In this document: piece by piece, positions 1-45,317 of the stretch
Layout: every line of letters begins with the position of its first letter
Position numbering within the stretch: position 1 is the first letter of the stretch
From: a virus
Direction: 5' to 3' (one strand)
DNA: 45,317 nucleotides
IMG/VR virus record: IMGVR_UViG_3300047319_000914
Location: 1 to 45,317 of that record
Program-made: the position numbers and the translations under genes
Notes under the pieces: generated by a model
What the model was told of the DNA's origin: nothing
The model's input: only the letters and a program-made list of their open reading frames with translations
Database searches by the model: none

Positions 1-260
1 AGTTCGTACTTCACTTCTTCCTCGCTGAGCCCCACACTCAGCAAGAACCGGATCTGGCCCTCCATGCCCTCGTTGTTGATCGAGGAGGCCGACCGTTCGC
101 CGGCCGCGATGTGCTCTTCCTGCTCATCCTCGCCCTCCAGCGTGTTGAGCATCTCGAGCCGGCCCTCTTGAACCATGTCATGCACGGCGTCGTCCAGGCT
201 GTCGTCGGGGCAAGCTTCATCTTTTGCGGCGACGAGCAACCTTTGCACTGTCTCTTCCAT
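1..260 (-). CDS. Hypothetical acidic protein, 3' end outside window
   Basis: Reading frame from an ATG at 260 that runs off the left edge (about 86 codons seen). The start has a GGAAG ribosome site a few bases upstream. The protein is rich in Asp and Glu and contains LSVGLSEEEVKY near the visible end. It overlaps the end of the upstream gene by 44 bases. I do not recognise the family. The ATG is chosen because the frame after it is acidic and ordered like its neighbours, whereas other frames are Arg/Ser-rich shadows. Confidence 0.6.
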   Translation of the reverse strand, partial: MEETVQRLLVAAKDEACPDDSLDDAVHDMVQEGRLEMLNTLEGEDEQEEHIAAGERSASSINNEGMEGQIRFLLSVGLSEEEVKYE

Positions 261-543
261 GGTCTTCCTTTCTATCGATGTTTTCGGAAACCTTTGGGTC
301 GAAGTCCATCAGCTTCCATTCGTGGTACAGGGCGATTTCGTCTTCGGTGGCGATGCTGGTGATTTGCTCATCTGAGCACCACCACGCCGCTCCCTGATTG
401 GTTGAGTGACAAAGGTATCGTGGCCCTCTGCCAAACTCATCGTCCTTGGTCTTTGTGATGCGGCACATACCTGGGCAGCACGACGAAACGACGTCGATGA
501 ACACTAGGTCGCCGACCTTTGGTTTGCGTTTACGTTTGGCCAA
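217..543 (-). CDS. Hypothetical protein, TTG start
   Basis: 108 residues. The start is a TTG lying inside the last codons of the upstream gene (GAGAAG ribosome-like site just before it), giving MAKRKRKPKVGDLVF. This N-terminus, basic and then KVGDLVFIDVV, resembles small beta-barrel proteins that begin with a KxGDxV turn. A CCPGMC stretch and two further Cys occur in the middle. No family recognised. The 14-base overlap with its upstream neighbour suggests translational coupling. Confidence 0.6.
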   Translation of the reverse strand: MAKRKRKPKVGDLVFIDVVSSCCPGMCRITKTKDDEFGRGPRYLCHSTNQGAAWWCSDEQITSIATEDEIALYHEWKLMDFDPKVSENIDRKEDHGRDSAKVARRRKR

Positions 544-973
544 GGTACTTCTCCAAGAAGATCCGGTACTCCTGTCGCCTCTCTTCGTTGGGGCAGGTGT
601 ACCCAACGATCCGTTCGTAGTCGTCCTTCTCCATCCACTCGGGCTTGTGGTCACCCGTGTAGAAGCTGACGTGAGCCCGGATGTGGTCGAGCAGGTCGCA
701 CCGACCGTTGGGGTTTTCCTGCTCGGTGCCGCTCCGGTGCAGGTCGTACCGGCCCTCGTAGGTCTCCCCGTCCTCGAAGGTGACCCTGAAGTCGGTCTTG
801 TCGTAGCCCAAAGACGGACCGTGGTAGGCCATCGTCCGTAGATAGCCGTTCACTTCTTCGTAAGACTTGAACTTCACCGACTCCGCGGTCTTGTTCGTTC
901 GTTGGAACCATTCGTTCTCGGACCAGAGAATCTCGATGACCTTCACAGACACTTTCGCGTCAAGCGTTTGCAT
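530..973 (-). CDS. Hypothetical protein, LPD25-like
   Basis: 147 residues from ATG 973, which overlaps the upstream stop. The central part, FEDGETYEGRYDLHR followed about 15 residues later by LLDHIRAHVSFYTG, is reminiscent of the large polyvalent protein-associated domain 25 found in phage and mobile-element proteins. That family link is from memory and unproven. The C-terminal third contains a DDYERIVGY-type helix. Role unknown; the context is a dense early-type operon of small genes. Confidence 0.65.
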   Translation of the reverse strand: MQTLDAKVSVKVIEILWSENEWFQRTNKTAESVKFKSYEEVNGYLRTMAYHGPSLGYDKTDFRVTFEDGETYEGRYDLHRSGTEQENPNGRCDLLDHIRAHVSFYTGDHKPEWMEKDDYERIVGYTCPNEERRQEYRIFLEKYLGQT

Positions 974-1262
974 GAGTCTCCTTTGTCAGTTCTCTAAAAG
1001 GCCCTTCTGTACCGGGGGAACAGAAACTGTGGCGTAGTTTCTCAAACTGGTTTGGCGGTGGCTTGCTTTGGTTGTAAGGGCACACCCAGCCAGGATACTG
1101 CTCGAACAATGCGGTCCAGGCCGCGTCGCAAAACTTCTCGCACGAGCCATCTTCGCCGCTCCCCACGATGGGTTCAGCTTCAAAGATAACTACCACAACC
1201 TCTTTTAGCGGCGGCTTAAAGTGATAGTTCTCGCGTCGGAACGTCTGTGCCCAGAGACTCAT
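960..1262 (-). CDS. Hypothetical protein
   Basis: 100 residues. The ATG at 1262 overlaps the stop of the upstream gene as ATGA. A beta-strand-like VVVVIFEAEP segment is followed by GSCEKFCDAAW and an aromatic-rich WVCPY region with four Cys in total. No family recognised. Likely translated by coupling with 1259-1423. Confidence 0.6.
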   Translation of the reverse strand: MSLWAQTFRRENYHFKPPLKEVVVVIFEAEPIVGSGEDGSCEKFCDAAWTALFEQYPGWVCPYNQSKPPPNQFEKLRHSFCSPGTEGPFRELTKETHANA

Positions 1263-1423
1263 CGTGCCGCCTCCAGAATTGCCGTTGCCAGGTTCGCCTG
1301 TTCTGCCGCAACTCCCATCAGCACCGTGCCACGCGGCAACGCTTGCACCTTGGCTCGCACGCGGCAGGCCCAGGTGAAGTTGGGTCGTTTGGTCGTCAAC
1401 AGAGATTCACTTCTGATTGTCAT
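1259..1423 (-). CDS. Hypothetical small protein
   Basis: 54 residues. The start at ATG 1423 (MTIRSESLL) is preferred over the longer upstream frame because AAGGAGA lies 10 bases before it. Basic middle region, Ala-rich amphipathic C-terminus (EQANLATAILEA). Its stop overlaps the next start. Function unknown. Confidence 0.55.
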   Translation of the reverse strand: MTIRSESLLTTKRPNFTWACRVRAKVQALPRGTVLMGVAAEQANLATAILEAAR

Positions 1424-1460
1424 GAGCGGATTCTCCTTTGAAAACTGGGCCGAAGGCCCC

Positions 1461-1892
1461 TTACCCGTAAACCACTTCTCCAAACAAGCAGCACTGCAAC
1501 CACACGTCGCTCGTGCAGGCGTCGTCGTTCTCAGTCACGAAGTCGTTCCAGTGGTGGAGATACTTCTCCTGCATGACCTGGAAGCCACGCTGCATGGCTG
1601 CTCGGTCCAGAATGAACTCCTTGCTGTCCTCGTCATCCGACGAGGGATCTGTGATAACCAGACTACAGCCCTCTACGAACGGAATGAGGTACAGGGGACA
1701 GTAGCCACCTTCGATGTAGAACTGACCGCCGGCCCTGAAGTCCTTGCTCTTGTGGGGGCCAAAGCGGCGGTCCTTGATGAAGTACCAGTAATTGCTCCCT
1801 CCCTCGAAGGCACCCACCAGCAGATCCCTGGCACGTTCCTCGGTAACGGTGACGGTGGTCTTGATTTCGCACAGCGGCTTCGCCGAGTTCAT
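1461..1892 (-). CDS. Hypothetical protein
   Basis: 143 residues from ATG 1892 with GAGGA upstream; the longer in-frame extension lacks a ribosome site. Contains an aromatic block NYWYFIKDRRFGP, an FYIEGGYCPLYLIPF strand region and an acidic DPSSDDEDSKEF loop. Overlaps the upstream gene by four bases (ATGA). No family recognised. Confidence 0.65.
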   Translation of the reverse strand: MNSAKPLCEIKTTVTVTEERARDLLVGAFEGGSNYWYFIKDRRFGPHKSKDFRAGGQFYIEGGYCPLYLIPFVEGCSLVITDPSSDDEDSKEFILDRAAMQRGFQVMQEKYLHHWNDFVTENDDACTSDVWLQCCLFGEVVYG

Positions 1893-2104
1893 GCGTGTCC
1901 TCGTGTTAGATTGATGAGGTCGTTTTCCTTGAACACTCCACGTTCTCCGTCGTCCCACTGGACGCTCACGTTGTCCAGGCCTGGGTTTGGCCATCGTGTG
2001 ATGCTGTAAATCTCCCCTTTCTTGTCTTTTAGTTGCATGATGGCCCCGATCTTCCTGCAAAACTCGAGGTTCAGGCAAACGCGGTCTTCAAGTTCGTGCT
2101 TCAT
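1889..2104 (-). CDS. Hypothetical protein, small beta-barrel type
   Basis: 71 residues. Starts MKHELEDRVCLN and continues with GAIMQLKDKKGEIYSI and VQWDDGERGVF, a pattern of short strands and Gly turns that resembles small SH3-like barrels. Overlaps both neighbours by a few bases. Function unknown. Confidence 0.6.
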   Translation of the reverse strand: MKHELEDRVCLNLEFCRKIGAIMQLKDKKGEIYSITRWPNPGLDNVSVQWDDGERGVFKENDLINLTRGHA

Positions 2105-2306
2105 GTCTTCCCTCCGCAGACCTCGTGAGGTTTACCAACGTCCTCAGCAGGGAAGAGTCCAGTCCGTCGCCGAACGGCGTCCCGTGCTTTCTGAGGAACC
2201 GTTTGAGACAGACCCGTTTACGAGCTTCGATGATGTCCCGAACTACTCGGGGCGGTGCGTCCCGCTCTCGAAACTCACGCACCGATATGTTGAACGTTGC
2301 GGCCAT
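2088..2306 (-). CDS. Hypothetical basic protein
   Basis: 72 residues, ATG 2306. Highly charged and mostly helical in appearance (VREFRERDAPPRVVRDIIEARKR broken by Pro). The net positive charge would allow nucleic-acid contact, but no motif confirms that. Overlaps the upstream gene end by 32 bases. Confidence 0.55.
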   Translation of the reverse strand: MAATFNISVREFRERDAPPRVVRDIIEARKRVCLKRFLRKHGTPFGDGLDSSLLRTLVNLTRSAEGRHEART

Positions 2307-2760
2307 ACTCCTCCTGTAAGTCGGGGTTAATGCGGCAGGCCCGCTCGATCTTCCACGTCAGACCCTGGATGGTGTGGTCGTAGCCCTTCATGATGTTGGG
2401 GCCATGACCACGGCGACGTGCTTCGTACTGTTCACGCTCTACTTGACAAAGACGTTCGGTTAGAAGCTTGACGTGCAACGGCGTGGGGTTTTCACCATAG
2501 TCGTCGGCGTAGCAGTCCACCTTCACGTACTCAACCGTCCAGCCCTTGTAGATGGCGACCCAATGCTCACACTTGACGCCATAGTCGGCGTACCACGTTC
2601 GGCAGAACTCTGCGTCGAACACTGTCGTTCCTAAGCAATCGTCCCGCCAACAGCGTTTCGGGTCCAGGTCGCCGTAGTCCTGGATGAAGACCAGCGTCCC
2701 GTTCTGCTCCGGGTACATTGGGTTGTCGATGATGCGGCGGTAGACGCGGTATGCGTTCAT
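2275..2760 (-). CDS. Hypothetical protein
   Basis: 161 residues from ATG 2760 (MNAYRVYRRI), which has AAGGAGG six bases upstream; an in-frame upstream ATG at 2793 lies inside the previous gene and has no site. Rich in Tyr, Trp and Asp (YADYGVKCEHWVAIYKGW). The C-terminal half is a long charged helix (VEREQYEARRRG). No family recognised. Confidence 0.65.
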   Translation of the reverse strand: MNAYRVYRRIIDNPMYPEQNGTLVFIQDYGDLDPKRCWRDDCLGTTVFDAEFCRTWYADYGVKCEHWVAIYKGWTVEYVKVDCYADDYGENPTPLHVKLLTERLCQVEREQYEARRRGHGPNIMKGYDHTIQGLTWKIERACRINPDLQEEYGRNVQHIGA

Positions 2761-2999
2761 AAGCCTCCTTCGTCGGCTAGTGTGACCATGCACGCCACCC
2801 AGGAGTCGCGGTTGAAGGACTCCTCGCGGTTTCGCCAGCAGTGTCGAACCCGTCCAAGAAAAATCGAGTGCAGCGGATAGTAGTAGGCGTCTGGAAACTG
2901 CTCCTCAAACAGTTCCGCGGCCTTTTCAGGCGTCTCGGCGTATTGAACCCACCCGGCCGGGCGAGATGGGCCGGCGTGCCTCCAGACAAGAATCGTCAT
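2757..2999 (-). CDS. Hypothetical protein
   Basis: 80 residues. Contains VQYAETPEKAAELFEEQFPDA, a helix-strand layout often seen in small phage proteins that modify or bind a partner, followed by a Cys-containing tail. Stop overlaps the next start. Function unknown. Confidence 0.6.
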   Translation of the reverse strand: MTILVWRHAGPSRPAGWVQYAETPEKAAELFEEQFPDAYYYPLHSIFLGRVRHCWRNREESFNRDSWVACMVTLADEGGL

Positions 3000-3013
3000 T
3001 AGTCGCTTCGCTC

Positions 3014-3199
3014 CTATTCGGCGTCGGGTGCCAGGCCGTTCTCATCCAGGATGTTGAAGACGTCCTCAACAAAGTCCGCTCCGGACACTTCCTTGTCGCG
3101 GACCCAGTCTTTACCGTTGTCGGCGAGAAACATGCGGGCTCTGATGAACGACACGATGCCCTCTAGCTGCTGCCGCGTAAGGTCTGTTGTTTGTTTCAT
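3014..3199 (-). CDS. Hypothetical protein
   Basis: 61 residues from ATG 3199, overlapping the upstream stop by four bases. Helical and acidic: LTRQQLEGIVSFIRARMF then DFVEDVFNILDENGL. No family recognised. Confidence 0.55.
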   Translation of the reverse strand: MKQTTDLTRQQLEGIVSFIRARMFLADNGKDWVRDKEVSGADFVEDVFNILDENGLAPDAE

Positions 3200-3420
3200 A
3201 GCCGCTTCCCTCCTACTGCAACGATGTTCTCTGCATCAGCGACACCAGGCGTCCCATGAGGCCCTCCGAGGTTCAGCACCCAACCTCCGTGCGAGGACCG
3301 CATGACGACACGACCTGTCCTTTCCTGCCAATCGTGACTGCCGTCCATATTGAGCCCGGCAGGTACGCGGATGGTGACTCTCGAACCCACCTTGATGGTG
3401 CTAAGTAGAGACTTGCTCAC
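3196..3420 (-). CDS. Hypothetical small beta protein, GTG start
   Basis: 74 residues. GTG 3420 is chosen because GGAGG lies eight bases upstream; the upstream ATG has no site. The sequence VGSRVTIRVPAGLN followed by RTGRVVMRSSHGGWVLNLGG looks like a KOW/SH3-type barrel. The start lies inside the end of the upstream gene. Confidence 0.6.
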   Translation of the reverse strand: MSKSLLSTIKVGSRVTIRVPAGLNMDGSHDWQERTGRVVMRSSHGGWVLNLGGPHGTPGVADAENIVAVGGKRL

Positions 3421-4090
3421 TGGTTGCCTCCATGTGTTGTTCCACGGCAGCAGCAATTTGGGGATAGCCGTTGTGCCGAAGGGTGGCGAGCACGGTTTCC
3501 AGCGTCATTTCCCCGGCCTGAATGGTGTTGACGTTGCTCTGAACCATCCAGCACTCAAAGGGATTGAGGGGTCCGAACGTGGTTTTCGCCAGGTACTCCT
3601 GGTGCCACTGTTTGATCGTGGGGATGACACGTTCGTTCAGGAACTGCTCGCTGGTGAAGGCTTCCTCTCCCCTCGCTACGCGATACCGGTTGATCTCTGC
3701 ACGGGTGGTCTCTCGTGCCGTCTCGTCGAAGTACTCGAGGATGGCCCAGTTGCAGTCTTCCTCGAACTCCCACACATAGGCCACTCCCGCGTCTTCCTCA
3801 ACGAAGAACGCCGGCTCTCCCCCAAGCCCCTCATGACCGAAAGGCAAATCGGCCGGCGGCTTCTGGGTCACCAACAGATAGCCACCGTGGCCAGCCGTGC
3901 CGACGTACCAGGCCGGTCCCCACTTCGTCTCGATCTTCTTACTCTGTTGCCACCTTCCCCACCCGACCATGCTGCTCGCGGCCAGGGCTCGCGGATTCAG
4001 CAGCTTCTTGTCCTCGTTGAAGCGAAGGGTGACCTTGGTGGCCTTGCCGTTCTCGGTGTTGTAACCATGGACACGTAGAATGCGGTTCAT
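3401..4090 (-). CDS. DUF7007-like protein
   Basis: 229 residues. The segment WGPAWYVGTAGHGGYLLVTQ with a later FFVEEDAGVAYVWEFEEDCNW resembles the DUF7007 domain found in phage and plasmid proteins, in which a His-Gly-Gly loop precedes an acidic, aromatic region. The identification is by recall of the pattern. The C-terminal third is helical (FLNERVIPTIKQWHQEYL, then a helix ending in EQHMEA). Function of the family is unknown to me. Confidence 0.6.
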   Translation of the reverse strand: MNRILRVHGYNTENGKATKVTLRFNEDKKLLNPRALAASSMVGWGRWQQSKKIETKWGPAWYVGTAGHGGYLLVTQKPPADLPFGHEGLGGEPAFFVEEDAGVAYVWEFEEDCNWAILEYFDETARETTRAEINRYRVARGEEAFTSEQFLNERVIPTIKQWHQEYLAKTTFGPLNPFECWMVQSNVNTIQAGEMTLETVLATLRHNGYPQIAAAVEQHMEATSEQVST

Positions 4091-4107
4091 TGCGAGGCCC
4101 CTTTATT

Positions 4108-4692
4108 TCATGCTGACGCTTTAGCGTCACCTGGAACGTAGTTTTCGACGTGAATGAAGTCGGTCTTGATCTGACGACACTTCCCCTTCCACATCACCTT
4201 GCGACGCCGACTCGTCTTCATGTCCTCCATGCCGTCGAAGTCCGACCCCTCATAGCGGTCGAGGTACTTATCAACCTCGATCTTGGGGGGAGCGTTGGGC
4301 TTGGTGCCGTCGAAGTACACATCGATGGACGAGCCCATCGAATATGAATGCGACCGCACCCAGAACTTGACGCCGGGGAACTTACGGGCCAGCTTCTCCC
4401 GTAGCAGCTTCGCGAGGTTGACCGTGCTGAGGTAGCCCCAGTCGTCGTTGGCCTTGTCCGTGTAGACACGGGCGAAGTGAGCCCGGATAAGCTCGGACTC
4501 GTCGTCCTGCTTGGTTTCTTCCAGGCGGTCGGCCAGTGCCAACCAGGCCCCCTCGTCCTCGATGTTGTCCAGTGCCGGCTCAAGGAGCAGTTGCTCGGTG
4601 ATGTCCGGCTCGAACTCCAGGTACTCCTTGAAGGCCGTGGGCGGGTCGAGTCTCTCGTACAGTACGTGATAGATGAACCAGAACTTGTCCAT
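4108..4692 (-). CDS. Protein with repeat-companion-like and LPD29-like regions
   Basis: 194 residues. Residues about 45-70 read DEGAWLALADRLEE then ESELIRAHF, close to the TIGR02996 repeat-companion pattern (ALADWLEE...AELIR) that is abundant in Gemmata-type planctomycetes. Residues about 95-155 read RKFPGVKFWVRSHSYSMG, then SIDVYFDG and FDGMEDM, the hallmark order of the large polyvalent protein-associated domain 29 (LPD29). Both calls rest on visible motifs only. The combination fits a phage of a planctomycete. Function unknown. Confidence 0.65.
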   Translation of the reverse strand: MDKFWFIYHVLYERLDPPTAFKEYLEFEPDITEQLLLEPALDNIEDEGAWLALADRLEETKQDDESELIRAHFARVYTDKANDDWGYLSTVNLAKLLREKLARKFPGVKFWVRSHSYSMGSSIDVYFDGTKPNAPPKIEVDKYLDRYEGSDFDGMEDMKTSRRRKVMWKGKCRQIKTDFIHVENYVPGDAKASA

Positions 4693-4705
4693 GAGCTTGC
4701 TCCCG

Positions 4706-4888
4706 TTACATGTTCAGATCAACTTTTGTGACCAGGCAGCCGTTGACGACTGTCTCTTTGTCGTTGAGATACTGCCACTCCTGTGGACGCTCGCCAGTGG
4801 ACTGGTGGAAAGCTCCCACCGGACCAGCACAGGTGCGGAAGGTGGAAAATCGGCCGCGGTACTCCACTTGAAACCACGTTGGACTCAT
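4706..4888 (-). CDS. Hypothetical protein
   Basis: 60 residues from ATG 4888. Begins MSPTWFQVEYRGRF and has an aromatic, polar composition with two Cys. Small single-domain protein of unknown role between an LPD29-like gene and a Gp88-like gene. Confidence 0.55.
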   Translation of the reverse strand: MSPTWFQVEYRGRFSTFRTCAGPVGAFHQSTGERPQEWQYLNDKETVVNGCLVTKVDLNM

Positions 4889-4900
4889 TGGGTACTCCCA

Positions 4901-5665
4901 TTAGACCGTTGTGAGGGCCACCCGACGCTTGTCGGCCATCTTCCCGTAGCCCCATTCACCCTGGGCACGAAGAGCCGAGATAGCTTTCGCCGCCTCGCTC
5001 CCCGCCGGCTGGGGTCCATGAATCAAGAGACCGAAGTCCGGCCCGTGCTTCATGGCGTGGGTGTCATCGTGGTCCAAGACCAGGCCGTTGGCCTCGGCCT
5101 CACTCAGCACCACAATCGCCGACCGCAAGTGGTACTCGTCGATCAGGTGGTCGTCCTTTCCACCACGGCTCGCGGTGGGAACAAAGTTGGTAACCAGACC
5201 AGGCGAGTGTCCGTCGCCCACTTCCACCAAGCGGGCCACCCAGAACTTGAGGGCCTTCGTGTAGAAGTAGAACAGACGCTCGGACTCCGTCTTCGCGACC
5301 TCCAACCACGCATCGAAGTACGACTGGCTGAAGAAGTCGCCACTGACGTGCGGCCTCACAATCTTGGCCTTGCCCGGAAGGCTCGCAAGGATGAGTTTGG
5401 TCATGCCCTGACGACTCAGGCCCTTCAGGGCCTCATAGTTGCCCCAGCGGGACTCGCGGACGTTTGGATACAGAGCCTCTTGGCTCGCCGAGAAACACCG
5501 GAACGTCGTGTGGCGTCCATCCTTGATCTTGCCCGTCGCCCGGTCCGATTTGCTCAGACATTGCTTCGCAAAGGGGCAGGAGTAACCGGCCGGTAGACTG
5601 AGGGTGAAGACGTCCTTGCTGAGCTTGGCATTGTTGTTGCCAAACCGAAGAAGTTTCCGTACCAT
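4901..5665 (-). CDS. Gp88-family phage protein
   Basis: 254 residues. The order LSLPAGYSCPFAKQCLSK (about residues 27-44), then FRCFSASQEALYPNVR, RW-N and PHVSGDFFSQSYFDAW matches the Gp88 family seen in mycobacteriophages and many other phages, whose molecular function is not established. The two Cys of CPFAKQC and the Cys of FRCF could bind metal. ATG 5665 (MVRKLLRFGN) is taken as start because GAGGAG lies 12 bases upstream; a second ATG at 5686 overlaps that site. Confidence 0.75.
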   Translation of the reverse strand: MVRKLLRFGNNNAKLSKDVFTLSLPAGYSCPFAKQCLSKSDRATGKIKDGRHTTFRCFSASQEALYPNVRESRWGNYEALKGLSRQGMTKLILASLPGKAKIVRPHVSGDFFSQSYFDAWLEVAKTESERLFYFYTKALKFWVARLVEVGDGHSPGLVTNFVPTASRGGKDDHLIDEYHLRSAIVVLSEAEANGLVLDHDDTHAMKHGPDFGLLIHGPQPAGSEAAKAISALRAQGEWGYGKMADKRRVALTTV

Positions 5666-5711
5666 AGGCGTGTTCTGACTCCTCATTCAAAATGGGTTTG
5701 GGGGTCGAACA

Positions 5712-5743
5712 GGGGGCGGGACGCTGCGAACGTCACCGCCCCC
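5712..5743 (-). terminator. Long GC hairpin, possible terminator or attenuator
   Basis: On the minus strand GGGGGCGG and CCGCCCCC form a perfect 8-bp stem, with an inner GACG/CGTC helix and a 7-base loop. It lies between the acetyltransferase gene and the Gp88-like gene. Only TGTT follows, so it is not a textbook Rho-independent terminator; it could also stabilise or separate mRNA segments. Confidence 0.45.
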
Positions 5744-5757
5744 ACTTGCTTTCCTGC

Positions 5758-6300
5758 TTAGTCCAGGTGGACCTCGTCCAGATCCTCAACCTCTTCCGCC
5801 GTCGAGTTGGCCATACGAAACACGAACCGATACATGTCGTCGTCGTTCTCGTCGGCCCGACGTAGCGTGCTTACCGCCTGCATGCCTACGGCCTTGAAGA
5901 AGTGCTGAGCATCGAGCAGACGTTCGTTGACGTCGATACACACACGAGTCCGACGGTGACTGGACAGCTTGCTGATGAGCTTGTCCATCATTTGACGGCC
6001 GACGCCCTTCCTACGGAACTCACTGTCCACGGTCACACGGAGCAACTCGAGCTTGTGCTTGTGCAACTCGTAGATCATGAAGCCCAGCACCTTGCCCTCC
6101 GGGCCGTGCATGCCACCAATTGCCTCAGCAACCATGCCGATGGTGTTGCGTTGACGGAGAGCGTGGAGGAAGCGTTCCTCATTCCACTGAGTGGGCAGAG
6201 CCGCCGCGGTTTCCATTTGCAGAACCTCGGGCATGTCGCGGCGGATCATCCAGCGGATGTGGACCTTGAGTTCCTGCTTCAGCATCGATGTACGTACCAT
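5758..6300 (-). CDS. GNAT-family N-acetyltransferase
   Basis: 180 residues. The acetyl-CoA binding signature is present as VDSEFRRKGVGRQMM (R-x-x-G-x-G, about residues 97-111), preceded by the strand ELLRVTV and followed by VCIDVNERLLDAQHFFKAVGM, the usual motif B region. The architecture resembles RimI-type protein acetyltransferases. The start at ATG 6300 has AAGGAG eight bases upstream. The substrate is unknown; phage GNAT proteins may modify host proteins or phage factors. The C-terminal tail is acidic (EEVEDLDEVHLD). Confidence 0.8.
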   Translation of the reverse strand: MVRTSMLKQELKVHIRWMIRRDMPEVLQMETAAALPTQWNEERFLHALRQRNTIGMVAEAIGGMHGPEGKVLGFMIYELHKHKLELLRVTVDSEFRRKGVGRQMMDKLISKLSSHRRTRVCIDVNERLLDAQHFFKAVGMQAVSTLRRADENDDDMYRFVFRMANSTAEEVEDLDEVHLD

Positions 6301-6376
6301 GAGCCTTCTCCTTGGCCTTTGGCCAGGTTCGGTGTGGGAACGGGTTATGTTTGGGGAACTTGGACGACAGTCCGCG

Positions 6377-6793
6377 TCAGACCACGTACATCCAGTGACA
6401 CTCCACCTTCTTACAGCCAGCGGCTTCATATAGCTCGGCGGCTGCTTCGATAGCGTCGTCGCCAATGGCGTCACTGAGGAGCGACGTGTTCAGTATCGCC
6501 TGATCGAACAACTCCTTGGTGTTGACACCGGGAGGAACGACGTACAGGCCGACAAACCGCTCGTCGGTGGCGAGAACTACCAGCCTGTCCTTACCGGGCC
6601 GTAGGTCGGCCTGACCCCTGACAATACCTTCGTCAATCTCTTGTTCGGTCCACAATGTCTCGTTGCCGTCTTGGCTGAGTCGATAGTAGTCATCGACAGC
6701 AATGACTTCGTAGACCCTACACAGCACGTCACCGACCTTGTACTTCTTGGACTCCTTGCGGTTGCACGGCATGGTTTGTTGGGGGATGTTCAA
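6377..6793 (-). CDS. Hypothetical protein, TTG start
   Basis: 138 residues. TTG at 6793 is favoured because AAGGAGG lies six bases before it, while the in-frame ATG further on has no site. The start is inside the end of the zinc-ribbon gene. Contains KKYKVGDVLCRVYEVIAV, a KVGD-type strand-turn, and QADLRPGKDRLVVLATDE. The C-terminus is helical. No family recognised. Confidence 0.6.
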   Translation of the reverse strand: MNIPQQTMPCNRKESKKYKVGDVLCRVYEVIAVDDYYRLSQDGNETLWTEQEIDEGIVRGQADLRPGKDRLVVLATDERFVGLYVVPPGVNTKELFDQAILNTSLLSDAIGDDAIEAAAELYEAAGCKKVECHWMYVV

Positions 6794-6995
6794 GCTTAAC
6801 CTCCTTATCAGCAGGGAAGACCTCATCGCCGCACGGGACACAGAGACAGTGTTCCTCGCCGTCGATTGTTTGAGACACGGTGCCGTAGTTGCCCACCCAT
6901 TTGTGGCACTCGGGACAAAGGACTTCGTAGATCGGCCAGCCGTAGCTGCCGGGATAGTCGCGTTCAACACCGATTTGCCGTCGCGGCTGTGACAT
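6729..6995 (-). CDS. Small zinc-ribbon-like protein
   Basis: 88 residues. CPECHKWVGNYG and, about 25 residues later, CLCVPCG give two CxxC pairs typical of a zinc ribbon. The start ATG 6995 has GAGGA upstream. The basic N-terminus is SQPRRQIGVERD. It overlaps the next gene by 65 bases, long even for this compact operon. Function unknown. Confidence 0.6.
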   Translation of the reverse strand: MSQPRRQIGVERDYPGSYGWPIYEVLCPECHKWVGNYGTVSQTIDGEEHCLCVPCGDEVFPADKEVKLEHPPTNHAVQPQGVQEVQGR

Positions 6996-7203
6996 GGTCC
7001 TCGCTCCTCTTGCAAAGGTGTTCGACCTTACGCCAATGCTTCGGCCCCCACCGGGTCTTTCGTTCGAGGCAGTACGTCACGACCTTGCGGCCAGGGACTG
7101 ACAGGAACTCATCGATCCATCGGGATGCTCTGTCGTGGTCTTTGGTTCGTACAACCACGTCTTTGTCGTAGTGGTCAGTGGAGTAGCCTTTAATCTCGTA
7201 CAC
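6964..7203 (-). CDS. Hypothetical protein, GTG start
   Basis: 79 residues. GTG 7203 follows AGGAG by six bases; the longer frame has no site. Sequence VYEIKGYSTDHYDKDVVVRT then DRASRWIDEFLSVPGRKV suggests an alpha-beta fold. The C-terminus overlaps the start of the zinc-ribbon gene by 32 bases. Unknown function. Confidence 0.6.
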   Translation of the reverse strand: MYEIKGYSTDHYDKDVVVRTKDHDRASRWIDEFLSVPGRKVVTYCLERKTRWGPKHWRKVEHLCKRSEDHVTAATANRC

Positions 7204-7211
7204 GGCGGCTC

Positions 7212-7577
7212 CTATTCTGGCGTGATGGGTTTCCACTCCGTCGCGAGGGCCACCCCCATATCAAACGCGGCACGCTGGTTATCACTGAAGCCGGCCTTCA
7301 GCCCTTGGGGGTTCGAGGCCATGTAGTTGTCCCAGCCCGTGATGAAGGCGTCGGACTCGTCGTCGTTAAGGCCAAATTCCTTTTCCACGTACTCGAAGAC
7401 CACCGTGCCGTCATCACAAGGCGGGTTGCCGGCTTCGATGTAGAGTGCCCCAAGGGCACAGACTTCACACTTCGTCCCGTCGCCCACCCACACGCCCCGG
7501 ATCGGCTTGTACTTGCCGGTACTGAGGGCCTTGTGAGTCTCCGAAACCAGAAGGTCAAGCTGCGTTTGAAAGGACAT
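7212..7577 (-). CDS. Hypothetical protein with a Cys-rich motif
   Basis: 121 residues. Start at ATG 7577 with AGGAGAG upstream. Begins MSFQTQLDLLVSETHKAL and has GDGTKCEVCALGALYIEAG, a CxxC followed by an ALGAL helix that occurs in several uncharacterised phage proteins. A FGLNDDESDAFITGWDN acidic loop follows. Function unknown. Confidence 0.65.
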   Translation of the reverse strand: MSFQTQLDLLVSETHKALSTGKYKPIRGVWVGDGTKCEVCALGALYIEAGNPPCDDGTVVFEYVEKEFGLNDDESDAFITGWDNYMASNPQGLKAGFSDNQRAAFDMGVALATEWKPITPE

Positions 7578-7590
7578 GTGTCTCTCCTGC

Positions 7591-7716
7591 TTAGCAAGCA
7601 CAGAACCGACTGTTCGCACCAGGATTCGCAAGGTTCGGTTCAATGACCTTGCCAATGCTTCCATCGTTCCAACGGATGAAGACAACGGGTGGACACTCCC
7701 CCGGCAGATGCTCCAT
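7591..7716 (-). CDS. Possible small protein in an apparent gap
   Basis: The 178 bases between two good genes hold one protein-like frame of 41 residues (MEHLPGECPPVVFIRWNDG and on to a FCAC end). VVFIRWNDGSIGKVIEP looks like a strand-turn-strand. No clear ribosome site precedes the ATG, and the same frame is open back to the upstream stop, so the start is uncertain. Confidence 0.35.
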   Translation of the reverse strand: MEHLPGECPPVVFIRWNDGSIGKVIEPNLANPGANSRFCAC

Positions 7717-7755
7717 TCGCGACAGGTGACTTGCCAGCCGCAGTAGTACATGGAT

Positions 7756-8664
7756 TCAAGCCCTTTCCACGGCCACAGCCGTAAGGTGACGCTGCAACTC
7801 AGGGGCCAGGCTCTCCCAGACACGATCCGACAGCTTGCTTCCCTGCTGAACGTGGGCATGCAAGCAAGACCAGTGGTAGTTCCAGTGTGTCGAGCAAAGC
7901 TCTCCACAGTCCGGATAGGCGGCGTTCTCTTCGGGAGTGAGGCTCATGAACTCTTCGTGCGTTAGCTCGTGGGCTGGTCTGAGTAGGCCGATCCCGTAGC
8001 GAACTTCCGGGGGAAGCATGGCCAGCCGCTTCTGACGCTGTTCCTTGTAGTACTCGCTCGCCTCGGCCGAGTAGCTCTCGTGTCTTGCGGTGTCGCCGTG
8101 GTGGCACATCCATAGATGGCGGTCCGCTTTCCACGGGGTGACGAACGTCCCCGACTCGTCAAGCATCCTGATGTGGTGCCTCAGGCCCTCGCGGCAGTCG
8201 AAGTACCCGGAGAGAATCTTGCCTTCCTTGTCGTAGCCTCCACTGCACTGCGAGGGCCATTCCCGCTTCTCGCTGTTGGGCTTCCAGTCGAAGTGAAAGG
8301 TGCCGCCGTTGACGTCCTTGACCATGAACGTGTCGAACATGAGCAGGATGCCCCGCTTGTCGTCGAACAACACATAGAACGTGTCGGGATGTTCATACGT
8401 TTTGTTGATGAAGGGCAGCTTGAGGACGACACGGAAACCGATGTCCTCGGCGATGGCCAGGTAGTCTTCGACAGTGTTTTGGAAACAGGTGTCGTTGTTG
8501 GCCTTGAGGGCGTTCTCTTTGATGGCGGCGTGGGCCATGTTCATGGCGAAGCCGAGAGCCAGGGTCCGGTCGTCACCATGACACGACTCGCCCGTTATCT
8601 TCTCCGCGTGGGCCAAGGGATCAAAGGTGAGGAGGCTGTCGATGGTTTTGCTGGAAACGCTCAT
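7756..8664 (-). CDS. Hypothetical protein
   Basis: 302 residues, the longest gene of the left arm. The N-terminal half is helical (LALGFAMNMAHAAIKENAL), followed by beta-rich FYVLFDDKRGILLMFDTFMV. The C-terminal half has many His and Cys (HLWMCHHGDTARHES; CGELCSTHWNYHWSCLHAHV), which could bind metal. No family recognised. It is followed by the uncertain 41-residue frame. Confidence 0.65.
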   Translation of the reverse strand: MSVSSKTIDSLLTFDPLAHAEKITGESCHGDDRTLALGFAMNMAHAAIKENALKANNDTCFQNTVEDYLAIAEDIGFRVVLKLPFINKTYEHPDTFYVLFDDKRGILLMFDTFMVKDVNGGTFHFDWKPNSEKREWPSQCSGGYDKEGKILSGYFDCREGLRHHIRMLDESGTFVTPWKADRHLWMCHHGDTARHESYSAEASEYYKEQRQKRLAMLPPEVRYGIGLLRPAHELTHEEFMSLTPEENAAYPDCGELCSTHWNYHWSCLHAHVQQGSKLSDRVWESLAPELQRHLTAVAVERA

Positions 8665-8706
8665 GCTAACTCCTTCGTCGTTAGATTGTGTGTGATGGAC
8701 GCAGTC

Positions 8707-9009
8707 CTAGCCCTCGCCTCCCACGTCGGTCCACGGGCAAGCCCCAACCGCTACGGGCTCACGCAGGCGTCGCAGTACGACTTCGCGGATGTGGCTGGAG
8801 CGACCTTCGTAGCACGCGGCCATCCAGTAAGGCTTGCGTTCCACGATCTGGAAGTCCTGGTTGATACAGAGCCGTTCTCCACGCTTGTGGCATGCACTTG
8901 AGCAGGAAAACCACACGCCCTTGTTGGTGCAGCCCGTGTAGACGACCTTCTGACAGTCGGGTCCAGCCAACTCCTTGACTCGATCAAACGTCGCTTGTGA
9001 CAGAATCAT
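8707..9009 (-). CDS. Hypothetical Cys-containing protein
   Basis: 100 residues. ATG 9009 (MILSQATFDRVKEL) has GGAGG seven bases upstream. Cys residues occur as GPDCQKVVYTGC, FSCSSACHKRGERLC and AACYEGR, a possible zinc site. The gene follows a structured intergenic element at 9038-9084. Confidence 0.6.
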   Translation of the reverse strand: MILSQATFDRVKELAGPDCQKVVYTGCTNKGVWFSCSSACHKRGERLCINQDFQIVERKPYWMAACYEGRSSHIREVVLRRLREPVAVGACPWTDVGGEG

Positions 9010-9037
9010 GGACTTGTCCTCCAAGACACTGGTTCGG

Positions 9038-9084
9038 AAAAGCCCCTGCCGAGGACGCGGCCCCTCGGGATAACGCTTCAGGGG
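9038..9084 (-). terminator. Nested hairpin with T-run, possible terminator
   Basis: On the minus strand CCCCTG pairs with CAGGGG and an inner CCGAGG pairs with CCTCGG, and the structure is followed by CTTTT. It lies between the stop of the first paralogous CPIC gene and the next start. It could be an intrinsic terminator or a partial attenuator inside the operon. Confidence 0.45.
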
Positions 9085-9102
9085 TTATGCGGCGGGAGCC
9101 GC

Positions 9103-9414
9103 CTATTTGGCCATGGCTTCGAGCAACTGGTGTCGCAACTCCTTCAACTCGGGAGCGTCGTCCGCCGCCCTTGCGATGGCCCGAGCGTCTTCCCTTTCGA
9201 GACCGAGCGTTCGGGCGGCATCGAAGAAGTCGTGGCTGAAGTGGAACTCACCGGTTTCCGCGAGGGCTACCTCACAGATCGGACAGAGCCGACAAGGGTC
9301 GTCGTTGTAGATCGGGTGAAACCGGTCTCTTGCGGTGCGGATGATGCCGGTTGGCAACGCATAGAATCGATTGCCGTACTTCTTGAACTTTTCGATGAAC
9401 TCTGGGATCGTCAT
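9103..9414 (-). CDS. CPIC paralogue family, member 1
   Basis: 103 residues. Shares MTIPEFIEKFK at the start, CRLCPICEVALAETGEF in the middle, and RTLGLEREDARAIARAAD followed by LRHQLLEA at the end with four other genes of this window (9441, 9779, 11630, 12394). The CxxCxxC-like cluster suggests a metal or redox site, followed by a helical domain. Start by the conserved N-terminus. Function of the family unknown. Nearest relative is 9441-9758. Confidence 0.7.
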   Translation of the reverse strand: MTIPEFIEKFKKYGNRFYALPTGIIRTARDRFHPIYNDDPCRLCPICEVALAETGEFHFSHDFFDAARTLGLEREDARAIARAADDAPELKELRHQLLEAMAK

Positions 9415-9440
9415 GTTTGCTCCGCAAAGGGATAGTGGTG

Positions 9441-9758
9441 TCAGACGGCTTCCGTCAGCCCGCAAGCTTCGAGCAGTTCGTTTCGTAGCGGGTTGGTGGA
9501 ATTGTCAGCCGCTTTGGCGATGAGGAGGGCCGACTCTTTACCGAGCCCTATGGCTTCCGCGGCGAGCCCGAAATTCATGTTGTTGTAGAACTGGCCCGTT
9601 TCCGCGAGAGCGACGTCACAGATGGGACAAAGAAGGTGGGCGACGTCTTCGTGGCCCGGATGTTGACGACACTCTTTTGTGCGGATGGCTCGACTGACAC
9701 AAATCTTAAACTCGGGACCACGCTGCTTGAGCTTCTCGAAGAACTCTGGGATTGTCAT
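9441..9758 (-). CDS. CPIC paralogue family, member 2
   Basis: 105 residues, MTIPEFFEKLKQRG start, LLCPICDVALAETGQF centre and IGLGKESALLIAKAAD with LLEACGL end. Tandem copy of member 1 with 26 bases between them. Divergence outside the motifs shows the duplication is not recent. Function unknown. Confidence 0.7.
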   Translation of the reverse strand: MTIPEFFEKLKQRGPEFKICVSRAIRTKECRQHPGHEDVAHLLCPICDVALAETGQFYNNMNFGLAAEAIGLGKESALLIAKAADNSTNPLRNELLEACGLTEAV

Positions 9759-9778
9759 TGAGCTTCGCTCCGTTGGGG

Positions 9779-10120
9779 TTAGACCGGCGTGAGCCGGCAG
9801 GCTTCGAGCAGACGCTTCCGGGTGTGTGGACAATAGGAGGCCCAGTCGGCGGTATCCGCGATATGGGTGGCGTCAATATCTTCGAGCCCAATCTCTCTCC
9901 CCGCCTCGATAAACTCGGAACTGTCGAACAGCCTCCCCGTCATGTCGTAGGCCAAGGCACAAACAGGACAGGTGCCGCGGCCGTCGATGGTGATGCGGAT
10001 CTCTTCGCTATCGTTCTTGCCCCGCCCAAGCTCGAAGCGGAAGTCGGGGTCGCTCTTTACAAACTTCGCGGATGTGTCCTTGAGGCGGGCAAGGAAGTCG
10101 TCAATCGTCATGTCAGGCAC
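9779..10120 (-). CDS. CPIC paralogue family, member 3, GTG start
   Basis: 113 residues. GTG 10120 is six bases after AGGAG; the family start MTIDDFLARLK is three codons further. The motif is GTCPVCALAYDMTG and the end is IGLEDIDATHIADTAD...LLEACRL. First gene after the promoter at 10144-10171, so it is probably the head of the transcript covering members 1 to 3. Confidence 0.7.
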   Translation of the reverse strand: MPDMTIDDFLARLKDTSAKFVKSDPDFRFELGRGKNDSEEIRITIDGRGTCPVCALAYDMTGRLFDSSEFIEAGREIGLEDIDATHIADTADWASYCPHTRKRLLEACRLTPV

Positions 10121-10143
10121 GTTAGCTCCTCTCGTTAGCAGCA

Positions 10144-10171
10144 ATGCTAGCATATCTGCTAGCACCGTCAA
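10144..10171 (-). promoter_or_regulatory. Sigma70-type promoter with two TGCTAGCA palindromes
   Basis: Minus strand: -35 TTGACG at 10171-10166, 16-base spacer, -10 TAGCAT at 10149-10144 preceded by TGC (extended -10). Two copies of the palindrome TGCTAGCA lie four bases apart within the spacer and -10, a likely operator. The expected start of transcription is about 17 bases before GTG 10120. Same design as 12893-12920 and 19912-19939. Confidence 0.7.
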
Positions 10172-10199
10172 GCTGAGTTGGGGAAATGGGTCGCAGACC

Positions 10200-10448
10200 C
10201 TAGCCCGCCATGGCCCGTAGACTGTTGACGGTCACTCCCTGGGCGACCGGCTTGAACCGCTCGGGGAAGCGGCGGAACTCACGCTCGGCCTGCACGGCGT
10301 TCCACGTACCGGCCAGGGTACGACTGGCGATGACGTGGTTGCCGATCTTGACTTGGATCGTGCTGAGAGCCGTGGGCTTGCCCTGCGGCCCCTTGGCGGG
10401 CTGACGGAGGTTGTAGACAGTGACGGTCGGACGGATCATGGTCGCCAT
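10200..10448 (-). CDS. Hypothetical beta-rich basic protein
   Basis: 82 residues from ATG 10448 with AAGGAG upstream. Reads IRPTVTVYNLRQPAKGP then LSTIQVKIGNHVIASRTL and a basic helix (AEREFRRFPERFK). Net positive. It ends before the promoter at 10171, so it closes the preceding transcription unit. Unknown function. Confidence 0.6.
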   Translation of the reverse strand: MATMIRPTVTVYNLRQPAKGPQGKPTALSTIQVKIGNHVIASRTLAGTWNAVQAEREFRRFPERFKPVAQGVTVNSLRAMAG

Positions 10449-10516
10449 GATTTTGGCTCCTTGTTTGTGGGAAAGTTTGCAGGAAAGAATGGTCAGGCGT
10501 CGTAGCAGATGAGCGT

Positions 10517-10828
10517 TTAGCTCAGTTCTTCCAGTGCCTCCTTGGATACGAAGAAGCAACCGGTCAACAGACTGACGTGGTCTTGAAGCTCTTGCACCCT
10601 CTTGGGCAGTTCCCTCAAGGCCGCGAGAACGTATTGCATGTCTCTCTGCCACGCCTCCTTTTCCGTGACGCAGTACATGTCCTTGCTACAGCGGAACCGC
10701 TTGCGGTCCTTGGGGCGAAGGACGTAAGTGGGGACGCTCGCCCCTTCCGCTATGTCTTCCTTGACGAACGTCACGACTTCCAACGTGGCATTCCAGACGC
10801 GATACAGTTTGTCGCCGGCTTGCGGCAT
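10517..10828 (-). CDS. Hypothetical protein
   Basis: 103 residues, GGAG upstream of ATG 10828. Starts MPQAGDKLYRVW and VVTFVKEDIAEG, then a DRKRFRCSKDMYCVT region and a long coiled helix (LRELPKRVQELQDHVSLL). Unknown. Confidence 0.6.
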   Translation of the reverse strand: MPQAGDKLYRVWNATLEVVTFVKEDIAEGASVPTYVLRPKDRKRFRCSKDMYCVTEKEAWQRDMQYVLAALRELPKRVQELQDHVSLLTGCFFVSKEALEELS

Positions 10829-10839
10829 GTGGGTCTCCG

Positions 10840-11298
10840 TTAGGGGCGGTCCAGGTAACGCAACACTTCTGCCTGCTGCTCACGGATGAAGTCCAGCCAT
10901 TCCCCGTTGGGACCGTTGTGTGACTGGACAACAACCTCGCCGTCGTGACAGATCAGACCGTCACAGTCGGGCCTGATGCGAAACACAAGGCCGGGGAAGG
11001 TCCGCAGCTTGAACTTGCCGTTGAGGCGGGGGTCGAGGTAGGTGACCTGACCATACTGGTTGTTGTCGCCGTACTTCCTGCCAATCTGGCGACGGTCCTT
11101 GGGGTCGAAGGCCGCAACCTCATCGAGCCACACTTCCTTCATGGTTGTCGGGTCACCCACTTTGGTACGGACCATGATGGTGCCGTCCGGCGTGGGCATG
11201 GACACAATCTCCGCGGGCTCATTCTGGCTTCGCAGCGTGGCGTACATCCACGGCTTGACGTCACACTGATCGATGCCGATACGTCGAAGAGACGCCAT
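10840..11298 (-). CDS. Hypothetical protein
   Basis: 152 residues from ATG 11298 (MASLRRIGIDQCDV). A strand-rich protein with IVSMPTPDGTIMVRTKVG, VTYLDPRLNGKFKL and VFRIRPDCDGLICHDGEVV. No catalytic motif seen. Starts shortly after the next upstream gene, in the same operon. Confidence 0.6.
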   Translation of the reverse strand: MASLRRIGIDQCDVKPWMYATLRSQNEPAEIVSMPTPDGTIMVRTKVGDPTTMKEVWLDEVAAFDPKDRRQIGRKYGDNNQYGQVTYLDPRLNGKFKLRTFPGLVFRIRPDCDGLICHDGEVVVQSHNGPNGEWLDFIREQQAEVLRYLDRP

Positions 11299-11300
11299 GG

Positions 11301-11615
11301 TTACCTGCCTTTCAGAAAGTTCCGTGCTTCTTCCAACACACGCCCCTTGTAGCCTGCTGCCTCTAACAGTTTGGCCATTCGCTCGATGATGAAGCGGGCC
11401 GGAGGGGCACAGTTGGCGTCCATGTACGGATAGCCAATGACCCGCATGAGGTCTTCGACACGATCCTGGAGGGCCGCGGCGTTGATGCGAAGCGTGGCCC
11501 AATAGTCGGAGTTGTGGTCTGTCGCGGTCTTGTAGACCGAAATGGTCTCTGCCGCTGCGGCACGAGCCGCGATGAGGCTGGTTTCGAGGTTGATGATGGT
11601 TTCGGGAGTTGCCAC
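11301..11615 (-). CDS. Hypothetical helical protein, GTG start
   Basis: 104 residues. GTG 11615 follows AAGGAGA. Almost entirely helical: TIINLETSLIAARAAAAETI and INAAALQDRVEDLMRVIGY, then FIIERMAKLLEAAG. Could be a small coiled-coil protein. Unknown function. Confidence 0.6.
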   Translation of the reverse strand: MATPETIINLETSLIAARAAAAETISVYKTATDHNSDYWATLRINAAALQDRVEDLMRVIGYPYMDANCAPPARFIIERMAKLLEAAGYKGRVLEEARNFLKGR

Positions 11616-11629
11616 TGGTTCTCCTTGGG

Positions 11630-11971
11630 TTAAATGGGCGATAGCCCGCACGCCTTTTCCAGCATGTAGCGAAGACAGACGTCGTACCCAGGCCGGGCGT
11701 CAGCCGCGTCCACGATGGCCGTTGCGTCGTGAAGGGAGAGACCGAGCGTGTTGGCAGCAACATGGAACTTGTAGCTCGCGATCCGGATACCGTTGAGGGA
11801 AGAGTTGACCTCGCAGATGGGACACAGCCCGCCCGACTTGGCACGGATGGCCCAACCATCAGCCTCTAACTTGCCCTTCGTGTCGTAGTGAGTGATGTGC
11901 TCCAAGTGGAACGCGACTCCTCTGGCGACCATGTCCTTGAGGTCGTCCAAGAACTGAATGATTGTCTTCAA
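11630..11971 (-). CDS. CPIC paralogue family, member 4, TTG start
   Basis: 113 residues. TTG 11971 lies six bases after AGGAG and overlaps the previous stop as TTGA; the upstream ATG has no site. Family marks are TIIQFLDDLKDMV, GGLCPICEVNSSLNG, TLGLSLHDATAIVDAAD and LEKACGL. Diverged from members 1 to 3 in the middle (longer, aromatic). Confidence 0.65.
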   Translation of the reverse strand: MKTIIQFLDDLKDMVARGVAFHLEHITHYDTKGKLEADGWAIRAKSGGLCPICEVNSSLNGIRIASYKFHVAANTLGLSLHDATAIVDAADARPGYDVCLRYMLEKACGLSPI

Positions 11972-12135
11972 GAGAGGCTCCTGTAAGTGTTGGGGCATGC
12001 CGTGATCCACGAACAGAGTTCAAGGAACGCCCTCACTGGCGTATCCCACACCTGTTCCCACAGAACACTGCCGTTGTTTGCGACGCATTCGATGACGAAG
12101 TGGTTATCACGCGGGGTGATCCGAAGTTCGTACAT
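11968..12135 (-). CDS. Hypothetical small protein
   Basis: 55 residues from ATG 12135, with AAGGAC upstream. MYELRITPRDNHFVIECVANN looks like a small beta-sheet, followed by VWDTPVRAFLELC. The stop overlaps the TTG of the next gene, suggesting coupling. Confidence 0.5.
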   Translation of the reverse strand: MYELRITPRDNHFVIECVANNGSVLWEQVWDTPVRAFLELCSWITACPNTYRSLS

Positions 12136-12385
12136 GATGGTCCGTCCTTGACATGGGATCATCCAAACAAGCGGGCTCGTCCCGCTTGAAGGTGCCAGCG
12201 AACACAATGCAGCGGTCACCACTGTGGACCACACGCTTGGTCGGTCCAACAAAGGCGTTGCCGTTCGTGAGGCGTTCCGTGTAGAGGCAATTGGCCACAG
12301 CAGCGTCCACGTTGTCGCCCTGGTAGGTGAGCCTTCGGCCCGTGTCCACGTCGCCTTCGTACTCGAAACCGATGAAGTGGGGCAT
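12107..12385 (-). CDS. Hypothetical protein
   Basis: 92 residues, ATG 12385 with AGGAGGG upstream. Begins MPHFIGFEYEGDVDTGRRL and contains GPTKRVVHSGDRCIVFAG. It overlaps the next gene by 29 bases. Unknown. Confidence 0.55.
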   Translation of the reverse strand: MPHFIGFEYEGDVDTGRRLTYQGDNVDAAVANCLYTERLTNGNAFVGPTKRVVHSGDRCIVFAGTFKRDEPACLDDPMSRTDHHVRTSDHPA

Positions 12386-12393
12386 GAGCCCTC

Positions 12394-12867
12394 CTAGCAA
12401 GAAGGAACTGTTGGTGAAGCCAACCCGCACGCTTCCAAGAGACGCGGCCTCAAGTCGATGTTGTCCGACGTGTCTGCTGCCGCCACGATTGCGTCGGCAG
12501 TGTCGAAATCCAGACCGATGGTGCGGCCCGCGGATTGGAAGTAGCTGTTGGGCCAACACCGTTTTGTCATGTCCTCTACCAGAGCACAGACGGGACAGTC
12601 CCCGTCGTAAGCCCGGATGCCGAAGCCGACCACGGTGAACTTCTTCTTCGTGGACAGCACCTTCAGCTTGGCGAGGAACTCTTCGATGGTCATGGCTGGG
12701 ATGGGACGAATCTCGCGTCTGAGCCCCGGATTGGCTGCAACGATTTTGCGTCCACAGCCGTGGCAGTAGAGACGCGGTTGGCCGGTCGATGGCTCGTTCC
12801 AGATGGCGTAGTGCTCGTCGTCCCCGACAGGGGCTTTGCAAGCGGTGCGTGAGCAGTTCATTAGCAT
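12394..12867 (-). CDS. CPIC paralogue family, member 5, with added zinc N-terminus
   Basis: 157 residues from ATG 12867, GGAG upstream. Residues 1-55 are an extra domain with CSRTACKAPVG and LYCHGCGRKI, a four-Cys zinc-finger pattern. From about residue 58 the family domain follows: MTIEEFLAKLK, GDCPVCALVEDMTKRC, IGLDFDTADAIVAAAD and LLEACGL. First gene behind the promoter at 12893-12920. A fusion of a zinc finger and the family domain suggests binding to nucleic acid or to a protein, which is inference. Confidence 0.7.
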   Translation of the reverse strand: MLMNCSRTACKAPVGDDEHYAIWNEPSTGQPRLYCHGCGRKIVAANPGLRREIRPIPAMTIEEFLAKLKVLSTKKKFTVVGFGIRAYDGDCPVCALVEDMTKRCWPNSYFQSAGRTIGLDFDTADAIVAAADTSDNIDLRPRLLEACGLASPTVPSC

Positions 12868-12892
12868 GGATACTCCTTGTTCTGTAGCACGT

Positions 12893-12920
12893 ACTCTAGC
12901 AATCACGCTAGCATTGTCAA
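12893..12920 (-). promoter_or_regulatory. Sigma70-type promoter, minus strand
   Basis: -35 TTGACA (12920-12915), 16-base spacer, -10 TAGAGT (12898-12893). Two CTAGC-type half repeats lie in spacer and -10. Transcription would start about 19 bases before ATG 12867. Sequence and spacing agree with the two sister promoters. Confidence 0.7.
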
Positions 12921-12924
12921 TAGC

Positions 12925-13137
12925 TCACGCGGCGACACGACGGATGTCCCAGGTCTGGGCGTGGGTTTCCGTCAGCACGAACGTCTCGGCCAGCTTCCGC
13001 GTCTTGAACTTCTTGGTGCGGCGACGAGTACCGACGTAGTAGGTCAGTTCCCACTTGGCCGGTAGAAGGTGCGTGCCGATGATGACGGTGCAAGCGGCGA
13101 GTTCCAAGCGACTCAACTGGTTCTGGCGAATGAACAT
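12925..13137 (-). CDS. Hypothetical basic protein
   Basis: 70 residues from ATG 13137 with AGGAGG upstream. Basic strand-helix sequence: CTVIIGTHLLPAKWELTYYVG then RRRTKKFKTRKLAETFVLTE. The KFKTRKLAETFV part resembles the small domain seen at the ends of phage proteins that contact DNA. Unknown. Confidence 0.6.
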   Translation of the reverse strand: MFIRQNQLSRLELAACTVIIGTHLLPAKWELTYYVGTRRRTKKFKTRKLAETFVLTETHAQTWDIRRVAA

Positions 13138-13225
13138 GTGCCTCCTGCTTAGGGTTGTGGTTGGCATTCCCCGGCGAGGGAGGAGCTACGCTCAGCCCCT
13201 CCCCCATCAGCCGGAACGTCACCCA

Positions 13226-13492
13226 CTACTCGTTCCAGTACACTCGCTTGCAGCAGTTGCACTGGTGAACGCCGTAGGTCGCTTCATCCCCCGTCGAGTA
13301 GGTGAAGCGGTAGAGAGGCAGCTTGAGCGGTAGAGGCTCACCACATGAGCAGGAAAGAGTCTCGTTGGGCACCATCGGCTCCCAGCGGCAATCCTCGGGG
13401 CGTTCGATACCGAAGGCGACCGCGGCCTGGACGATGGGGTAGGGCGGGGCATTGCAGACGACTTCCAGCAAGCCCACTGATTTCTCTTCCAT
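13226..13492 (-). CDS. Small zinc-binding protein
   Basis: 88 residues. SCSCGEPLPLKLPLYRF and QCNCCKRVYW carry CxC and CxxC pairs, a probable zinc ribbon at the C-terminal half; the N-terminal half is hydrophobic (IVQAAVAFGIERPED). ATG 13492 is preceded by an AAGGAG-like site. Function unknown. Confidence 0.6.
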   Translation of the reverse strand: MEEKSVGLLEVVCNAPPYPIVQAAVAFGIERPEDCRWEPMVPNETLSCSCGEPLPLKLPLYRFTYSTGDEATYGVHQCNCCKRVYWNE

Positions 13493-13524
13493 GGGACGCT
13501 CCTTGAGGTTAGGTGAGACGGGGC

Positions 13525-13692
13525 CTAGAACTGGTAAACAGGAATCAACTCTTCGTCGGGCCACTCGTGGTGAATGACCGTCTGGACGGTAGGGCGGCGA
13601 GGGGCGACGCGGTTGGGACGTTCGGGCCAAGCCACGATGAGGCTGGCTGCGAAGCAACAGAGCAGACAAAACGTGGGTATGAGCCGTCGCAT
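13525..13692 (-). CDS. Small exported or membrane-anchored protein
   Basis: 55 residues: MRRLIPTFCLLCCFAASLI is a signal-like hydrophobic N-terminus with Cys at the end of the hydrophobic core, followed by a Pro/Arg-rich tail (RPNRVAPRRPTVQ). It resembles a small lipoprotein or membrane peptide, but no perfect lipobox is visible. GGAGG-like site before the ATG at 13692. Confidence 0.55.
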   Translation of the reverse strand: MRRLIPTFCLLCCFAASLIVAWPERPNRVAPRRPTVQTVIHHEWPDEELIPVYQF

Positions 13693-13725
13693 GACGACCC
13701 TCCTGGCATTGGGTTGTGGGTGGGG

Positions 13726-14550
13726 TTAGCTACGCAAACGTTTGGTGAGAGCGGCCTTCTCGCCGGACGACATGCTGCTTGGGAAGCGACCGTTGGGTAC
13801 GTATTTGATGAAGTCCGCCACCCTCTTGTTTTCCGCGGTGGCCACGACCCGTTTGTCGCCGGTGACAAGGGCCAGCATCATCGGATACGTGTCGTCGTAA
13901 GGGTACACGCATTCGATAACCGGCTTACTGTTCGACAGGCCGAGAGACAGTGCGTACGTCGTGGCCGCGAGTCCAAGCATGTTGGTGTCCATCGTTACCG
14001 ATGATTTGCACATGTTCCGAAGCCTGACCAGGCTGCCCTTCGCCCATTCCACATGTTCAGCGGAAATCTTGTCGAAGTCACCCTTGACGGTGGGCATGAG
14101 AGTCCGTTGCATCAGGTGATGGTTGCGGATCTTGACGGCGAAGGTGAACGCCATGCGGTTGCAGAACCGACAGAGTTCCTCGCGAATCCACATAATCAGC
14201 CCGCCGGTTAGCTGAGTACACGAATCCACGAAGGCGAAGTCCAACTTAGATAGACCGTTGCCCTCCAGAACGTTGAAGAGCGGTAGAGTGTGAAGCTGCC
14301 CTTCGTGAAGGTAGAAGCGGTCGAATTGGCTCTTGAGCAAGTCACGAACCTTCGACACCGACTTGGGATTCGCCTCTGCGGCCACGATGAACGTGTCGCG
14401 GTTGAACAACCCTCGTTCAATACCCTCCTTCACGTCACCACCGGCCGGCGATGGTAGGATAAGTGCGGCTTTCGCCACGCCACCCTCCAGACCGTGGTTG
14501 ATGGCCAGCGAACGCATGGGGGTCTTGTACTTTCCTTTGTACATTCTCAT
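13726..14550 (-). CDS. Possible class I SAM-dependent methyltransferase-like protein
   Basis: 274 residues from ATG 14550, AAGGAGG upstream. The segment LILPSPAGGDVKEGI, then FIVAAEANPKSVSKVRDLL and LDFAFVDSCTQLTG could be motifs I, II and IV of a Rossmann methyltransferase (a strand ending in an acidic residue, then a strand with D). Motif I lacks a clean GxGxG, so the call is tentative. The C-terminal half includes CVYPYDDTYPMMLALV. Another possibility is a nuclease-like or unknown phage protein. Confidence 0.45.
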   Translation of the reverse strand: MRMYKGKYKTPMRSLAINHGLEGGVAKAALILPSPAGGDVKEGIERGLFNRDTFIVAAEANPKSVSKVRDLLKSQFDRFYLHEGQLHTLPLFNVLEGNGLSKLDFAFVDSCTQLTGGLIMWIREELCRFCNRMAFTFAVKIRNHHLMQRTLMPTVKGDFDKISAEHVEWAKGSLVRLRNMCKSSVTMDTNMLGLAATTYALSLGLSNSKPVIECVYPYDDTYPMMLALVTGDKRVVATAENKRVADFIKYVPNGRFPSSMSSGEKAALTKRLRS

Positions 14551-14577
14551 CCTTGCTGCCTCCTTAAAACGCAGAAG

Positions 14578-14604
14578 GCCGAGCAGCAACCATTGCTACT
14601 CGGC
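14578..14604 (-). terminator. Hairpin with following T-run
   Basis: GCCGAG-AGCAA stem with a short loop between two genes. On the minus strand it is followed by CTTCTGCGTTTT and then the ribosome site of the next gene. It may be a weak terminator or an attenuator. Confidence 0.4.
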
Positions 14605-14663
14605 TCTCTCTAGGGGTTGGCACTCGGAGTTGGGCCAGCGGCGACCTGGCCCATCACCGAAAG

Positions 14664-14894
14664 TCAAACCACGGCGTCAAGGAGTTGTTTCACGTCGCCC
14701 GAGATGAACATAGCGGTCTTGTAGTCCATCTCTCCGCTGTACTCGATGTCGTTCACCTTGCCGTGGACCGAGATACCGGTGGCGGTCTTGGCCGTGGACG
14801 AACCGAGGATGGTCACGTAGGCAAAGCGAGTCCTGGCGTGGCCCAGGAAGAGGTCGCGGCCGGGTGTGATGGCGTAGAGGCGGCAGTCGAACAT
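14664..14894 (-). CDS. Hypothetical beta-rich protein
   Basis: 76 residues from ATG 14894 with GGAGG upstream. MFDCRLYAITPGRDLFLGH is followed by strands and IEYSGEMDYKTAMFISGD. No family recognised. Confidence 0.6.
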   Translation of the reverse strand: MFDCRLYAITPGRDLFLGHARTRFAYVTILGSSTAKTATGISVHGKVNDIEYSGEMDYKTAMFISGDVKQLLDAVV

Positions 14895-14952
14895 CGTCGT
14901 TCCTCCGATGAGTGTGGGCATTGCAGGACGGGTTAGGTGAGACGAGCGACCG

Positions 14953-15093
14953 TTAGAGAAGGATGAGCAGGGAAAGCACACAGGCGACGGCACCAGTCCA
15001 GTCCTCGTTCCATGAGGCCTTGCAGGCGTTCCAGAAGAGGAGGGCGTAGGCCGAGATGGCGATGCCGGAGAGGAAGGCGACGAAGTACTCCAT
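14953..15093 (-). CDS. Small membrane protein
   Basis: 46 residues with two probable membrane segments, FVAFLSGIAISAYALLFW and VACVLSLLILL, separated by a short charged NEDW loop. A GGAG site precedes ATG 15093. Small two-pass proteins of this kind in phages include holin-like and host membrane-modifying proteins, but no specific evidence supports either. Confidence 0.6.
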   Translation of the reverse strand: MEYFVAFLSGIAISAYALLFWNACKASWNEDWTGAVACVLSLLILL

Positions 15094-15133
15094 GACGTCT
15101 CCTTGACGTTTGAGGTTTGGTGAGACAGCGGTA

Positions 15134-15334
15134 TTACGCGGACTTCTCGGCGGTCAGTTCGGCCTTCACTTCCTCCAGGAGTCCCATCAACCCCTGTTCG
15201 TCGAGGGAGTGGACGCCAGGACCACCAAAGAGTCGTTCCTCCATCTTCTCGTCAACACGACGGTGGATCTCATAGGAGGGCACAGAGAGGGCGTGGGCGG
15301 CTTCGATGACGGCAAGCTCGAATCGATTGGGCAT
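15134..15334 (-). CDS. Helical protein, paralogue A
   Basis: 66 residues: FELAVIEAAHALSVPSYEI then RRVDEKME and GLMGLLEEVKAELT. The same pattern starts the next gene (15368-15709), so the two are paralogues, this one being only the first domain. AGGAG precedes ATG 15334. Function unknown. Confidence 0.6.
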   Translation of the reverse strand: MPNRFELAVIEAAHALSVPSYEIHRRVDEKMEERLFGGPGVHSLDEQGLMGLLEEVKAELTAEKSA

Positions 15335-15367
15335 GGACTTCTCCTGCTGAGTTTTGGTGAGACAGGG

Positions 15368-15709
15368 CTAGCCGGCGTTGACTTCGCAGAGGGCGTCCTT
15401 GAGAGCGGATTCCAGATCGGGATACTCGCCCAGCACGTTGAGTTTGGCGGGCTTGTCATCCACGTTGAGATGGAAGGTGGAACCATCGAGGCCGTAGTGT
15501 TGGTCCCCAAACTTCAAGACGTACCCATTGATCCAGAGGAGGGTGGCGAGGCTGAGGTCGGCCCTCACTTCCTCCAAGAGCTTCATCAACCCCGTTGAGT
15601 TGGGGTCGCGGCCATTGAGCTTGACATCCACTAACCGGCACACTTCCTCAGAGGGGAGAGAGCGGCTGTGGGCGAGGGCAATGACGGCGTGATCGAAGGG
15701 AGTGAGCAT
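15368..15709 (-). CDS. Protein with paralogue A domain and beta C-terminus
   Basis: 113 residues. Residues 1-60 match the 66-residue neighbour (DHAVIALAHSRSLPSEEV, RLVDVKLN, GLMKLLEEVRADLS). The additional part has strands INGYVLKFGDQHYGLDG and FHLNVDDKPAKLNV and ends in PDLESALKDALCEV. It suggests a duplication followed by loss or gain of the second domain. Confidence 0.6.
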   Translation of the reverse strand: MLTPFDHAVIALAHSRSLPSEEVCRLVDVKLNGRDPNSTGLMKLLEEVRADLSLATLLWINGYVLKFGDQHYGLDGSTFHLNVDDKPAKLNVLGEYPDLESALKDALCEVNAG

Positions 15710-15868
15710 GGGCTTCTCCTGCTTGAGTTTTGCTGATACACCACTGGTAGTGGGCCGAGATTTGGAGATACACACGATGTGCCGCACCAGCGTCGGCCGC
15801 AAAAGGCCGTTTGGAGCGGTAAAAACCACGTTTGTTGCGATGTTTTGGCTCTCTGGAGCCCGAAACTT

Positions 15869-15890
15869 GAGGAAACCAGCAGGAAACCAG
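15869..15890. repeat. Pair of AGGAAACCA repeats
   Basis: Two copies of AGGAAACCA (first preceded by G) with an 11-base period, one helical turn, in a gene-free stretch. A second pair lies at 16074-16095. The form resembles iterons or tandem protein-binding sites. Confidence 0.55.
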
Positions 15891-16073
15891 TCGGATGAGA
15901 GGTCGTCGCAAGTGACGCTGGAATCAAGACTTGTGTTGGTGACCAGCGGATCTTAACAGCGAGGTCAGTGGTAAAGACGGCCACCCCAAACCTCGATAAG
16001 TCATACCCAGCCAGCACTTACAACTTCCCCTCACCCGGCTGACTCCCCTCAGAACCCCCACTTTTCGGCACTT

Positions 16074-16095
16074 TAGGAAACCAACAGGAAACCAG
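16074..16095. repeat. Second pair of AGGAAACCA repeats
   Basis: TAGGAAACCAACAGGAAACC is nearly identical to the pair at 15869-15890, again with an 11-base spacing. It is next to the stop of a 16-codon reading frame. Confidence 0.55.
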
Positions 16096-16096
16096 C

Positions 16097-16147
16097 CTAA
16101 TCTCCCGTCAGCAGGAAGATGAAGGCCAGCACGACTAGAATCTCCAT
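16097..16147 (-). CDS. Very small hydrophobic peptide, 16 residues
   Basis: MEILVVLAFIFLLTGD, a single membrane-like helix, with a strong GGAGG site five bases before the ATG. Such tiny phage peptides can act in membranes or as regulators, but it might also be a leader peptide. Based on the ribosome site and hydrophobicity only. Confidence 0.45.
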   Translation of the reverse strand: MEILVVLAFIFLLTGD

Positions 16148-16237
16148 TTCGTCCTCCGGGGTTGATTGGTCTCGTCAGTACCCGCATTACGGGCAGAGAG
16201 GGCAAGGTGCGTGGGCTCGCACCCGCCCCGTTTCGAC

Positions 16238-16408
16238 CTAGGCGAACGCCAGTTCCCCGGTGAGGAACCTGATGGCCTCGCTGACCGACATCCGGCCGGC
16301 ACCCTGGATGGTAACCGTGCCGCGGTCGAGGCTGCCGATGGCGTCGAGGGCCGCTTCCGCATCGACGCAGCGAACTAGAACGCGGCCATTGCGATGGATC
16401 GTATACAT
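16238..16408 (-). CDS. Hypothetical small protein
   Basis: 56 residues: MYTIHRNGRVLVRCVDAEA, AIGSLDRGTVTIQG and SVSEAIRFLTGELA. Clear small alpha-beta layout, a GGAG-like site before the ATG. Unknown. Confidence 0.55.
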   Translation of the reverse strand: MYTIHRNGRVLVRCVDAEAALDAIGSLDRGTVTIQGAGRMSVSEAIRFLTGELAFA

Positions 16409-16474
16409 GGACTGGACTCCTGGGGTTTGGGGTTGAGGCTGCGAACCTTTGGGACGTTGGTGCTGGTCACGACG

Positions 16475-16711
16475 CTACTTGGGGAGGTCTTTGCTGCCGA
16501 CGACGGTCAGGTTGAGGCCAATCTGGACGGTCACGACCTTGCCATCGACCTCGACCTGGGTCTTGCCGTTCATGTACCAGCCCAGCGAGCCGGTGCTGAA
16601 GGCGTGCATGGGGACCAGCATCGGCACCCCGTTGAGGACCATGTTCAGGCTCTTCGGGGCCTTGGCGTTGAACTCATCGCGGGTCACCGGGCAGACGGTC
16701 TTGCTAGCCAT
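16475..16711 (-). CDS. Hypothetical protein
   Basis: 78 residues from ATG 16711 with AGGAG eight bases upstream. Beta-strand rich: GVPMLVPMHAFSTGSLGWY and GKTQVEVDGKVVTVQIGLN. Preceded on the minus strand by a hairpin like the one at 17336-17358. Unknown function. Confidence 0.6.
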   Translation of the reverse strand: MASKTVCPVTRDEFNAKAPKSLNMVLNGVPMLVPMHAFSTGSLGWYMNGKTQVEVDGKVVTVQIGLNLTVVGSKDLPK

Positions 16712-16726
16712 TGTCTGGACTCCTGA

Positions 16727-16759
16727 AACGAAGCGAGCCGCCCAAAGTGAGCGGCCCAA
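16727..16759 (-). promoter_or_regulatory. Repeated hairpin before a ribosome site, copy 1
   Basis: On the minus strand a GGGCCGC/GCGGCTC stem is followed by GCTTCGTTT and then AGGAG. The same flanks and a differing but still paired stem occur at 17326-17363 (GAGCCACC/GGTGGCTC, GCATCGTTT). Paired changes in the two copies support a real RNA element. Confidence 0.5.
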
Positions 16760-16816
16760 GTGCCCCGGCCCCCAACGAAGGGGTGGACCGATACGGGGCT
16801 GATGAGCAGGGAAGAC

Positions 16817-17089
16817 CTACTCGCTGATGACCGTGGGCGTGTCGTCCTCGTGACAGGCATAGCCTCGAATCCGCTCAGGACGCATCGTGTCGTGGTCGTA
16901 GACCGGGCTGAACTCGGGGACGGCCAGTTCCTCCAGAGACTCGCAAACGCGGGCCTTGTATCCCATGTCCCGTATCGCGTCGGCCCTCTGCTCGGCTTCC
17001 TCGTGGGAGCCGCTATTGAGGCTGACGTCTTGCCACGACATCGCACCCAGGGTGCCAGGGGTCGGGCCGTACCATTGAACTGCACACAT
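16817..17089 (-). CDS. Hypothetical protein
   Basis: 90 residues from ATG 17089, GGAGAG upstream. MCAVQWYGPTPGTLG, then SHEEAEQRADAIRDMGYKAR, a helix followed by a strand; the end is acidic. No family recognised. Confidence 0.6.
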   Translation of the reverse strand: MCAVQWYGPTPGTLGAMSWQDVSLNSGSHEEAEQRADAIRDMGYKARVCESLEELAVPEFSPVYDHDTMRPERIRGYACHEDDTPTVISE

Positions 17090-17141
17090 AGCTCTCTCCT
17101 GCTGATGATGGGTTTGGGTAGATACGCCGGCTGCGAACCGG

Positions 17142-17315
17142 CTAGTGCTGGTAAGCCAGGTACTCGTTGCGTGTGCCCTGCACCGGCAGGGTCACTTCGT
17201 TGCCCATGGTGACGAGGGTGTCCCGCCGGGTGTTGGCAGCGTACTCGCTGACGAACCACACGACGTTCCACTGTCCACACCGGGTGACCCGGTAGGAGAT
17301 GTGCCAGTATTCCAC
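17142..17315 (-). CDS. Hypothetical protein, GTG start
   Basis: 57 residues. GTG 17315 (MEYWHISYRVT) is chosen because GGAGAG lies six bases upstream and the longer frame runs through the tRNA-like region. WNVVWFVSEYAANTRRDTLV then VTLPVQGTRNEYLAYQH. Lies immediately behind the structured RNA. Confidence 0.55.
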   Translation of the reverse strand: MEYWHISYRVTRCGQWNVVWFVSEYAANTRRDTLVTMGNEVTLPVQGTRNEYLAYQH

Positions 17316-17325
17316 GGTTGCTCTC

Positions 17326-17363
17326 CAAACGATGCGAGCCACCCGTAGTAGGTGGCTCAAGTC
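17326..17363 (-). promoter_or_regulatory. Repeated hairpin, copy 2, at the end of the structured RNA
   Basis: Perfect 8-bp stem GAGCCACC/GGTGGCTC with a 7-base loop (17336-17358), just behind the tRNA-like domain and before the ribosome site of the 57-residue gene. No T-run follows, so it is more likely a processing or stabilising hairpin than a terminator. Confidence 0.5.
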
Positions 17364-17444
17364 GGTATTGGTGGAGTCGAACCACCACTCCCTGCCGGTG
17401 CCCCTGTCTGTGGGTGGCACCGGAGTCAATCCCCGTTGATACCG
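17363..17444 (-). ncRNA. tRNA-like domain with canonical T-arm
   Basis: A T-arm of GGTGG, the loop TTCGACT and CCACC (17386-17370) is a perfect match to the tRNA consensus. CGGTAT (17444-17439) can pair with ATACCG (17368-17363) as an acceptor-like stem. An 8-bp CCGGTGCC/GGCACCGG helix replaces the anticodon arm but has a 13-base loop, so no decoding anticodon is evident. CCCGTT/AACGGG brackets CGGTATC as a hairpin loop, so the acceptor would be a pseudoknot. No CCA encoded. Best seen as tRNA-like, not a working tRNA. Confidence 0.6.
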
Positions 17445-17588
17445 AACGGGAGTTTAGCGTCATACCCTGGACGTGGTCGATTACAGTCCGACCATGCACA
17501 CTTAGTTCTGTCCGAAGATTGCCTTGCGGCTCAACACGGACTCCCGTAGCATGCGACGACCGTAAGCACTGCCAGTTGGGTGGCATAC

Positions 17589-17672
17589 CATCGCGGGGCG
17601 GTGTTTCATCAACGACTCGGCTGGGGCCGGAGCCCGAGCTTCACAGTCTCCCGCCTACCCTACACAGCGATG
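17589..17672 (-). ncRNA. Module resembling the 23S rRNA L1 stalk
   Basis: Minus strand GTGTAGGGTAGGCGGGAGAC, then TGTGAAGC, an apical hairpin (CTCGG/CCGAG), then GAGTCGTTGATGAAACACCG. Bacterial 23S rRNA (helices 75-79) reads GTGTAGGATAGGTGGGAGAC...TGAAGC...GAGTCGTTGTTGAAATACCA in many species. The GGTGG/CCACC helix of rRNA is GGCGG/CCGCC here, a covarying change that keeps pairing. CATCGC (17672-17667) and GCGATG (17594-17589) close the module perfectly. The comparison is from memory. Flanking sequence is not 23S-like. Confidence 0.7.
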
Positions 17673-18197
17673 ACACCATCTGGGTGGCCTACGGTTGCTT
17701 CGCCTGACGTGGCTCTCATTGTCGGGCCGGTGTGCCAATCACCAGCCCTCATGGGGCAGACGCCGGGGGAAGCTGAGCTTTACTACGTGCCCCACACTGG
17801 ACACGTCCGGCCTTTCCGTTGATCGACCGGGCGTAGGTGGCCCTCAGAGCCGCGGCTTTCGCCGGCACTCTTTCCCCACTACGGGAGGAGGGTCTAATCG
17901 GTGTCCCTTTCGGGCACCGTCGCACTTCCAGACCATCCCGCGGCTTCTAGCTGGATTTCTCAGGCGGGCTTGTCGGGGCTCACACTCCCCGAACCCTGTC
18001 CCGTCCCCTTTCCCCGGCCCTATCCGACCCGGCCCGTGGCCTCAGGTTGGACGCCCTCCGGGGGGAGGACCAGCTTCATCCGCGAGGCCCAGTGCGGCCT
18101 ACGCAGCAAGCTACCGAGTTGTCAAAGAGCGGGGCGAACCGGGCGAAGGGCTAGCGGGTGGACAGGGGTGTGGGCGGCACCCCGTCCAGCGGCCCCA

Positions 18198-18788
18198 CTA
18201 GCTCAGCTTGAGGGCGGCGACCAGGGAGCGAAGGTCGTCGGCCTTCATCGTGGAACGGCCCTTGACCTGTTCCTTCGTGACGGTGCCGGCGGTGAGGGCG
18301 GCGGCGATGAGGGCCTTGCAGGCGACGGCGGTGAGGCCACCCTTGCTCTTGGACGACTGGCCGGGACGCTTGTCGGCATCCATGTTGGCCTTGACCACCG
18401 CGACCGACCAGCCCTTCGTGGGCTCGCAACCCATCTTGGCCTTGTAGGCGGCGACCACCGCGGCCTTGCCGTTCTTGCCACCGGGGAGGGGCAGCACGGT
18501 GGCGGTGCAGGCGGCAACCAGCTTCTTGCACGACCACGACGCGGTCGGGGCGATGCCACCCGACTTGGCCTTGTACGATTCGGTGAGTTGGGCCTTGGCC
18601 GCGGAGTTGCGGGGAGCCCGCTGTCCACGGAGGGCCTCGATGCACTTGGCGGCGGACCACCACGCGGGGGCCGAGTAGCCCAGATGGGTCTGGACCATCT
18701 CACGTAGAGCGGAACGCTTGAACGCTTCCAGGTTGGTCGGCATGGCGGGACGGGCGACGACTTCGGGGGTGGCAACGGCGGCGGTCAT
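18198..18788 (-). CDS. Basic Lys/Ala-rich repeat protein next to the structured RNA
   Basis: 196 residues, strongly basic. About three degenerate repeats occur: LGYSAPAWWSAAKCIEAL, then YKAKSGGIAPTASWSCKKL and YKAKMGCEPTKGWSVAVVKA, all with a Tyr/Lys start, Pro-Thr and a Trp-Ser-x-x-x-(hydrophobic) end. The spacing is like SAP-type or other short helix-turn-helix nucleic-acid binding repeats. A GGTGAGG/CCTCACC hairpin lies in its leader. Directly upstream of the large RNA and in the same direction, so it could bind that RNA; this is inference. Confidence 0.6.
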   Translation of the reverse strand: MTAAVATPEVVARPAMPTNLEAFKRSALREMVQTHLGYSAPAWWSAAKCIEALRGQRAPRNSAAKAQLTESYKAKSGGIAPTASWSCKKLVAACTATVLPLPGGKNGKAAVVAAYKAKMGCEPTKGWSVAVVKANMDADKRPGQSSKSKGGLTAVACKALIAAALTAGTVTKEQVKGRSTMKADDLRSLVAALKLS

Positions 18789-19051
18789 GGCAAGACTCCA
18801 GTCTCGGGTGTTCGGCCCCTCACCACCCGGTGAGGTTCACCCATATATAGCCAGGGGCTTTTTCTGTTCGCGGGGGGAGGTGCGTGGATCTGCCGCCGCC
18901 GCGGCGGGGGTGCAGAGGCGATAGGCTTTCCCAACAAAGTTTCGTATCACCTAATCTCCTCCTGGCGGCACAAACACGTTGTCTTTGCTAATCTTCCTGA
19001 CTACCATGTCCCTGTGGCTCATCAACCAAACAAAAGCGAGGGCGAAGCCCA
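18789..19051. promoter_or_regulatory. Divergent intergenic region
   Basis: Separates the minus-strand left arm from a plus-strand DNA-binding gene. The leader of 18788 holds a CCTCACC/GGTGAGG hairpin and a TATATAT sequence that might be a -10 box without a clear -35. A GC-rich palindromic CCGCCGCGGCGG lies near 18895. No other reading frame looks real. Confidence 0.45.
18979..19007 (+). promoter_or_regulatory. Possible sigma70 promoter for the HTH gene
   Basis: TTGTCT, 17-base spacer, TACCAT, about 45 bases before ATG 19052. Four of six bases match in each box, so the call is moderate. Confidence 0.4.
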
Positions 19052-19300
19052 ATGTCCAAGTCAGCCGAAATCCGCACCTACCTCGAGAAGCACCCCACCG
19101 CGGCCGTCAAAGATGTCGCAGACAAATTCGGCGTCCAGCCGAGCCTGGTCTACACGATCCGCTCAGCCACCAAACGAACCACGCCTCCAAGTCCCACAGC
19201 CACCGGCATCACGGTCGAAACCATCGAGACCGTCAGAAAATTGGCCGACCAAGTCGGCCATGACAACCTGAGACGCTTGATTGACGTCCTCGCCGACTAA
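19052..19300 (+). CDS. Small helix-turn-helix DNA-binding protein
   Basis: 82 residues. SAEIRTYLEKHPTAAVKDV then ADKFGVQPSLVYTIRSA is a compact helix-turn-helix, with the pattern IR-YL--HP-A known from many small planctomycete proteins. The C-terminus IETVRKLADQVGHDNLRRL is a possible dimerising helix. It sits in the control region between the two arms and is the best candidate for a regulator acting on the nearby promoters, an inference. Followed by a strong terminator. Confidence 0.7.
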   Translation: MSKSAEIRTYLEKHPTAAVKDVADKFGVQPSLVYTIRSATKRTTPPSPTATGITVETIETVRKLADQVGHDNLRRLIDVLAD

Positions 19301-19305
19301 GGCAA

Positions 19306-19345
19306 AGAGCCCCGACCATTGAAGGCCGGGGCTCATTTTGTTTGG
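19306..19345 (+). terminator. Rho-independent terminator
   Basis: GAGCCCCG ... CCGGGGCTC stem followed by ATTTTGTTTG, between two convergent genes (19052-19300 plus and 19359-19580 minus). Read from the minus side it may also stop the opposite transcript. Confidence 0.7.
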
Positions 19346-19358
19346 TGGGGCGAACTAT

Positions 19359-19580
19359 TCAGTTGACCGACACGATAGGTTCCCTTATCGGAAAATTTTC
19401 GGCCAGGTCTTTCAGAGCGAGCAACTGAAGATTACGAGATACAAACCTGCTATTGATCGATGCAAGCCTCATAGCAAGCTCAGAAGCTTTTTGGATCTGA
19501 CCAATCTCGATGTAGTCAGAAACACATAGATGCAGTAGCTCCATTGCCTCAGCCGCGACTAACATTGTGGCGGTGTTCAT
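19359..19580 (-). CDS. Hypothetical helical protein
   Basis: 73 residues, AAGGAGG seven bases before ATG 19580. Helical and Leu/Ala-rich: MLVAAEAMELLHLCVSDYI and KASELAMRLASINSRFV. Possibly a small protein-binding module. It lies downstream of the promoter at 19912-19939 with a long leader of about 325 bases. Confidence 0.6.
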   Translation of the reverse strand: MNTATMLVAAEAMELLHLCVSDYIEIGQIQKASELAMRLASINSRFVSRNLQLLALKDLAENFPIREPIVSVN

Positions 19581-19632
19581 CTGAAACCTCCTTGAACGTG
19601 AAGGATAAGACGCTTCGGCAGGGTGGTCCTCC

Positions 19633-19872
19633 TCAACACAACATCGCGAAATCCACGAGCCGGTGCCGAGAAGCCGAGATTATCTCACTGATAATCAGGC
19701 CGGCAATTGTATCTTTATAGATAAAATTTTTTCCCCAGCTGAATACTGGGGGAGGCGACGGGGAGTAGTTGGTAATCTCCTGGAACTTCCTCACGTTGGG
19801 AGCGTAAGGTCTTTTTCTTTTTTCCAGGTCACACGCAAAAAGGAGCGTGAGAGCGACAACGATAAAAGTGAT
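19633..19872 (-). CDS. Possible lipoprotein-like frame without a standard start codon
   Basis: An open frame in the leader between the promoter at 19912-19939 and the 73-residue gene. It reads ITFIVVALTLLFACDLEKRK, a lipoprotein-like membrane segment ending in LFAC, then KFQEITNYSPSPPPVFSWGK and FIYKDTIAGLIISEIISASR. There is no ATG, GTG or TTG before the membrane segment after the in-frame TAG at 19915-19917. Either it uses a rare start (ATC at 19872), starts internally at a GTG, is damaged, or is not a gene. Confidence 0.3.
   Translation of the reverse strand: MTFIVVALTLLFACDLEKRKRPYAPNVRKFQEITNYSPSPPPVFSWGKNFIYKDTIAGLIISEIISASRHRLVDFAMLC
19678..19696. promoter_or_regulatory. Inverted repeat GATTATC-5-GATAATC
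   Basis: Perfect 7-base arms separated by TCACT, followed shortly by TATCT-TTAT-AGATA (19710-19723), in the AT-rich control region. Could be an operator for the small HTH proteins here. No experimental link. Confidence 0.4.
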
Positions 19873-19911
19873 GGTGAGAGCTCTGGGTGAGTCGTTGCGG
19901 GTAGCGAAGGT

Positions 19912-19939
19912 ATGCTAGCATCAGAAACTCGTGTGTCAA
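19912..19939 (-). promoter_or_regulatory. Sigma70-type promoter, minus strand
   Basis: TTGACA (19939-19934), 16-base spacer, extended -10 TGC-TAGCAT (19917-19912). One TGCTAGCA palindrome spans the -10. It would transcribe toward 19580. Same architecture as the promoters at 10144 and 12893. Confidence 0.7.
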
Positions 19940-20044
19940 GCTAAATCATTAACATGTTGCCAAAATCACTTGACCGCGAGTACCATATTAGCAGAGCAAG
20001 TCACTGTCGCGATAGCTGTGACTGAGTAGAACATTGCGGCTTCG

Positions 20045-20293
20045 TTAACTTTCACCGGAGATTAGCAAAGACGCCCCATCCTGGCTGCGTACCTTTCCAG
20101 GCTTCATCACTTCACACACCCCACGGCCCATTCTCTTTTTAATCCCGAGGCTCTGCCGGATGTGCCGTACTGCGTAGAGCGTTACGTTTCGCCCCGTCAA
20201 CCGGGTCAGCGTCAACGCGATGTCCGTGTCCTTCATTATGGCCGCGTTTGCCTTGATGAAGTCGATTTCAGCTTCCGACCACACAAATCTCAT
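20045..20293 (-). CDS. Small DNA-binding protein, helix-turn-helix/Myb-like
   Basis: 82 residues from ATG 20293 with GAGGA upstream. MRFVWSEAEIDFIKANAAI then DTDIALTLTRLTGRNVTLYA and VRHIRQSLGIKKR resemble small SANT/Myb-type or HTH proteins in which a Trp-containing helix precedes two further helices and a basic tail. Divergent from the plus-strand late operon, with only 45 bases between starts; it may regulate that operon. Confidence 0.6.
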   Translation of the reverse strand: MRFVWSEAEIDFIKANAAIMKDTDIALTLTRLTGRNVTLYAVRHIRQSLGIKKRMGRGVCEVMKPGKVRSQDGASLLISGES

Positions 20294-20321
20294 CTCTCGT
20301 CCTCTTCTCGGCGTAGCCGCC

Positions 20322-20330
20322 GGGTGTATT
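20322..20330 (+). promoter_or_regulatory. GGTGTATT-type late promoter motif, head of plus operon
   Basis: GGGTGTATT, nine bases before ATG 20339. If it acts as a -10 element, as proposed for its sister copies, the transcript would be nearly leaderless for the first gene. It lies in the 45-base gap between divergent genes, at the head of the plus-strand block. Confidence 0.5.
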
Positions 20331-20338
20331 ACCTGTGT

Positions 20339-20530
20339 ATGAGCAAGCAAGAAACAATAGTTCCCACAGAACTTTACACCACCGAAGCGGCCACGGAACG
20401 CCGCCGTTCTCAGCAGGAAGTGTCAGTCGCCGACCCTACGCCCGAGGTTGGGCTGGCGGCGATACAGAAGAGCCTGAGGTGCGGGAAGCATCCGGGTGAG
20501 AGTCTTCCCTGCTCAGCTTGCGGCAAGTAA
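20339..20530 (+). CDS. Hypothetical protein with Cys pair
   Basis: 63 residues: MSKQETIVPTELYTTEAA, then LAAIQKSLRCGKHPGES and CSACGK at the end. One CxxC plus one Cys and His gives a possible zinc site. No ribosome site before ATG, consistent with a short or absent leader. Unknown. Confidence 0.5.
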   Translation: MSKQETIVPTELYTTEAATERRRSQQEVSVADPTPEVGLAAIQKSLRCGKHPGESLPCSACGK

Positions 20531-20938
20531 ATGCTGTCAATCGAGTACATCCTCCGGGTGTCCAGGATGATGAGTCAATCCTGCGACCGTTCTCCACCTT
20601 CTGGACCGTGTGTCACGCCCATGAATGACTACAAGCCCGTCCCGGCCGGTGCCATCAAGCTGGAACTCGACCACTGGCACTGCGGCGACGTCTGCTCCTG
20701 CCAGTCCATTCGGATCATGGCCCAGGTGACCAACACGCCCCACTGGTGCCCAGCCGACGTTCCCTATCTGGTTCCGGTCTGGGAAAGCTTTTGGTTCCAT
20801 CCGGACGAAGAAGAGCCTTTGATCCAGGAGCTACGCGAGAAGGTGGAAGAGGCGTGCAAGCACTACGGGCTGACGCCAATCCTCGAAGGTGGCCCGTGGG
20901 ACTGGGAAGGAACGTCGCAACTTCCTGTGAAACATTGA
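20531..20938 (+). CDS. Hypothetical protein
   Basis: Up to 135 residues; the start is uncertain (ATG 20531, directly after the previous stop, ATG 20567, or ATG 20621, MNDYKPVPAGAIKLEL, which begins the well-ordered part). Contains DHWHCGDVCSCQSIRI, a His/Cys cluster, and a long acidic helix (EEEPLIQELREKVEEACKH). No family recognised. Confidence 0.55.
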   Translation: MLSIEYILRVSRMMSQSCDRSPPSGPCVTPMNDYKPVPAGAIKLELDHWHCGDVCSCQSIRIMAQVTNTPHWCPADVPYLVPVWESFWFHPDEEEPLIQELREKVEEACKHYGLTPILEGGPWDWEGTSQLPVKH

Positions 20939-20946
20939 GCAAAACA

Positions 20947-21018
20947 ATGGACCAAATCTACCTGATCCTGATGGCCCTCGGGCTCACCATGGTCGTTCTT
21001 CTCATCCGGTGGAGGTAA
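20947..21018 (+). CDS. Very small membrane peptide, 23 residues
   Basis: MDQIYLILMALGLTMVVLLI plus a basic end (RWR). A single membrane helix with an inside-positive C-terminus. It ends inside GGAGG, which then serves as the ribosome site of the next gene. Weak own ribosome site; moderate support. Confidence 0.45.
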   Translation: MDQIYLILMALGLTMVVLLIRWR

Positions 21019-21020
21019 CG

Positions 21021-21284
21021 GTGGGCGAGTTTTCTATCATCCCGATGTTTCCGGATTTGTACTACAAGTCTCCCTGGGAACTGCCGTACACGCCGCCTCC
21101 CGGCTTCTCACCTACCATTCCGTACTCGCCGCTACCTTTCTATCCGGCCATCCAGTTGTCACACAGGCCCCACAAGTGCCCGGTCTGTGAGGGCAAGGGC
21201 GTGGTCCCGGCTGGCTTCTATACCGATGATGTCGCTAACCAAAAGTGCCGCCCCTGCGGGGGCAAAGGAGTGATCTGGGGATGA
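21021..21284 (+). CDS. DnaJ-type zinc-finger-like small protein, GTG start
   Basis: 87 residues. GTG 21021 follows GGAGGTAACG. The C-terminal part contains CPVCEGKGVV and CRPCGGKGVI, two CxxCxGxG units as in the central zinc domain of DnaJ. The N-terminal half is rich in Pro, Tyr and Ser and probably disordered. Function unknown; could bind a protein or RNA. Confidence 0.65.
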   Translation: MGEFSIIPMFPDLYYKSPWELPYTPPPGFSPTIPYSPLPFYPAIQLSHRPHKCPVCEGKGVVPAGFYTDDVANQKCRPCGGKGVIWG

Positions 21285-21526
21285 CACCATTATGGTTGTT
21301 CGTTGGGCTCGTGTGGACAGTAGTATCCATCGTTGCGTACACGGCCCTTCAGTTTGCCACCCTGATGCCTTTCCTGCTGACAGGGTGGGCCTGGCCCCTC
21401 AAATACCGTCGTCATTGGACGCAGTGCTGGTACGAGTTGGCCTGTGAACGCAAAGAGTTTTTCTACAACTGGCTGGACGGTTCCCGTCCATATGACACGG
21501 GACATTCAGACGTTGAAGCATTCTGA
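21281..21526 (+). CDS. Small membrane protein
   Basis: 81 residues, ATG overlaps the previous stop as ATGA. LWLFVGLVWTVVSIVAYTAL and FATLMPFLLTGWAWPL are one or two membrane segments, followed by a charged soluble tail ending in SDVEAF. No family recognised. Confidence 0.6.
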   Translation: MTPLWLFVGLVWTVVSIVAYTALQFATLMPFLLTGWAWPLKYRRHWTQCWYELACERKEFFYNWLDGSRPYDTGHSDVEAF

Positions 21527-21540
21527 GAGCGAAGCGAACC

Positions 21541-21741
21541 ATGGGCGTTTATAGAGACAAAGACGGCGAGTGGCACATGCCGCCCCGTGACAATCCTAGC
21601 GGATGTGTGCTGGAAGTCTTTGGGCCTTCTCCGTTGCTGACCGGCGTAGCTCGTGCCCTGGCTGCCGGCGAAGCTATCCGGACCGAGTGCGGCGGTGCCA
21701 TCATGGATTCCAGACGAATCCTTCTCTGCGATTTCCTGTGA
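21541..21741 (+). CDS. Hypothetical protein
   Basis: 66 residues: MGVYRDKDGEWHMPPRDNP then LLTGVARALAAGEAI and MDSRRILLCDF. The upstream GAGCGAAGCGAACC and the repeat of the same unit before the next gene (GAGCGGAGCGAACA) are notable as similar ribosome-site contexts. Unknown. Confidence 0.55.
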   Translation: MGVYRDKDGEWHMPPRDNPSGCVLEVFGPSPLLTGVARALAAGEAIRTECGGAIMDSRRILLCDFL

Positions 21742-21753
21742 GCGGAGCGAACA

Positions 21754-22023
21754 ATGCTGAACATCGACGCCAAGTCCCTCGCCGCCCTGGAACGCTTACG
21801 TCAAGAGCTTGCCTGGCTGGAAGCTAACCATCCTGAGAAGACGGCCCTCATCAACCTTGCCCTGTCTCACCTAAGGACCATCGAGGCAGCCAGCGGTAGC
21901 CGACACGGTCTGGTTGGTGACGGTCCCCATGGCTTCTATCCGAGCGGTCCCTGGTCGTTCGTGACGAAGCCCTCCAATCCCGACGAGATCGAACGTCAGA
22001 TTTACATGGAAGACGCGAAGTGA
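21754..22023 (+). CDS. Hypothetical helical protein
   Basis: 89 residues. AKSLAALERLRQELAWLEA and TALINLALSHLRTIEAA form an amphipathic helical hairpin; the tail has GPHGFYPSGPWSF. Probably protein-binding. Unknown. Confidence 0.6.
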   Translation: MLNIDAKSLAALERLRQELAWLEANHPEKTALINLALSHLRTIEAASGSRHGLVGDGPHGFYPSGPWSFVTKPSNPDEIERQIYMEDAK

Positions 22024-22556
22024 TTAACCTATACGGCATCCAACTCAACATCACCGAACACGCCATCGCACGCACCTGGATCTTCCCCAAGGACAGTCTC
22101 GTCGAGTTCGAGCCCAAGGACGAAGAGTGGTGCCGCCAGCTGGGTATCGGCCACGAGGAGTCCAAGCCCGGTGCGTATCAGATCGGCGACACCTTTCTGA
22201 TCCACCCCAAGGTCTTCGACCAGCTTGCCTTGGAAATGAAGTTGAGGCTTGAGGAGTCTACCAATGCCATCATCAATTGCGTTGCGGATGAACCTGACGC
22301 CGTCAACCGTCCAAACTCTCAGATGGCCGGCATGTTCACGAAAGACATGCTTCTTAGCATAAAACGACTGCTGCCGCAGGTCGAGGCTCGGCGGCGTCAC
22401 AACTTTTTCTCCGATCCGTTCCTCGCGATGGAGCCCATCAACTTGGACTGGATGTCGTCTGAGCGGTTTTTCACTGACAAGATAATTGGTTCGTGCGGCG
22501 TCTCCTCCAAACTCTTTGGCCCGATGTCGGCCGGGTTCCTTAACTCCGTTTTCTAA
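22020..22556 (+). CDS. Hypothetical protein, GTG start
   Basis: 178 residues. The GTG at 22020 overlaps the previous stop (GTGA). MINLYGIQLNITEHAIART has a strand-helix layout and the C-terminal half includes RNFFSDP-like and SSERFFTDKIIGSCG segments. No motif found. Unknown function. Confidence 0.55.
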   Translation: MINLYGIQLNITEHAIARTWIFPKDSLVEFEPKDEEWCRQLGIGHEESKPGAYQIGDTFLIHPKVFDQLALEMKLRLEESTNAIINCVADEPDAVNRPNSQMAGMFTKDMLLSIKRLLPQVEARRRHNFFSDPFLAMEPINLDWMSSERFFTDKIIGSCGVSSKLFGPMSAGFLNSVF

Positions 22557-22557
22557 C

Positions 22558-22836
22558 ATGCACACATTCGCCGTCCTGATGCTCCTGACCATTCCCACGG
22601 TCGATGACTTCGTTCGTGACCTGGGCCATGATGACTTCCGTCGTCGTGAACGGGCCTCGAACGCACTTCGTCAAGTGCATAACAGCAAGGCCATCGAACA
22701 CCTCAAGGCCGAACGGGACGCTACGAAGGATCTGGAGGTCAAGCACCGCCTGTGCGTGATTCTGGACGAGTACAGGGTCCGTGCCGAGCCGGAGTGGAAG
22801 TGGATGAACAATCGGTACTTGCCATCGTGTCCGTGA
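22558..22836 (+). CDS. Exported HEAT-like repeat protein
   Basis: 92 residues with a short signal-like start, MHTFAVLMLLTIPTV. DDFVRDLGHDDFRRRERAS, ALRQVHNSKAIEHL and KDLEVKHRLCVILDEYR match the HEAT-like unit (DDF-xRERA---L---) common in secreted planctomycete proteins. A host-derived protein is likely by family resemblance. Role in the phage unknown. Confidence 0.6.
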   Translation: MHTFAVLMLLTIPTVDDFVRDLGHDDFRRRERASNALRQVHNSKAIEHLKAERDATKDLEVKHRLCVILDEYRVRAEPEWKWMNNRYLPSCP

Positions 22837-23075
22837 CACACGGTAACTGTCTGGTGGGTGCCTTCCTGCTAATGGTCAGACATCGCACTTGGCAAATTCG
22901 GGCTCTCTGGACGCCACCGACGTCCTGGAAGAGACTTGGGCGGGCTGCCCGCTTTGTTCCTCATTTCTATGTTGTCGCCGCAGACGGCACCTGCTGGCAC
23001 TTTAAGACCGTCAAGGATGTGCTGCCCTTCCCACTCTGTTTGTTGTGGTTCGAGGGTCGTTTTCAGGAGTTTTGA
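22833..23075 (+). CDS. Hypothetical protein, GTG start
   Basis: 80 residues. GTG 22833 overlaps the previous stop (GTGA); an internal ATG at 22872 is an alternative. LVGAFLLMVRHRTWQIRALW and ARFVPHFYVVAADGTCWHFK are strand-rich with many Trp/Phe. Unknown. Confidence 0.5.
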   Translation: MTHGNCLVGAFLLMVRHRTWQIRALWTPPTSWKRLGRAARFVPHFYVVAADGTCWHFKTVKDVLPFPLCLLWFEGRFQEF

Positions 23076-23077
23076 GC

Positions 23078-23122
23078 ATGAACCAAGGACCAGTCCGTGA
23101 AAATTCCCCCTGGGCACACTGA
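23078..23122 (+). CDS. Short upstream reading frame before the sigma-like gene
   Basis: MNQGPVRENSPWAH with AGGAG eight bases before the ATG. Its 3' part overlaps the sigma-like start at 23097 in another frame. Either a translation-coupling leader for the sigma-like gene or an accidental frame. Confidence 0.35.
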   Translation: MNQGPVRENSPWAH

Positions 23123-23714
23123 AGCAAGTGTGCTCGAAGCGATTGAGAAGTCCGTCGCCATCCTGGCTCCGAGTTTTGTTTTTGGCTACTTCGACGTCGA
23201 AGACATCAAGCAAGAAGGGCGACTCGAGGCCTTCAAGGTCTTGGAGAAAGAGAAGTACGACCCCGACCGGCCGCTCGCCAACTTCCTCTACACGTCTATC
23301 CGCAACAAGTACGTCAATCTGCTGCGTGACAAGCTGCGGCGAAACGACCCTCCGTGTCAGCCGTGCCACATCGGCGATTGCTGCAACCCTACCGGTAACG
23401 CCTGCGAGCCATACATCGCTTGGCGAGATAGGAACGCCGCGAAGTCAAATCTGATGAGGCCGCTGGATCTGGCACATGTCGCGGATGAGAACGAACGTCG
23501 GACCAGACTGGAATCGACTGTCGTTAGCGACGTCGAGACAGACGAGATTGTCAAACTCATCGACGCGAAACTCTCAGTCGAACTCCGCTCCACCTACCTC
23601 CAGATGCGGGCCGGCGTTTCGGTCCCCAAGGTCAAGCGTAAACAAGTCGAGGACGCTGTCCGAGACATTATCAGGGGCTCCCTCGAATGGCAGAACACAA
23701 ACGAGGACGACTAG
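23097..23714 (+). CDS. Phage sigma factor-like protein, gp55-type candidate
   Basis: 205 residues. Residues about 28-65 read FDVEDIKQEGRLEAFKVLEK, then FLYTSIRNKYVNLLRDKLRR, close to region 2 of sigma70 factors (DLIQEG-LG--KA--KFDP---F-TYA---IR). A C-terminal HTH-like stretch (SVELRSTYLQMRAGVSVPKV) could be region 4. Between them a Cys-rich CQPCHIGDCCNPTGNAC insert is unusual. Starts at GTG with AAGGA seven bases upstream. By analogy with T4 gp55 it may direct transcription of late genes, perhaps at the GGTGTATT motif; that is inference. Confidence 0.65.
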   Translation: MKIPPGHTEASVLEAIEKSVAILAPSFVFGYFDVEDIKQEGRLEAFKVLEKEKYDPDRPLANFLYTSIRNKYVNLLRDKLRRNDPPCQPCHIGDCCNPTGNACEPYIAWRDRNAAKSNLMRPLDLAHVADENERRTRLESTVVSDVETDEIVKLIDAKLSVELRSTYLQMRAGVSVPKVKRKQVEDAVRDIIRGSLEWQNTNEDD

Positions 23715-24559
23715 GCCGGAGCGAGCGGAACTTCATCGTCTCTAACGTCGGTCGCCTTAGCGTAGATGAAATCGCCGCGAAGATTAATCGCACGGCGGAA
23801 ACCGTGGCTCAGTTCATTCGGCTCAACGTAAAGCCCGCTGATGCTAAGTCAGCCTTTGCTGAGGACGAGATCGAACAGGTCGAGATCCGGCAGTCACTTC
23901 GCGGCTGCGAGAAGTGGAAGCGGCTCACCCAGGAACTCACCAAAGAAGAAATCACTTTCTTTGAGGAGGAGTACATCAAGCTCATGACCCAGTTCAAGGG
24001 TGATGTGCTTGCCACGGAAGAGACCCAGGTCTTCGATGCCATCAAGCTCGAGATTCTGAAGAGCCGCAACATGATCGAGCGGCGTAAGGCCCGCGACGAC
24101 ATCACTCGCCTGGAGAAGATGCAGGAGGACTTCCTGAGCCAGTTCGGCGGTAACCCGTCGAACATGGACGACGACCAGAAGACCCTGGCCCTGAACATGG
24201 AGTCCCAGATCCAGGCCGCACGCTCGGCCGAGGCCTCACGCACGAACGATTACGTGAAGCTTCAGGAGCGTCTGGATGCCCTGATGCGGACCATGAAGGC
24301 CACCCGCGACCAGCGAGTAAAGCAGATCGAGCAGTCCAAGATTTCGTTCCTGGGCCTCATCAAGATGCTTCAGGACCGCGAGGTCCAGGCCTCTGAGGGT
24401 CGTCAGATGGAACTGATGAACATGGCCACTGACAAGGAATACGACCGCTTGGGAAGGCCCACGAAGTACGACGACGGCAACGAAGATTCCCCAATCCTAT
24501 CCGCCGAGACAGTTGACCTCGGCCCACTCGAAGACGGAGATGCAGAAGGTGATGCTTGA
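23687..24559 (+). CDS. Probable terminase small subunit-like protein
   Basis: 290 residues. N-terminal basic helix-turn-helix (RLSVDEIAAKINRTAETVAQF), a long charged coiled coil (EEYIKLMTQFKGDVLATEE onward) and an acidic tail. This HTH-plus-coil layout and the position ahead of the large terminase fit a small terminase subunit, which binds the packaging site. No direct motif proves it; a transcription or scaffolding role is the alternative. The end overlaps the next gene by eight bases. Confidence 0.5.
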   Translation: MAEHKRGRLGRSERNFIVSNVGRLSVDEIAAKINRTAETVAQFIRLNVKPADAKSAFAEDEIEQVEIRQSLRGCEKWKRLTQELTKEEITFFEEEYIKLMTQFKGDVLATEETQVFDAIKLEILKSRNMIERRKARDDITRLEKMQEDFLSQFGGNPSNMDDDQKTLALNMESQIQAARSAEASRTNDYVKLQERLDALMRTMKATRDQRVKQIEQSKISFLGLIKMLQDREVQASEGRQMELMNMATDKEYDRLGRPTKYDDGNEDSPILSAETVDLGPLEDGDAEGDA

Positions 24560-25061
24560 GTTCCTCTGCTGGCTTTTGGCCAGCCTGGTGGCGATGAGTT
24601 TCATTGAGTACGTGGCCCATCGGTGGCCCATGCACAGTCGGCGTTTGTATCGACAGTTCAGCTTCTTCCGTGGGCCGTTCGAGCGACATGCCGTGCTCCA
24701 TCACGGCCGGTACTTCAAGACGTTCGACCACGAACCGGACATCGCGGCCAAGTACATCAGCATGTGGCTGAATCCCGTCGAACACCTGATCGGGCTGTCA
24801 CCAGTTTGGCTGGGCATCGCCTGGTTCGTCTCCCTAATCGGTGGCATTACGTTCGCGGTCGTCATTGCACTCCACGCCATCGTATGGAGCATGGTTCACT
24901 TCGAGATGCACGAGCCGACAGACGGATGGCTCTCGCGTGCGTGGTATTTCCGCTATTTGCGGGAGTACCATAAGACGCACCACGACCATCCGGGCACCAA
25001 CTTCAACGCGGCCATTCCGGGCATGGACTGGCTGTTCGGAACCTATCGGAGACCAGAATAG
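24552..25061 (+). CDS. Fatty acid hydroxylase-superfamily membrane protein
   Basis: 169 residues. Histidine clusters of the membrane di-iron hydroxylase/sterol desaturase family are present: HRWPMH, HAVLHHGRYF, H-FEMHE and YHKTHHDHPG. Hydrophobic segments LVAMSFIEYVA and WLGIAWFVSLIGGITFAVVI separate them. Catalyses O2-dependent lipid or carotenoid hydroxylation in known relatives; substrate here unknown. An auxiliary metabolic gene unusual in a packaging region. Start between ATG 24552 and ATG 24540 is uncertain; the shorter is chosen for its overlap with the previous stop. Confidence 0.75.
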   Translation: MLEFLCWLLASLVAMSFIEYVAHRWPMHSRRLYRQFSFFRGPFERHAVLHHGRYFKTFDHEPDIAAKYISMWLNPVEHLIGLSPVWLGIAWFVSLIGGITFAVVIALHAIVWSMVHFEMHEPTDGWLSRAWYFRYLREYHKTHHDHPGTNFNAAIPGMDWLFGTYRRPE

Positions 25062-25063
25062 AC

Positions 25064-25549
25064 GTGCGGACAATTGAACTAACGCAGGGGCAAGTTGCTT
25101 TGGTGGACGACGCGGACTACGACCGTTGTTCCGCATTCAAGTGGTGTGCCAATTGGATCAAGGACCATTATAGGCCAGTGCGAACCGACTGTAGCGAGGG
25201 GAAGCGTCGTCGCATCTACCTTTATAGGTTCGTCATGGGGGTTACGGACAAGGACATTCTGGTAGACCACAAAGACGGAAATGCCCTGAATTGCGTGCGT
25301 AGCAATTTGCGAGTCTGTAATTTTGCTCAGAACAACCGCAACAGGAAGAAACCAGTATCTAAAGAGTCTAGCTACAAAGGTGTCAGGAAGCATCGACACG
25401 GACGCTGGCGTGCCAGCATCAAGGTAAATGGCGTGACAATCAACCTTGGAGTGTTTGATGTCGAGCTAGACGCGGCTCGTGCCTATGACGCTGCGGCGTC
25501 GAAGCATTTCGGCGAGTTCGCGAAGACCAACCTGGAGTCGGCAGCATGA
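25064..25549 (+). CDS. HNH endonuclease with AP2-type DNA-binding domain
   Basis: 161 residues, GTG start. LVDHKDGNALNCVRSNLRV is the HNH signature (H, N, N). The C-terminal part SSYKGVRKHRHGRWRASIKV with DVELDAARAYDAAASKHFGE is an AP2/integrase-like DNA-binding domain, the standard fusion for phage homing endonucleases. Mobile; likely a selfish insert between the hydroxylase and GMD genes. Overlaps the next gene by four bases. Confidence 0.85.
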   Translation: MRTIELTQGQVALVDDADYDRCSAFKWCANWIKDHYRPVRTDCSEGKRRRIYLYRFVMGVTDKDILVDHKDGNALNCVRSNLRVCNFAQNNRNRKKPVSKESSYKGVRKHRHGRWRASIKVNGVTINLGVFDVELDAARAYDAAASKHFGEFAKTNLESAA

Positions 25550-26586
25550 AGACCGCGTTGATTTGGGGGATTACTGGCCAGGATGGAAGCTACCTGGCGG
25601 AACTGTTGCTGTCAAAAGGATACAACGTAATTGGCGTCGCTCGCCGCGTTTCTGTTCCAACTGACGTGCGAATCCGTCACTTGTTGCCCAATGAGCATTT
25701 CAAGGTTGTCGATGGTGATGTCACTGACGCAATGTGCGTCTATCGTCTAATCGTTGACCACGATCCGGATGAAACATACAATCTTTCGGCTCAGAGCCAC
25801 GTCAAGATTTCCTTTGACGAAGCCTGTCACACCTGGGACGTGACGGCGAAGGGTGCCCTCAACATCCTCGAGGCGATTCGCCATTCCACCCGACCTCAGG
25901 CTATTCGCTTCTACCAGGCGAGCAGCAGTGAGATGTTTGGGGCGTCGTATTCCCTCCGCTGGACCGAACGCGGCACTCACAGCTATAACGCGACAACGGA
26001 CCCTCTCGAGGGGGTTTACACAGAGGTCGCGTTTCAGGACGAGGCTACTCCTTTCGCTCCCAACTCTCCCTACGCCATCGCCAAGCTCGCCGCCCACAAT
26101 GCGGTCCGAGTCTATCGGGAGGCCTATGGTCTCCACGCTAGTTCCGGCATCCTCTTCAATCACGAGAGCGAACGCCGCGGAGAGAACTTCGTCACGCGGA
26201 AAATCAGTAAGTACGTGGCGAACCTGCCCTTCCCGCTTGAGAAGCTACGTTTGGGCAACCTTGAGGCCTGTCGTGACTGGGGCCACGCTGAAGACTTCGT
26301 CAAGGCTATGTGGTTGATGCTTCAGCAGGAAAAGCCTGATGACTACGTAGTGGCCACGGGAGAGACGCACACGGTCCAGGACTTCCTAAAAGCAGCATTC
26401 GAGGTCGTTGGCATTCATGATCCGACGCCTCACTGGCAGCAAGACAGCACCCTGTATCGGCCGTGCGAGGTCAACTTCCTGAGGGGAGACGCGAGCAAAG
26501 CCCGCAAGGTTTTGGGCTGGGAGCCCAAGATCGACTTCAGCAGCCTTGTCAAGCGAATGGTGTTATCTGATATGTGGGCACGATGA
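25546..26586 (+). CDS. gmd: GDP-mannose 4,6-dehydratase
   Basis: 346 residues. NAD(P)-binding GITGQDGSYLAE at residues 9-20, the catalytic Ser-Ser-Ser-Glu (SSSEMFG, about 125-131) and YAIAK (YxxxK, about 176-180). GILFNHESERRGENFVTRKI is diagnostic of Gmd. Converts GDP-mannose to GDP-4-keto-6-deoxymannose, a precursor of fucose and rhamnose sugars, so it may alter capsule or lipopolysaccharide, or feed glycosylation of DNA or virion. About 30 extra residues lie between SSSEMFG and the YxxxK (TERGTHSYNATTDPLEGVYT region), unlike the usual short loop. Confidence 0.9.
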   Translation: MKTALIWGITGQDGSYLAELLLSKGYNVIGVARRVSVPTDVRIRHLLPNEHFKVVDGDVTDAMCVYRLIVDHDPDETYNLSAQSHVKISFDEACHTWDVTAKGALNILEAIRHSTRPQAIRFYQASSSEMFGASYSLRWTERGTHSYNATTDPLEGVYTEVAFQDEATPFAPNSPYAIAKLAAHNAVRVYREAYGLHASSGILFNHESERRGENFVTRKISKYVANLPFPLEKLRLGNLEACRDWGHAEDFVKAMWLMLQQEKPDDYVVATGETHTVQDFLKAAFEVVGIHDPTPHWQQDSTLYRPCEVNFLRGDASKARKVLGWEPKIDFSSLVKRMVLSDMWAR

Positions 26587-26831
26587 GCTTCTTCGACCCG
26601 TCTACGGCCTGGCTCAACACCTGTGTTGTCTTAACGGTCTTCTGCGTCGCAGTTGACGTTGCCATGAGGTTGATAGAGCGTCGCTGGCGGGAACCCAATG
26701 GAAAAACGCGACTACACAGACCCACGCTACAAGAAGTGGCGAAAGGCCGTATACGTTCGCGACAAGTTCCGATGCCAGATGCCAGGGTGTGCTCGCTCTT
26801 GCAGAAAGATGAATGCTCACCACATTCGTAA
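26583..26831 (+). CDS. Small membrane protein overlapping an HNH gene
   Basis: 82 residues, ATG overlaps the Gmd stop as ATGA. AWLNTCVVLTVFCVAVDVAM is a membrane helix, followed by RLIERRWREPNGKTRLHRP. The last 45 codons overlap the start of the HNH gene in another frame, so the true end may be subject to error. Function unknown. Confidence 0.45.
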   Translation: MSFFDPSTAWLNTCVVLTVFCVAVDVAMRLIERRWREPNGKTRLHRPTLQEVAKGRIRSRQVPMPDARVCSLLQKDECSPHS

Positions 26832-27036
26832 GTGGGCCTCTTTCCCAGAGCTTCGTTTCATAGTTTCCAACGGCGTTACGTTATGCCGCATTTGTCACGA
26901 CAAGATCAAGAACTTGGAAGAGGAGTATGAAGGCATGTTCCTCCGCATTGTCACCGGAAAGTCCGCCGGGTCGGTCAATCTCCGACTTCGGCTCATGATG
27001 ACGAGATATGAAGAAGGAAATCGAAGAGAAGGATAA
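26698..27036 (+). CDS. HNH endonuclease of packaging type
   Basis: 112 residues. KKWRKAVYVRDKFRCQMPGC, then NAHHIRKWASFPEL and NGVTLCRICHDKI give the CxxxC-AHHI-N-CxxCH pattern of small HNH enzymes. In several phages an HNH protein next to the terminase is needed for packaging-site cleavage; that role fits this position directly upstream of ERCC4-type and terminase genes. Confidence 0.8.
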   Translation: MEKRDYTDPRYKKWRKAVYVRDKFRCQMPGCARSCRKMNAHHIRKWASFPELRFIVSNGVTLCRICHDKIKNLEEEYEGMFLRIVTGKSAGSVNLRLRLMMTRYEEGNRREG

Positions 27037-27520
27037 GTACCTCGTACTCCGCGACTCTCACGAGAAGGCTGGGTATGGATGGCTCTTTGAGCCTTCTGAT
27101 AATTGTGCGGGCACACTCGAGCGGAAGCTCAAGACCGGCGACTACTCGCTTGATGGGTATTACGACAACAATATTTTCGTGATTGAACGCAAAGGTTCCG
27201 TCGCGGAGTTCGTTGGCAACATCACCCAGAAGGACAAGTGGGACGACTTCAAGAAGGAGTTGATCCGGCTCGAAGAGTTCAAGCATCCTTTCATCATCCT
27301 CGAGTTCCCCTTTTCCCTGCTCATGACATACCCTATTGGGTCCAATCTTCCTCGGGGACTTTGGGACAAAACTAGGGTCAAACCTGCCTTCATTTTGAAG
27401 CGGCTCCTCGAAATCGAGATCCACTTCAAGACCAAAATCATCTGTGCCGAGACCTCCGACAACTCCCGCTCGGTCGCCGCCAGTCTTTTCAAACGGATCG
27501 TCGAGAATGCCAAGCCTTAA
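27008..27520 (+). CDS. ERCC4/XPF-type nuclease
   Basis: 170 residues. GDYSLDGYYDNNIFVIERKG with SVAEFVGNI matches the ERCC4 nuclease core (GDY...VIERKxxxD). The Glu-Arg-Lys triad is the catalytic part. It acts on DNA ends or branched structures in relatives. Overlaps the large terminase start, hence probably translated with it and perhaps involved in processing DNA for packaging (inference). Confidence 0.75.
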   Translation: MKKEIEEKDKYLVLRDSHEKAGYGWLFEPSDNCAGTLERKLKTGDYSLDGYYDNNIFVIERKGSVAEFVGNITQKDKWDDFKKELIRLEEFKHPFIILEFPFSLLMTYPIGSNLPRGLWDKTRVKPAFILKRLLEIEIHFKTKIICAETSDNSRSVAASLFKRIVENAKP

Positions 27521-29612
27521 AGCGTTGCCCAAGGTAGCTGATGCTGCCTGGGAACGACAGTTCGTCAACAACTTCTGGATGGGGCTTGGTGACACTTCCA
27601 AGATCGAGGTTGCCAATCCGTTCTTCGTTACTCGCTCTGAGTACGAGATTGAGAACCCGCACGTCTTCGTCCTGGAGTTGATGCGGAAGCCGGAACACTT
27701 CTTCTTCACTGCCAAGCACGTCTTCAACAAGATCCTGCCGCCCTTGCAGCTTGCCATCTTGCGAGAGCTTTGGATACGGCCGTTCCCCATGCTCCTCGGG
27801 TCTCGAGGCATGGGCAAGTCGTTCATCCTGGCGATGTACGCGATGATCCGGGCTCTGCTTTGCCAGGGCAGCAAAATCGTCATCGTCGGTGCCGCGTTCC
27901 GTCAGGCCAAGGTCGTCTTCGACTACTGCCAGGAGATATGGGAGAACGCCCCCGTCTTGCGTGACATGGTGGGCCAGGACAAGCGAAACGGCCCCCGCCG
28001 CGACGTTGACCGGTGCTCGCTCCGCATGGGTGACTCCATCATCATCGCGTTGCCCCTGGGTGACGGCACCAAGATCCGCGGTCAGCGTGCCAACATCATC
28101 CTGGCTGACGAGTTCGCCTCCATCCCGAAGGAAATCTTCGAGACGGTCGTCCGTGGTTTCACCGCGGTCAGCCAGAGCCCCATCGAGAAGCTCCAGCGGG
28201 AATCCCGCAAGGCCGCTATCAAGGATCTGGGTAAGTGGTCGGATAAGCACGAACAACTTGAGCAGGGAAAGCTCCTGTCCAATCAGACTGTCGTGTCTGG
28301 CACCGCCTATTACTCGTTCAACCACTTCTACGAGTACTGGAAGCAATACAAGGCCATCATCGAGTCTCGTGGCGACCGGCACAAGCTTGGGGAACTCTTC
28401 AACGGCGAAATCCCCGAGAACTTCAACCACAAGGACTACTCGATCATTCGCGTCCCGTACCAGAAGCTGCCCAAGGGCTTTATGGACGAGAAGCAGATCG
28501 GCCAGGCCAAGGCCACGGTCCACATTGGCACGTTCCAGATGGAGTATGGGGCCGTTTTCGCGACCGACTCGAATGGATTCTTCAAGCGAAGCCTTGTCGA
28601 GTCCTGTGTCAGCGGCAAGCCCCTGAACCCCATCGAACACCCGTCTTGTGGGCTCGTCAAGTTCAACGCTGTGCTCCGCGGCGACGTCTCTCGCCAGTAC
28701 GTGATGGCAATTGACCCCGCGTCCGAGCAGGACAACTTCTCCATCGTGATTCTCGAGCTTTGGCCCGAGCATCGCCGCATCGTCTTCTGCTGGACCACCA
28801 CCAGGAAGCGATTCAAGGCCAAGGTCAGGGCCGGGCTCGCCAAGGAAGGCGACTTCTACGGTTACACGGCACGCAAGATCCGAGAGCTACTCAAGGTCTT
28901 CTCCTGCCCACGTATTGCCATGGACTCGCAAGGCGGCGGCGTGGCAGTCATGGAGGCCCTCCAGGACAAGGACAAGCTCCAGGTCGGCGAGCGGCCCATG
29001 TATCCGATTGTGGTCGAAGATGAGCCCCGTGACACAGATGACCTCCCCGGTGAGCACATCATCGAGGTCATCAACTTCGCCAAGGCCGACTGGGTGCGAG
29101 ACGCCAATCACGGTATGAGGAAGGACTTCGAGGACCACGCCCTCCTCTTCCCCGAGTTCAATGCTGCCCGACTGAGCCTGTCCCTGGAAGAAGACAAAGA
29201 GACCGGCCGAGTCACGGTGGACAGCGAAGGTCACATCGAGAAGCTCTACGACACCTTGGAAGACTGCTTCCTGGAGATCGAGGCCATCAAGGACGAACTC
29301 GCGTCGATTGTCCACACCCAGACTGGCACGTCGATGCGTGACCGCTGGGACACTCCTGAGACCAAGGAGAAGGGTGGCAAGAAGGGCCGGCTCCGGAAGG
29401 ACCGCTACTCCTCCATACTCATGGCCAACATGGTCGGCCGCACCATGCAGCGTGCCCCTGTCGCTCCCGAGTACCAGGCCATGGGCGGTTTCGCTCACGA
29501 GCTTGGGAAGGGCAAGAAGACGACCAGTTCTTCCATGTGGATCGGACCTGACTGGTGGACCCAGAAATCCAACCGCCACCCGCAAACCTACGGGGCGGTC
29601 GTTAAACGCTAG
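27507..29612 (+). CDS. Terminase large subunit
   Basis: 701 residues. ATP-binding Walker A GSRGMGKS at about 96-103, Walker B IILADEF at about 196-202, and an RNase H-like nuclease with AIDPA (about 401) and IAMDSQGG (about 470). Packages DNA through the portal and cuts concatemers. The start ATG 27507 overlaps the ERCC4-type gene; a longer in-frame extension to 27444 is shadow. The motifs in order make the assignment firm. Confidence 0.93.
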   Translation: MPSLKALPKVADAAWERQFVNNFWMGLGDTSKIEVANPFFVTRSEYEIENPHVFVLELMRKPEHFFFTAKHVFNKILPPLQLAILRELWIRPFPMLLGSRGMGKSFILAMYAMIRALLCQGSKIVIVGAAFRQAKVVFDYCQEIWENAPVLRDMVGQDKRNGPRRDVDRCSLRMGDSIIIALPLGDGTKIRGQRANIILADEFASIPKEIFETVVRGFTAVSQSPIEKLQRESRKAAIKDLGKWSDKHEQLEQGKLLSNQTVVSGTAYYSFNHFYEYWKQYKAIIESRGDRHKLGELFNGEIPENFNHKDYSIIRVPYQKLPKGFMDEKQIGQAKATVHIGTFQMEYGAVFATDSNGFFKRSLVESCVSGKPLNPIEHPSCGLVKFNAVLRGDVSRQYVMAIDPASEQDNFSIVILELWPEHRRIVFCWTTTRKRFKAKVRAGLAKEGDFYGYTARKIRELLKVFSCPRIAMDSQGGGVAVMEALQDKDKLQVGERPMYPIVVEDEPRDTDDLPGEHIIEVINFAKADWVRDANHGMRKDFEDHALLFPEFNAARLSLSLEEDKETGRVTVDSEGHIEKLYDTLEDCFLEIEAIKDELASIVHTQTGTSMRDRWDTPETKEKGGKKGRLRKDRYSSILMANMVGRTMQRAPVAPEYQAMGGFAHELGKGKKTTSSSMWIGPDWWTQKSNRHPQTYGAVVKR

Positions 29613-29617
29613 TTGTC

Positions 29618-29625
29618 GGTGTATT
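29618..29625 (+). promoter_or_regulatory. GGTGTATT motif, upstream of portal gene
   Basis: TCGGTGTATTTGCTT, 49 bases before the portal GTG. Located just after the terminase stop, in a 62-base gap. One of five plus-strand copies ahead of virion-related starts. Confidence 0.55.
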
Positions 29626-29674
29626 TGCTTGATGCGATTACATTCGGAACGCAATCACATCGGACCGTGAGCCC

Positions 29675-31987
29675 GTGAAGAAGCCAGCCAATCCTGCCAC
29701 CAAGCCTGTCGTGCCTGATGCTCCCATGTTCGTCACATGGAATGACGAGCGGAGCCAGGCACTCGCCTTTCACCAGGCCTCGCGGGCTCTTCAACGGGTC
29801 GAGCCTATCGTCCGTTCTCACGGTTCCAACATCTTTTCCGACATCGCCCCCGGTAACGTCTCGATCCGCGACGGTTTCGACCGCCAGGACTACGAGAACT
29901 ACCGGACGGGGGAAATGCTCCCGGTCAAGTCGAAAGACATCATGGCCGCTTGCCTACGGTCCTACGACCGGATTGGCCTGGTCAAGAATGTCGTTGATTT
30001 GATGGCGGACTTCGCCACCCAAGGCATTGGGCTCTACCATCCCAACGAGCGAATCGAGAAGTGGCACAAGGAGTGGTTCCGGCGGATCAATGCTCGCGAA
30101 CGCAGCGAACGGTTCCTGAACCTGCTCTATCGGACCGGCAACGTCCTGATCCGACGTCAGTTCGCCAAGATTCCCGTCAAGGTCGAAGAAGAAATGCGGC
30201 GGGCGACGGCCGACATGGACGCCGACATCCCCGTCCCCGACCAGAAGGTCGAAAAGCGGCAGATCCCCTGGAAGTACATCTTCCTCAATCCGCTCGCGGT
30301 CGAGGTCATGTCTGAGGAGTTGGCCGTCTTCGTTGGCCCCGACGCCTTCGTTTTCGGCCTGAAGATTCCCAAGCCGCTCGGCAACAAGATCCGGACCGCC
30401 AAAGGCAAGCATGAAAAGGCCATGCTCGCCAAGATCCCAAGCGACATTCGCGAGTTGGTCACCAGGGGAGAGAGTTTCATCCCCTTGGACATGGATAAGG
30501 TCAAGGCCTTCTACTACAAGAAGGACGATTGGGAAGTGTGGGCCAAGCCCATGCTTTACTCGGTCCTGAGCGACCTCAATCTGCTTCAGAAGATGAAGCT
30601 GGCTGACCTTGCCGCTCTCGACGGTGCCATCTCCTGCATTCGCGTGTGGAAGCTCGGATCGCTCGATCACAAGATCATGCCGACTGAGGTTGCCATCAAC
30701 CGTCTCGCCGAGATGTTGATGAACAACGTTGGCGGCGGCGTCATGGACTTGGTCTGGGGTCCGGAAATCGACTTGGTCGAGACCTCGACTGAAGTCCACA
30801 AGTTCCTCGGCAACAACAAGTATGAGCCGGTCCTCAACGCCATCTTCCAGGGCCTCGGCGTCCCGCCTTCTTTGGCAGGGAATGGCACGGGCGGCTTCAC
30901 CAACAACTTCATTTCGCTGAAGACGCTGACCGAGCGTCTCGAGTACGGTCGGCAGATCCTCCGCATGTTCTGGGAGGAAGAGCTTCGCATCGTCCAGAAG
31001 GCGATGGGATTCCGCTTCCCGGCCACGCTTGTGTTCGACCGGATGGTCCTGAGTGACGAGGCCGCTGAGAAGCAACTCCTCATCAACCTGGCCGACCGCG
31101 ACATCATCTCCTGGGAGTGCATCATCGAGCGATTCGGAGAGAACCCGGAGATTGAAGAGGCTCGTCTTCGTCGCGAGGCCCGCAAGCGGAAGAACGGTCA
31201 AATGCCCAAGAAGGCCGATCCGTTCCACGATGGGCAGCAAGACTTTGGTCTGAAGAAAATCTTCGCTCAGACTGGCGTTATCAGCCCGAGTCAGGCCGGC
31301 GTCGAACTGGAAGAGCAGGAAGAGGGAGACAAGTCCCTTCTCGAGCAGACGGCCGATCAGCAGGTGAAGCAGGCCAAGATCCAGAACCAGGCCACGCAAC
31401 AGCAAAACGACCACCAGTTCCGGACCGAGAAGCTGCAACTCAAGCATGGCGTTCACCCGGCCCAGGTTGCTCTTAATACTCCGACGCCTGGGACCAAGAA
31501 GGGCCAGCCCGGTCAGGGTCGTCCCAAGAACTCCAATGACACCAAGCCGCGGAAGCAGAAGCGGGTCACACCGCGGACCTCTGCGTCCTTCTTTGAGGCG
31601 ACCGCCTGGGCATCCAACGCTCAGGCCAAGATCCTCCAGGTTCTCGGCCCGGCCTATTTGAAGTCGGTCGGCAAAACGACTCACCGCGAGTTGACGGAAG
31701 AGCAGTCTCGTAACTTCGAGGAGTTGCGGTTCCGCACGCTCTGTCAGTTCGACATTCACGACGACCTCGACAAGTCCAGCGTCGTCAAGGCGGCGACGGG
31801 CTCACTCGAAGTGCCAACTCAGGTCATGCAACTGCTCCGGGCAACCGTGGCGAAGCACGTCGAAGCCAACAACAGCAAAGAGCCACCAGTCGAAACCCTG
31901 CGAGGTTATCAGGCCGGCGTCTACGCATTCTGGAAGGGCGAATACGAGGATGAAGAGGCCGGTGATTCTGCTGACGTGCTTTCGTAG
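29675..31987 (+). CDS. Portal protein
   Basis: 770 residues, GTG start. Position directly after the large terminase, length, and an SRALQRVEPIVRSHG start, with RIGLVKNVVDLMADF, then LLYRTGNVLIRR and long helical regions, fit portal proteins of T4-like or large phages. The C-terminus is rich in Gln and Lys (EEQEEGDKSLLEQTADQQV) and extends beyond typical portals. No short motif alone is diagnostic, so the call relies on context. Confidence 0.8.
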   Translation: MKKPANPATKPVVPDAPMFVTWNDERSQALAFHQASRALQRVEPIVRSHGSNIFSDIAPGNVSIRDGFDRQDYENYRTGEMLPVKSKDIMAACLRSYDRIGLVKNVVDLMADFATQGIGLYHPNERIEKWHKEWFRRINARERSERFLNLLYRTGNVLIRRQFAKIPVKVEEEMRRATADMDADIPVPDQKVEKRQIPWKYIFLNPLAVEVMSEELAVFVGPDAFVFGLKIPKPLGNKIRTAKGKHEKAMLAKIPSDIRELVTRGESFIPLDMDKVKAFYYKKDDWEVWAKPMLYSVLSDLNLLQKMKLADLAALDGAISCIRVWKLGSLDHKIMPTEVAINRLAEMLMNNVGGGVMDLVWGPEIDLVETSTEVHKFLGNNKYEPVLNAIFQGLGVPPSLAGNGTGGFTNNFISLKTLTERLEYGRQILRMFWEEELRIVQKAMGFRFPATLVFDRMVLSDEAAEKQLLINLADRDIISWECIIERFGENPEIEEARLRREARKRKNGQMPKKADPFHDGQQDFGLKKIFAQTGVISPSQAGVELEEQEEGDKSLLEQTADQQVKQAKIQNQATQQQNDHQFRTEKLQLKHGVHPAQVALNTPTPGTKKGQPGQGRPKNSNDTKPRKQKRVTPRTSASFFEATAWASNAQAKILQVLGPAYLKSVGKTTHRELTEEQSRNFEELRFRTLCQFDIHDDLDKSSVVKAATGSLEVPTQVMQLLRATVAKHVEANNSKEPPVETLRGYQAGVYAFWKGEYEDEEAGDSADVLS

Positions 31988-32699
31988 GTACTTCGAGCTT
32001 TCGCAGGCGGTTGATCGGATCTGGGAGGCTTTCGAGGCCGGAGAGTTCAAGTTCGAGCCACATATCTGGATCGTTTGGGCTCAACCCGAAGTGTGCCGGC
32101 TCTGGTTCTTTCAAAAGCTCATCAAAGAAGGTCGAGTCCAGCGACTGCTAACGCGGCCGGCTCTGCCTGATGAAACTCCTGGCGTGGCCACGAGCCATCC
32201 GGAGTCGCACAACCTTCGTCTCGGCCTGAAGACCATCGCCGAGGAGTACTGGTACGACGACGTCTACGTGATTGGTCAGGCGGGCGACGTTCTGCCTCAT
32301 CATGGCACGTACAAGTTCGTTGACGACAAGATTACTGGCCAAGACCCGCACCAGGCGGTCTTGTTTCACTGGAACAATGGCGTCGCGATTCAAGGAGTCT
32401 GGCACACCAACTTCTTCGCAGTGCCCACAGAAGAGCAGTACTGGCCCCCAGTCTCTCCTGCTGATGAACAAGATGTCCTCGAAGCCCAGTGGGGCAAACA
32501 ACTGAATCGCCTTCAGCCGCCGGCCATCCTCAAGACTCACAACAACAACGAGAAGCGATTCGTACACCGGCACTTGTCTGAGCATCAAGCTCCTTGGCCA
32601 ATCTTCCCACAGTTTGGTGACAGCAAAGCCTCGCTTTTCATCGTCGGCCACAAGTCTTGGTGGCGGCGGTTCTGCGATTGGCTCTTACGCCGGCCCTAG
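31950..32699 (+). CDS. Hypothetical protein, possible glycosyltransferase-like
   Basis: 249 residues. ATG overlaps the last 38 bases of the portal gene. PVILLTCFRRYFELSQAVDR resembles the nucleotide-binding start of GT-A glycosyltransferases, and YVIGQAGDVLPHHG could hold an acidic site, but no DxD is clear. Trp-rich in the middle and C-terminus. Alternatively a structural accessory protein. Low confidence in function, good confidence it is a gene. Confidence 0.55.
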   Translation: MKRPVILLTCFRRYFELSQAVDRIWEAFEAGEFKFEPHIWIVWAQPEVCRLWFFQKLIKEGRVQRLLTRPALPDETPGVATSHPESHNLRLGLKTIAEEYWYDDVYVIGQAGDVLPHHGTYKFVDDKITGQDPHQAVLFHWNNGVAIQGVWHTNFFAVPTEEQYWPPVSPADEQDVLEAQWGKQLNRLQPPAILKTHNNNEKRFVHRHLSEHQAPWPIFPQFGDSKASLFIVGHKSWWRRFCDWLLRRP

Positions 32700-32701
32700 T
32701 C

Positions 32702-32709
32702 GGTGTATT
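32702..32709 (+). promoter_or_regulatory. GGTGTATT motif before the prohead operon
   Basis: CGGTGTATTTCTCG, 34 bases before ATG 32744, in a 44-base gap between coding regions. Confidence 0.55.
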
Positions 32710-32743
32710 TCTCGTTTGAACACAACACACGAAAGGAAAGTCA

Positions 32744-33079
32744 ATGGCTCTCATTACCGTTTCTCACGACACGAACTCGAAGGAGATGAAGGTCTCCATC
32801 GACGGCAAGGAACTCTCCAACGTCCGCGGCGTGAACATCTACCCGTCGTACGAGGACGAAGACGAGTACCGCTGTGTGATTTCCACGATGTCTGAAGACG
32901 AAGACACGGAAATCAAGACTTTCACTCAGATCATCGCGAGCGAAACGCTCCAGGCCAAGGACGCCGTTCAGAAGGCCCAGGCTTCCGAGTGCGTCGATCA
33001 TCCCGGCTTCGTGGTCGCGAAGGACAACACTTCCAGCAAGGCCTTCTCGGACATCGCCGGCTTCTTCTCCAAGAGCTAA
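32744..33079 (+). CDS. Hypothetical virion-associated protein
   Basis: 111 residues from ATG 32744, GAAAGGA site. LITVSHDTNSKEMKVSIDG with repeated acidic patches (YEDEDEYRC; MSEDEDTEIK) and a Phe/Ser end (AFSDIAGFFSKS). Placed before the prohead protease; a small core or inner-head protein is likely by context. Confidence 0.6.
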   Translation: MALITVSHDTNSKEMKVSIDGKELSNVRGVNIYPSYEDEDEYRCVISTMSEDEDTEIKTFTQIIASETLQAKDAVQKAQASECVDHPGFVVAKDNTSSKAFSDIAGFFSKS

Positions 33080-33084
33080 AGACC

Positions 33085-34701
33085 ATGTGGCAGATCCCCG
33101 TATACGCAGCAGAACGCGACGCAGGCATTGCCGACCTAGTTCGGTCTACTGCCTCGTCCGTTGTCTGTGCCGTTGCGAAGACTGTTGAGCCGTTCAAGGT
33201 TAACAGCACGTTTGCCACCGCCCAACTTCCAGGGGGTGTCGTCACGGCTGCTGTAGGCGACTTCGATCTTCACTACTTGAAGACGATTCTCGTTACGGCC
33301 GGCGTTTGGAACAAGAACGACGACGTGTTCGATCCAAAAGAGGCTTGGGCAGCCAAGGCTACTCCCGAAGACAAGCCCGTCAATTGGGAGCACAACTGCA
33401 AAGACATCATCGGCCACATAACGGGCAACTACGCCATCAATGAGCAGGGAAAAGTCCTTGCGGATGAAACGGTCGTCGATGACCTTCCTGCTAAGTTCCA
33501 CATCGTAACTGCCGCGGTCCTCTACAAGCACTGGGCAGACAAAGACCTTCAAGAGCGGATGGACAAGACCCTGGCGGAAATCGCTGAGGGCAAGTGGTTC
33601 GTCAGCATGGAGGCGTTGTTCCGTGGCTTTGACTATGCGGTTGTCGGCAAGGACGGCACCAAAGAGGTCGTAGCTCGAAATGACAAGACGTCATTTCTTA
33701 CCAAGCATCTTCGTGCGTACGGCGGCACCGGCAATTACCAAGAGATGAAAGTCGGGCGTTTGCTCAGAAACATCGTGTTTTCTGGCAAAGGCCTCGTACG
33801 CAACCCCGCCAATCCTGAGAGCGTCATCCTCGACGACGCTGAACCTTTCAGTCCCACTTCTGCAAAAGTCTTTGAGCATTTCAACGATGTTTTGCAAGAG
33901 CAGGTGTATTCAACTTTGGCGGTCGAAGAGACCGCTTCAAATCAACAGGAGAGCGAAAAGGCAATGGCCACCGAACTTGAAAACCTTCAGAAGCAACTGA
34001 CCGAGAAGCAGGTCGAGATCGACCGTCTTCAGGCTTCGCTGCGTGACAACGACGTGAAGCAGATCAAGGCCCAGGTCGAGACCCTCCAGGCCGACATCAA
34101 GGTCAAGGACGACGAGATCAAGAAACTCGACGAGGCTAAGGCCAAGGTCGAAGCGGATCTCAAGACCAAGGCCGACGAGACCGTCGCCCTGGCTGCGAAG
34201 CTCGAAGAGAACGACAAGGCTCACAAGGCCGTCGCCGAGAAGCTCGCTGTGATCGAAGCCGACAAGAAGATTGCCGACCGCATCGCCAAGGTCAAGGCTG
34301 CCCTCAAGGTCGATGAGACGAAGGAAGACGTCGCCAAGAACGCCGTCGCCCTCGCCACGTCGCTGATGGACCTGCCTGACGACAAGTTCGATGCCGCTAT
34401 CAAGGCGATGGCCGGCACGAACATGATGACGGCCCCCGCTCCTACGAACGACCCTCAGAACGGCAATTCGACTGTGCCCCATGGCACCGCGAAGACCGCT
34501 CCGAAGGCCACGAACCTGCCGGCTCCCATGGCTTCCGCCTCGGCTTCCGAGGACGCGAACGCTGACACCGCCAATCTCGATGGCGTCGAACCCGAGCAGG
34601 CCGCTGCGGCACTTTCGGTGGAAACGCCCGAATCCGGTGTAAATGAAGTCCAGAAGGCCATTGCCTCTTACTTCGACTGCGAAGTCGAAGACGCCAAGTA
34701 A
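33085..34701 (+). CDS. Prohead core protease fused to scaffold
   Basis: 538 residues from ATG 33085. HNCKDIIGHITGNYAINEQG, AAVLYKHWADKDLQERMDKT, GKWFVSMEALFRGFDYAV and TKHLRAYGGTG then VGRLLRNIVFSGKGLVR are the blocks of the T4-type prohead core protease found in large phages. From residue about 294 a long coiled coil (QLTEKQVEIDRLQA onward) is the scaffold, followed by an Ala/Thr-rich linker and an acidic tail. Digests or shapes the inner scaffold in capsid assembly. Confidence 0.85.
   Translation: MWQIPVYAAERDAGIADLVRSTASSVVCAVAKTVEPFKVNSTFATAQLPGGVVTAAVGDFDLHYLKTILVTAGVWNKNDDVFDPKEAWAAKATPEDKPVNWEHNCKDIIGHITGNYAINEQGKVLADETVVDDLPAKFHIVTAAVLYKHWADKDLQERMDKTLAEIAEGKWFVSMEALFRGFDYAVVGKDGTKEVVARNDKTSFLTKHLRAYGGTGNYQEMKVGRLLRNIVFSGKGLVRNPANPESVILDDAEPFSPTSAKVFEHFNDVLQEQVYSTLAVEETASNQQESEKAMATELENLQKQLTEKQVEIDRLQASLRDNDVKQIKAQVETLQADIKVKDDEIKKLDEAKAKVEADLKTKADETVALAAKLEENDKAHKAVAEKLAVIEADKKIADRIAKVKAALKVDETKEDVAKNAVALATSLMDLPDDKFDAAIKAMAGTNMMTAPAPTNDPQNGNSTVPHGTAKTAPKATNLPAPMASASASEDANADTANLDGVEPEQAAAALSVETPESGVNEVQKAIASYFDCEVEDAK
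33903..33910 (+). promoter_or_regulatory. GGTGTATT motif inside the protease gene
   Basis: CAGGTGTATTCAACT, 53 bases upstream of internal ATG 33964, at the junction of protease and scaffold parts. Spacing like other copies of the motif. Confidence 0.5.
33964..34701 (+). CDS. Internal scaffold protein start within the protease gene
   Basis: In-frame ATG 33964 is preceded by AGGAGAGCGAAAAGGCA, a strong ribosome site, and by a late-type motif at 33903. It would give a 245-residue scaffold (MATELENLQKQLTEKQ) identical to the C-terminal half of the fusion, as lambda C/Nu3 does. Expression of this form is inferred. Confidence 0.55.
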   Translation: MATELENLQKQLTEKQVEIDRLQASLRDNDVKQIKAQVETLQADIKVKDDEIKKLDEAKAKVEADLKTKADETVALAAKLEENDKAHKAVAEKLAVIEADKKIADRIAKVKAALKVDETKEDVAKNAVALATSLMDLPDDKFDAAIKAMAGTNMMTAPAPTNDPQNGNSTVPHGTAKTAPKATNLPAPMASASASEDANADTANLDGVEPEQAAAALSVETPESGVNEVQKAIASYFDCEVEDAK

Positions 34702-34740
34702 CTAACAAGCCACAAAGACAGAACAAGGAGCAGATAAGAA

Positions 34741-35214
34741 ATGGCACTCAAGGGTGACCGCATCGTTCTCGAAACCGACATCACTCAGACCTGTGAGTCG
34801 GTTGCATCCCGCGGCGTCGTGCTGTGCTACTCGGTGGCCGGCTCTGGTGCTGGCCTGGGTGACACGGCTGGCAAGGCGGATCTGTTCGCGAGCCCGAGCG
34901 GCAAAGTCCCGGTCGGCCTCCTGATGAACGATGTCGTGAGCATCGATCAGACCCGCTACCACAAGAACTTCCAGAAGGATGAGACCATCATCCACGAACG
35001 TTGCACGCTGCTCCGTAAGGGCCGCATTGTGACGGATCAGGTCACCGGCTCGCCGACCGCTGGCTCGACGGCCTACCTGACCACGAGTGGCGTGCTCACG
35101 CCGACCGTTTCGTCCACGGGCGGGCTTGTGGCAACCCCGAAGGTTGGTCAGTTCGCGACGAGCATCGACGAAGACGGCTACGCGGCCGTGAACATCAACC
35201 TCCCTGTCGTCTAA
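34741..35214 (+). CDS. Capsid decoration-like protein
   Basis: 157 residues. MALKGDRIVLETDITQTCE, RGVVLCYSVAGSGAG, VGLLMNDVVSIDQTR and SIDEDGYAAVNINLP. Small, beta-rich and located between the protease/scaffold and major capsid genes as head decoration or DUF2190-like proteins are. AGGAG site before ATG. Confidence 0.65.
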   Translation: MALKGDRIVLETDITQTCESVASRGVVLCYSVAGSGAGLGDTAGKADLFASPSGKVPVGLLMNDVVSIDQTRYHKNFQKDETIIHERCTLLRKGRIVTDQVTGSPTAGSTAYLTTSGVLTPTVSSTGGLVATPKVGQFATSIDEDGYAAVNINLPVV

Positions 35215-35272
35215 GCACGACGACTAACGAATCACAAACACCGGAAGACAGAGAATAGGAGATACGAACGAA

Positions 35273-36286
35273 ATGGCGACTCGCAAGCGTCCGACCCCGG
35301 AGATGAATGCACTCCTGAAGCGGGCCGGTCACACCGACTACAACACTGCCATTGCCGCCCAGCGGGAATTGGCAACGGCTCTTACCCTGCCGCTGAAGCA
35401 GGGTGTCATGAAGGGCGACATCATCGCCGGCATCTTCGAGCCGATCAACTTCGAGCCGGGTGCGAGCGTCGAGTTCCCTCTCGACTTCCTGTCGCCGGGT
35501 TCTGAGAAGAACTTCGTGGCCTACACGATTCCGAACCACGGTCGGATTCCTGAACGTCACGTTGAGGGCGACTACCTCATGGTGCCGACCTACGATGTCG
35601 GCTCCAGCATCGACTGGAACCTGAAGTACAGCCGCGACGCCCGCTGGGACGTTGTGGGTCGTGCGATGCAGGTTCTCGAGGCGACGTTCGTCCGGAAGGC
35701 GAACAACGACGGTTGGCACACCATCCTGGCTGCCGGCGTCGGCCGCAACACGGTCGTCTACGACGATGCCGCGACCTCCGGCCTCTTCACGAAGCGTCTC
35801 ATCGCCCTGATGAAGACGACCATGCGTCGGAATGCGGGTGGCAACAGCACCAGCATCAACAAGGGCAAGCTCACGGACATCTACATGTCTCCCGAGGCAA
35901 TCGAGGACATGCGTTCGTGGGATCTGACCCAGATCGACGACCTGACTCGTCGGGAAATCTTCCTCGCGGGTGGTGACGATGGCGTCAGCCCGATGGGCAA
36001 GGTCTTCCAGGTCGTGGTTCACGACATCGACGAACTCGGTGTGAACCAGGAGTACGAACTGTACTTCGCGAACACCCTCGGTGGCACGCTCCCGACCGAC
36101 AAGGCGGAAGTCGTGGTCGGCCTGGACCTCTTCAATCGCGACTCGTTCGTGATGCCGATTCGGGCTGAGGTCGAAATCTTTGAAGATCCGACCTTCCATC
36201 GCCAGCGTCGGGCCGGCATGTACGGCTGGGGCGAGCACGGCTTTAGCGTCCTGGACAGCCGCCGCGTCCTGATGGGTGCCCTCTAA
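35273..36286 (+). CDS. Major capsid protein (HK97 fold)
   Basis: 337 residues. Ends the head operon before a strong terminator. VEFPLDFLSPGSEKNFVAY, GRIPERHVEGDYLMVPTYD and MGKVFQVVVHDIDEL with NRDSFVMPIRAEVEIFEDP show the beta-strand and spine-helix plan of HK97-type capsid proteins. The N-terminal arm is short; cleavage by the nearby protease cannot be seen. Context is decisive. Confidence 0.8.
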   Translation: MATRKRPTPEMNALLKRAGHTDYNTAIAAQRELATALTLPLKQGVMKGDIIAGIFEPINFEPGASVEFPLDFLSPGSEKNFVAYTIPNHGRIPERHVEGDYLMVPTYDVGSSIDWNLKYSRDARWDVVGRAMQVLEATFVRKANNDGWHTILAAGVGRNTVVYDDAATSGLFTKRLIALMKTTMRRNAGGNSTSINKGKLTDIYMSPEAIEDMRSWDLTQIDDLTRREIFLAGGDDGVSPMGKVFQVVVHDIDELGVNQEYELYFANTLGGTLPTDKAEVVVGLDLFNRDSFVMPIRAEVEIFEDPTFHRQRRAGMYGWGEHGFSVLDSRRVLMGAL

Positions 36287-36320
36287 GACGGGGCCGTCCC
36301 TAGTAACCACTGAACTTTAA

Positions 36321-36352
36321 GGGGTGGCCCAATAATGGGTCACCCCTTTTTT
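36321..36352 (+). terminator. Strong Rho-independent terminator after the capsid gene
   Basis: GGGGTGGCCC, loop AATAAT, GGGTCACCCC, then six T. One of the clearest terminators in the window, stopping transcription after the abundant capsid mRNA. Confidence 0.9.
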
Positions 36353-36369
36353 CACTGACGGAGAACATC

Positions 36370-36795
36370 ATGGGTGCAATGTCTGACTACCTGGAGGGGC
36401 TTCTCCAGTCGCACGTTTTCGGTTCTGGTACGTACACGAAGCCCAGCACGCTCGGTATTGCGTTGTGTGCCAATGTTCCTATCGATTCCGACGTTACCCT
36501 GTCCGGCAAGGAACTGGCCAACACCGGCAGTTACGCTCGCCAGGCCCTCAATCCTTCGGCGACCAACTGGAAAGATCCGGTCGGCACTGACGGTCAGGTC
36601 AACAACCTCGTTTCTGTCACCTTCACTGCTGCGTCGGCCGACTGGGGCTGGGTTTCCGGCGTCGCGATTTGCGATAGCACGAGTTACAACGGCGGTCACG
36701 TCCTGTACTACGGGGCTCTTACCCTGCCGAAGCTCATCTCAAGCGGTGACCAGTTCAAATTCAACATTGCCGACATCAATTTGTCGCTCGATTAG
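36370..36795 (+). CDS. Tail fibre-associated protein
   Basis: 141 residues. MSDYLEGLLQSHVFGSG, TYTKPSTLGIALCANVP, GSYARQALNPSATNW and WGWVSGVAICDS match a small family annotated as phage tail fibre or fibre-attachment proteins. The first ATG (36370) is 12 bases before the more conserved MSDYL start. Receptor-binding assembly role is inferred from family and place. Confidence 0.65.
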   Translation: MGAMSDYLEGLLQSHVFGSGTYTKPSTLGIALCANVPIDSDVTLSGKELANTGSYARQALNPSATNWKDPVGTDGQVNNLVSVTFTAASADWGWVSGVAICDSTSYNGGHVLYYGALTLPKLISSGDQFKFNIADINLSLD

Positions 36796-36841
36796 TGCCG
36801 AGTGCGGATCTGCCAACATCGTCAACAAAAGTGTTTAGCTC

Positions 36842-39067
36842 ATGTCTAGTCCCCTCTTCTTCGACCGAGTCAAAGAAACCTCCACGACAACCGGCACTGG
36901 AAACTTCACGGTTTCTGGGGTTGCTTTGTCTGGAGGTTTCCGACGTTTTCAGGATGTGTTGTCAACAAACGACACGTTCTACTACGCGATTGAGAATCCA
37001 TCTGCGAACGAGTGGGAGGTGGGGCTCGGCACGTACACGGCGAGCGTGACGATTGCTCGGACGTCTGTCCTCGCAAGTTCCAATAGTGGATCGGCGGTTA
37101 GCTTCTCGGCGGGAACAAAGAACGTTTGGATTGATTTTCCGGCCGGGCAGATCATTATTGCTTCATCGACGCCGATATGGTCTGGTTTGCACACGTTCAA
37201 TGCGAACATCACTACGGGCTCTGGGCATTCACTCGCAATCTCGACGTTAAACAGTGCCATTACGGTGCAGCCCGGCCCTCAATTGGGTGCCGTCGCAAAC
37301 GGTGCTGGAGTTACCATCCAGGGAGGAAACGGAGGAGTCTCTGCTGGAGATGGCGGTACGCTCAGCCTTGATTCTGGGGCACCTACTGGTGGTGGTGCCG
37401 CTTCTATTTTTGTGGGTCAGACGAATGCTCTCTCGATGCTGATTGGGGCGACTCAGACTACGTCAATAACCATCGCAGCAACAGCCGTCGGACTAGGCCG
37501 ATCCGGGGCTACGACGACTGTCACCGGAGGGTTTACTCAAACCGGTGGGACATTTTCGGTTACGTCAGATGGCACATTGTCGTTATATACATCGAATGCC
37601 GCCACAGCGAACGGAATTGATATAATCGCTGGTTCGTCAACTGGTGTCAACATTGATGGACCATCAATATCTGTGATTGCAGGCTTTGGTGGTTCAGGTA
37701 ACTCAAGTGGCGGGACTTTGTTCCTGGATTCTGGTAATGCAATTGGGTCTGGCACATCAACCGTTAATATCAGCGGCACCTATGCTACTAGCACTCTGAT
37801 TGGAAGAGTTGGCAGCACTATCTCCCTTAAAGGTCAGTTAATCACGACGGGCATATGGACGGGAGACACGGTTGGTTTCCCTCTCACATGGGTTAGCACA
37901 ACAACAATTCTTGTTGGCTACCAGAATAAGAATGCCCCCACTTCTATCTGCCGAGACAAGGCGGATGCCGACTTCATCACGCTCGCAGGCGGAACGACCT
38001 ACATTATTAGCACTGCATCCACTGGTACGTTGGGTGTTGACAGCTTCACGGGGACCGGCAAAGTCACCGTGAATAACAGTGCGACACTCTCGACGGGGAA
38101 CGTCAATAACAATTGGACAGGAGACTTTAAAAAGAGGCTCTGCACTGGCACGTTCAACACAGTTACGGCTAGTACCACAGTCACGGCTACGGGCAGCTTT
38201 TTCACAACAGAGTTCAAGATCAATGACCTAATCGGTGTGGATGGGTTTACACATTCAAGTGCATTCATCCGTATCACGGCAATTGCTAGCGACACGTCCA
38301 TGACAGTTGCCACAGCGGTCAGCTTCACAAGCGGTGATCCGATTTCTTGTATTGAATCACCAACGATGAGTATTGCTGGAGACGGGGCCAGTCCACATCA
38401 AGTCCAGAAAATTTCAGCTGATACCGGAGCTTCTTCGTTGGTGCTGACAGAGGCGACCACAGGAGGCTCTCTCACCAATGCGGTTATCACGATTGGTACA
38501 ATTTACGCTCGGGCGGCAGTCTCGGCGGCACAGTACGGATTTGTTTGGCTTGGCAAGGGCAGTAGCGGAACGACGGCCTACGTCTCTACCCAGCGGACGA
38601 CGCCGTTCGGCGTGACCGATTACAACGTCAGCGTGAAGCGAATCGGCAGTCTGTGCTACACCGCGGCAGGGAACATCGTTAAGTTCAAACAGGACGGCAA
38701 CAACAGCCGGCGAAAATACAATACGCAGTCCAGAGTGCAAGCATTAACGAGCGGGTCAGCAACGACTTGGACTGCACTCGACGCTAACAACGCCGTACCA
38801 CCGACAGCCGTCTCGCTGGTTTTGTTCCTCCAGTCACTTGCTCCGACTGCCGTTGGAACTCTGTGGGTGGGCAGCAATGACATGGTGACGATTGGCGGGA
38901 CGAGCGTCTCCGAAGCCGAGTCGGGCATCGCCTGCCCAGCAGCAGGTGTTGCATCAGTAACGCAGCCTTGCCATTGTGACAATCTTCGCAAGTTCGCGTA
39001 TTTCCGTGATGCGACGACGGGGGCTACCCAGAACATCTTCGTCATTGGCTACGAGGAGGATATCTAA
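36842..39067 (+). CDS. Large tail fibre / receptor-binding protein
   Basis: 741 residues. The N-terminal part SSPLFFDRVKETSTTTGTGN with RFQDVLSTNDTFYYAIEN is a conserved structural-attachment domain of fibres in many phages. The remainder is Gly, Ser and Thr-rich with beta-type segments (TTSITIAATAVGLGRSGATT), typical of fibrous beta-helical shafts. C-terminus DATTGATQNIFVIGYEEDI. Codon use is more AT-rich in the centre (37500-38200) than in the flanking genes, suggesting acquired sequence. Confidence 0.75.
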   Translation: MSSPLFFDRVKETSTTTGTGNFTVSGVALSGGFRRFQDVLSTNDTFYYAIENPSANEWEVGLGTYTASVTIARTSVLASSNSGSAVSFSAGTKNVWIDFPAGQIIIASSTPIWSGLHTFNANITTGSGHSLAISTLNSAITVQPGPQLGAVANGAGVTIQGGNGGVSAGDGGTLSLDSGAPTGGGAASIFVGQTNALSMLIGATQTTSITIAATAVGLGRSGATTTVTGGFTQTGGTFSVTSDGTLSLYTSNAATANGIDIIAGSSTGVNIDGPSISVIAGFGGSGNSSGGTLFLDSGNAIGSGTSTVNISGTYATSTLIGRVGSTISLKGQLITTGIWTGDTVGFPLTWVSTTTILVGYQNKNAPTSICRDKADADFITLAGGTTYIISTASTGTLGVDSFTGTGKVTVNNSATLSTGNVNNNWTGDFKKRLCTGTFNTVTASTTVTATGSFFTTEFKINDLIGVDGFTHSSAFIRITAIASDTSMTVATAVSFTSGDPISCIESPTMSIAGDGASPHQVQKISADTGASSLVLTEATTGGSLTNAVITIGTIYARAAVSAAQYGFVWLGKGSSGTTAYVSTQRTTPFGVTDYNVSVKRIGSLCYTAAGNIVKFKQDGNNSRRKYNTQSRVQALTSGSATTWTALDANNAVPPTAVSLVLFLQSLAPTAVGTLWVGSNDMVTIGGTSVSEAESGIACPAAGVASVTQPCHCDNLRKFAYFRDATTGATQNIFVIGYEEDI

Positions 39068-39510
39068 TGCCAGACTCTATCTATGGCTTCCTAGATCCGG
39101 TAACAGGGGAGATAGGCGATATCAATAGCCGATCTGGTGTTGGCCCCGGCCCTAATGATGTCGAACTATTGCAGGTGCCGACATTCGTAGGACCATACAG
39201 CTATGATGCCGTGAATAAACTGGCGGTCGCGAGTGCTACCATCGCAACGGCGAAGCTACGGACGGCTGCATTGGCGATGCTGGCCGACCAAAATGCCTCG
39301 GACAAAGCACTCCGTGCTCTCGGCCTAGTCCTCATCGACTATGCAAATACCATCGGCACGAAACACAATGCTTTGCTGACATGGCTCGGAGCAGAAACAA
39401 CTCTCACAAATCGGGCGGCACTGACTGGATTCCAGTTGCCGACTAACCTCGCTATCAGTGACCTGAAGACCGCGATAACCACTCACATTAACGCTGGGGA
39501 TGCAGACTAA
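39067..39510 (+). CDS. Hypothetical fibre-cassette protein
   Basis: 147 residues, ATG overlaps the fibre stop (TAATG). SIYGFLDPVTGEIGDINSRS then a helical half ALAMLADQNASDKALRALG. Might be a fibre chaperone or small structural protein. No known family seen. Confidence 0.55.
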   Translation: MPDSIYGFLDPVTGEIGDINSRSGVGPGPNDVELLQVPTFVGPYSYDAVNKLAVASATIATAKLRTAALAMLADQNASDKALRALGLVLIDYANTIGTKHNALLTWLGAETTLTNRAALTGFQLPTNLAISDLKTAITTHINAGDAD

Positions 39511-39524
39511 GGATTCCGTGTCTG

Positions 39525-41189
39525 ATGCTTGGCTTTCAACCACTATCGTCGTCACCCGTATCGGCCCAAGCGGGTGGGCAGGTTCAAAGCGGGCAAGCTT
39601 CCCTGTCTGCGTCCGCCACTTCGTCTATTGCCGGCCACAAAGTTGCCGAAACCAACTCCAGCCAGTCCTCGTTCGCGACCATGGGTTCCACTTGTCGCCG
39701 TGTAGCCGGTGGTCAGTCCTCTCAGTCGGCAAGCTGTACTACTGTGCTTGCTGGTCGGACCATCGCTGATGGTGAGTCTACTCAATCGGCTCTCGCCACC
39801 GCGACTCCTACTGGCCGAGTTTTTGCAGAAGCCCGTTCAAGCCAGTCTGCCTTGGCCACATTCTCTCCGACCGGCAAGAAGCTTTGTGAGGGAGCATCTT
39901 CTCAGCAGGCAAGCTGCACGTCTGCTCTCTCGGGACATTTTCTCGCCAAGGGTGTTGAGACCATTTCTGCTGCTGCTACGGCGTCTGTAGCTGGGCGAAA
40001 ACTGGCTGAGGGCAACTCGGTTCAGTCGGCGACCGCCGCGGCTTCGCTCGTTGGTCGGATCTTGGCTGACGGGGCCTACGCGGGATCTGCCCAGGCCCTC
40101 TCTTTGGTTCGTGGCAAGTCTATCCTGGATGGCAACTCCGTATCCCAGACCCTGGCGTCGATGGCCCCCGCGGGTCGGATCTTGGTCGATGGAGCCCTTT
40201 CCTGCTTAGTTGATGCCGTCTGTTCGGGTTCCGGTCGCATCGGAGTCGTCTCTCGTGGCAACCTGCCGTCCATAGCCATCATCACGCCATTCGGGCGTGT
40301 CCTTGCTGATGGTGCCTATTCAGGCAGTTGCTCGTCCACCATTACGCTTGGCAGCACCTTCCTGTTGCATGTCCATGCCATCATCAACGCTGTCGGCCGG
40401 GCCGTGCTCAGGGGTGCCTTTACCGGCTCTGGAGGGGCTAGCTCAGGTTTCGCGGGAAGACTGGCTGCCCGTGGACACGCAAGTTCGTCCTGTCAGGCCA
40501 CCCAGAACTCGTCTGGCGGCATCATCGTGGGCGGCAATGGCCACCTGTCCTCCCTTGCGGCCCTGAGCCCCACAGCACGGTTCCTCGCCGAAGGCGTAAG
40601 TCATAGCTCCGCTACTGCTTTGGCACTCCTGTCCGCTCGTAAGACTGCCCACAGTTCGATTCATGCCATTGCGAACGCAATAGCAACGACAAGCGGCAGG
40701 CTGATTGCTGAACGGGGTATCAATCTTGTGGCGGATGCTGCCTTTTCGGCTACTGCCCTGCGATTGGTGTTCGGTATCTCGTCGTTGACGGGATCTGGAA
40801 TCTTCGATGGGTCTGGTCGAAAACTCGCGGGCGGACTGCTGGGAGTTCAGGTCGCTTCTCAAGCCTCTGGCTCGGGTAACGTCCTTGTTGGGGCTGGAAC
40901 TGGTCTCCAGGCCCTCGCCGTGTTCGTGGTTGATGGCGAGGCTTATGTCCTCATCAGCAGCCAGACTGCACACTTCCCGGTGTTCGTGCGTCTGCTTGAA
41001 TCGAACGGTTGCCAGGTAGTTGTATCTGAGGCACTTACGGTGGAAGCGGAAACACTTGTGCTCGAGAGCGTGCAAGCTGCACTTGGACTTGAGTCTGAGG
41101 CACCTACCGCGTTGTCCCTGGCGGTGAGGTCCGATATCCGCAAGCTGTTGGCCACCAACGTGTCTGTTCAGGAACTGGAGTTGAGCTAA
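39525..41189 (+). CDS. Fibre protein of about 22 tandem 20-residue repeats
   Basis: 554 residues. From residue 18 to about 471 the protein is a series of 20-residue units with the pattern R-[IVL]-L-A-[DE]-G-x4-S-x3-A-x5-G (for example RTIADGESTQSALATATPTG; RVFAEARSSQSALATFSPTG). Exact period 20, 22 full units and one 14-residue short unit. Small residues and a turn Gly at fixed places indicate a beta-solenoid. The last 83 residues differ (FVRLLESNGCQVVVSEAL). Likely part of a fibre or spike. Confidence 0.75.
   Translation: MLGFQPLSSSPVSAQAGGQVQSGQASLSASATSSIAGHKVAETNSSQSSFATMGSTCRRVAGGQSSQSASCTTVLAGRTIADGESTQSALATATPTGRVFAEARSSQSALATFSPTGKKLCEGASSQQASCTSALSGHFLAKGVETISAAATASVAGRKLAEGNSVQSATAAASLVGRILADGAYAGSAQALSLVRGKSILDGNSVSQTLASMAPAGRILVDGALSCLVDAVCSGSGRIGVVSRGNLPSIAIITPFGRVLADGAYSGSCSSTITLGSTFLLHVHAIINAVGRAVLRGAFTGSGGASSGFAGRLAARGHASSSCQATQNSSGGIIVGGNGHLSSLAALSPTARFLAEGVSHSSATALALLSARKTAHSSIHAIANAIATTSGRLIAERGINLVADAAFSATALRLVFGISSLTGSGIFDGSGRKLAGGLLGVQVASQASGSGNVLVGAGTGLQALAVFVVDGEAYVLISSQTAHFPVFVRLLESNGCQVVVSEALTVEAETLVLESVQAALGLESEAPTALSLAVRSDIRKLLATNVSVQELELS
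39570..40940 (+). repeat. Tandem 60-base coding repeats (20 codons each)
   Basis: Protein-level period of exactly 20 residues over about 1.36 kb, with diverged DNA; only the motif positions are conserved. Deletion or expansion of whole units would change fibre length without a frame shift. Confidence 0.65.
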
Positions 41190-41500
41190 TGGCGGCAGAT
41201 ATTCATTCCGGCGACATCGGAGTCGTTTTCAAGCTCACCGTTCACGACCAGGACGGCCTGATCCTGTCGCTCATTGGGGCGACTGTCATGCAGATCATAT
41301 TCAAGGCTCCTGACGGAGCTTTGAAAACGATGACTGCCGTGTTTTCTACGGATGGTTCGGACGGCAACATGCAGTATGCGACTCTTGGCGGCGACCTCCA
41401 CATTGACGGTAACTGGAAACACCAGGGTTACATTGAGGTCAACAACTTCAAGGGACATACCGACATTGTCGCGTTCAAAGTCAAGCCGAACTTGACGTAA
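41189..41500 (+). CDS. BppU-like baseplate N-terminal protein
   Basis: 103 residues. MAADIHSGDIGVVFKLTVHD, LIGATVMQIIFKAPDGALK and GNWKHQGYIEVNNFKG fit the N-terminal domain of upper baseplate proteins (BppU). It overlaps the previous stop (TAATG). Probable structural protein linking fibres to the baseplate or tail. Confidence 0.6.
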   Translation: MAADIHSGDIGVVFKLTVHDQDGLILSLIGATVMQIIFKAPDGALKTMTAVFSTDGSDGNMQYATLGGDLHIDGNWKHQGYIEVNNFKGHTDIVAFKVKPNLT

Positions 41501-41510
41501 GGGGAAGTAA

Positions 41511-42035
41511 ATGGCCTGGCAAGACGAGATGATTATTATTCTTCGCACGTTGGTAAGTGACGTGACGGCGATTACTTATTCGGATGATACCCTCGCGACG
41601 ACTTTGGTGGTCGCTGGAAGGTACGTCAGTCAGGAACTTGTGTTCTCGCAGAGGTACGCTTGTGACGTCGTGAATCAGGCAATCACGCCTGACCCATCGG
41701 TCGCGGCGAGTCGAGACGAGAGCTTCATCAATCTGACTTGCTACAAGGCCGCGTGCTTCATTGACCGCGGTTCGGCCATCATCGCTGCTCAGCAGGCAAT
41801 TTCGGTCAAGGACGGTAGCTCGTCTGTTGACCTTCGCGGAATTCTTGAGGGCAAGCTGAAGCTGCTCGACAAGGGCTGGTGTGCTGTCTACGACGACGCC
41901 AAGTTGGAATACCAGGCTGGCCAGGTTCGCATTGCTGGTGCTGCCGTCATGGGACCGTTCCGTGTGTACGCCCGCAGTATCGGAAGCGGGTTCTTCACGA
42001 GTGTACCAGGCCGCGAACGCGAGGCCTTCATCTAA
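41511..42035 (+). CDS. Head-tail connector-like protein
   Basis: 174 residues. MAWQDEMIIILRTLVSDVTA, FINLTCYKAACFIDRGSAII and VRIAGAAVMGPFRVYARS are a helix-plus-strand pattern often annotated as neck protein between the capsid and tail genes. Assignment rests mainly on position. Confidence 0.5.
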   Translation: MAWQDEMIIILRTLVSDVTAITYSDDTLATTLVVAGRYVSQELVFSQRYACDVVNQAITPDPSVAASRDESFINLTCYKAACFIDRGSAIIAAQQAISVKDGSSSVDLRGILEGKLKLLDKGWCAVYDDAKLEYQAGQVRIAGAAVMGPFRVYARSIGSGFFTSVPGREREAFI

Positions 42036-42048
42036 GCAGGAGAGTTCA

Positions 42049-42261
42049 GTGGCTCAAAAGAAAATCATCACCGGCAAGGACATCATCAACGGCCTCTGTG
42101 TCGTTGGTGGTGGCTCGTTCGGTAACGCACCGGCAACCTACGACAACCCTCAGCGAACGCAACACTTCGCCAGCGGCGACTCCCTCAAGTTCTTCCAGGA
42201 GATGGATGGACGATATCGCTACCACGGTGGTGTGGGCGGAAGCGGCAACTGGGAGCATTAA
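42049..42261 (+). CDS. Small virion-associated protein, GTG start
   Basis: 70 residues from GTG 42049 with GGAGAG seven bases upstream; the longer frame overlaps another gene. KKIITGKDIINGLCVVGGG and a Gly-rich end (YRYHGGVGGSGNWEH). Located between connector genes. Unknown role. Confidence 0.5.
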   Translation: MAQKKIITGKDIINGLCVVGGGSFGNAPATYDNPQRTQHFASGDSLKFFQEMDGRYRYHGGVGGSGNWEH

Positions 42262-42264
42262 TCG

Positions 42265-42795
42265 ATGGAGATTCTCAGTAGCGGGGTCCGGAGCGTCATC
42301 ACTGCCGCTCTGGACTCCTTGTACGCCAATAACACGGCCGGCGGGCTCGGTAAGACCTGCCGGCTTGTTTACCCTCCGCGGATGGTCAACTGCCCGAATT
42401 GCAGGTTCGATCCGTCCACGGGGAAGTCTGCCAACGTCTGGAAGACGGGCGGACCCATGGAGTTCTCATCCGGCACGATTTGTCCCATGTGCAGCGGCAA
42501 GGGCAAGGAAGCACAGGAAGTGTCCGAAGAGACGACCTTCCTTTGTGCTTGGGAGCCCAAGCATTTCTTTGTGCCCATACCTACCTCGAAGCTCCGGGTG
42601 CCCTTCGGGATTCTGCAAACCAAAGGGTTCATCAATCCGTGGTTGCCCAAGGTTATCAAGTGTGACCACATGATTTTTCAGACCCCGCTTGAGCCGTACA
42701 TTCGTCTGGCCTATCGACTTGTTGGTCAGCCTGGAGACGGCAGTAACATCATCCAGAACCGCTACTTCATTGCCGTGTGGGAGCTTAAAGGCTAA
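42265..42795 (+). CDS. Zinc-binding neck or connector protein
   Basis: 176 residues. CPNCRFDPSTGKS and CPMCSGKGKEAQ form two CxxC zinc knuckles in the first half; the second half is hydrophobic strand-rich (LRVPFGILQTKGFINPW). Similar zinc-containing proteins occur at the head-tail joining position in large phages. Context-based. Confidence 0.55.
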   Translation: MEILSSGVRSVITAALDSLYANNTAGGLGKTCRLVYPPRMVNCPNCRFDPSTGKSANVWKTGGPMEFSSGTICPMCSGKGKEAQEVSEETTFLCAWEPKHFFVPIPTSKLRVPFGILQTKGFINPWLPKVIKCDHMIFQTPLEPYIRLAYRLVGQPGDGSNIIQNRYFIAVWELKG

Positions 42796-43460
42796 TGGAC
42801 GCAGACCTCGTAATCAACGTTGGCCAGTTCGAGCGGGACTTCCTCGCCGCCCTGGCCAAGCGGTTGAACGAGGGCATCGATAAGTCCACCAATCGTATCA
42901 AGGAGCGTGTGCGTCAGGATATCGACGAAGCAATTCGTGAGTCCCCCGAGTACGATTCCCTGCTTAACTATGGAACGCTACGCGGGCAATTGGGCGTTCC
43001 AAACGCGGATGGCGTCCTCGAGGACATCATCAAGACCATCGGAGAATCTGTCGCCGTCACCCCGATAATTGTGACCGTGAACGGCGGGAGAATGACCGGC
43101 GGTTTGCGTGTCGAGATTCTTCGGGCGGATTACGGAGACATCCTTGGTTTGCCAGGTGCCTCCTTCCCGTCTGAGAAGCATCACCAAGTCGATTGGCTGA
43201 AGTGGTTGCTCTTGGAAGGCGGTAATGCCGTCATTGGTGACTACCACTTCTTTGGTAGCGAGAGATTGTTGGGCACGAGTCGGGCCGGAAGGTCTCTCGG
43301 TCGAACCGGTCTTGGCATCATGGTTCCAACCGGCCATTGGACTGTTCCAGAAGAGTTCTCGGGGACGGCCACTGACAACTGGCTGACACGAGCCCTATCC
43401 CGCACTGGTCCGAAGGCCGTTGCGATTATGGTTGAAGAGATCAAGAGGAATCTCCAATGA
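42795..43460 (+). CDS. Tail-completion/neck-like protein
   Basis: 221 residues, ATG overlaps the previous stop (TAATG). The N-terminal charged helix (LAALAKRLNEGIDKSTNRIK) followed by a sheet region (PIIVTVNGGRMTGGLRVEI) resembles HK97 gp10-like tail-completion proteins. Ends four bases into the next gene. Confidence 0.5.
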   Translation: MDADLVINVGQFERDFLAALAKRLNEGIDKSTNRIKERVRQDIDEAIRESPEYDSLLNYGTLRGQLGVPNADGVLEDIIKTIGESVAVTPIIVTVNGGRMTGGLRVEILRADYGDILGLPGASFPSEKHHQVDWLKWLLLEGGNAVIGDYHFFGSERLLGTSRAGRSLGRTGLGIMVPTGHWTVPEEFSGTATDNWLTRALSRTGPKAVAIMVEEIKRNLQ

Positions 43461-44416
43461 GTTCCCAGACGACGCTAAATGGCGTCAACAATTTCGGTGA
43501 TTCGCTACTCTCTGACCAGATCGAAGCGAACCTCGTCAGCTTCTTCAACTACGGCTTGCTCGGGATTGGTGGCTTCCAAAACATCCACATTCCGGCTTCC
43601 GGAGCCTACGGCGGCAACCCTCCTCGATTGAGGCTGGTCACCGATCCGAATTACACGGACGGTCAGGTCTGGGAAGCGTTCCGCAAGGATTGGGTGTGGG
43701 AAACCGGCGTTGCGTATCCGACCCAGCCGATTCAGGTGTCCGGCGTCTACGTCAATGGCGGATTCCACTCCATCGCGGAAACCGGGAGATACTCGCACCA
43801 CATCAACTATCCACTCGGTCAGGTCATCTTCAACAGCCCGATCCCGGCCTCCAGTGCGGTCACTGCCGAGTACAGTTACCGGCTGTTCCAGTGGTATACG
43901 GCTGACACGCCCTGGTGGCAGCAGATGCAGCGAGACAGCTTCCGGATTGACGACAGCCAGTTCATGCAGCAGGGAAGTGGAGCCTGGGACATCCTGGCTC
44001 AGAACCGCGTTCAGTTGCCGGCCGTGATTGTCGAGGCCGAGTGCAACACGACCAGGAAGCCGTTTGAGCTTGGCTCGATTGGGGCCATTGTTCGTCAGTC
44101 CGTGTCTTTCCACATCTTGACTGAAATGAGGGCCGACAAGAAGGCGATGCACGACATCGTCACGGCTCAGTGGCAGAAGCGAATCGACGGCTTTGACAAG
44201 AACCTGCTTTTCAGCACAGATCGGTTTCCCCTGGACGATTACGGCTCGCCGGCCGGGTCAGGAAACATGTATCCGGACCTCATCAAACCTACCGGTGATG
44301 GCGGCTGTTACTGGCGGCAGCTACGGTTTGAGGAAATGAGGGGTTACGAGCGTCCCCGCATCGGCGACCTGCATTATGCCGTGGTTCGGGCGGGGGTCGA
44401 TGTGGATTGCCCGTAG
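43457..44416 (+). CDS. Virion structural protein, neck/tail region
   Basis: 319 residues, ATGA overlap with the previous gene. NGVNNFGDSLLSDQIEANLV, RLVTDPNYTDGQVWEAFRKD and aromatic-rich RLFQWYTADTPWWQQMQRDS. Large phages carry proteins of this size just before the tail tube. Ends in convergent overlap with the minus-strand HNH gene. Confidence 0.5.
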   Translation: MSSQTTLNGVNNFGDSLLSDQIEANLVSFFNYGLLGIGGFQNIHIPASGAYGGNPPRLRLVTDPNYTDGQVWEAFRKDWVWETGVAYPTQPIQVSGVYVNGGFHSIAETGRYSHHINYPLGQVIFNSPIPASSAVTAEYSYRLFQWYTADTPWWQQMQRDSFRIDDSQFMQQGSGAWDILAQNRVQLPAVIVEAECNTTRKPFELGSIGAIVRQSVSFHILTEMRADKKAMHDIVTAQWQKRIDGFDKNLLFSTDRFPLDDYGSPAGSGNMYPDLIKPTGDGGCYWRQLRFEEMRGYERPRIGDLHYAVVRAGVDVDCP

Positions 44417-44973
44417 CGTTCAACGACGAGACGGCAGACCTCAAGAAATCGGTCCATCGTATAGTCGTTCTTCATGTAGTTGACGTCTTTGTGTACCCAC
44501 TGGACGTTGTCTTGGACATATCCACGAGACGAGTCCTTTCTGTCCAACGAAGCCGTTTGGATTGCACCGTGCTTCCGGCTGTTCAGGGTTTCAAATGTAA
44601 TAGGCAGACCTGTCAAAGCACACATCCTGCCTTGTCTAAGGAACAACTCCCACAAGAACGTTATTGACAGGTCGAAGCTGATGCCGCGTCGTTTCGCGTG
44701 GCACTTGATGAAGCCATAGAACTGTCCATCCAATTCACCACAACCACGCCAGAGATGGTGTTCCTCTCTCTTTTTCGCACGCAAGCATCCGCAGGAACGT
44801 ACGCGGTGTTTGGTCTCTTTGACAATCTTGTCTTCTCGCAACGGGCGAGTGGAGTTGCCACAGTCGCACTTACAAATCCAGTATCGATGTGACCCACGCA
44901 TAAGCATGCGATCCAGAGTGAGTTTGTGGAAGACGTCGCCAGATTGATGAGCAGACTTTGCAGCAACTCTCAC
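44374..44973 (-). CDS. HNH homing endonuclease, minus strand
   Basis: 199 residues from GTG 44973 with ACAGGAG upstream. The N-terminal zinc-like part CKCDCGNSTR and SCGC is followed by GRMCALTGLPI, then ASLDRKDSSRGYVQDNVQWV with HKDVNYMKN, the core of phage HNH homing enzymes. Free-standing and opposite in direction to its neighbours, so probably a recent insert. It overlaps the end of the previous gene by 43 bases. Confidence 0.85.
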   Translation of the reverse strand: MRVAAKSAHQSGDVFHKLTLDRMLMRGSHRYWICKCDCGNSTRPLREDKIVKETKHRVRSCGCLRAKKREEHHLWRGCGELDGQFYGFIKCHAKRRGISFDLSITFLWELFLRQGRMCALTGLPITFETLNSRKHGAIQTASLDRKDSSRGYVQDNVQWVHKDVNYMKNDYTMDRFLEVCRLVVERYGQSTSTPARTTA

Positions 44974-45004
44974 GTTGTTCTCCTGTTATGTGTTTGGCCG
45001 CATG

Positions 45005-45014
45005 ATTATACACC
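45005..45014 (-). promoter_or_regulatory. Late motif variant before the HNH gene
   Basis: Minus strand GGTGTATAAT, about 31 bases before GTG 44973. It resembles both the phage motif GGTGTATT and an extended sigma70 -10 (TG-TATAAT). Also near TTGACA but with only a 7-base spacing, so not a normal two-box promoter. Confidence 0.5.
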
Positions 45015-45063
45015 CATTGTCAATGGACAGGCCAATTCCATTTGAACGCGAATGCCGGTTGGC

Positions 45064-45071
45064 GGTGTATT
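45064..45071 (+). promoter_or_regulatory. GGTGTATT motif before the tail-tube-like gene
   Basis: GCGGTGTATTCACTA, 49 bases before ATG 45121, with AAGGAGAG as ribosome site in between. Same spacing as at the portal gene. Confidence 0.55.
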
Positions 45072-45120
45072 CACTATCGGCAGGCAGTCCGACGTAAGAC
45101 AGAACCACAAGGAGAGATAG

Positions 45121-45317
45121 ATGTCGTCGAATCGCAGAATTTTCTATGCCGTGCAACAGGCCGGTGTTGCCGCAGACGGTACAAATACGTTCACGTCAAT
45201 CCACGGCCTTCAGAGTGTCGGTATCAACACTCGCTTCAACTTGGAGCAGGTGTTTGAGATCGGTCAAATCGCGATCTATCAAAACATCGAAAATATTCCC
45301 GACATCGAAATCACGGC
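45121..45317 (+). CDS. Tail-tube-like structural protein, 3' end outside window
   Basis: First 65 codons visible: SSNRRIFYAVQQAGVAADGT, FTSIHGLQSVGINTRFNLEQ and VFEIGQIAIYQNIENIPDIE. The IFYAVQ start and the ENIPDIEIT phrase are seen in tail-tube or major tail proteins of large myophages and siphophages. AAGGAGAG before the ATG. The call depends on this short fragment and context. Confidence 0.6.
   Translation, partial: MSSNRRIFYAVQQAGVAADGTNTFTSIHGLQSVGINTRFNLEQVFEIGQIAIYQNIENIPDIEIT

Follow-up and report, generated by a model that had tools for sequence, protein, structure and literature searches.

What is a gene of the fatty acid hydroxylase superfamily doing among the packaging genes of a phage, and does it belong to the phage at all? 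The gene lies in a window of 45,317 bases, the virus record IMGVR_UViG_3300047319_000914 of IMG/VR, and an earlier note on this DNA had proposed that its product may remodel host lipids or pigments. Apart from fatty acid desaturases, few descriptions exist of phage genes whose products work directly on the membrane lipids of the host. The closest published idea concerns such desaturases in Arctic phages (PMC7300359), and the same study names GDP_Man_Dehyd as a viral auxiliary metabolic gene. The likeness is that of a phage membrane enzyme altering host membrane lipids; the difference is that the Arctic enzymes, by their description, add double bonds and are not reported as FA_hydroxylase members or in a packaging slot. 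No description of a phage FA_hydroxylase was found in the open-licence papers searched, although an earlier account may exist elsewhere.

The hydroxylase-family gene and its predicted protein

The gene is an open reading frame on the + strand at 24552-25061, exactly where the earlier note had put it. It runs from an ATG at 24552, before which stands AGAAGG, to a TAG at 25059-25061 and encodes 169 amino acids. Its start overlaps the stop of the upstream gene by 8 nt, and a gap of 2 nt separates its own stop from the next gene. Both its GC content (0.578, against 0.575 for the window) and its GC3 (0.771) fit the phage. In Pfam-A, the protein matched PF04116 (FA_hydroxylase) over the whole domain (profile positions 2-132 of 132, E 9.4e-10) with 39.5 bits, above the curated cut-off of 31 bits, and its relatives scored up to 62.9 bits. 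The His clusters were complete and in order, as had been claimed from the sequence: H23xxxxH28, H46xxxH50H51, H116xxxH120 and H140xxH143H144. These ten His correspond to the conserved motifs of the superfamily's di-metal site, and the loss of a ligand, which the earlier note had named as grounds for doubt, was not seen in the window protein. All ten are kept in 17 of the 18 distinct phage proteins aligned, the exception being the protein of contig L111, which has Q at the H120 position.

Two hydrophobic segments, at about residues 1-23 and 75-120, together with the predicted model, agree with membrane helices and a fold like that of Scs7, the yeast fatty acid 2-hydroxylase. A profile built from the 18 proteins found Scs7 in the PDB (4zr0 and 4zr1) at E 4-5e-4 with the four His boxes in register, and the only two other matches were non-significant (E 2.2). 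The AlphaFold2 model of the window protein had a pLDDT of 83.5 and a pTM of 0.79. When it was compared with the PDB by Foldseek, Scs7 alone was returned at a probability of 1.00, with TM scores of 0.62-0.64, E-values of 0.04-0.08 and 18-21% identity over the structure alignments. A second prediction, made from a 4-sequence alignment, was poor (pLDDT 50.5), and the model had no significant match in a viral structure library. Judged by profile and predicted fold, Scs7 is the only credible solved relative. Both are helical membrane proteins with four His boxes that align in order, but the phage protein consists of the hydroxylase core alone and its ORF encodes no N-terminal cytochrome b5 domain; moreover, the second box is HFLLHGCHH in Scs7 and HxxxHH in the phage protein. 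According to a review (PMC10002949), the cytochrome b5 domain is N-terminal in animal, fungal and protist FA2H/Scs7 and absent in plants, FA2H depends on a di-metal centre built from its four His motifs, and yeast Scs7 has four TM segments. The fold does not fix the reaction, since the superfamily includes desaturases as well as hydroxylases (PMC9485055), and also carotenoid and sterol enzymes.

Phage neighbourhood and the interchangeable slot

The packaging region that the earlier note had recognized was confirmed by the presence of the terminase large subunit (TerL, 27444-29612) and the portal protein (29675-31987), both on the + strand, as are all the neighbours that follow. Upstream of the hydroxylase are a sigma-70 region 2-like protein (sig, 23097-23714), a conserved neighbour recognized by Pfam and synteny, and a 290 aa gene of no known family (hth, 23687-24559), which is conserved by synteny in the lineage and forms the upstream flank of the slot. 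Directly downstream, the slot holds a second gene in the window, an HNH_3/AP2 endonuclease resembling homing endonucleases by its domain matches (25064-25549). The downstream border is a lineage-conserved GDP-mannose 4,6-dehydratase-like gene (gmd, 25546-26586), and an HNH protein (hnh, 26698-27036) and an ERCC4-type nuclease (ercc4, 27008-27520) are conserved between gmd and terL; all three were assigned by domain match and synteny. TerL matched INPHARED phages with only about 25% identity and the portal search there gave no match, so the lineage is without a close relative in INPHARED. The left half of the window is unannotated except for a GNAT acetyltransferase-like ORF at 5758-6474 on the - strand.

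A scan with the gmd pair as query returned 80 viral loci, most of which keep the order sig, hth, gmd, hnh, ercc4, terL, portal. The interval between hth and gmd was empty in 47 of them, held a hydroxylase in 4 and held other cargo in 22, while the remaining 7 had no hth on the contig. L011, the first syntenic contig found, lacks both the hydroxylase and the AP2/HNH gene. The gene is genuinely phage-borne, since about 80 contigs of uncultured phages share the arrangement of its neighbours.

The other cargo included GT2, GT6, GT29, GT90, sulfotransferase-like (weak in L082), radical SAM/SPASM and HNH-like genes, as well as weak matches to Methyltransf_24-like proteins. Examples of this interchangeable cargo near the terminase genes are a GT29 sialyltransferase-like gene (L072, 5463-5978), a radical SAM/SPASM gene (L086, 4936-5970), a GT90 gene (L064, 3275-4408) and a sulfotransferase gene (L101, 2370-3101). 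In two relatives the slot is filled by a PF10520 lipid desaturase of the CarF/PEDS1 type (L024, 2022-2573, 146 bits; L147, about 3889-4458). The slot's other contents point to modification of envelope glycans and lipids, and, as the relatives swap lipid- and sugar-modifying enzymes there, the phage probably alters the host cell envelope during infection.

Homologues in other viral contigs

The earlier note had called such a gene rare in phages. This stood in so far as no member of this hydroxylase group was found among 50,697 GenBank phage records, but the gene is not unique, because at least 20 other viral contigs carry a homologue. Single-protein searches against PHROGs, NCBIfam, PDB sequences and INPHARED phages gave no match, and neither did a degenerate nucleotide pattern modelled on the C-terminal box; most homologues surfaced only by tracing the adjoining gmd gene. 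With the four hydroxylases from the slot as queries, 19 viral loci were found, which brought the total, with L002 and the window, to 21 contigs and 18 distinct hydroxylase proteins. The order hth-hydroxylase-gmd occurs in 13 contigs, with a methyltransferase-like gene before gmd in two of these and a weak sulfotransferase-like gene there in one. In 5 contigs the hydroxylase stands between a ClpP-like protease gene and terL. L111 is an unrelated phage with the hydroxylase between TerL and an HK97-type portal, and L002 is another unrelated phage, of 107 kb, whose hydroxylase has 44% identity and is followed directly 3' by an HNH gene of another kind. Members of the clade recur in no fewer than three phage lineages that are unrelated to one another, two of which have the gene close to terminase genes.

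For close copies, pairwise dN/dS was 0.05-0.17, which applies to the relatives, as the window protein is too divergent for dS. These close copies are under purifying selection. The gene thus has the properties of a phage auxiliary metabolic gene: it is of host type, lies in a genuine phage genome by synteny, and is kept by selection in the relatives.

Phylogeny and alternative readings

A tree of 50 rows placed all the phage proteins and one ORF of a Nostoc plasmid in one clade (99/97 support), inside which the window, L002 and L111 form a subclade (98/91). A phage-only clade excluding the Nostoc ORF was not rejected (p-AU 0.33). This ORF, on plasmid pNsp_f of Nostoc sp. ATCC 53789, encodes 170 aa and is the sole cellular sequence found within the clade. 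It lies at 7995-8507 of L117, corresponding to about 12974-13486 of NZ_CP046709.1, and is absent from the plasmid's gene table; in contrast to the phage genes it is plasmid-borne, and the features listed in its surroundings include no phage structural gene. The bacterial rows came from a few genome loci, from samples of Elusimicrobiota and Pseudomonadota, and from plasmids, and NCBIfam assigned them no names. The phylogeny suggested earlier for finding a bacterial donor gave a phage clade with one plasmid member, and a donor may lie outside the few groups sampled. A planctomycete host or a sterol or hopanoid substrate, at which the earlier note had hinted, finds nothing in the data in its favour, and for the host there is nothing against it either.

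We consider it unlikely that the protein is a CrtZ-like carotenoid or isoprenoid hydroxylase, or a sterol or hopanoid desaturase, altering host pigments or polycyclic lipids. CrtZ-like and sterol enzymes do share its superfamily, and plasmid-borne bacterial homologues are annotated "sterol desaturase family protein". One of these, from a Burkholderia plasmid (WP_060081369.1, L118), has the same HxxxHH box and NFN...P..D..FGT tail, but it is longer (CDS of 705 nt) and falls outside the phage clade. The rows with CrtZ-like motifs (L122, L128, L134, L138 and L143, named by motif reading) are set apart on a branch of their own (100/99), which disfavours the pigment role raised earlier; the FA2H-like bacterial rows (L121 and L129, also named by motif) form another separate 100/99 branch, so the phage proteins group with neither. 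Scs7, a fatty acid hydroxylase, was the only PDB relative, and none of the window genes annotated here was recognized as a carotenoid or sterol gene.

It is also improbable that the protein is a desaturase or ether-lipid enzyme, a functional match of the PF10520 proteins. Such proteins are membrane His-box lipid enzymes that stand in the hydroxylase's slot in L024 and L147, and the superfamily's mixture of hydroxylases and desaturases (PMC9485055) would allow it. However, PF10520 is a separate Pfam family to which the window protein had no match at E up to 1, whereas it does match PF04116, and its profile finds the hydroxylase Scs7. A common slot is weak evidence of common chemistry because the slot's contents are so diverse. 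A PF10520 family search of 13 records gave no match, and its positive control also gave none.

The gene could be a selfish passenger that arrived together with the homing-type HNH endonuclease next to it and brings the phage little or no gain. An HNH gene is directly 3' of the hydroxylase in both the window and the unrelated L002, these two HNH proteins being unlike each other, and in L035 and L037 the slot seems, from reading the sequence, to be filled by HNH-like genes alone. However, 18 other contigs have the hydroxylase with no slot HNH beside it, purifying selection acts on close copies, and the gene occupies three different sites near terminase genes, all of which makes this explanation very improbable. 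Bacterial contamination, signs of which the earlier note had named as grounds for doubt, or chimeric assembly, for which the metabolic nature of the gene and its absence from the GenBank phages searched might speak, can practically be dismissed, as the gene overlaps or nearly abuts its phage neighbours, has a composition that fits the phage, and has homologues at the same place in independent contigs from different samples.

Proposed function

Modification of envelope lipids, close to the host lipid remodelling first suggested, appears to be the most reasonable role. We think it fairly probable that the product is a compact di-iron hydroxylase of the membrane, co-translated with late genes and acting on the lipid moiety of molecules in the host envelope. 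By analogy with FA2H and its four His motifs (PMC10002949), O2 should be activated at its di-iron site and a membrane lipid should receive a hydroxyl group on its chain. We infer the identity of the metal, the electron donor, the substrate, the timing of expression and the benefit to the phage as follows. An integral-membrane, O2-dependent di-iron enzyme would be made from the packaging-module slot, probably by co-translation with the late genes, and would insert in the host inner membrane. Its ten His would hold two irons at the cytoplasmic face and electrons would come from a host donor, so that a lipid of the host envelope could be hydroxylated on its hydrocarbon portion, most probably on an acyl chain. 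Together with the phage gmd product and the enzymes for sugar or sulphate modification encoded in the slot of relatives, the hydroxylase may change the envelope during infection. Possible benefits are receptor masking against superinfection or altered membrane properties ahead of lysis. No ferredoxin-type donor (PF00111) was found in 13 virus records, and a search of virus records for photosystem reaction-centre genes, as cyanophage signs, was negative; both results are weak, as most of the records may be fragments.

A broader reading is conceivable but rather doubtful: the interchangeable terminase-side cassette of this widespread uncultured lineage would remodel a glycolipid on the host surface, for instance to keep competing phages out. 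It would consist of the FA_hydroxylase, the CarF/PEDS1-type desaturase, glycosyltransferases and sulfotransferases with gmd as the constant member, and the hydroxylase would be a phage-specialised family.

The hydroxylase clade is compact and largely confined to phages, and its slot can also be filled by a lipid desaturase of the plasmalogen type or by enzymes that modify sugars. The slot may serve as a natural inventory of the enzymes with which phages modify envelopes, and, if the hydroxylase is active, phage control of host lipid hydroxylation becomes testable.

Other observations in the relatives

The PF10520 protein of L024 and L147 is a phage-borne candidate for plasmalogen-type chemistry. 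A "hypothetical protein" of Erythrobacter phage vB_EliS-L02 (OL955261.1, 2388-2834) has 36.5% identity to it. The TerL ORFs of L011 (7785-11156), L024 (5467-8640) and L079 (7808-11140) are much longer than that of the window, and their homology is split in two by an insert, as for an intein. L011 also encodes a release-factor-like phage protein (1386-2021, - strand), in which a GGQ motif accompanies the RF-1 and PCRF domains.

Follow-up and report, generated by a model that had tools for sequence, protein, structure and literature searches.

The head-gene block and its fused protease-scaffold gene

Here, we describe a head-gene block in a phage sequence (the window, that is, the whole stretch of 45,317 nucleotides analysed) in which protease and scaffold are encoded by one open reading frame (ORF) that also holds a putative nested scaffold start and a promoter-like element (Table 1). 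The ORF is single and unbroken in the window and in 107 of 107 nonredundant relatives. It follows the genes for a portal protein and a small protein, and precedes those for a cement-like protein and the putative major capsid protein. A search for relatives of the small 111-aa gene found none. Between it and the portal gene lies a 249-aa ORF of unassigned family (31950-32699), which overlaps the portal gene end.

Table 1. Positions and supporting evidence of the features discussed in the text
Feature	Position	Strand	Evidence or comment
GGTGTATT	20323..20330	+	without confident downstream gene start
Sigma-like protein, candidate motif reader	23097..23714	+	Sigma70_r2, fold, synteny
GGTGTATT	29618..29625	+	57 nt 5' of portal gene
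Portal protein	29675..31987	+	phrog_2739, 8.2e-8
GGTGTATT	32702..32709	+	42 nt 5' of 111-aa gene
111-aa gene between portal and protease	32744..33079	+	position of T4 67/68; codon adaptation 0.74
Fused protease-scaffold ORF, 538 aa	33085..34701	+	relatives by tblastn; fusion in 107/107 checked
Protease domain, residues 1-253 (folded core ~60-250)	33085..33843	+	AF2 model, VIA-align matches
GGTGTATT, putative late-promoter element (-10 type) inside the ORF	33903..33910	+	relatives, wobble conservation
AGGAG, Shine-Dalgarno sequence of the nested start	33947..33951	+	two reading phases among the 107/107 relatives that keep it
Nested scaffold gene, 245 aa (MATELENLQ...)	33964..34701	+	AF2 coiled coil; codon adaptation step
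Cement-like head protein	34741..35214	+	Pfam PF22758 Phage_cement, 4.7e-5 (weak, below curated cut-off)
Putative major capsid protein	35273..36286	+	synteny; 78% identical relative in L081
GGTGTATT	45064..45071	+	57 nt 5' of an ATG with AGGAG, at the window end

In an AlphaFold2 (AF2) model of the ORF product, built on 36 relatives, residues ~60-250 form a globular domain predicted with confidence, ~252-288 are a disordered linker, and 287-407 make up one long continuous helix. The top VIA-align match of the protease domain is the T4 prohead protease gp21 (5jbl; Z 8.9, 127 residues, rmsd 3.0), and the next are herpesvirus assemblins (Z ~6-8.5, ~125 residues, rmsd ~3-4); Foldseek alone placed mainly herpesvirus proteases at the top, with weak E-values (0.03 at best). 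Going by the model, the domain is a capsid protease with a fold like that of T4 gp21 and perhaps like that of herpesvirus assemblin. Its His103 and Ser174 are invariant in the alignment and are candidate catalytic residues. Pfam, PHROGs and PDB sequence searches assigned the protease domain to no family, all matches being to the coiled coil; a phrog_95 integrase match to the ORF was dismissed because it falls within the coiled coil.

When the protease was compared by tblastn with the 50,697 phage records of INPHARED, no relative was found, and the only match of the capsid protein in those records was the major head protein of Bacillus phage G (22.5%). Yet at least 600 stretches related to the protease-scaffold protein are present in IMG/VR. 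Thus, the ORF belongs to a large, widespread and uncultured phage group.

A nested start conserved at the domain boundary

A first-pass annotation had proposed that an in-frame ATG at 33964, with AGGAG nearby, lies at the protease-scaffold boundary. All of this is borne out: the ATG is in frame with both the ORF start at 33085 and its end at 34701, AGGAG lies 12 nt before it, and the residue that it encodes (Met294) stands after the modelled globular domain and linker, at the beginning of the coiled coil. The same annotation had set the absence of the ATG from close relatives as a test of the idea. The start is kept with a strong Shine-Dalgarno sequence throughout, a Shine-Dalgarno core of at least 5 nt accompanying the junction Met in 107 of 107 nonredundant relatives versus 54 of 1113 other internal Met codons. 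The junction GGAG is in reading phase 2 in 84 relatives and in phase 0 in 23; being read through differing codons across phases, it is therefore conserved as DNA and not as protein. Its spacing to the ATG is 12 nt in the window and in its relative L001, and 6-9 nt in other relatives; the cement and capsid genes of the window and L001 have Shine-Dalgarno spacings of 10-11 nt. As judged from these alignments, the nested start is close to certain to be a conserved feature.

Codon usage changes within the ORF as well. With the capsid and cement genes as the reference set, codon adaptation in the window is 0.46 for the protease, 0.30 for the linker, 0.71 for the scaffold (0.81 in its first half) and 0.79 for the capsid gene, and the step is located at the nested ATG. 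The difference between protease and scaffold was reached by none of 5000 within-amino-acid permutations. Of the 88 relatives for which a capsid gene was available, all 88 score higher in the scaffold than in the protease, 42 of them significantly within amino acids. Codon usage in this way gives indirect support to a free scaffold that would outnumber the fusion.

A promoter-like element inside the gene

The first-pass annotation had also pointed to GGTGTATT as a promoter motif 53 bases ahead of the nested ATG. The distance is exact, and the promoter role gains support from wobble conservation, from use of the motif at late genes in relatives and from a conserved sigma-like gene. Upstream of the nested start, a GGKGTA/GTGTAT element is present in the window's branch and in four distant relatives. 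The form GG[TG]GTA occurs 25-61 nt 5' of the junction ATG in 24 of 107 relatives, and GGKGTA is found in 27 of 111 junction intervals versus 8 of 1221 control intervals; in most relatives the internal motif is one or two bases off the consensus, and L082 carries GTGTATAT at the junction. In L083, L084 and L092, GGKGTA stands ahead of the junction ATG in another reading phase. Since the phase of the element differs by lineage, it is the DNA and not the protein that is conserved.

The wobble test used 12 AT-rich relatives, in which 127 columns were able to carry a wobble G in all members. Across the whole ORF, an invariant wobble G is seen in just 3 of the 127: both codons of the motif and that of the Shine-Dalgarno sequence. 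The result is unchanged with one member per subclade. The motif codons are mostly rare ones (TCG makes up 3-9% of Ser codons and GGG 2-8% of Gly codons in most AT-rich relatives). As a negative control, one marine set had only the Shine-Dalgarno codon prominent (11/12), with nothing at the motif position; in a second set, whose Shine-Dalgarno sequence is in the other phase, a downstream Gln codon stands out, again with nothing at the motif position. A constraint at the protein level was ruled out as the cause of the motif by the wobble and reading-phase evidence.

On the tree, two changes account for the internal motif, which the deep branches carry and which an 81-row marine clade, L003 and L022 lack. 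Its presence on deep branches suggests that the internal promoter could be ancestral in the phage group and have been lost in the marine clade. That clade keeps the nested start and lacks the internal motif, so the arrangement itself can do without the promoter. For the window, these comparisons make GGTGTATT at 33903-33910 a likely promoter.

The motif at other genes and its candidate reader

The window contains five copies of GGTGTATT, every one on the plus strand, versus 0.54 expected; a count of 5 was not reached in any of 100 shuffles. Three of the five sites lie 42-57 nt ahead of a gene start (the portal gene, the 111-aa gene and the ATG at 45121). The motif stands ahead of the small pre-protease gene, at the same position, in five relatives (L002, L004, L008, L011 and L068), and in 52 of 65 cases GTGTAW lies ahead of the relatives' protease gene. 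Ahead of the cement and capsid genes of relatives, GTGTAW is found in only 5 of 102 and 4 of 98 cases, respectively. In the window, where no exact copy occurs between 33911 and 45063, no further motif follows the internal one ahead of cement and capsid. The cement-like gene, having no motif of its own upstream, is hence likely to be read from the internal promoter.

Matches to GGTGTATT with at most one mismatch number 10 in the window versus 18.3 expected. The one-mismatch versions are depleted across positions 1-45317 (5 seen versus ~18 expected), as if near-sites of the motif were selected against. On the minus strand, GGTGTATA (45007-45014) and GGTGTATC (15735-15742) have a Shine-Dalgarno sequence and start 41 and 33 nt downstream, respectively, and the element may serve minus-strand genes too.

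With too few genes to work on, neither the window by itself nor the L001 contig yielded the motif in a de novo k-mer search, and larger genomes of relatives were therefore used. Blind searches upstream of gene starts gave GGTGTAT in a 141-kb relative (6 observed versus 0.24 expected) and enrichment of GGTGTAA/TGGTGTA in a 206-kb relative. In the 141-kb relative, the GGTGTATT sites are concentrated in the structural block, on one of its strands. In pooled marine loci (e.g. L013, L017, L030 and L049), TTTTGTGTATAA lies upstream of gene starts and TGTGTATA was observed 42 times versus 0.73 expected; TTTTGTGTATAA, the probable late promoter of the marine clade, has a GTGTAW core in common with the near-clade motif. 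The blind search also returned another upstream motif, ACGAATAA, which is found ahead of many short genes of early appearance in L161-L177 (relatives G011 and G012), with 29 sites in G011, mostly at 0-16 kb and on the minus strand. It resembles a distinct class of promoter, for early or middle genes.

The candidate reader of the late motif is the sigma-like protein. Sigma70_r2 (sigma region 2) is found in 22 of its 22 relatives, and its fold matches sigma domains with Z 8-9, T4 gp55 (7d7c) being among the matches at Z 7.9. The gene is syntenic, ~8 kb upstream of the protease gene in relatives, and co-occurs with the motif. This pattern points to the protein as the factor that probably reads it.

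Proposed mechanism and alternatives

We regard it as probable that a late promoter read by a phage sigma factor lies inside the ORF and, together with the nested start, leads to two products, with free scaffold in excess. The ORF would give two proteins with a common C-terminus: the full-length protease-scaffold, made in small amounts from the start at 33085 on a long mRNA, and the free scaffold, made in larger amounts from the ATG at 33964. The nested start would be in use throughout the family. In the window's branch, GGTGTATT would act as a late promoter inside the linker-coding part of the ORF, probably read by host RNA polymerase equipped with the sigma-like protein that the phage itself encodes. 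Transcription from immediately downstream of 33910 would give an mRNA for scaffold, cement and capsid that lacks the protease, and free scaffold would therefore exceed protease-scaffold. The internal promoter should thus feed the cement and capsid genes too, and not the scaffold alone. Because both scaffold forms have the coiled coil in common, a few protease-scaffold molecules would co-assemble into the core and so carry the protease into it. Here we infer the transcription start, the sigma recognition and the product ratio; start, Shine-Dalgarno sequence and motif are, by comparison of the relatives, conserved at the DNA level.

What else might the element be? One option is nesting at the level of translation only, as in lambda C/Nu3 and Mu, with the ATG used on the long mRNA and GGTGTATT being incidental coding for Val-Tyr or Gly-Tyr. 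The start is universal and the motif is not, as the 81-row marine clade illustrates, and Mu has a known in-frame scaffold start within its protease gene (PMC4378225). However, the wobble G invariant in both motif codons, the other reading phase of the motif in L083, L084 and L092, and the identical motif upstream of other late genes make this option unlikely. Alternatively, GGTGTATT could work at the RNA level ahead of some genes, as an RNA element or a processing site, for which distances of 23-61 nt to the gene starts would be just as suitable as for a promoter; the conserved sigma-like gene that accompanies the motif, and the GTGTAW core common to the marine and near-clade motifs, argue against this, and we consider it very improbable.

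A real promoter might also serve mainly the capsid and cement genes, the scaffold coming along and the nested start being minor. The near-lack of own motifs at those genes in relatives, and the lack of any between 33911 and the capsid gene in the window, would agree with this. The junction Shine-Dalgarno sequence and ATG are nonetheless invariant even in relatives without the motif, and the scaffold codons are capsid-like, so that we find such a division of roles hard to credit. Finally, the ORF could be a relic of two genes, such as 21 and 22 in T4, that became joined when a stop codon was lost, its internal start and promoter being disused. T4 does have the identical gene order, with a late promoter overlapping the gene 21 end. 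The wobble positions are kept at ~40% protein identity and the start in 107/107 relatives, and on the wobble and reading-phase evidence the relic explanation was rejected; we give it next to no credence.

Relation to known systems

In phage lambda, the start of the Nu3 scaffold is nested in frame in protease gene C, and to our knowledge Nu3 is without a separate promoter. The first-pass annotation had drawn a parallel to this pair for a nested gene with its own promoter; the parallel stands for the nested start and fails for the promoter, for which UL26/UL26.5 of herpesviruses and the promoter of T4 gene 22 are the nearer counterparts. The nested start is all that C/Nu3 and the window have in common, the window's protease fold matching gp21 and assemblin. 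Among Mu-like phages (Mu, PaMx73), an in-frame internal start with a Shine-Dalgarno sequence is reported in the protease gene, and the passage on it describes no internal promoter (PMC4378225).

In herpesviruses, UL26/UL26.5 is a protease-scaffold fusion with a nested in-frame scaffold gene and a common 3' end (PMC4498786), and the UL26.5 promoter lies inside the long ORF, according to the title of Liu and Roizman 1991, cited in PMC4498786. The fusion with a nested gene, as in HSV-1 and PrV UL26/UL26.5 and the CMV assembly-protein nested genes, is found in the window too. The likeness of the window's protease to assemblin would be one of fold, not of sequence. Unlike the herpesvirus case, the window belongs to a bacterial virus, with a putative late element of bacterial type, a candidate phage sigma and a Shine-Dalgarno sequence.

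The order of the T4 head genes is 20-67-68-21-22-23, and T4 and the window thus have the order portal, small core genes, protease, scaffold and capsid in common. The window differs in having one small gene and, in addition, the cement-like gene and the 249-aa ORF; above all, protease and scaffold are separate genes in T4 and one ORF in the window. T4 late promoter elements stand before the portal gene and directly before the scaffold gene, places analogous to those of the window motifs. The T4 element TATAAATA, 35 nt before gene 22 and overlapping the gene 21 end, is different from GGTGTATT. The protease fold and the sigma-like gene, with gp21 and gp55 among their respective fold matches, also recall T4, and we claim no homology of the scaffolds. 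With ~580 gp22 to 55 gp21 (PMC9958956), T4 reaches a comparable scaffold to protease ratio with separate genes.

By analogy, the window system would work like UL26/UL26.5 with T4-like parts, and we claim membership in neither. We think the chances somewhat better than even that it is a bacterial-virus counterpart of UL26/UL26.5, that is, a nested scaffold gene with its own sigma-specific promoter inside a fusion ORF. A nested scaffold gene with an internal promoter is otherwise known from herpesviruses; a search of one literature collection turned up no phage scaffold that has a promoter inside the gene, although a negative search of this kind does not prove that none exists. If the proposal is true, the window system stands between T4 (separate genes with a promoter between them) and the herpesviruses (fused and nested, with an own promoter). 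Viruses of one capsid lineage may then be able to keep proteases few and scaffolds many without encoding the two in separate genes. A bacterial system for a nested, promoter-bearing scaffold gene would also be relevant to whether herpesviruses and phages share the arrangement or reached it by convergence. In addition, the analysis gives this large, uncultured group of phages a putative late-promoter motif and a likely sigma factor.

Other genes of the window

Elsewhere, the window encodes a fatty acid hydroxylase family protein (24513-25061; PF04116, 1.2e-9), here in a phage record, and an AP2/HNH homing-endonuclease-like gene (25064-25549) ahead of a GDP-mannose 4,6-dehydratase gene (25546-26586; PF16363, 6.3e-111). 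A phage Gene product 88 family protein (PF17338, 1.5e-35) is encoded on the minus strand at 4901-5686.
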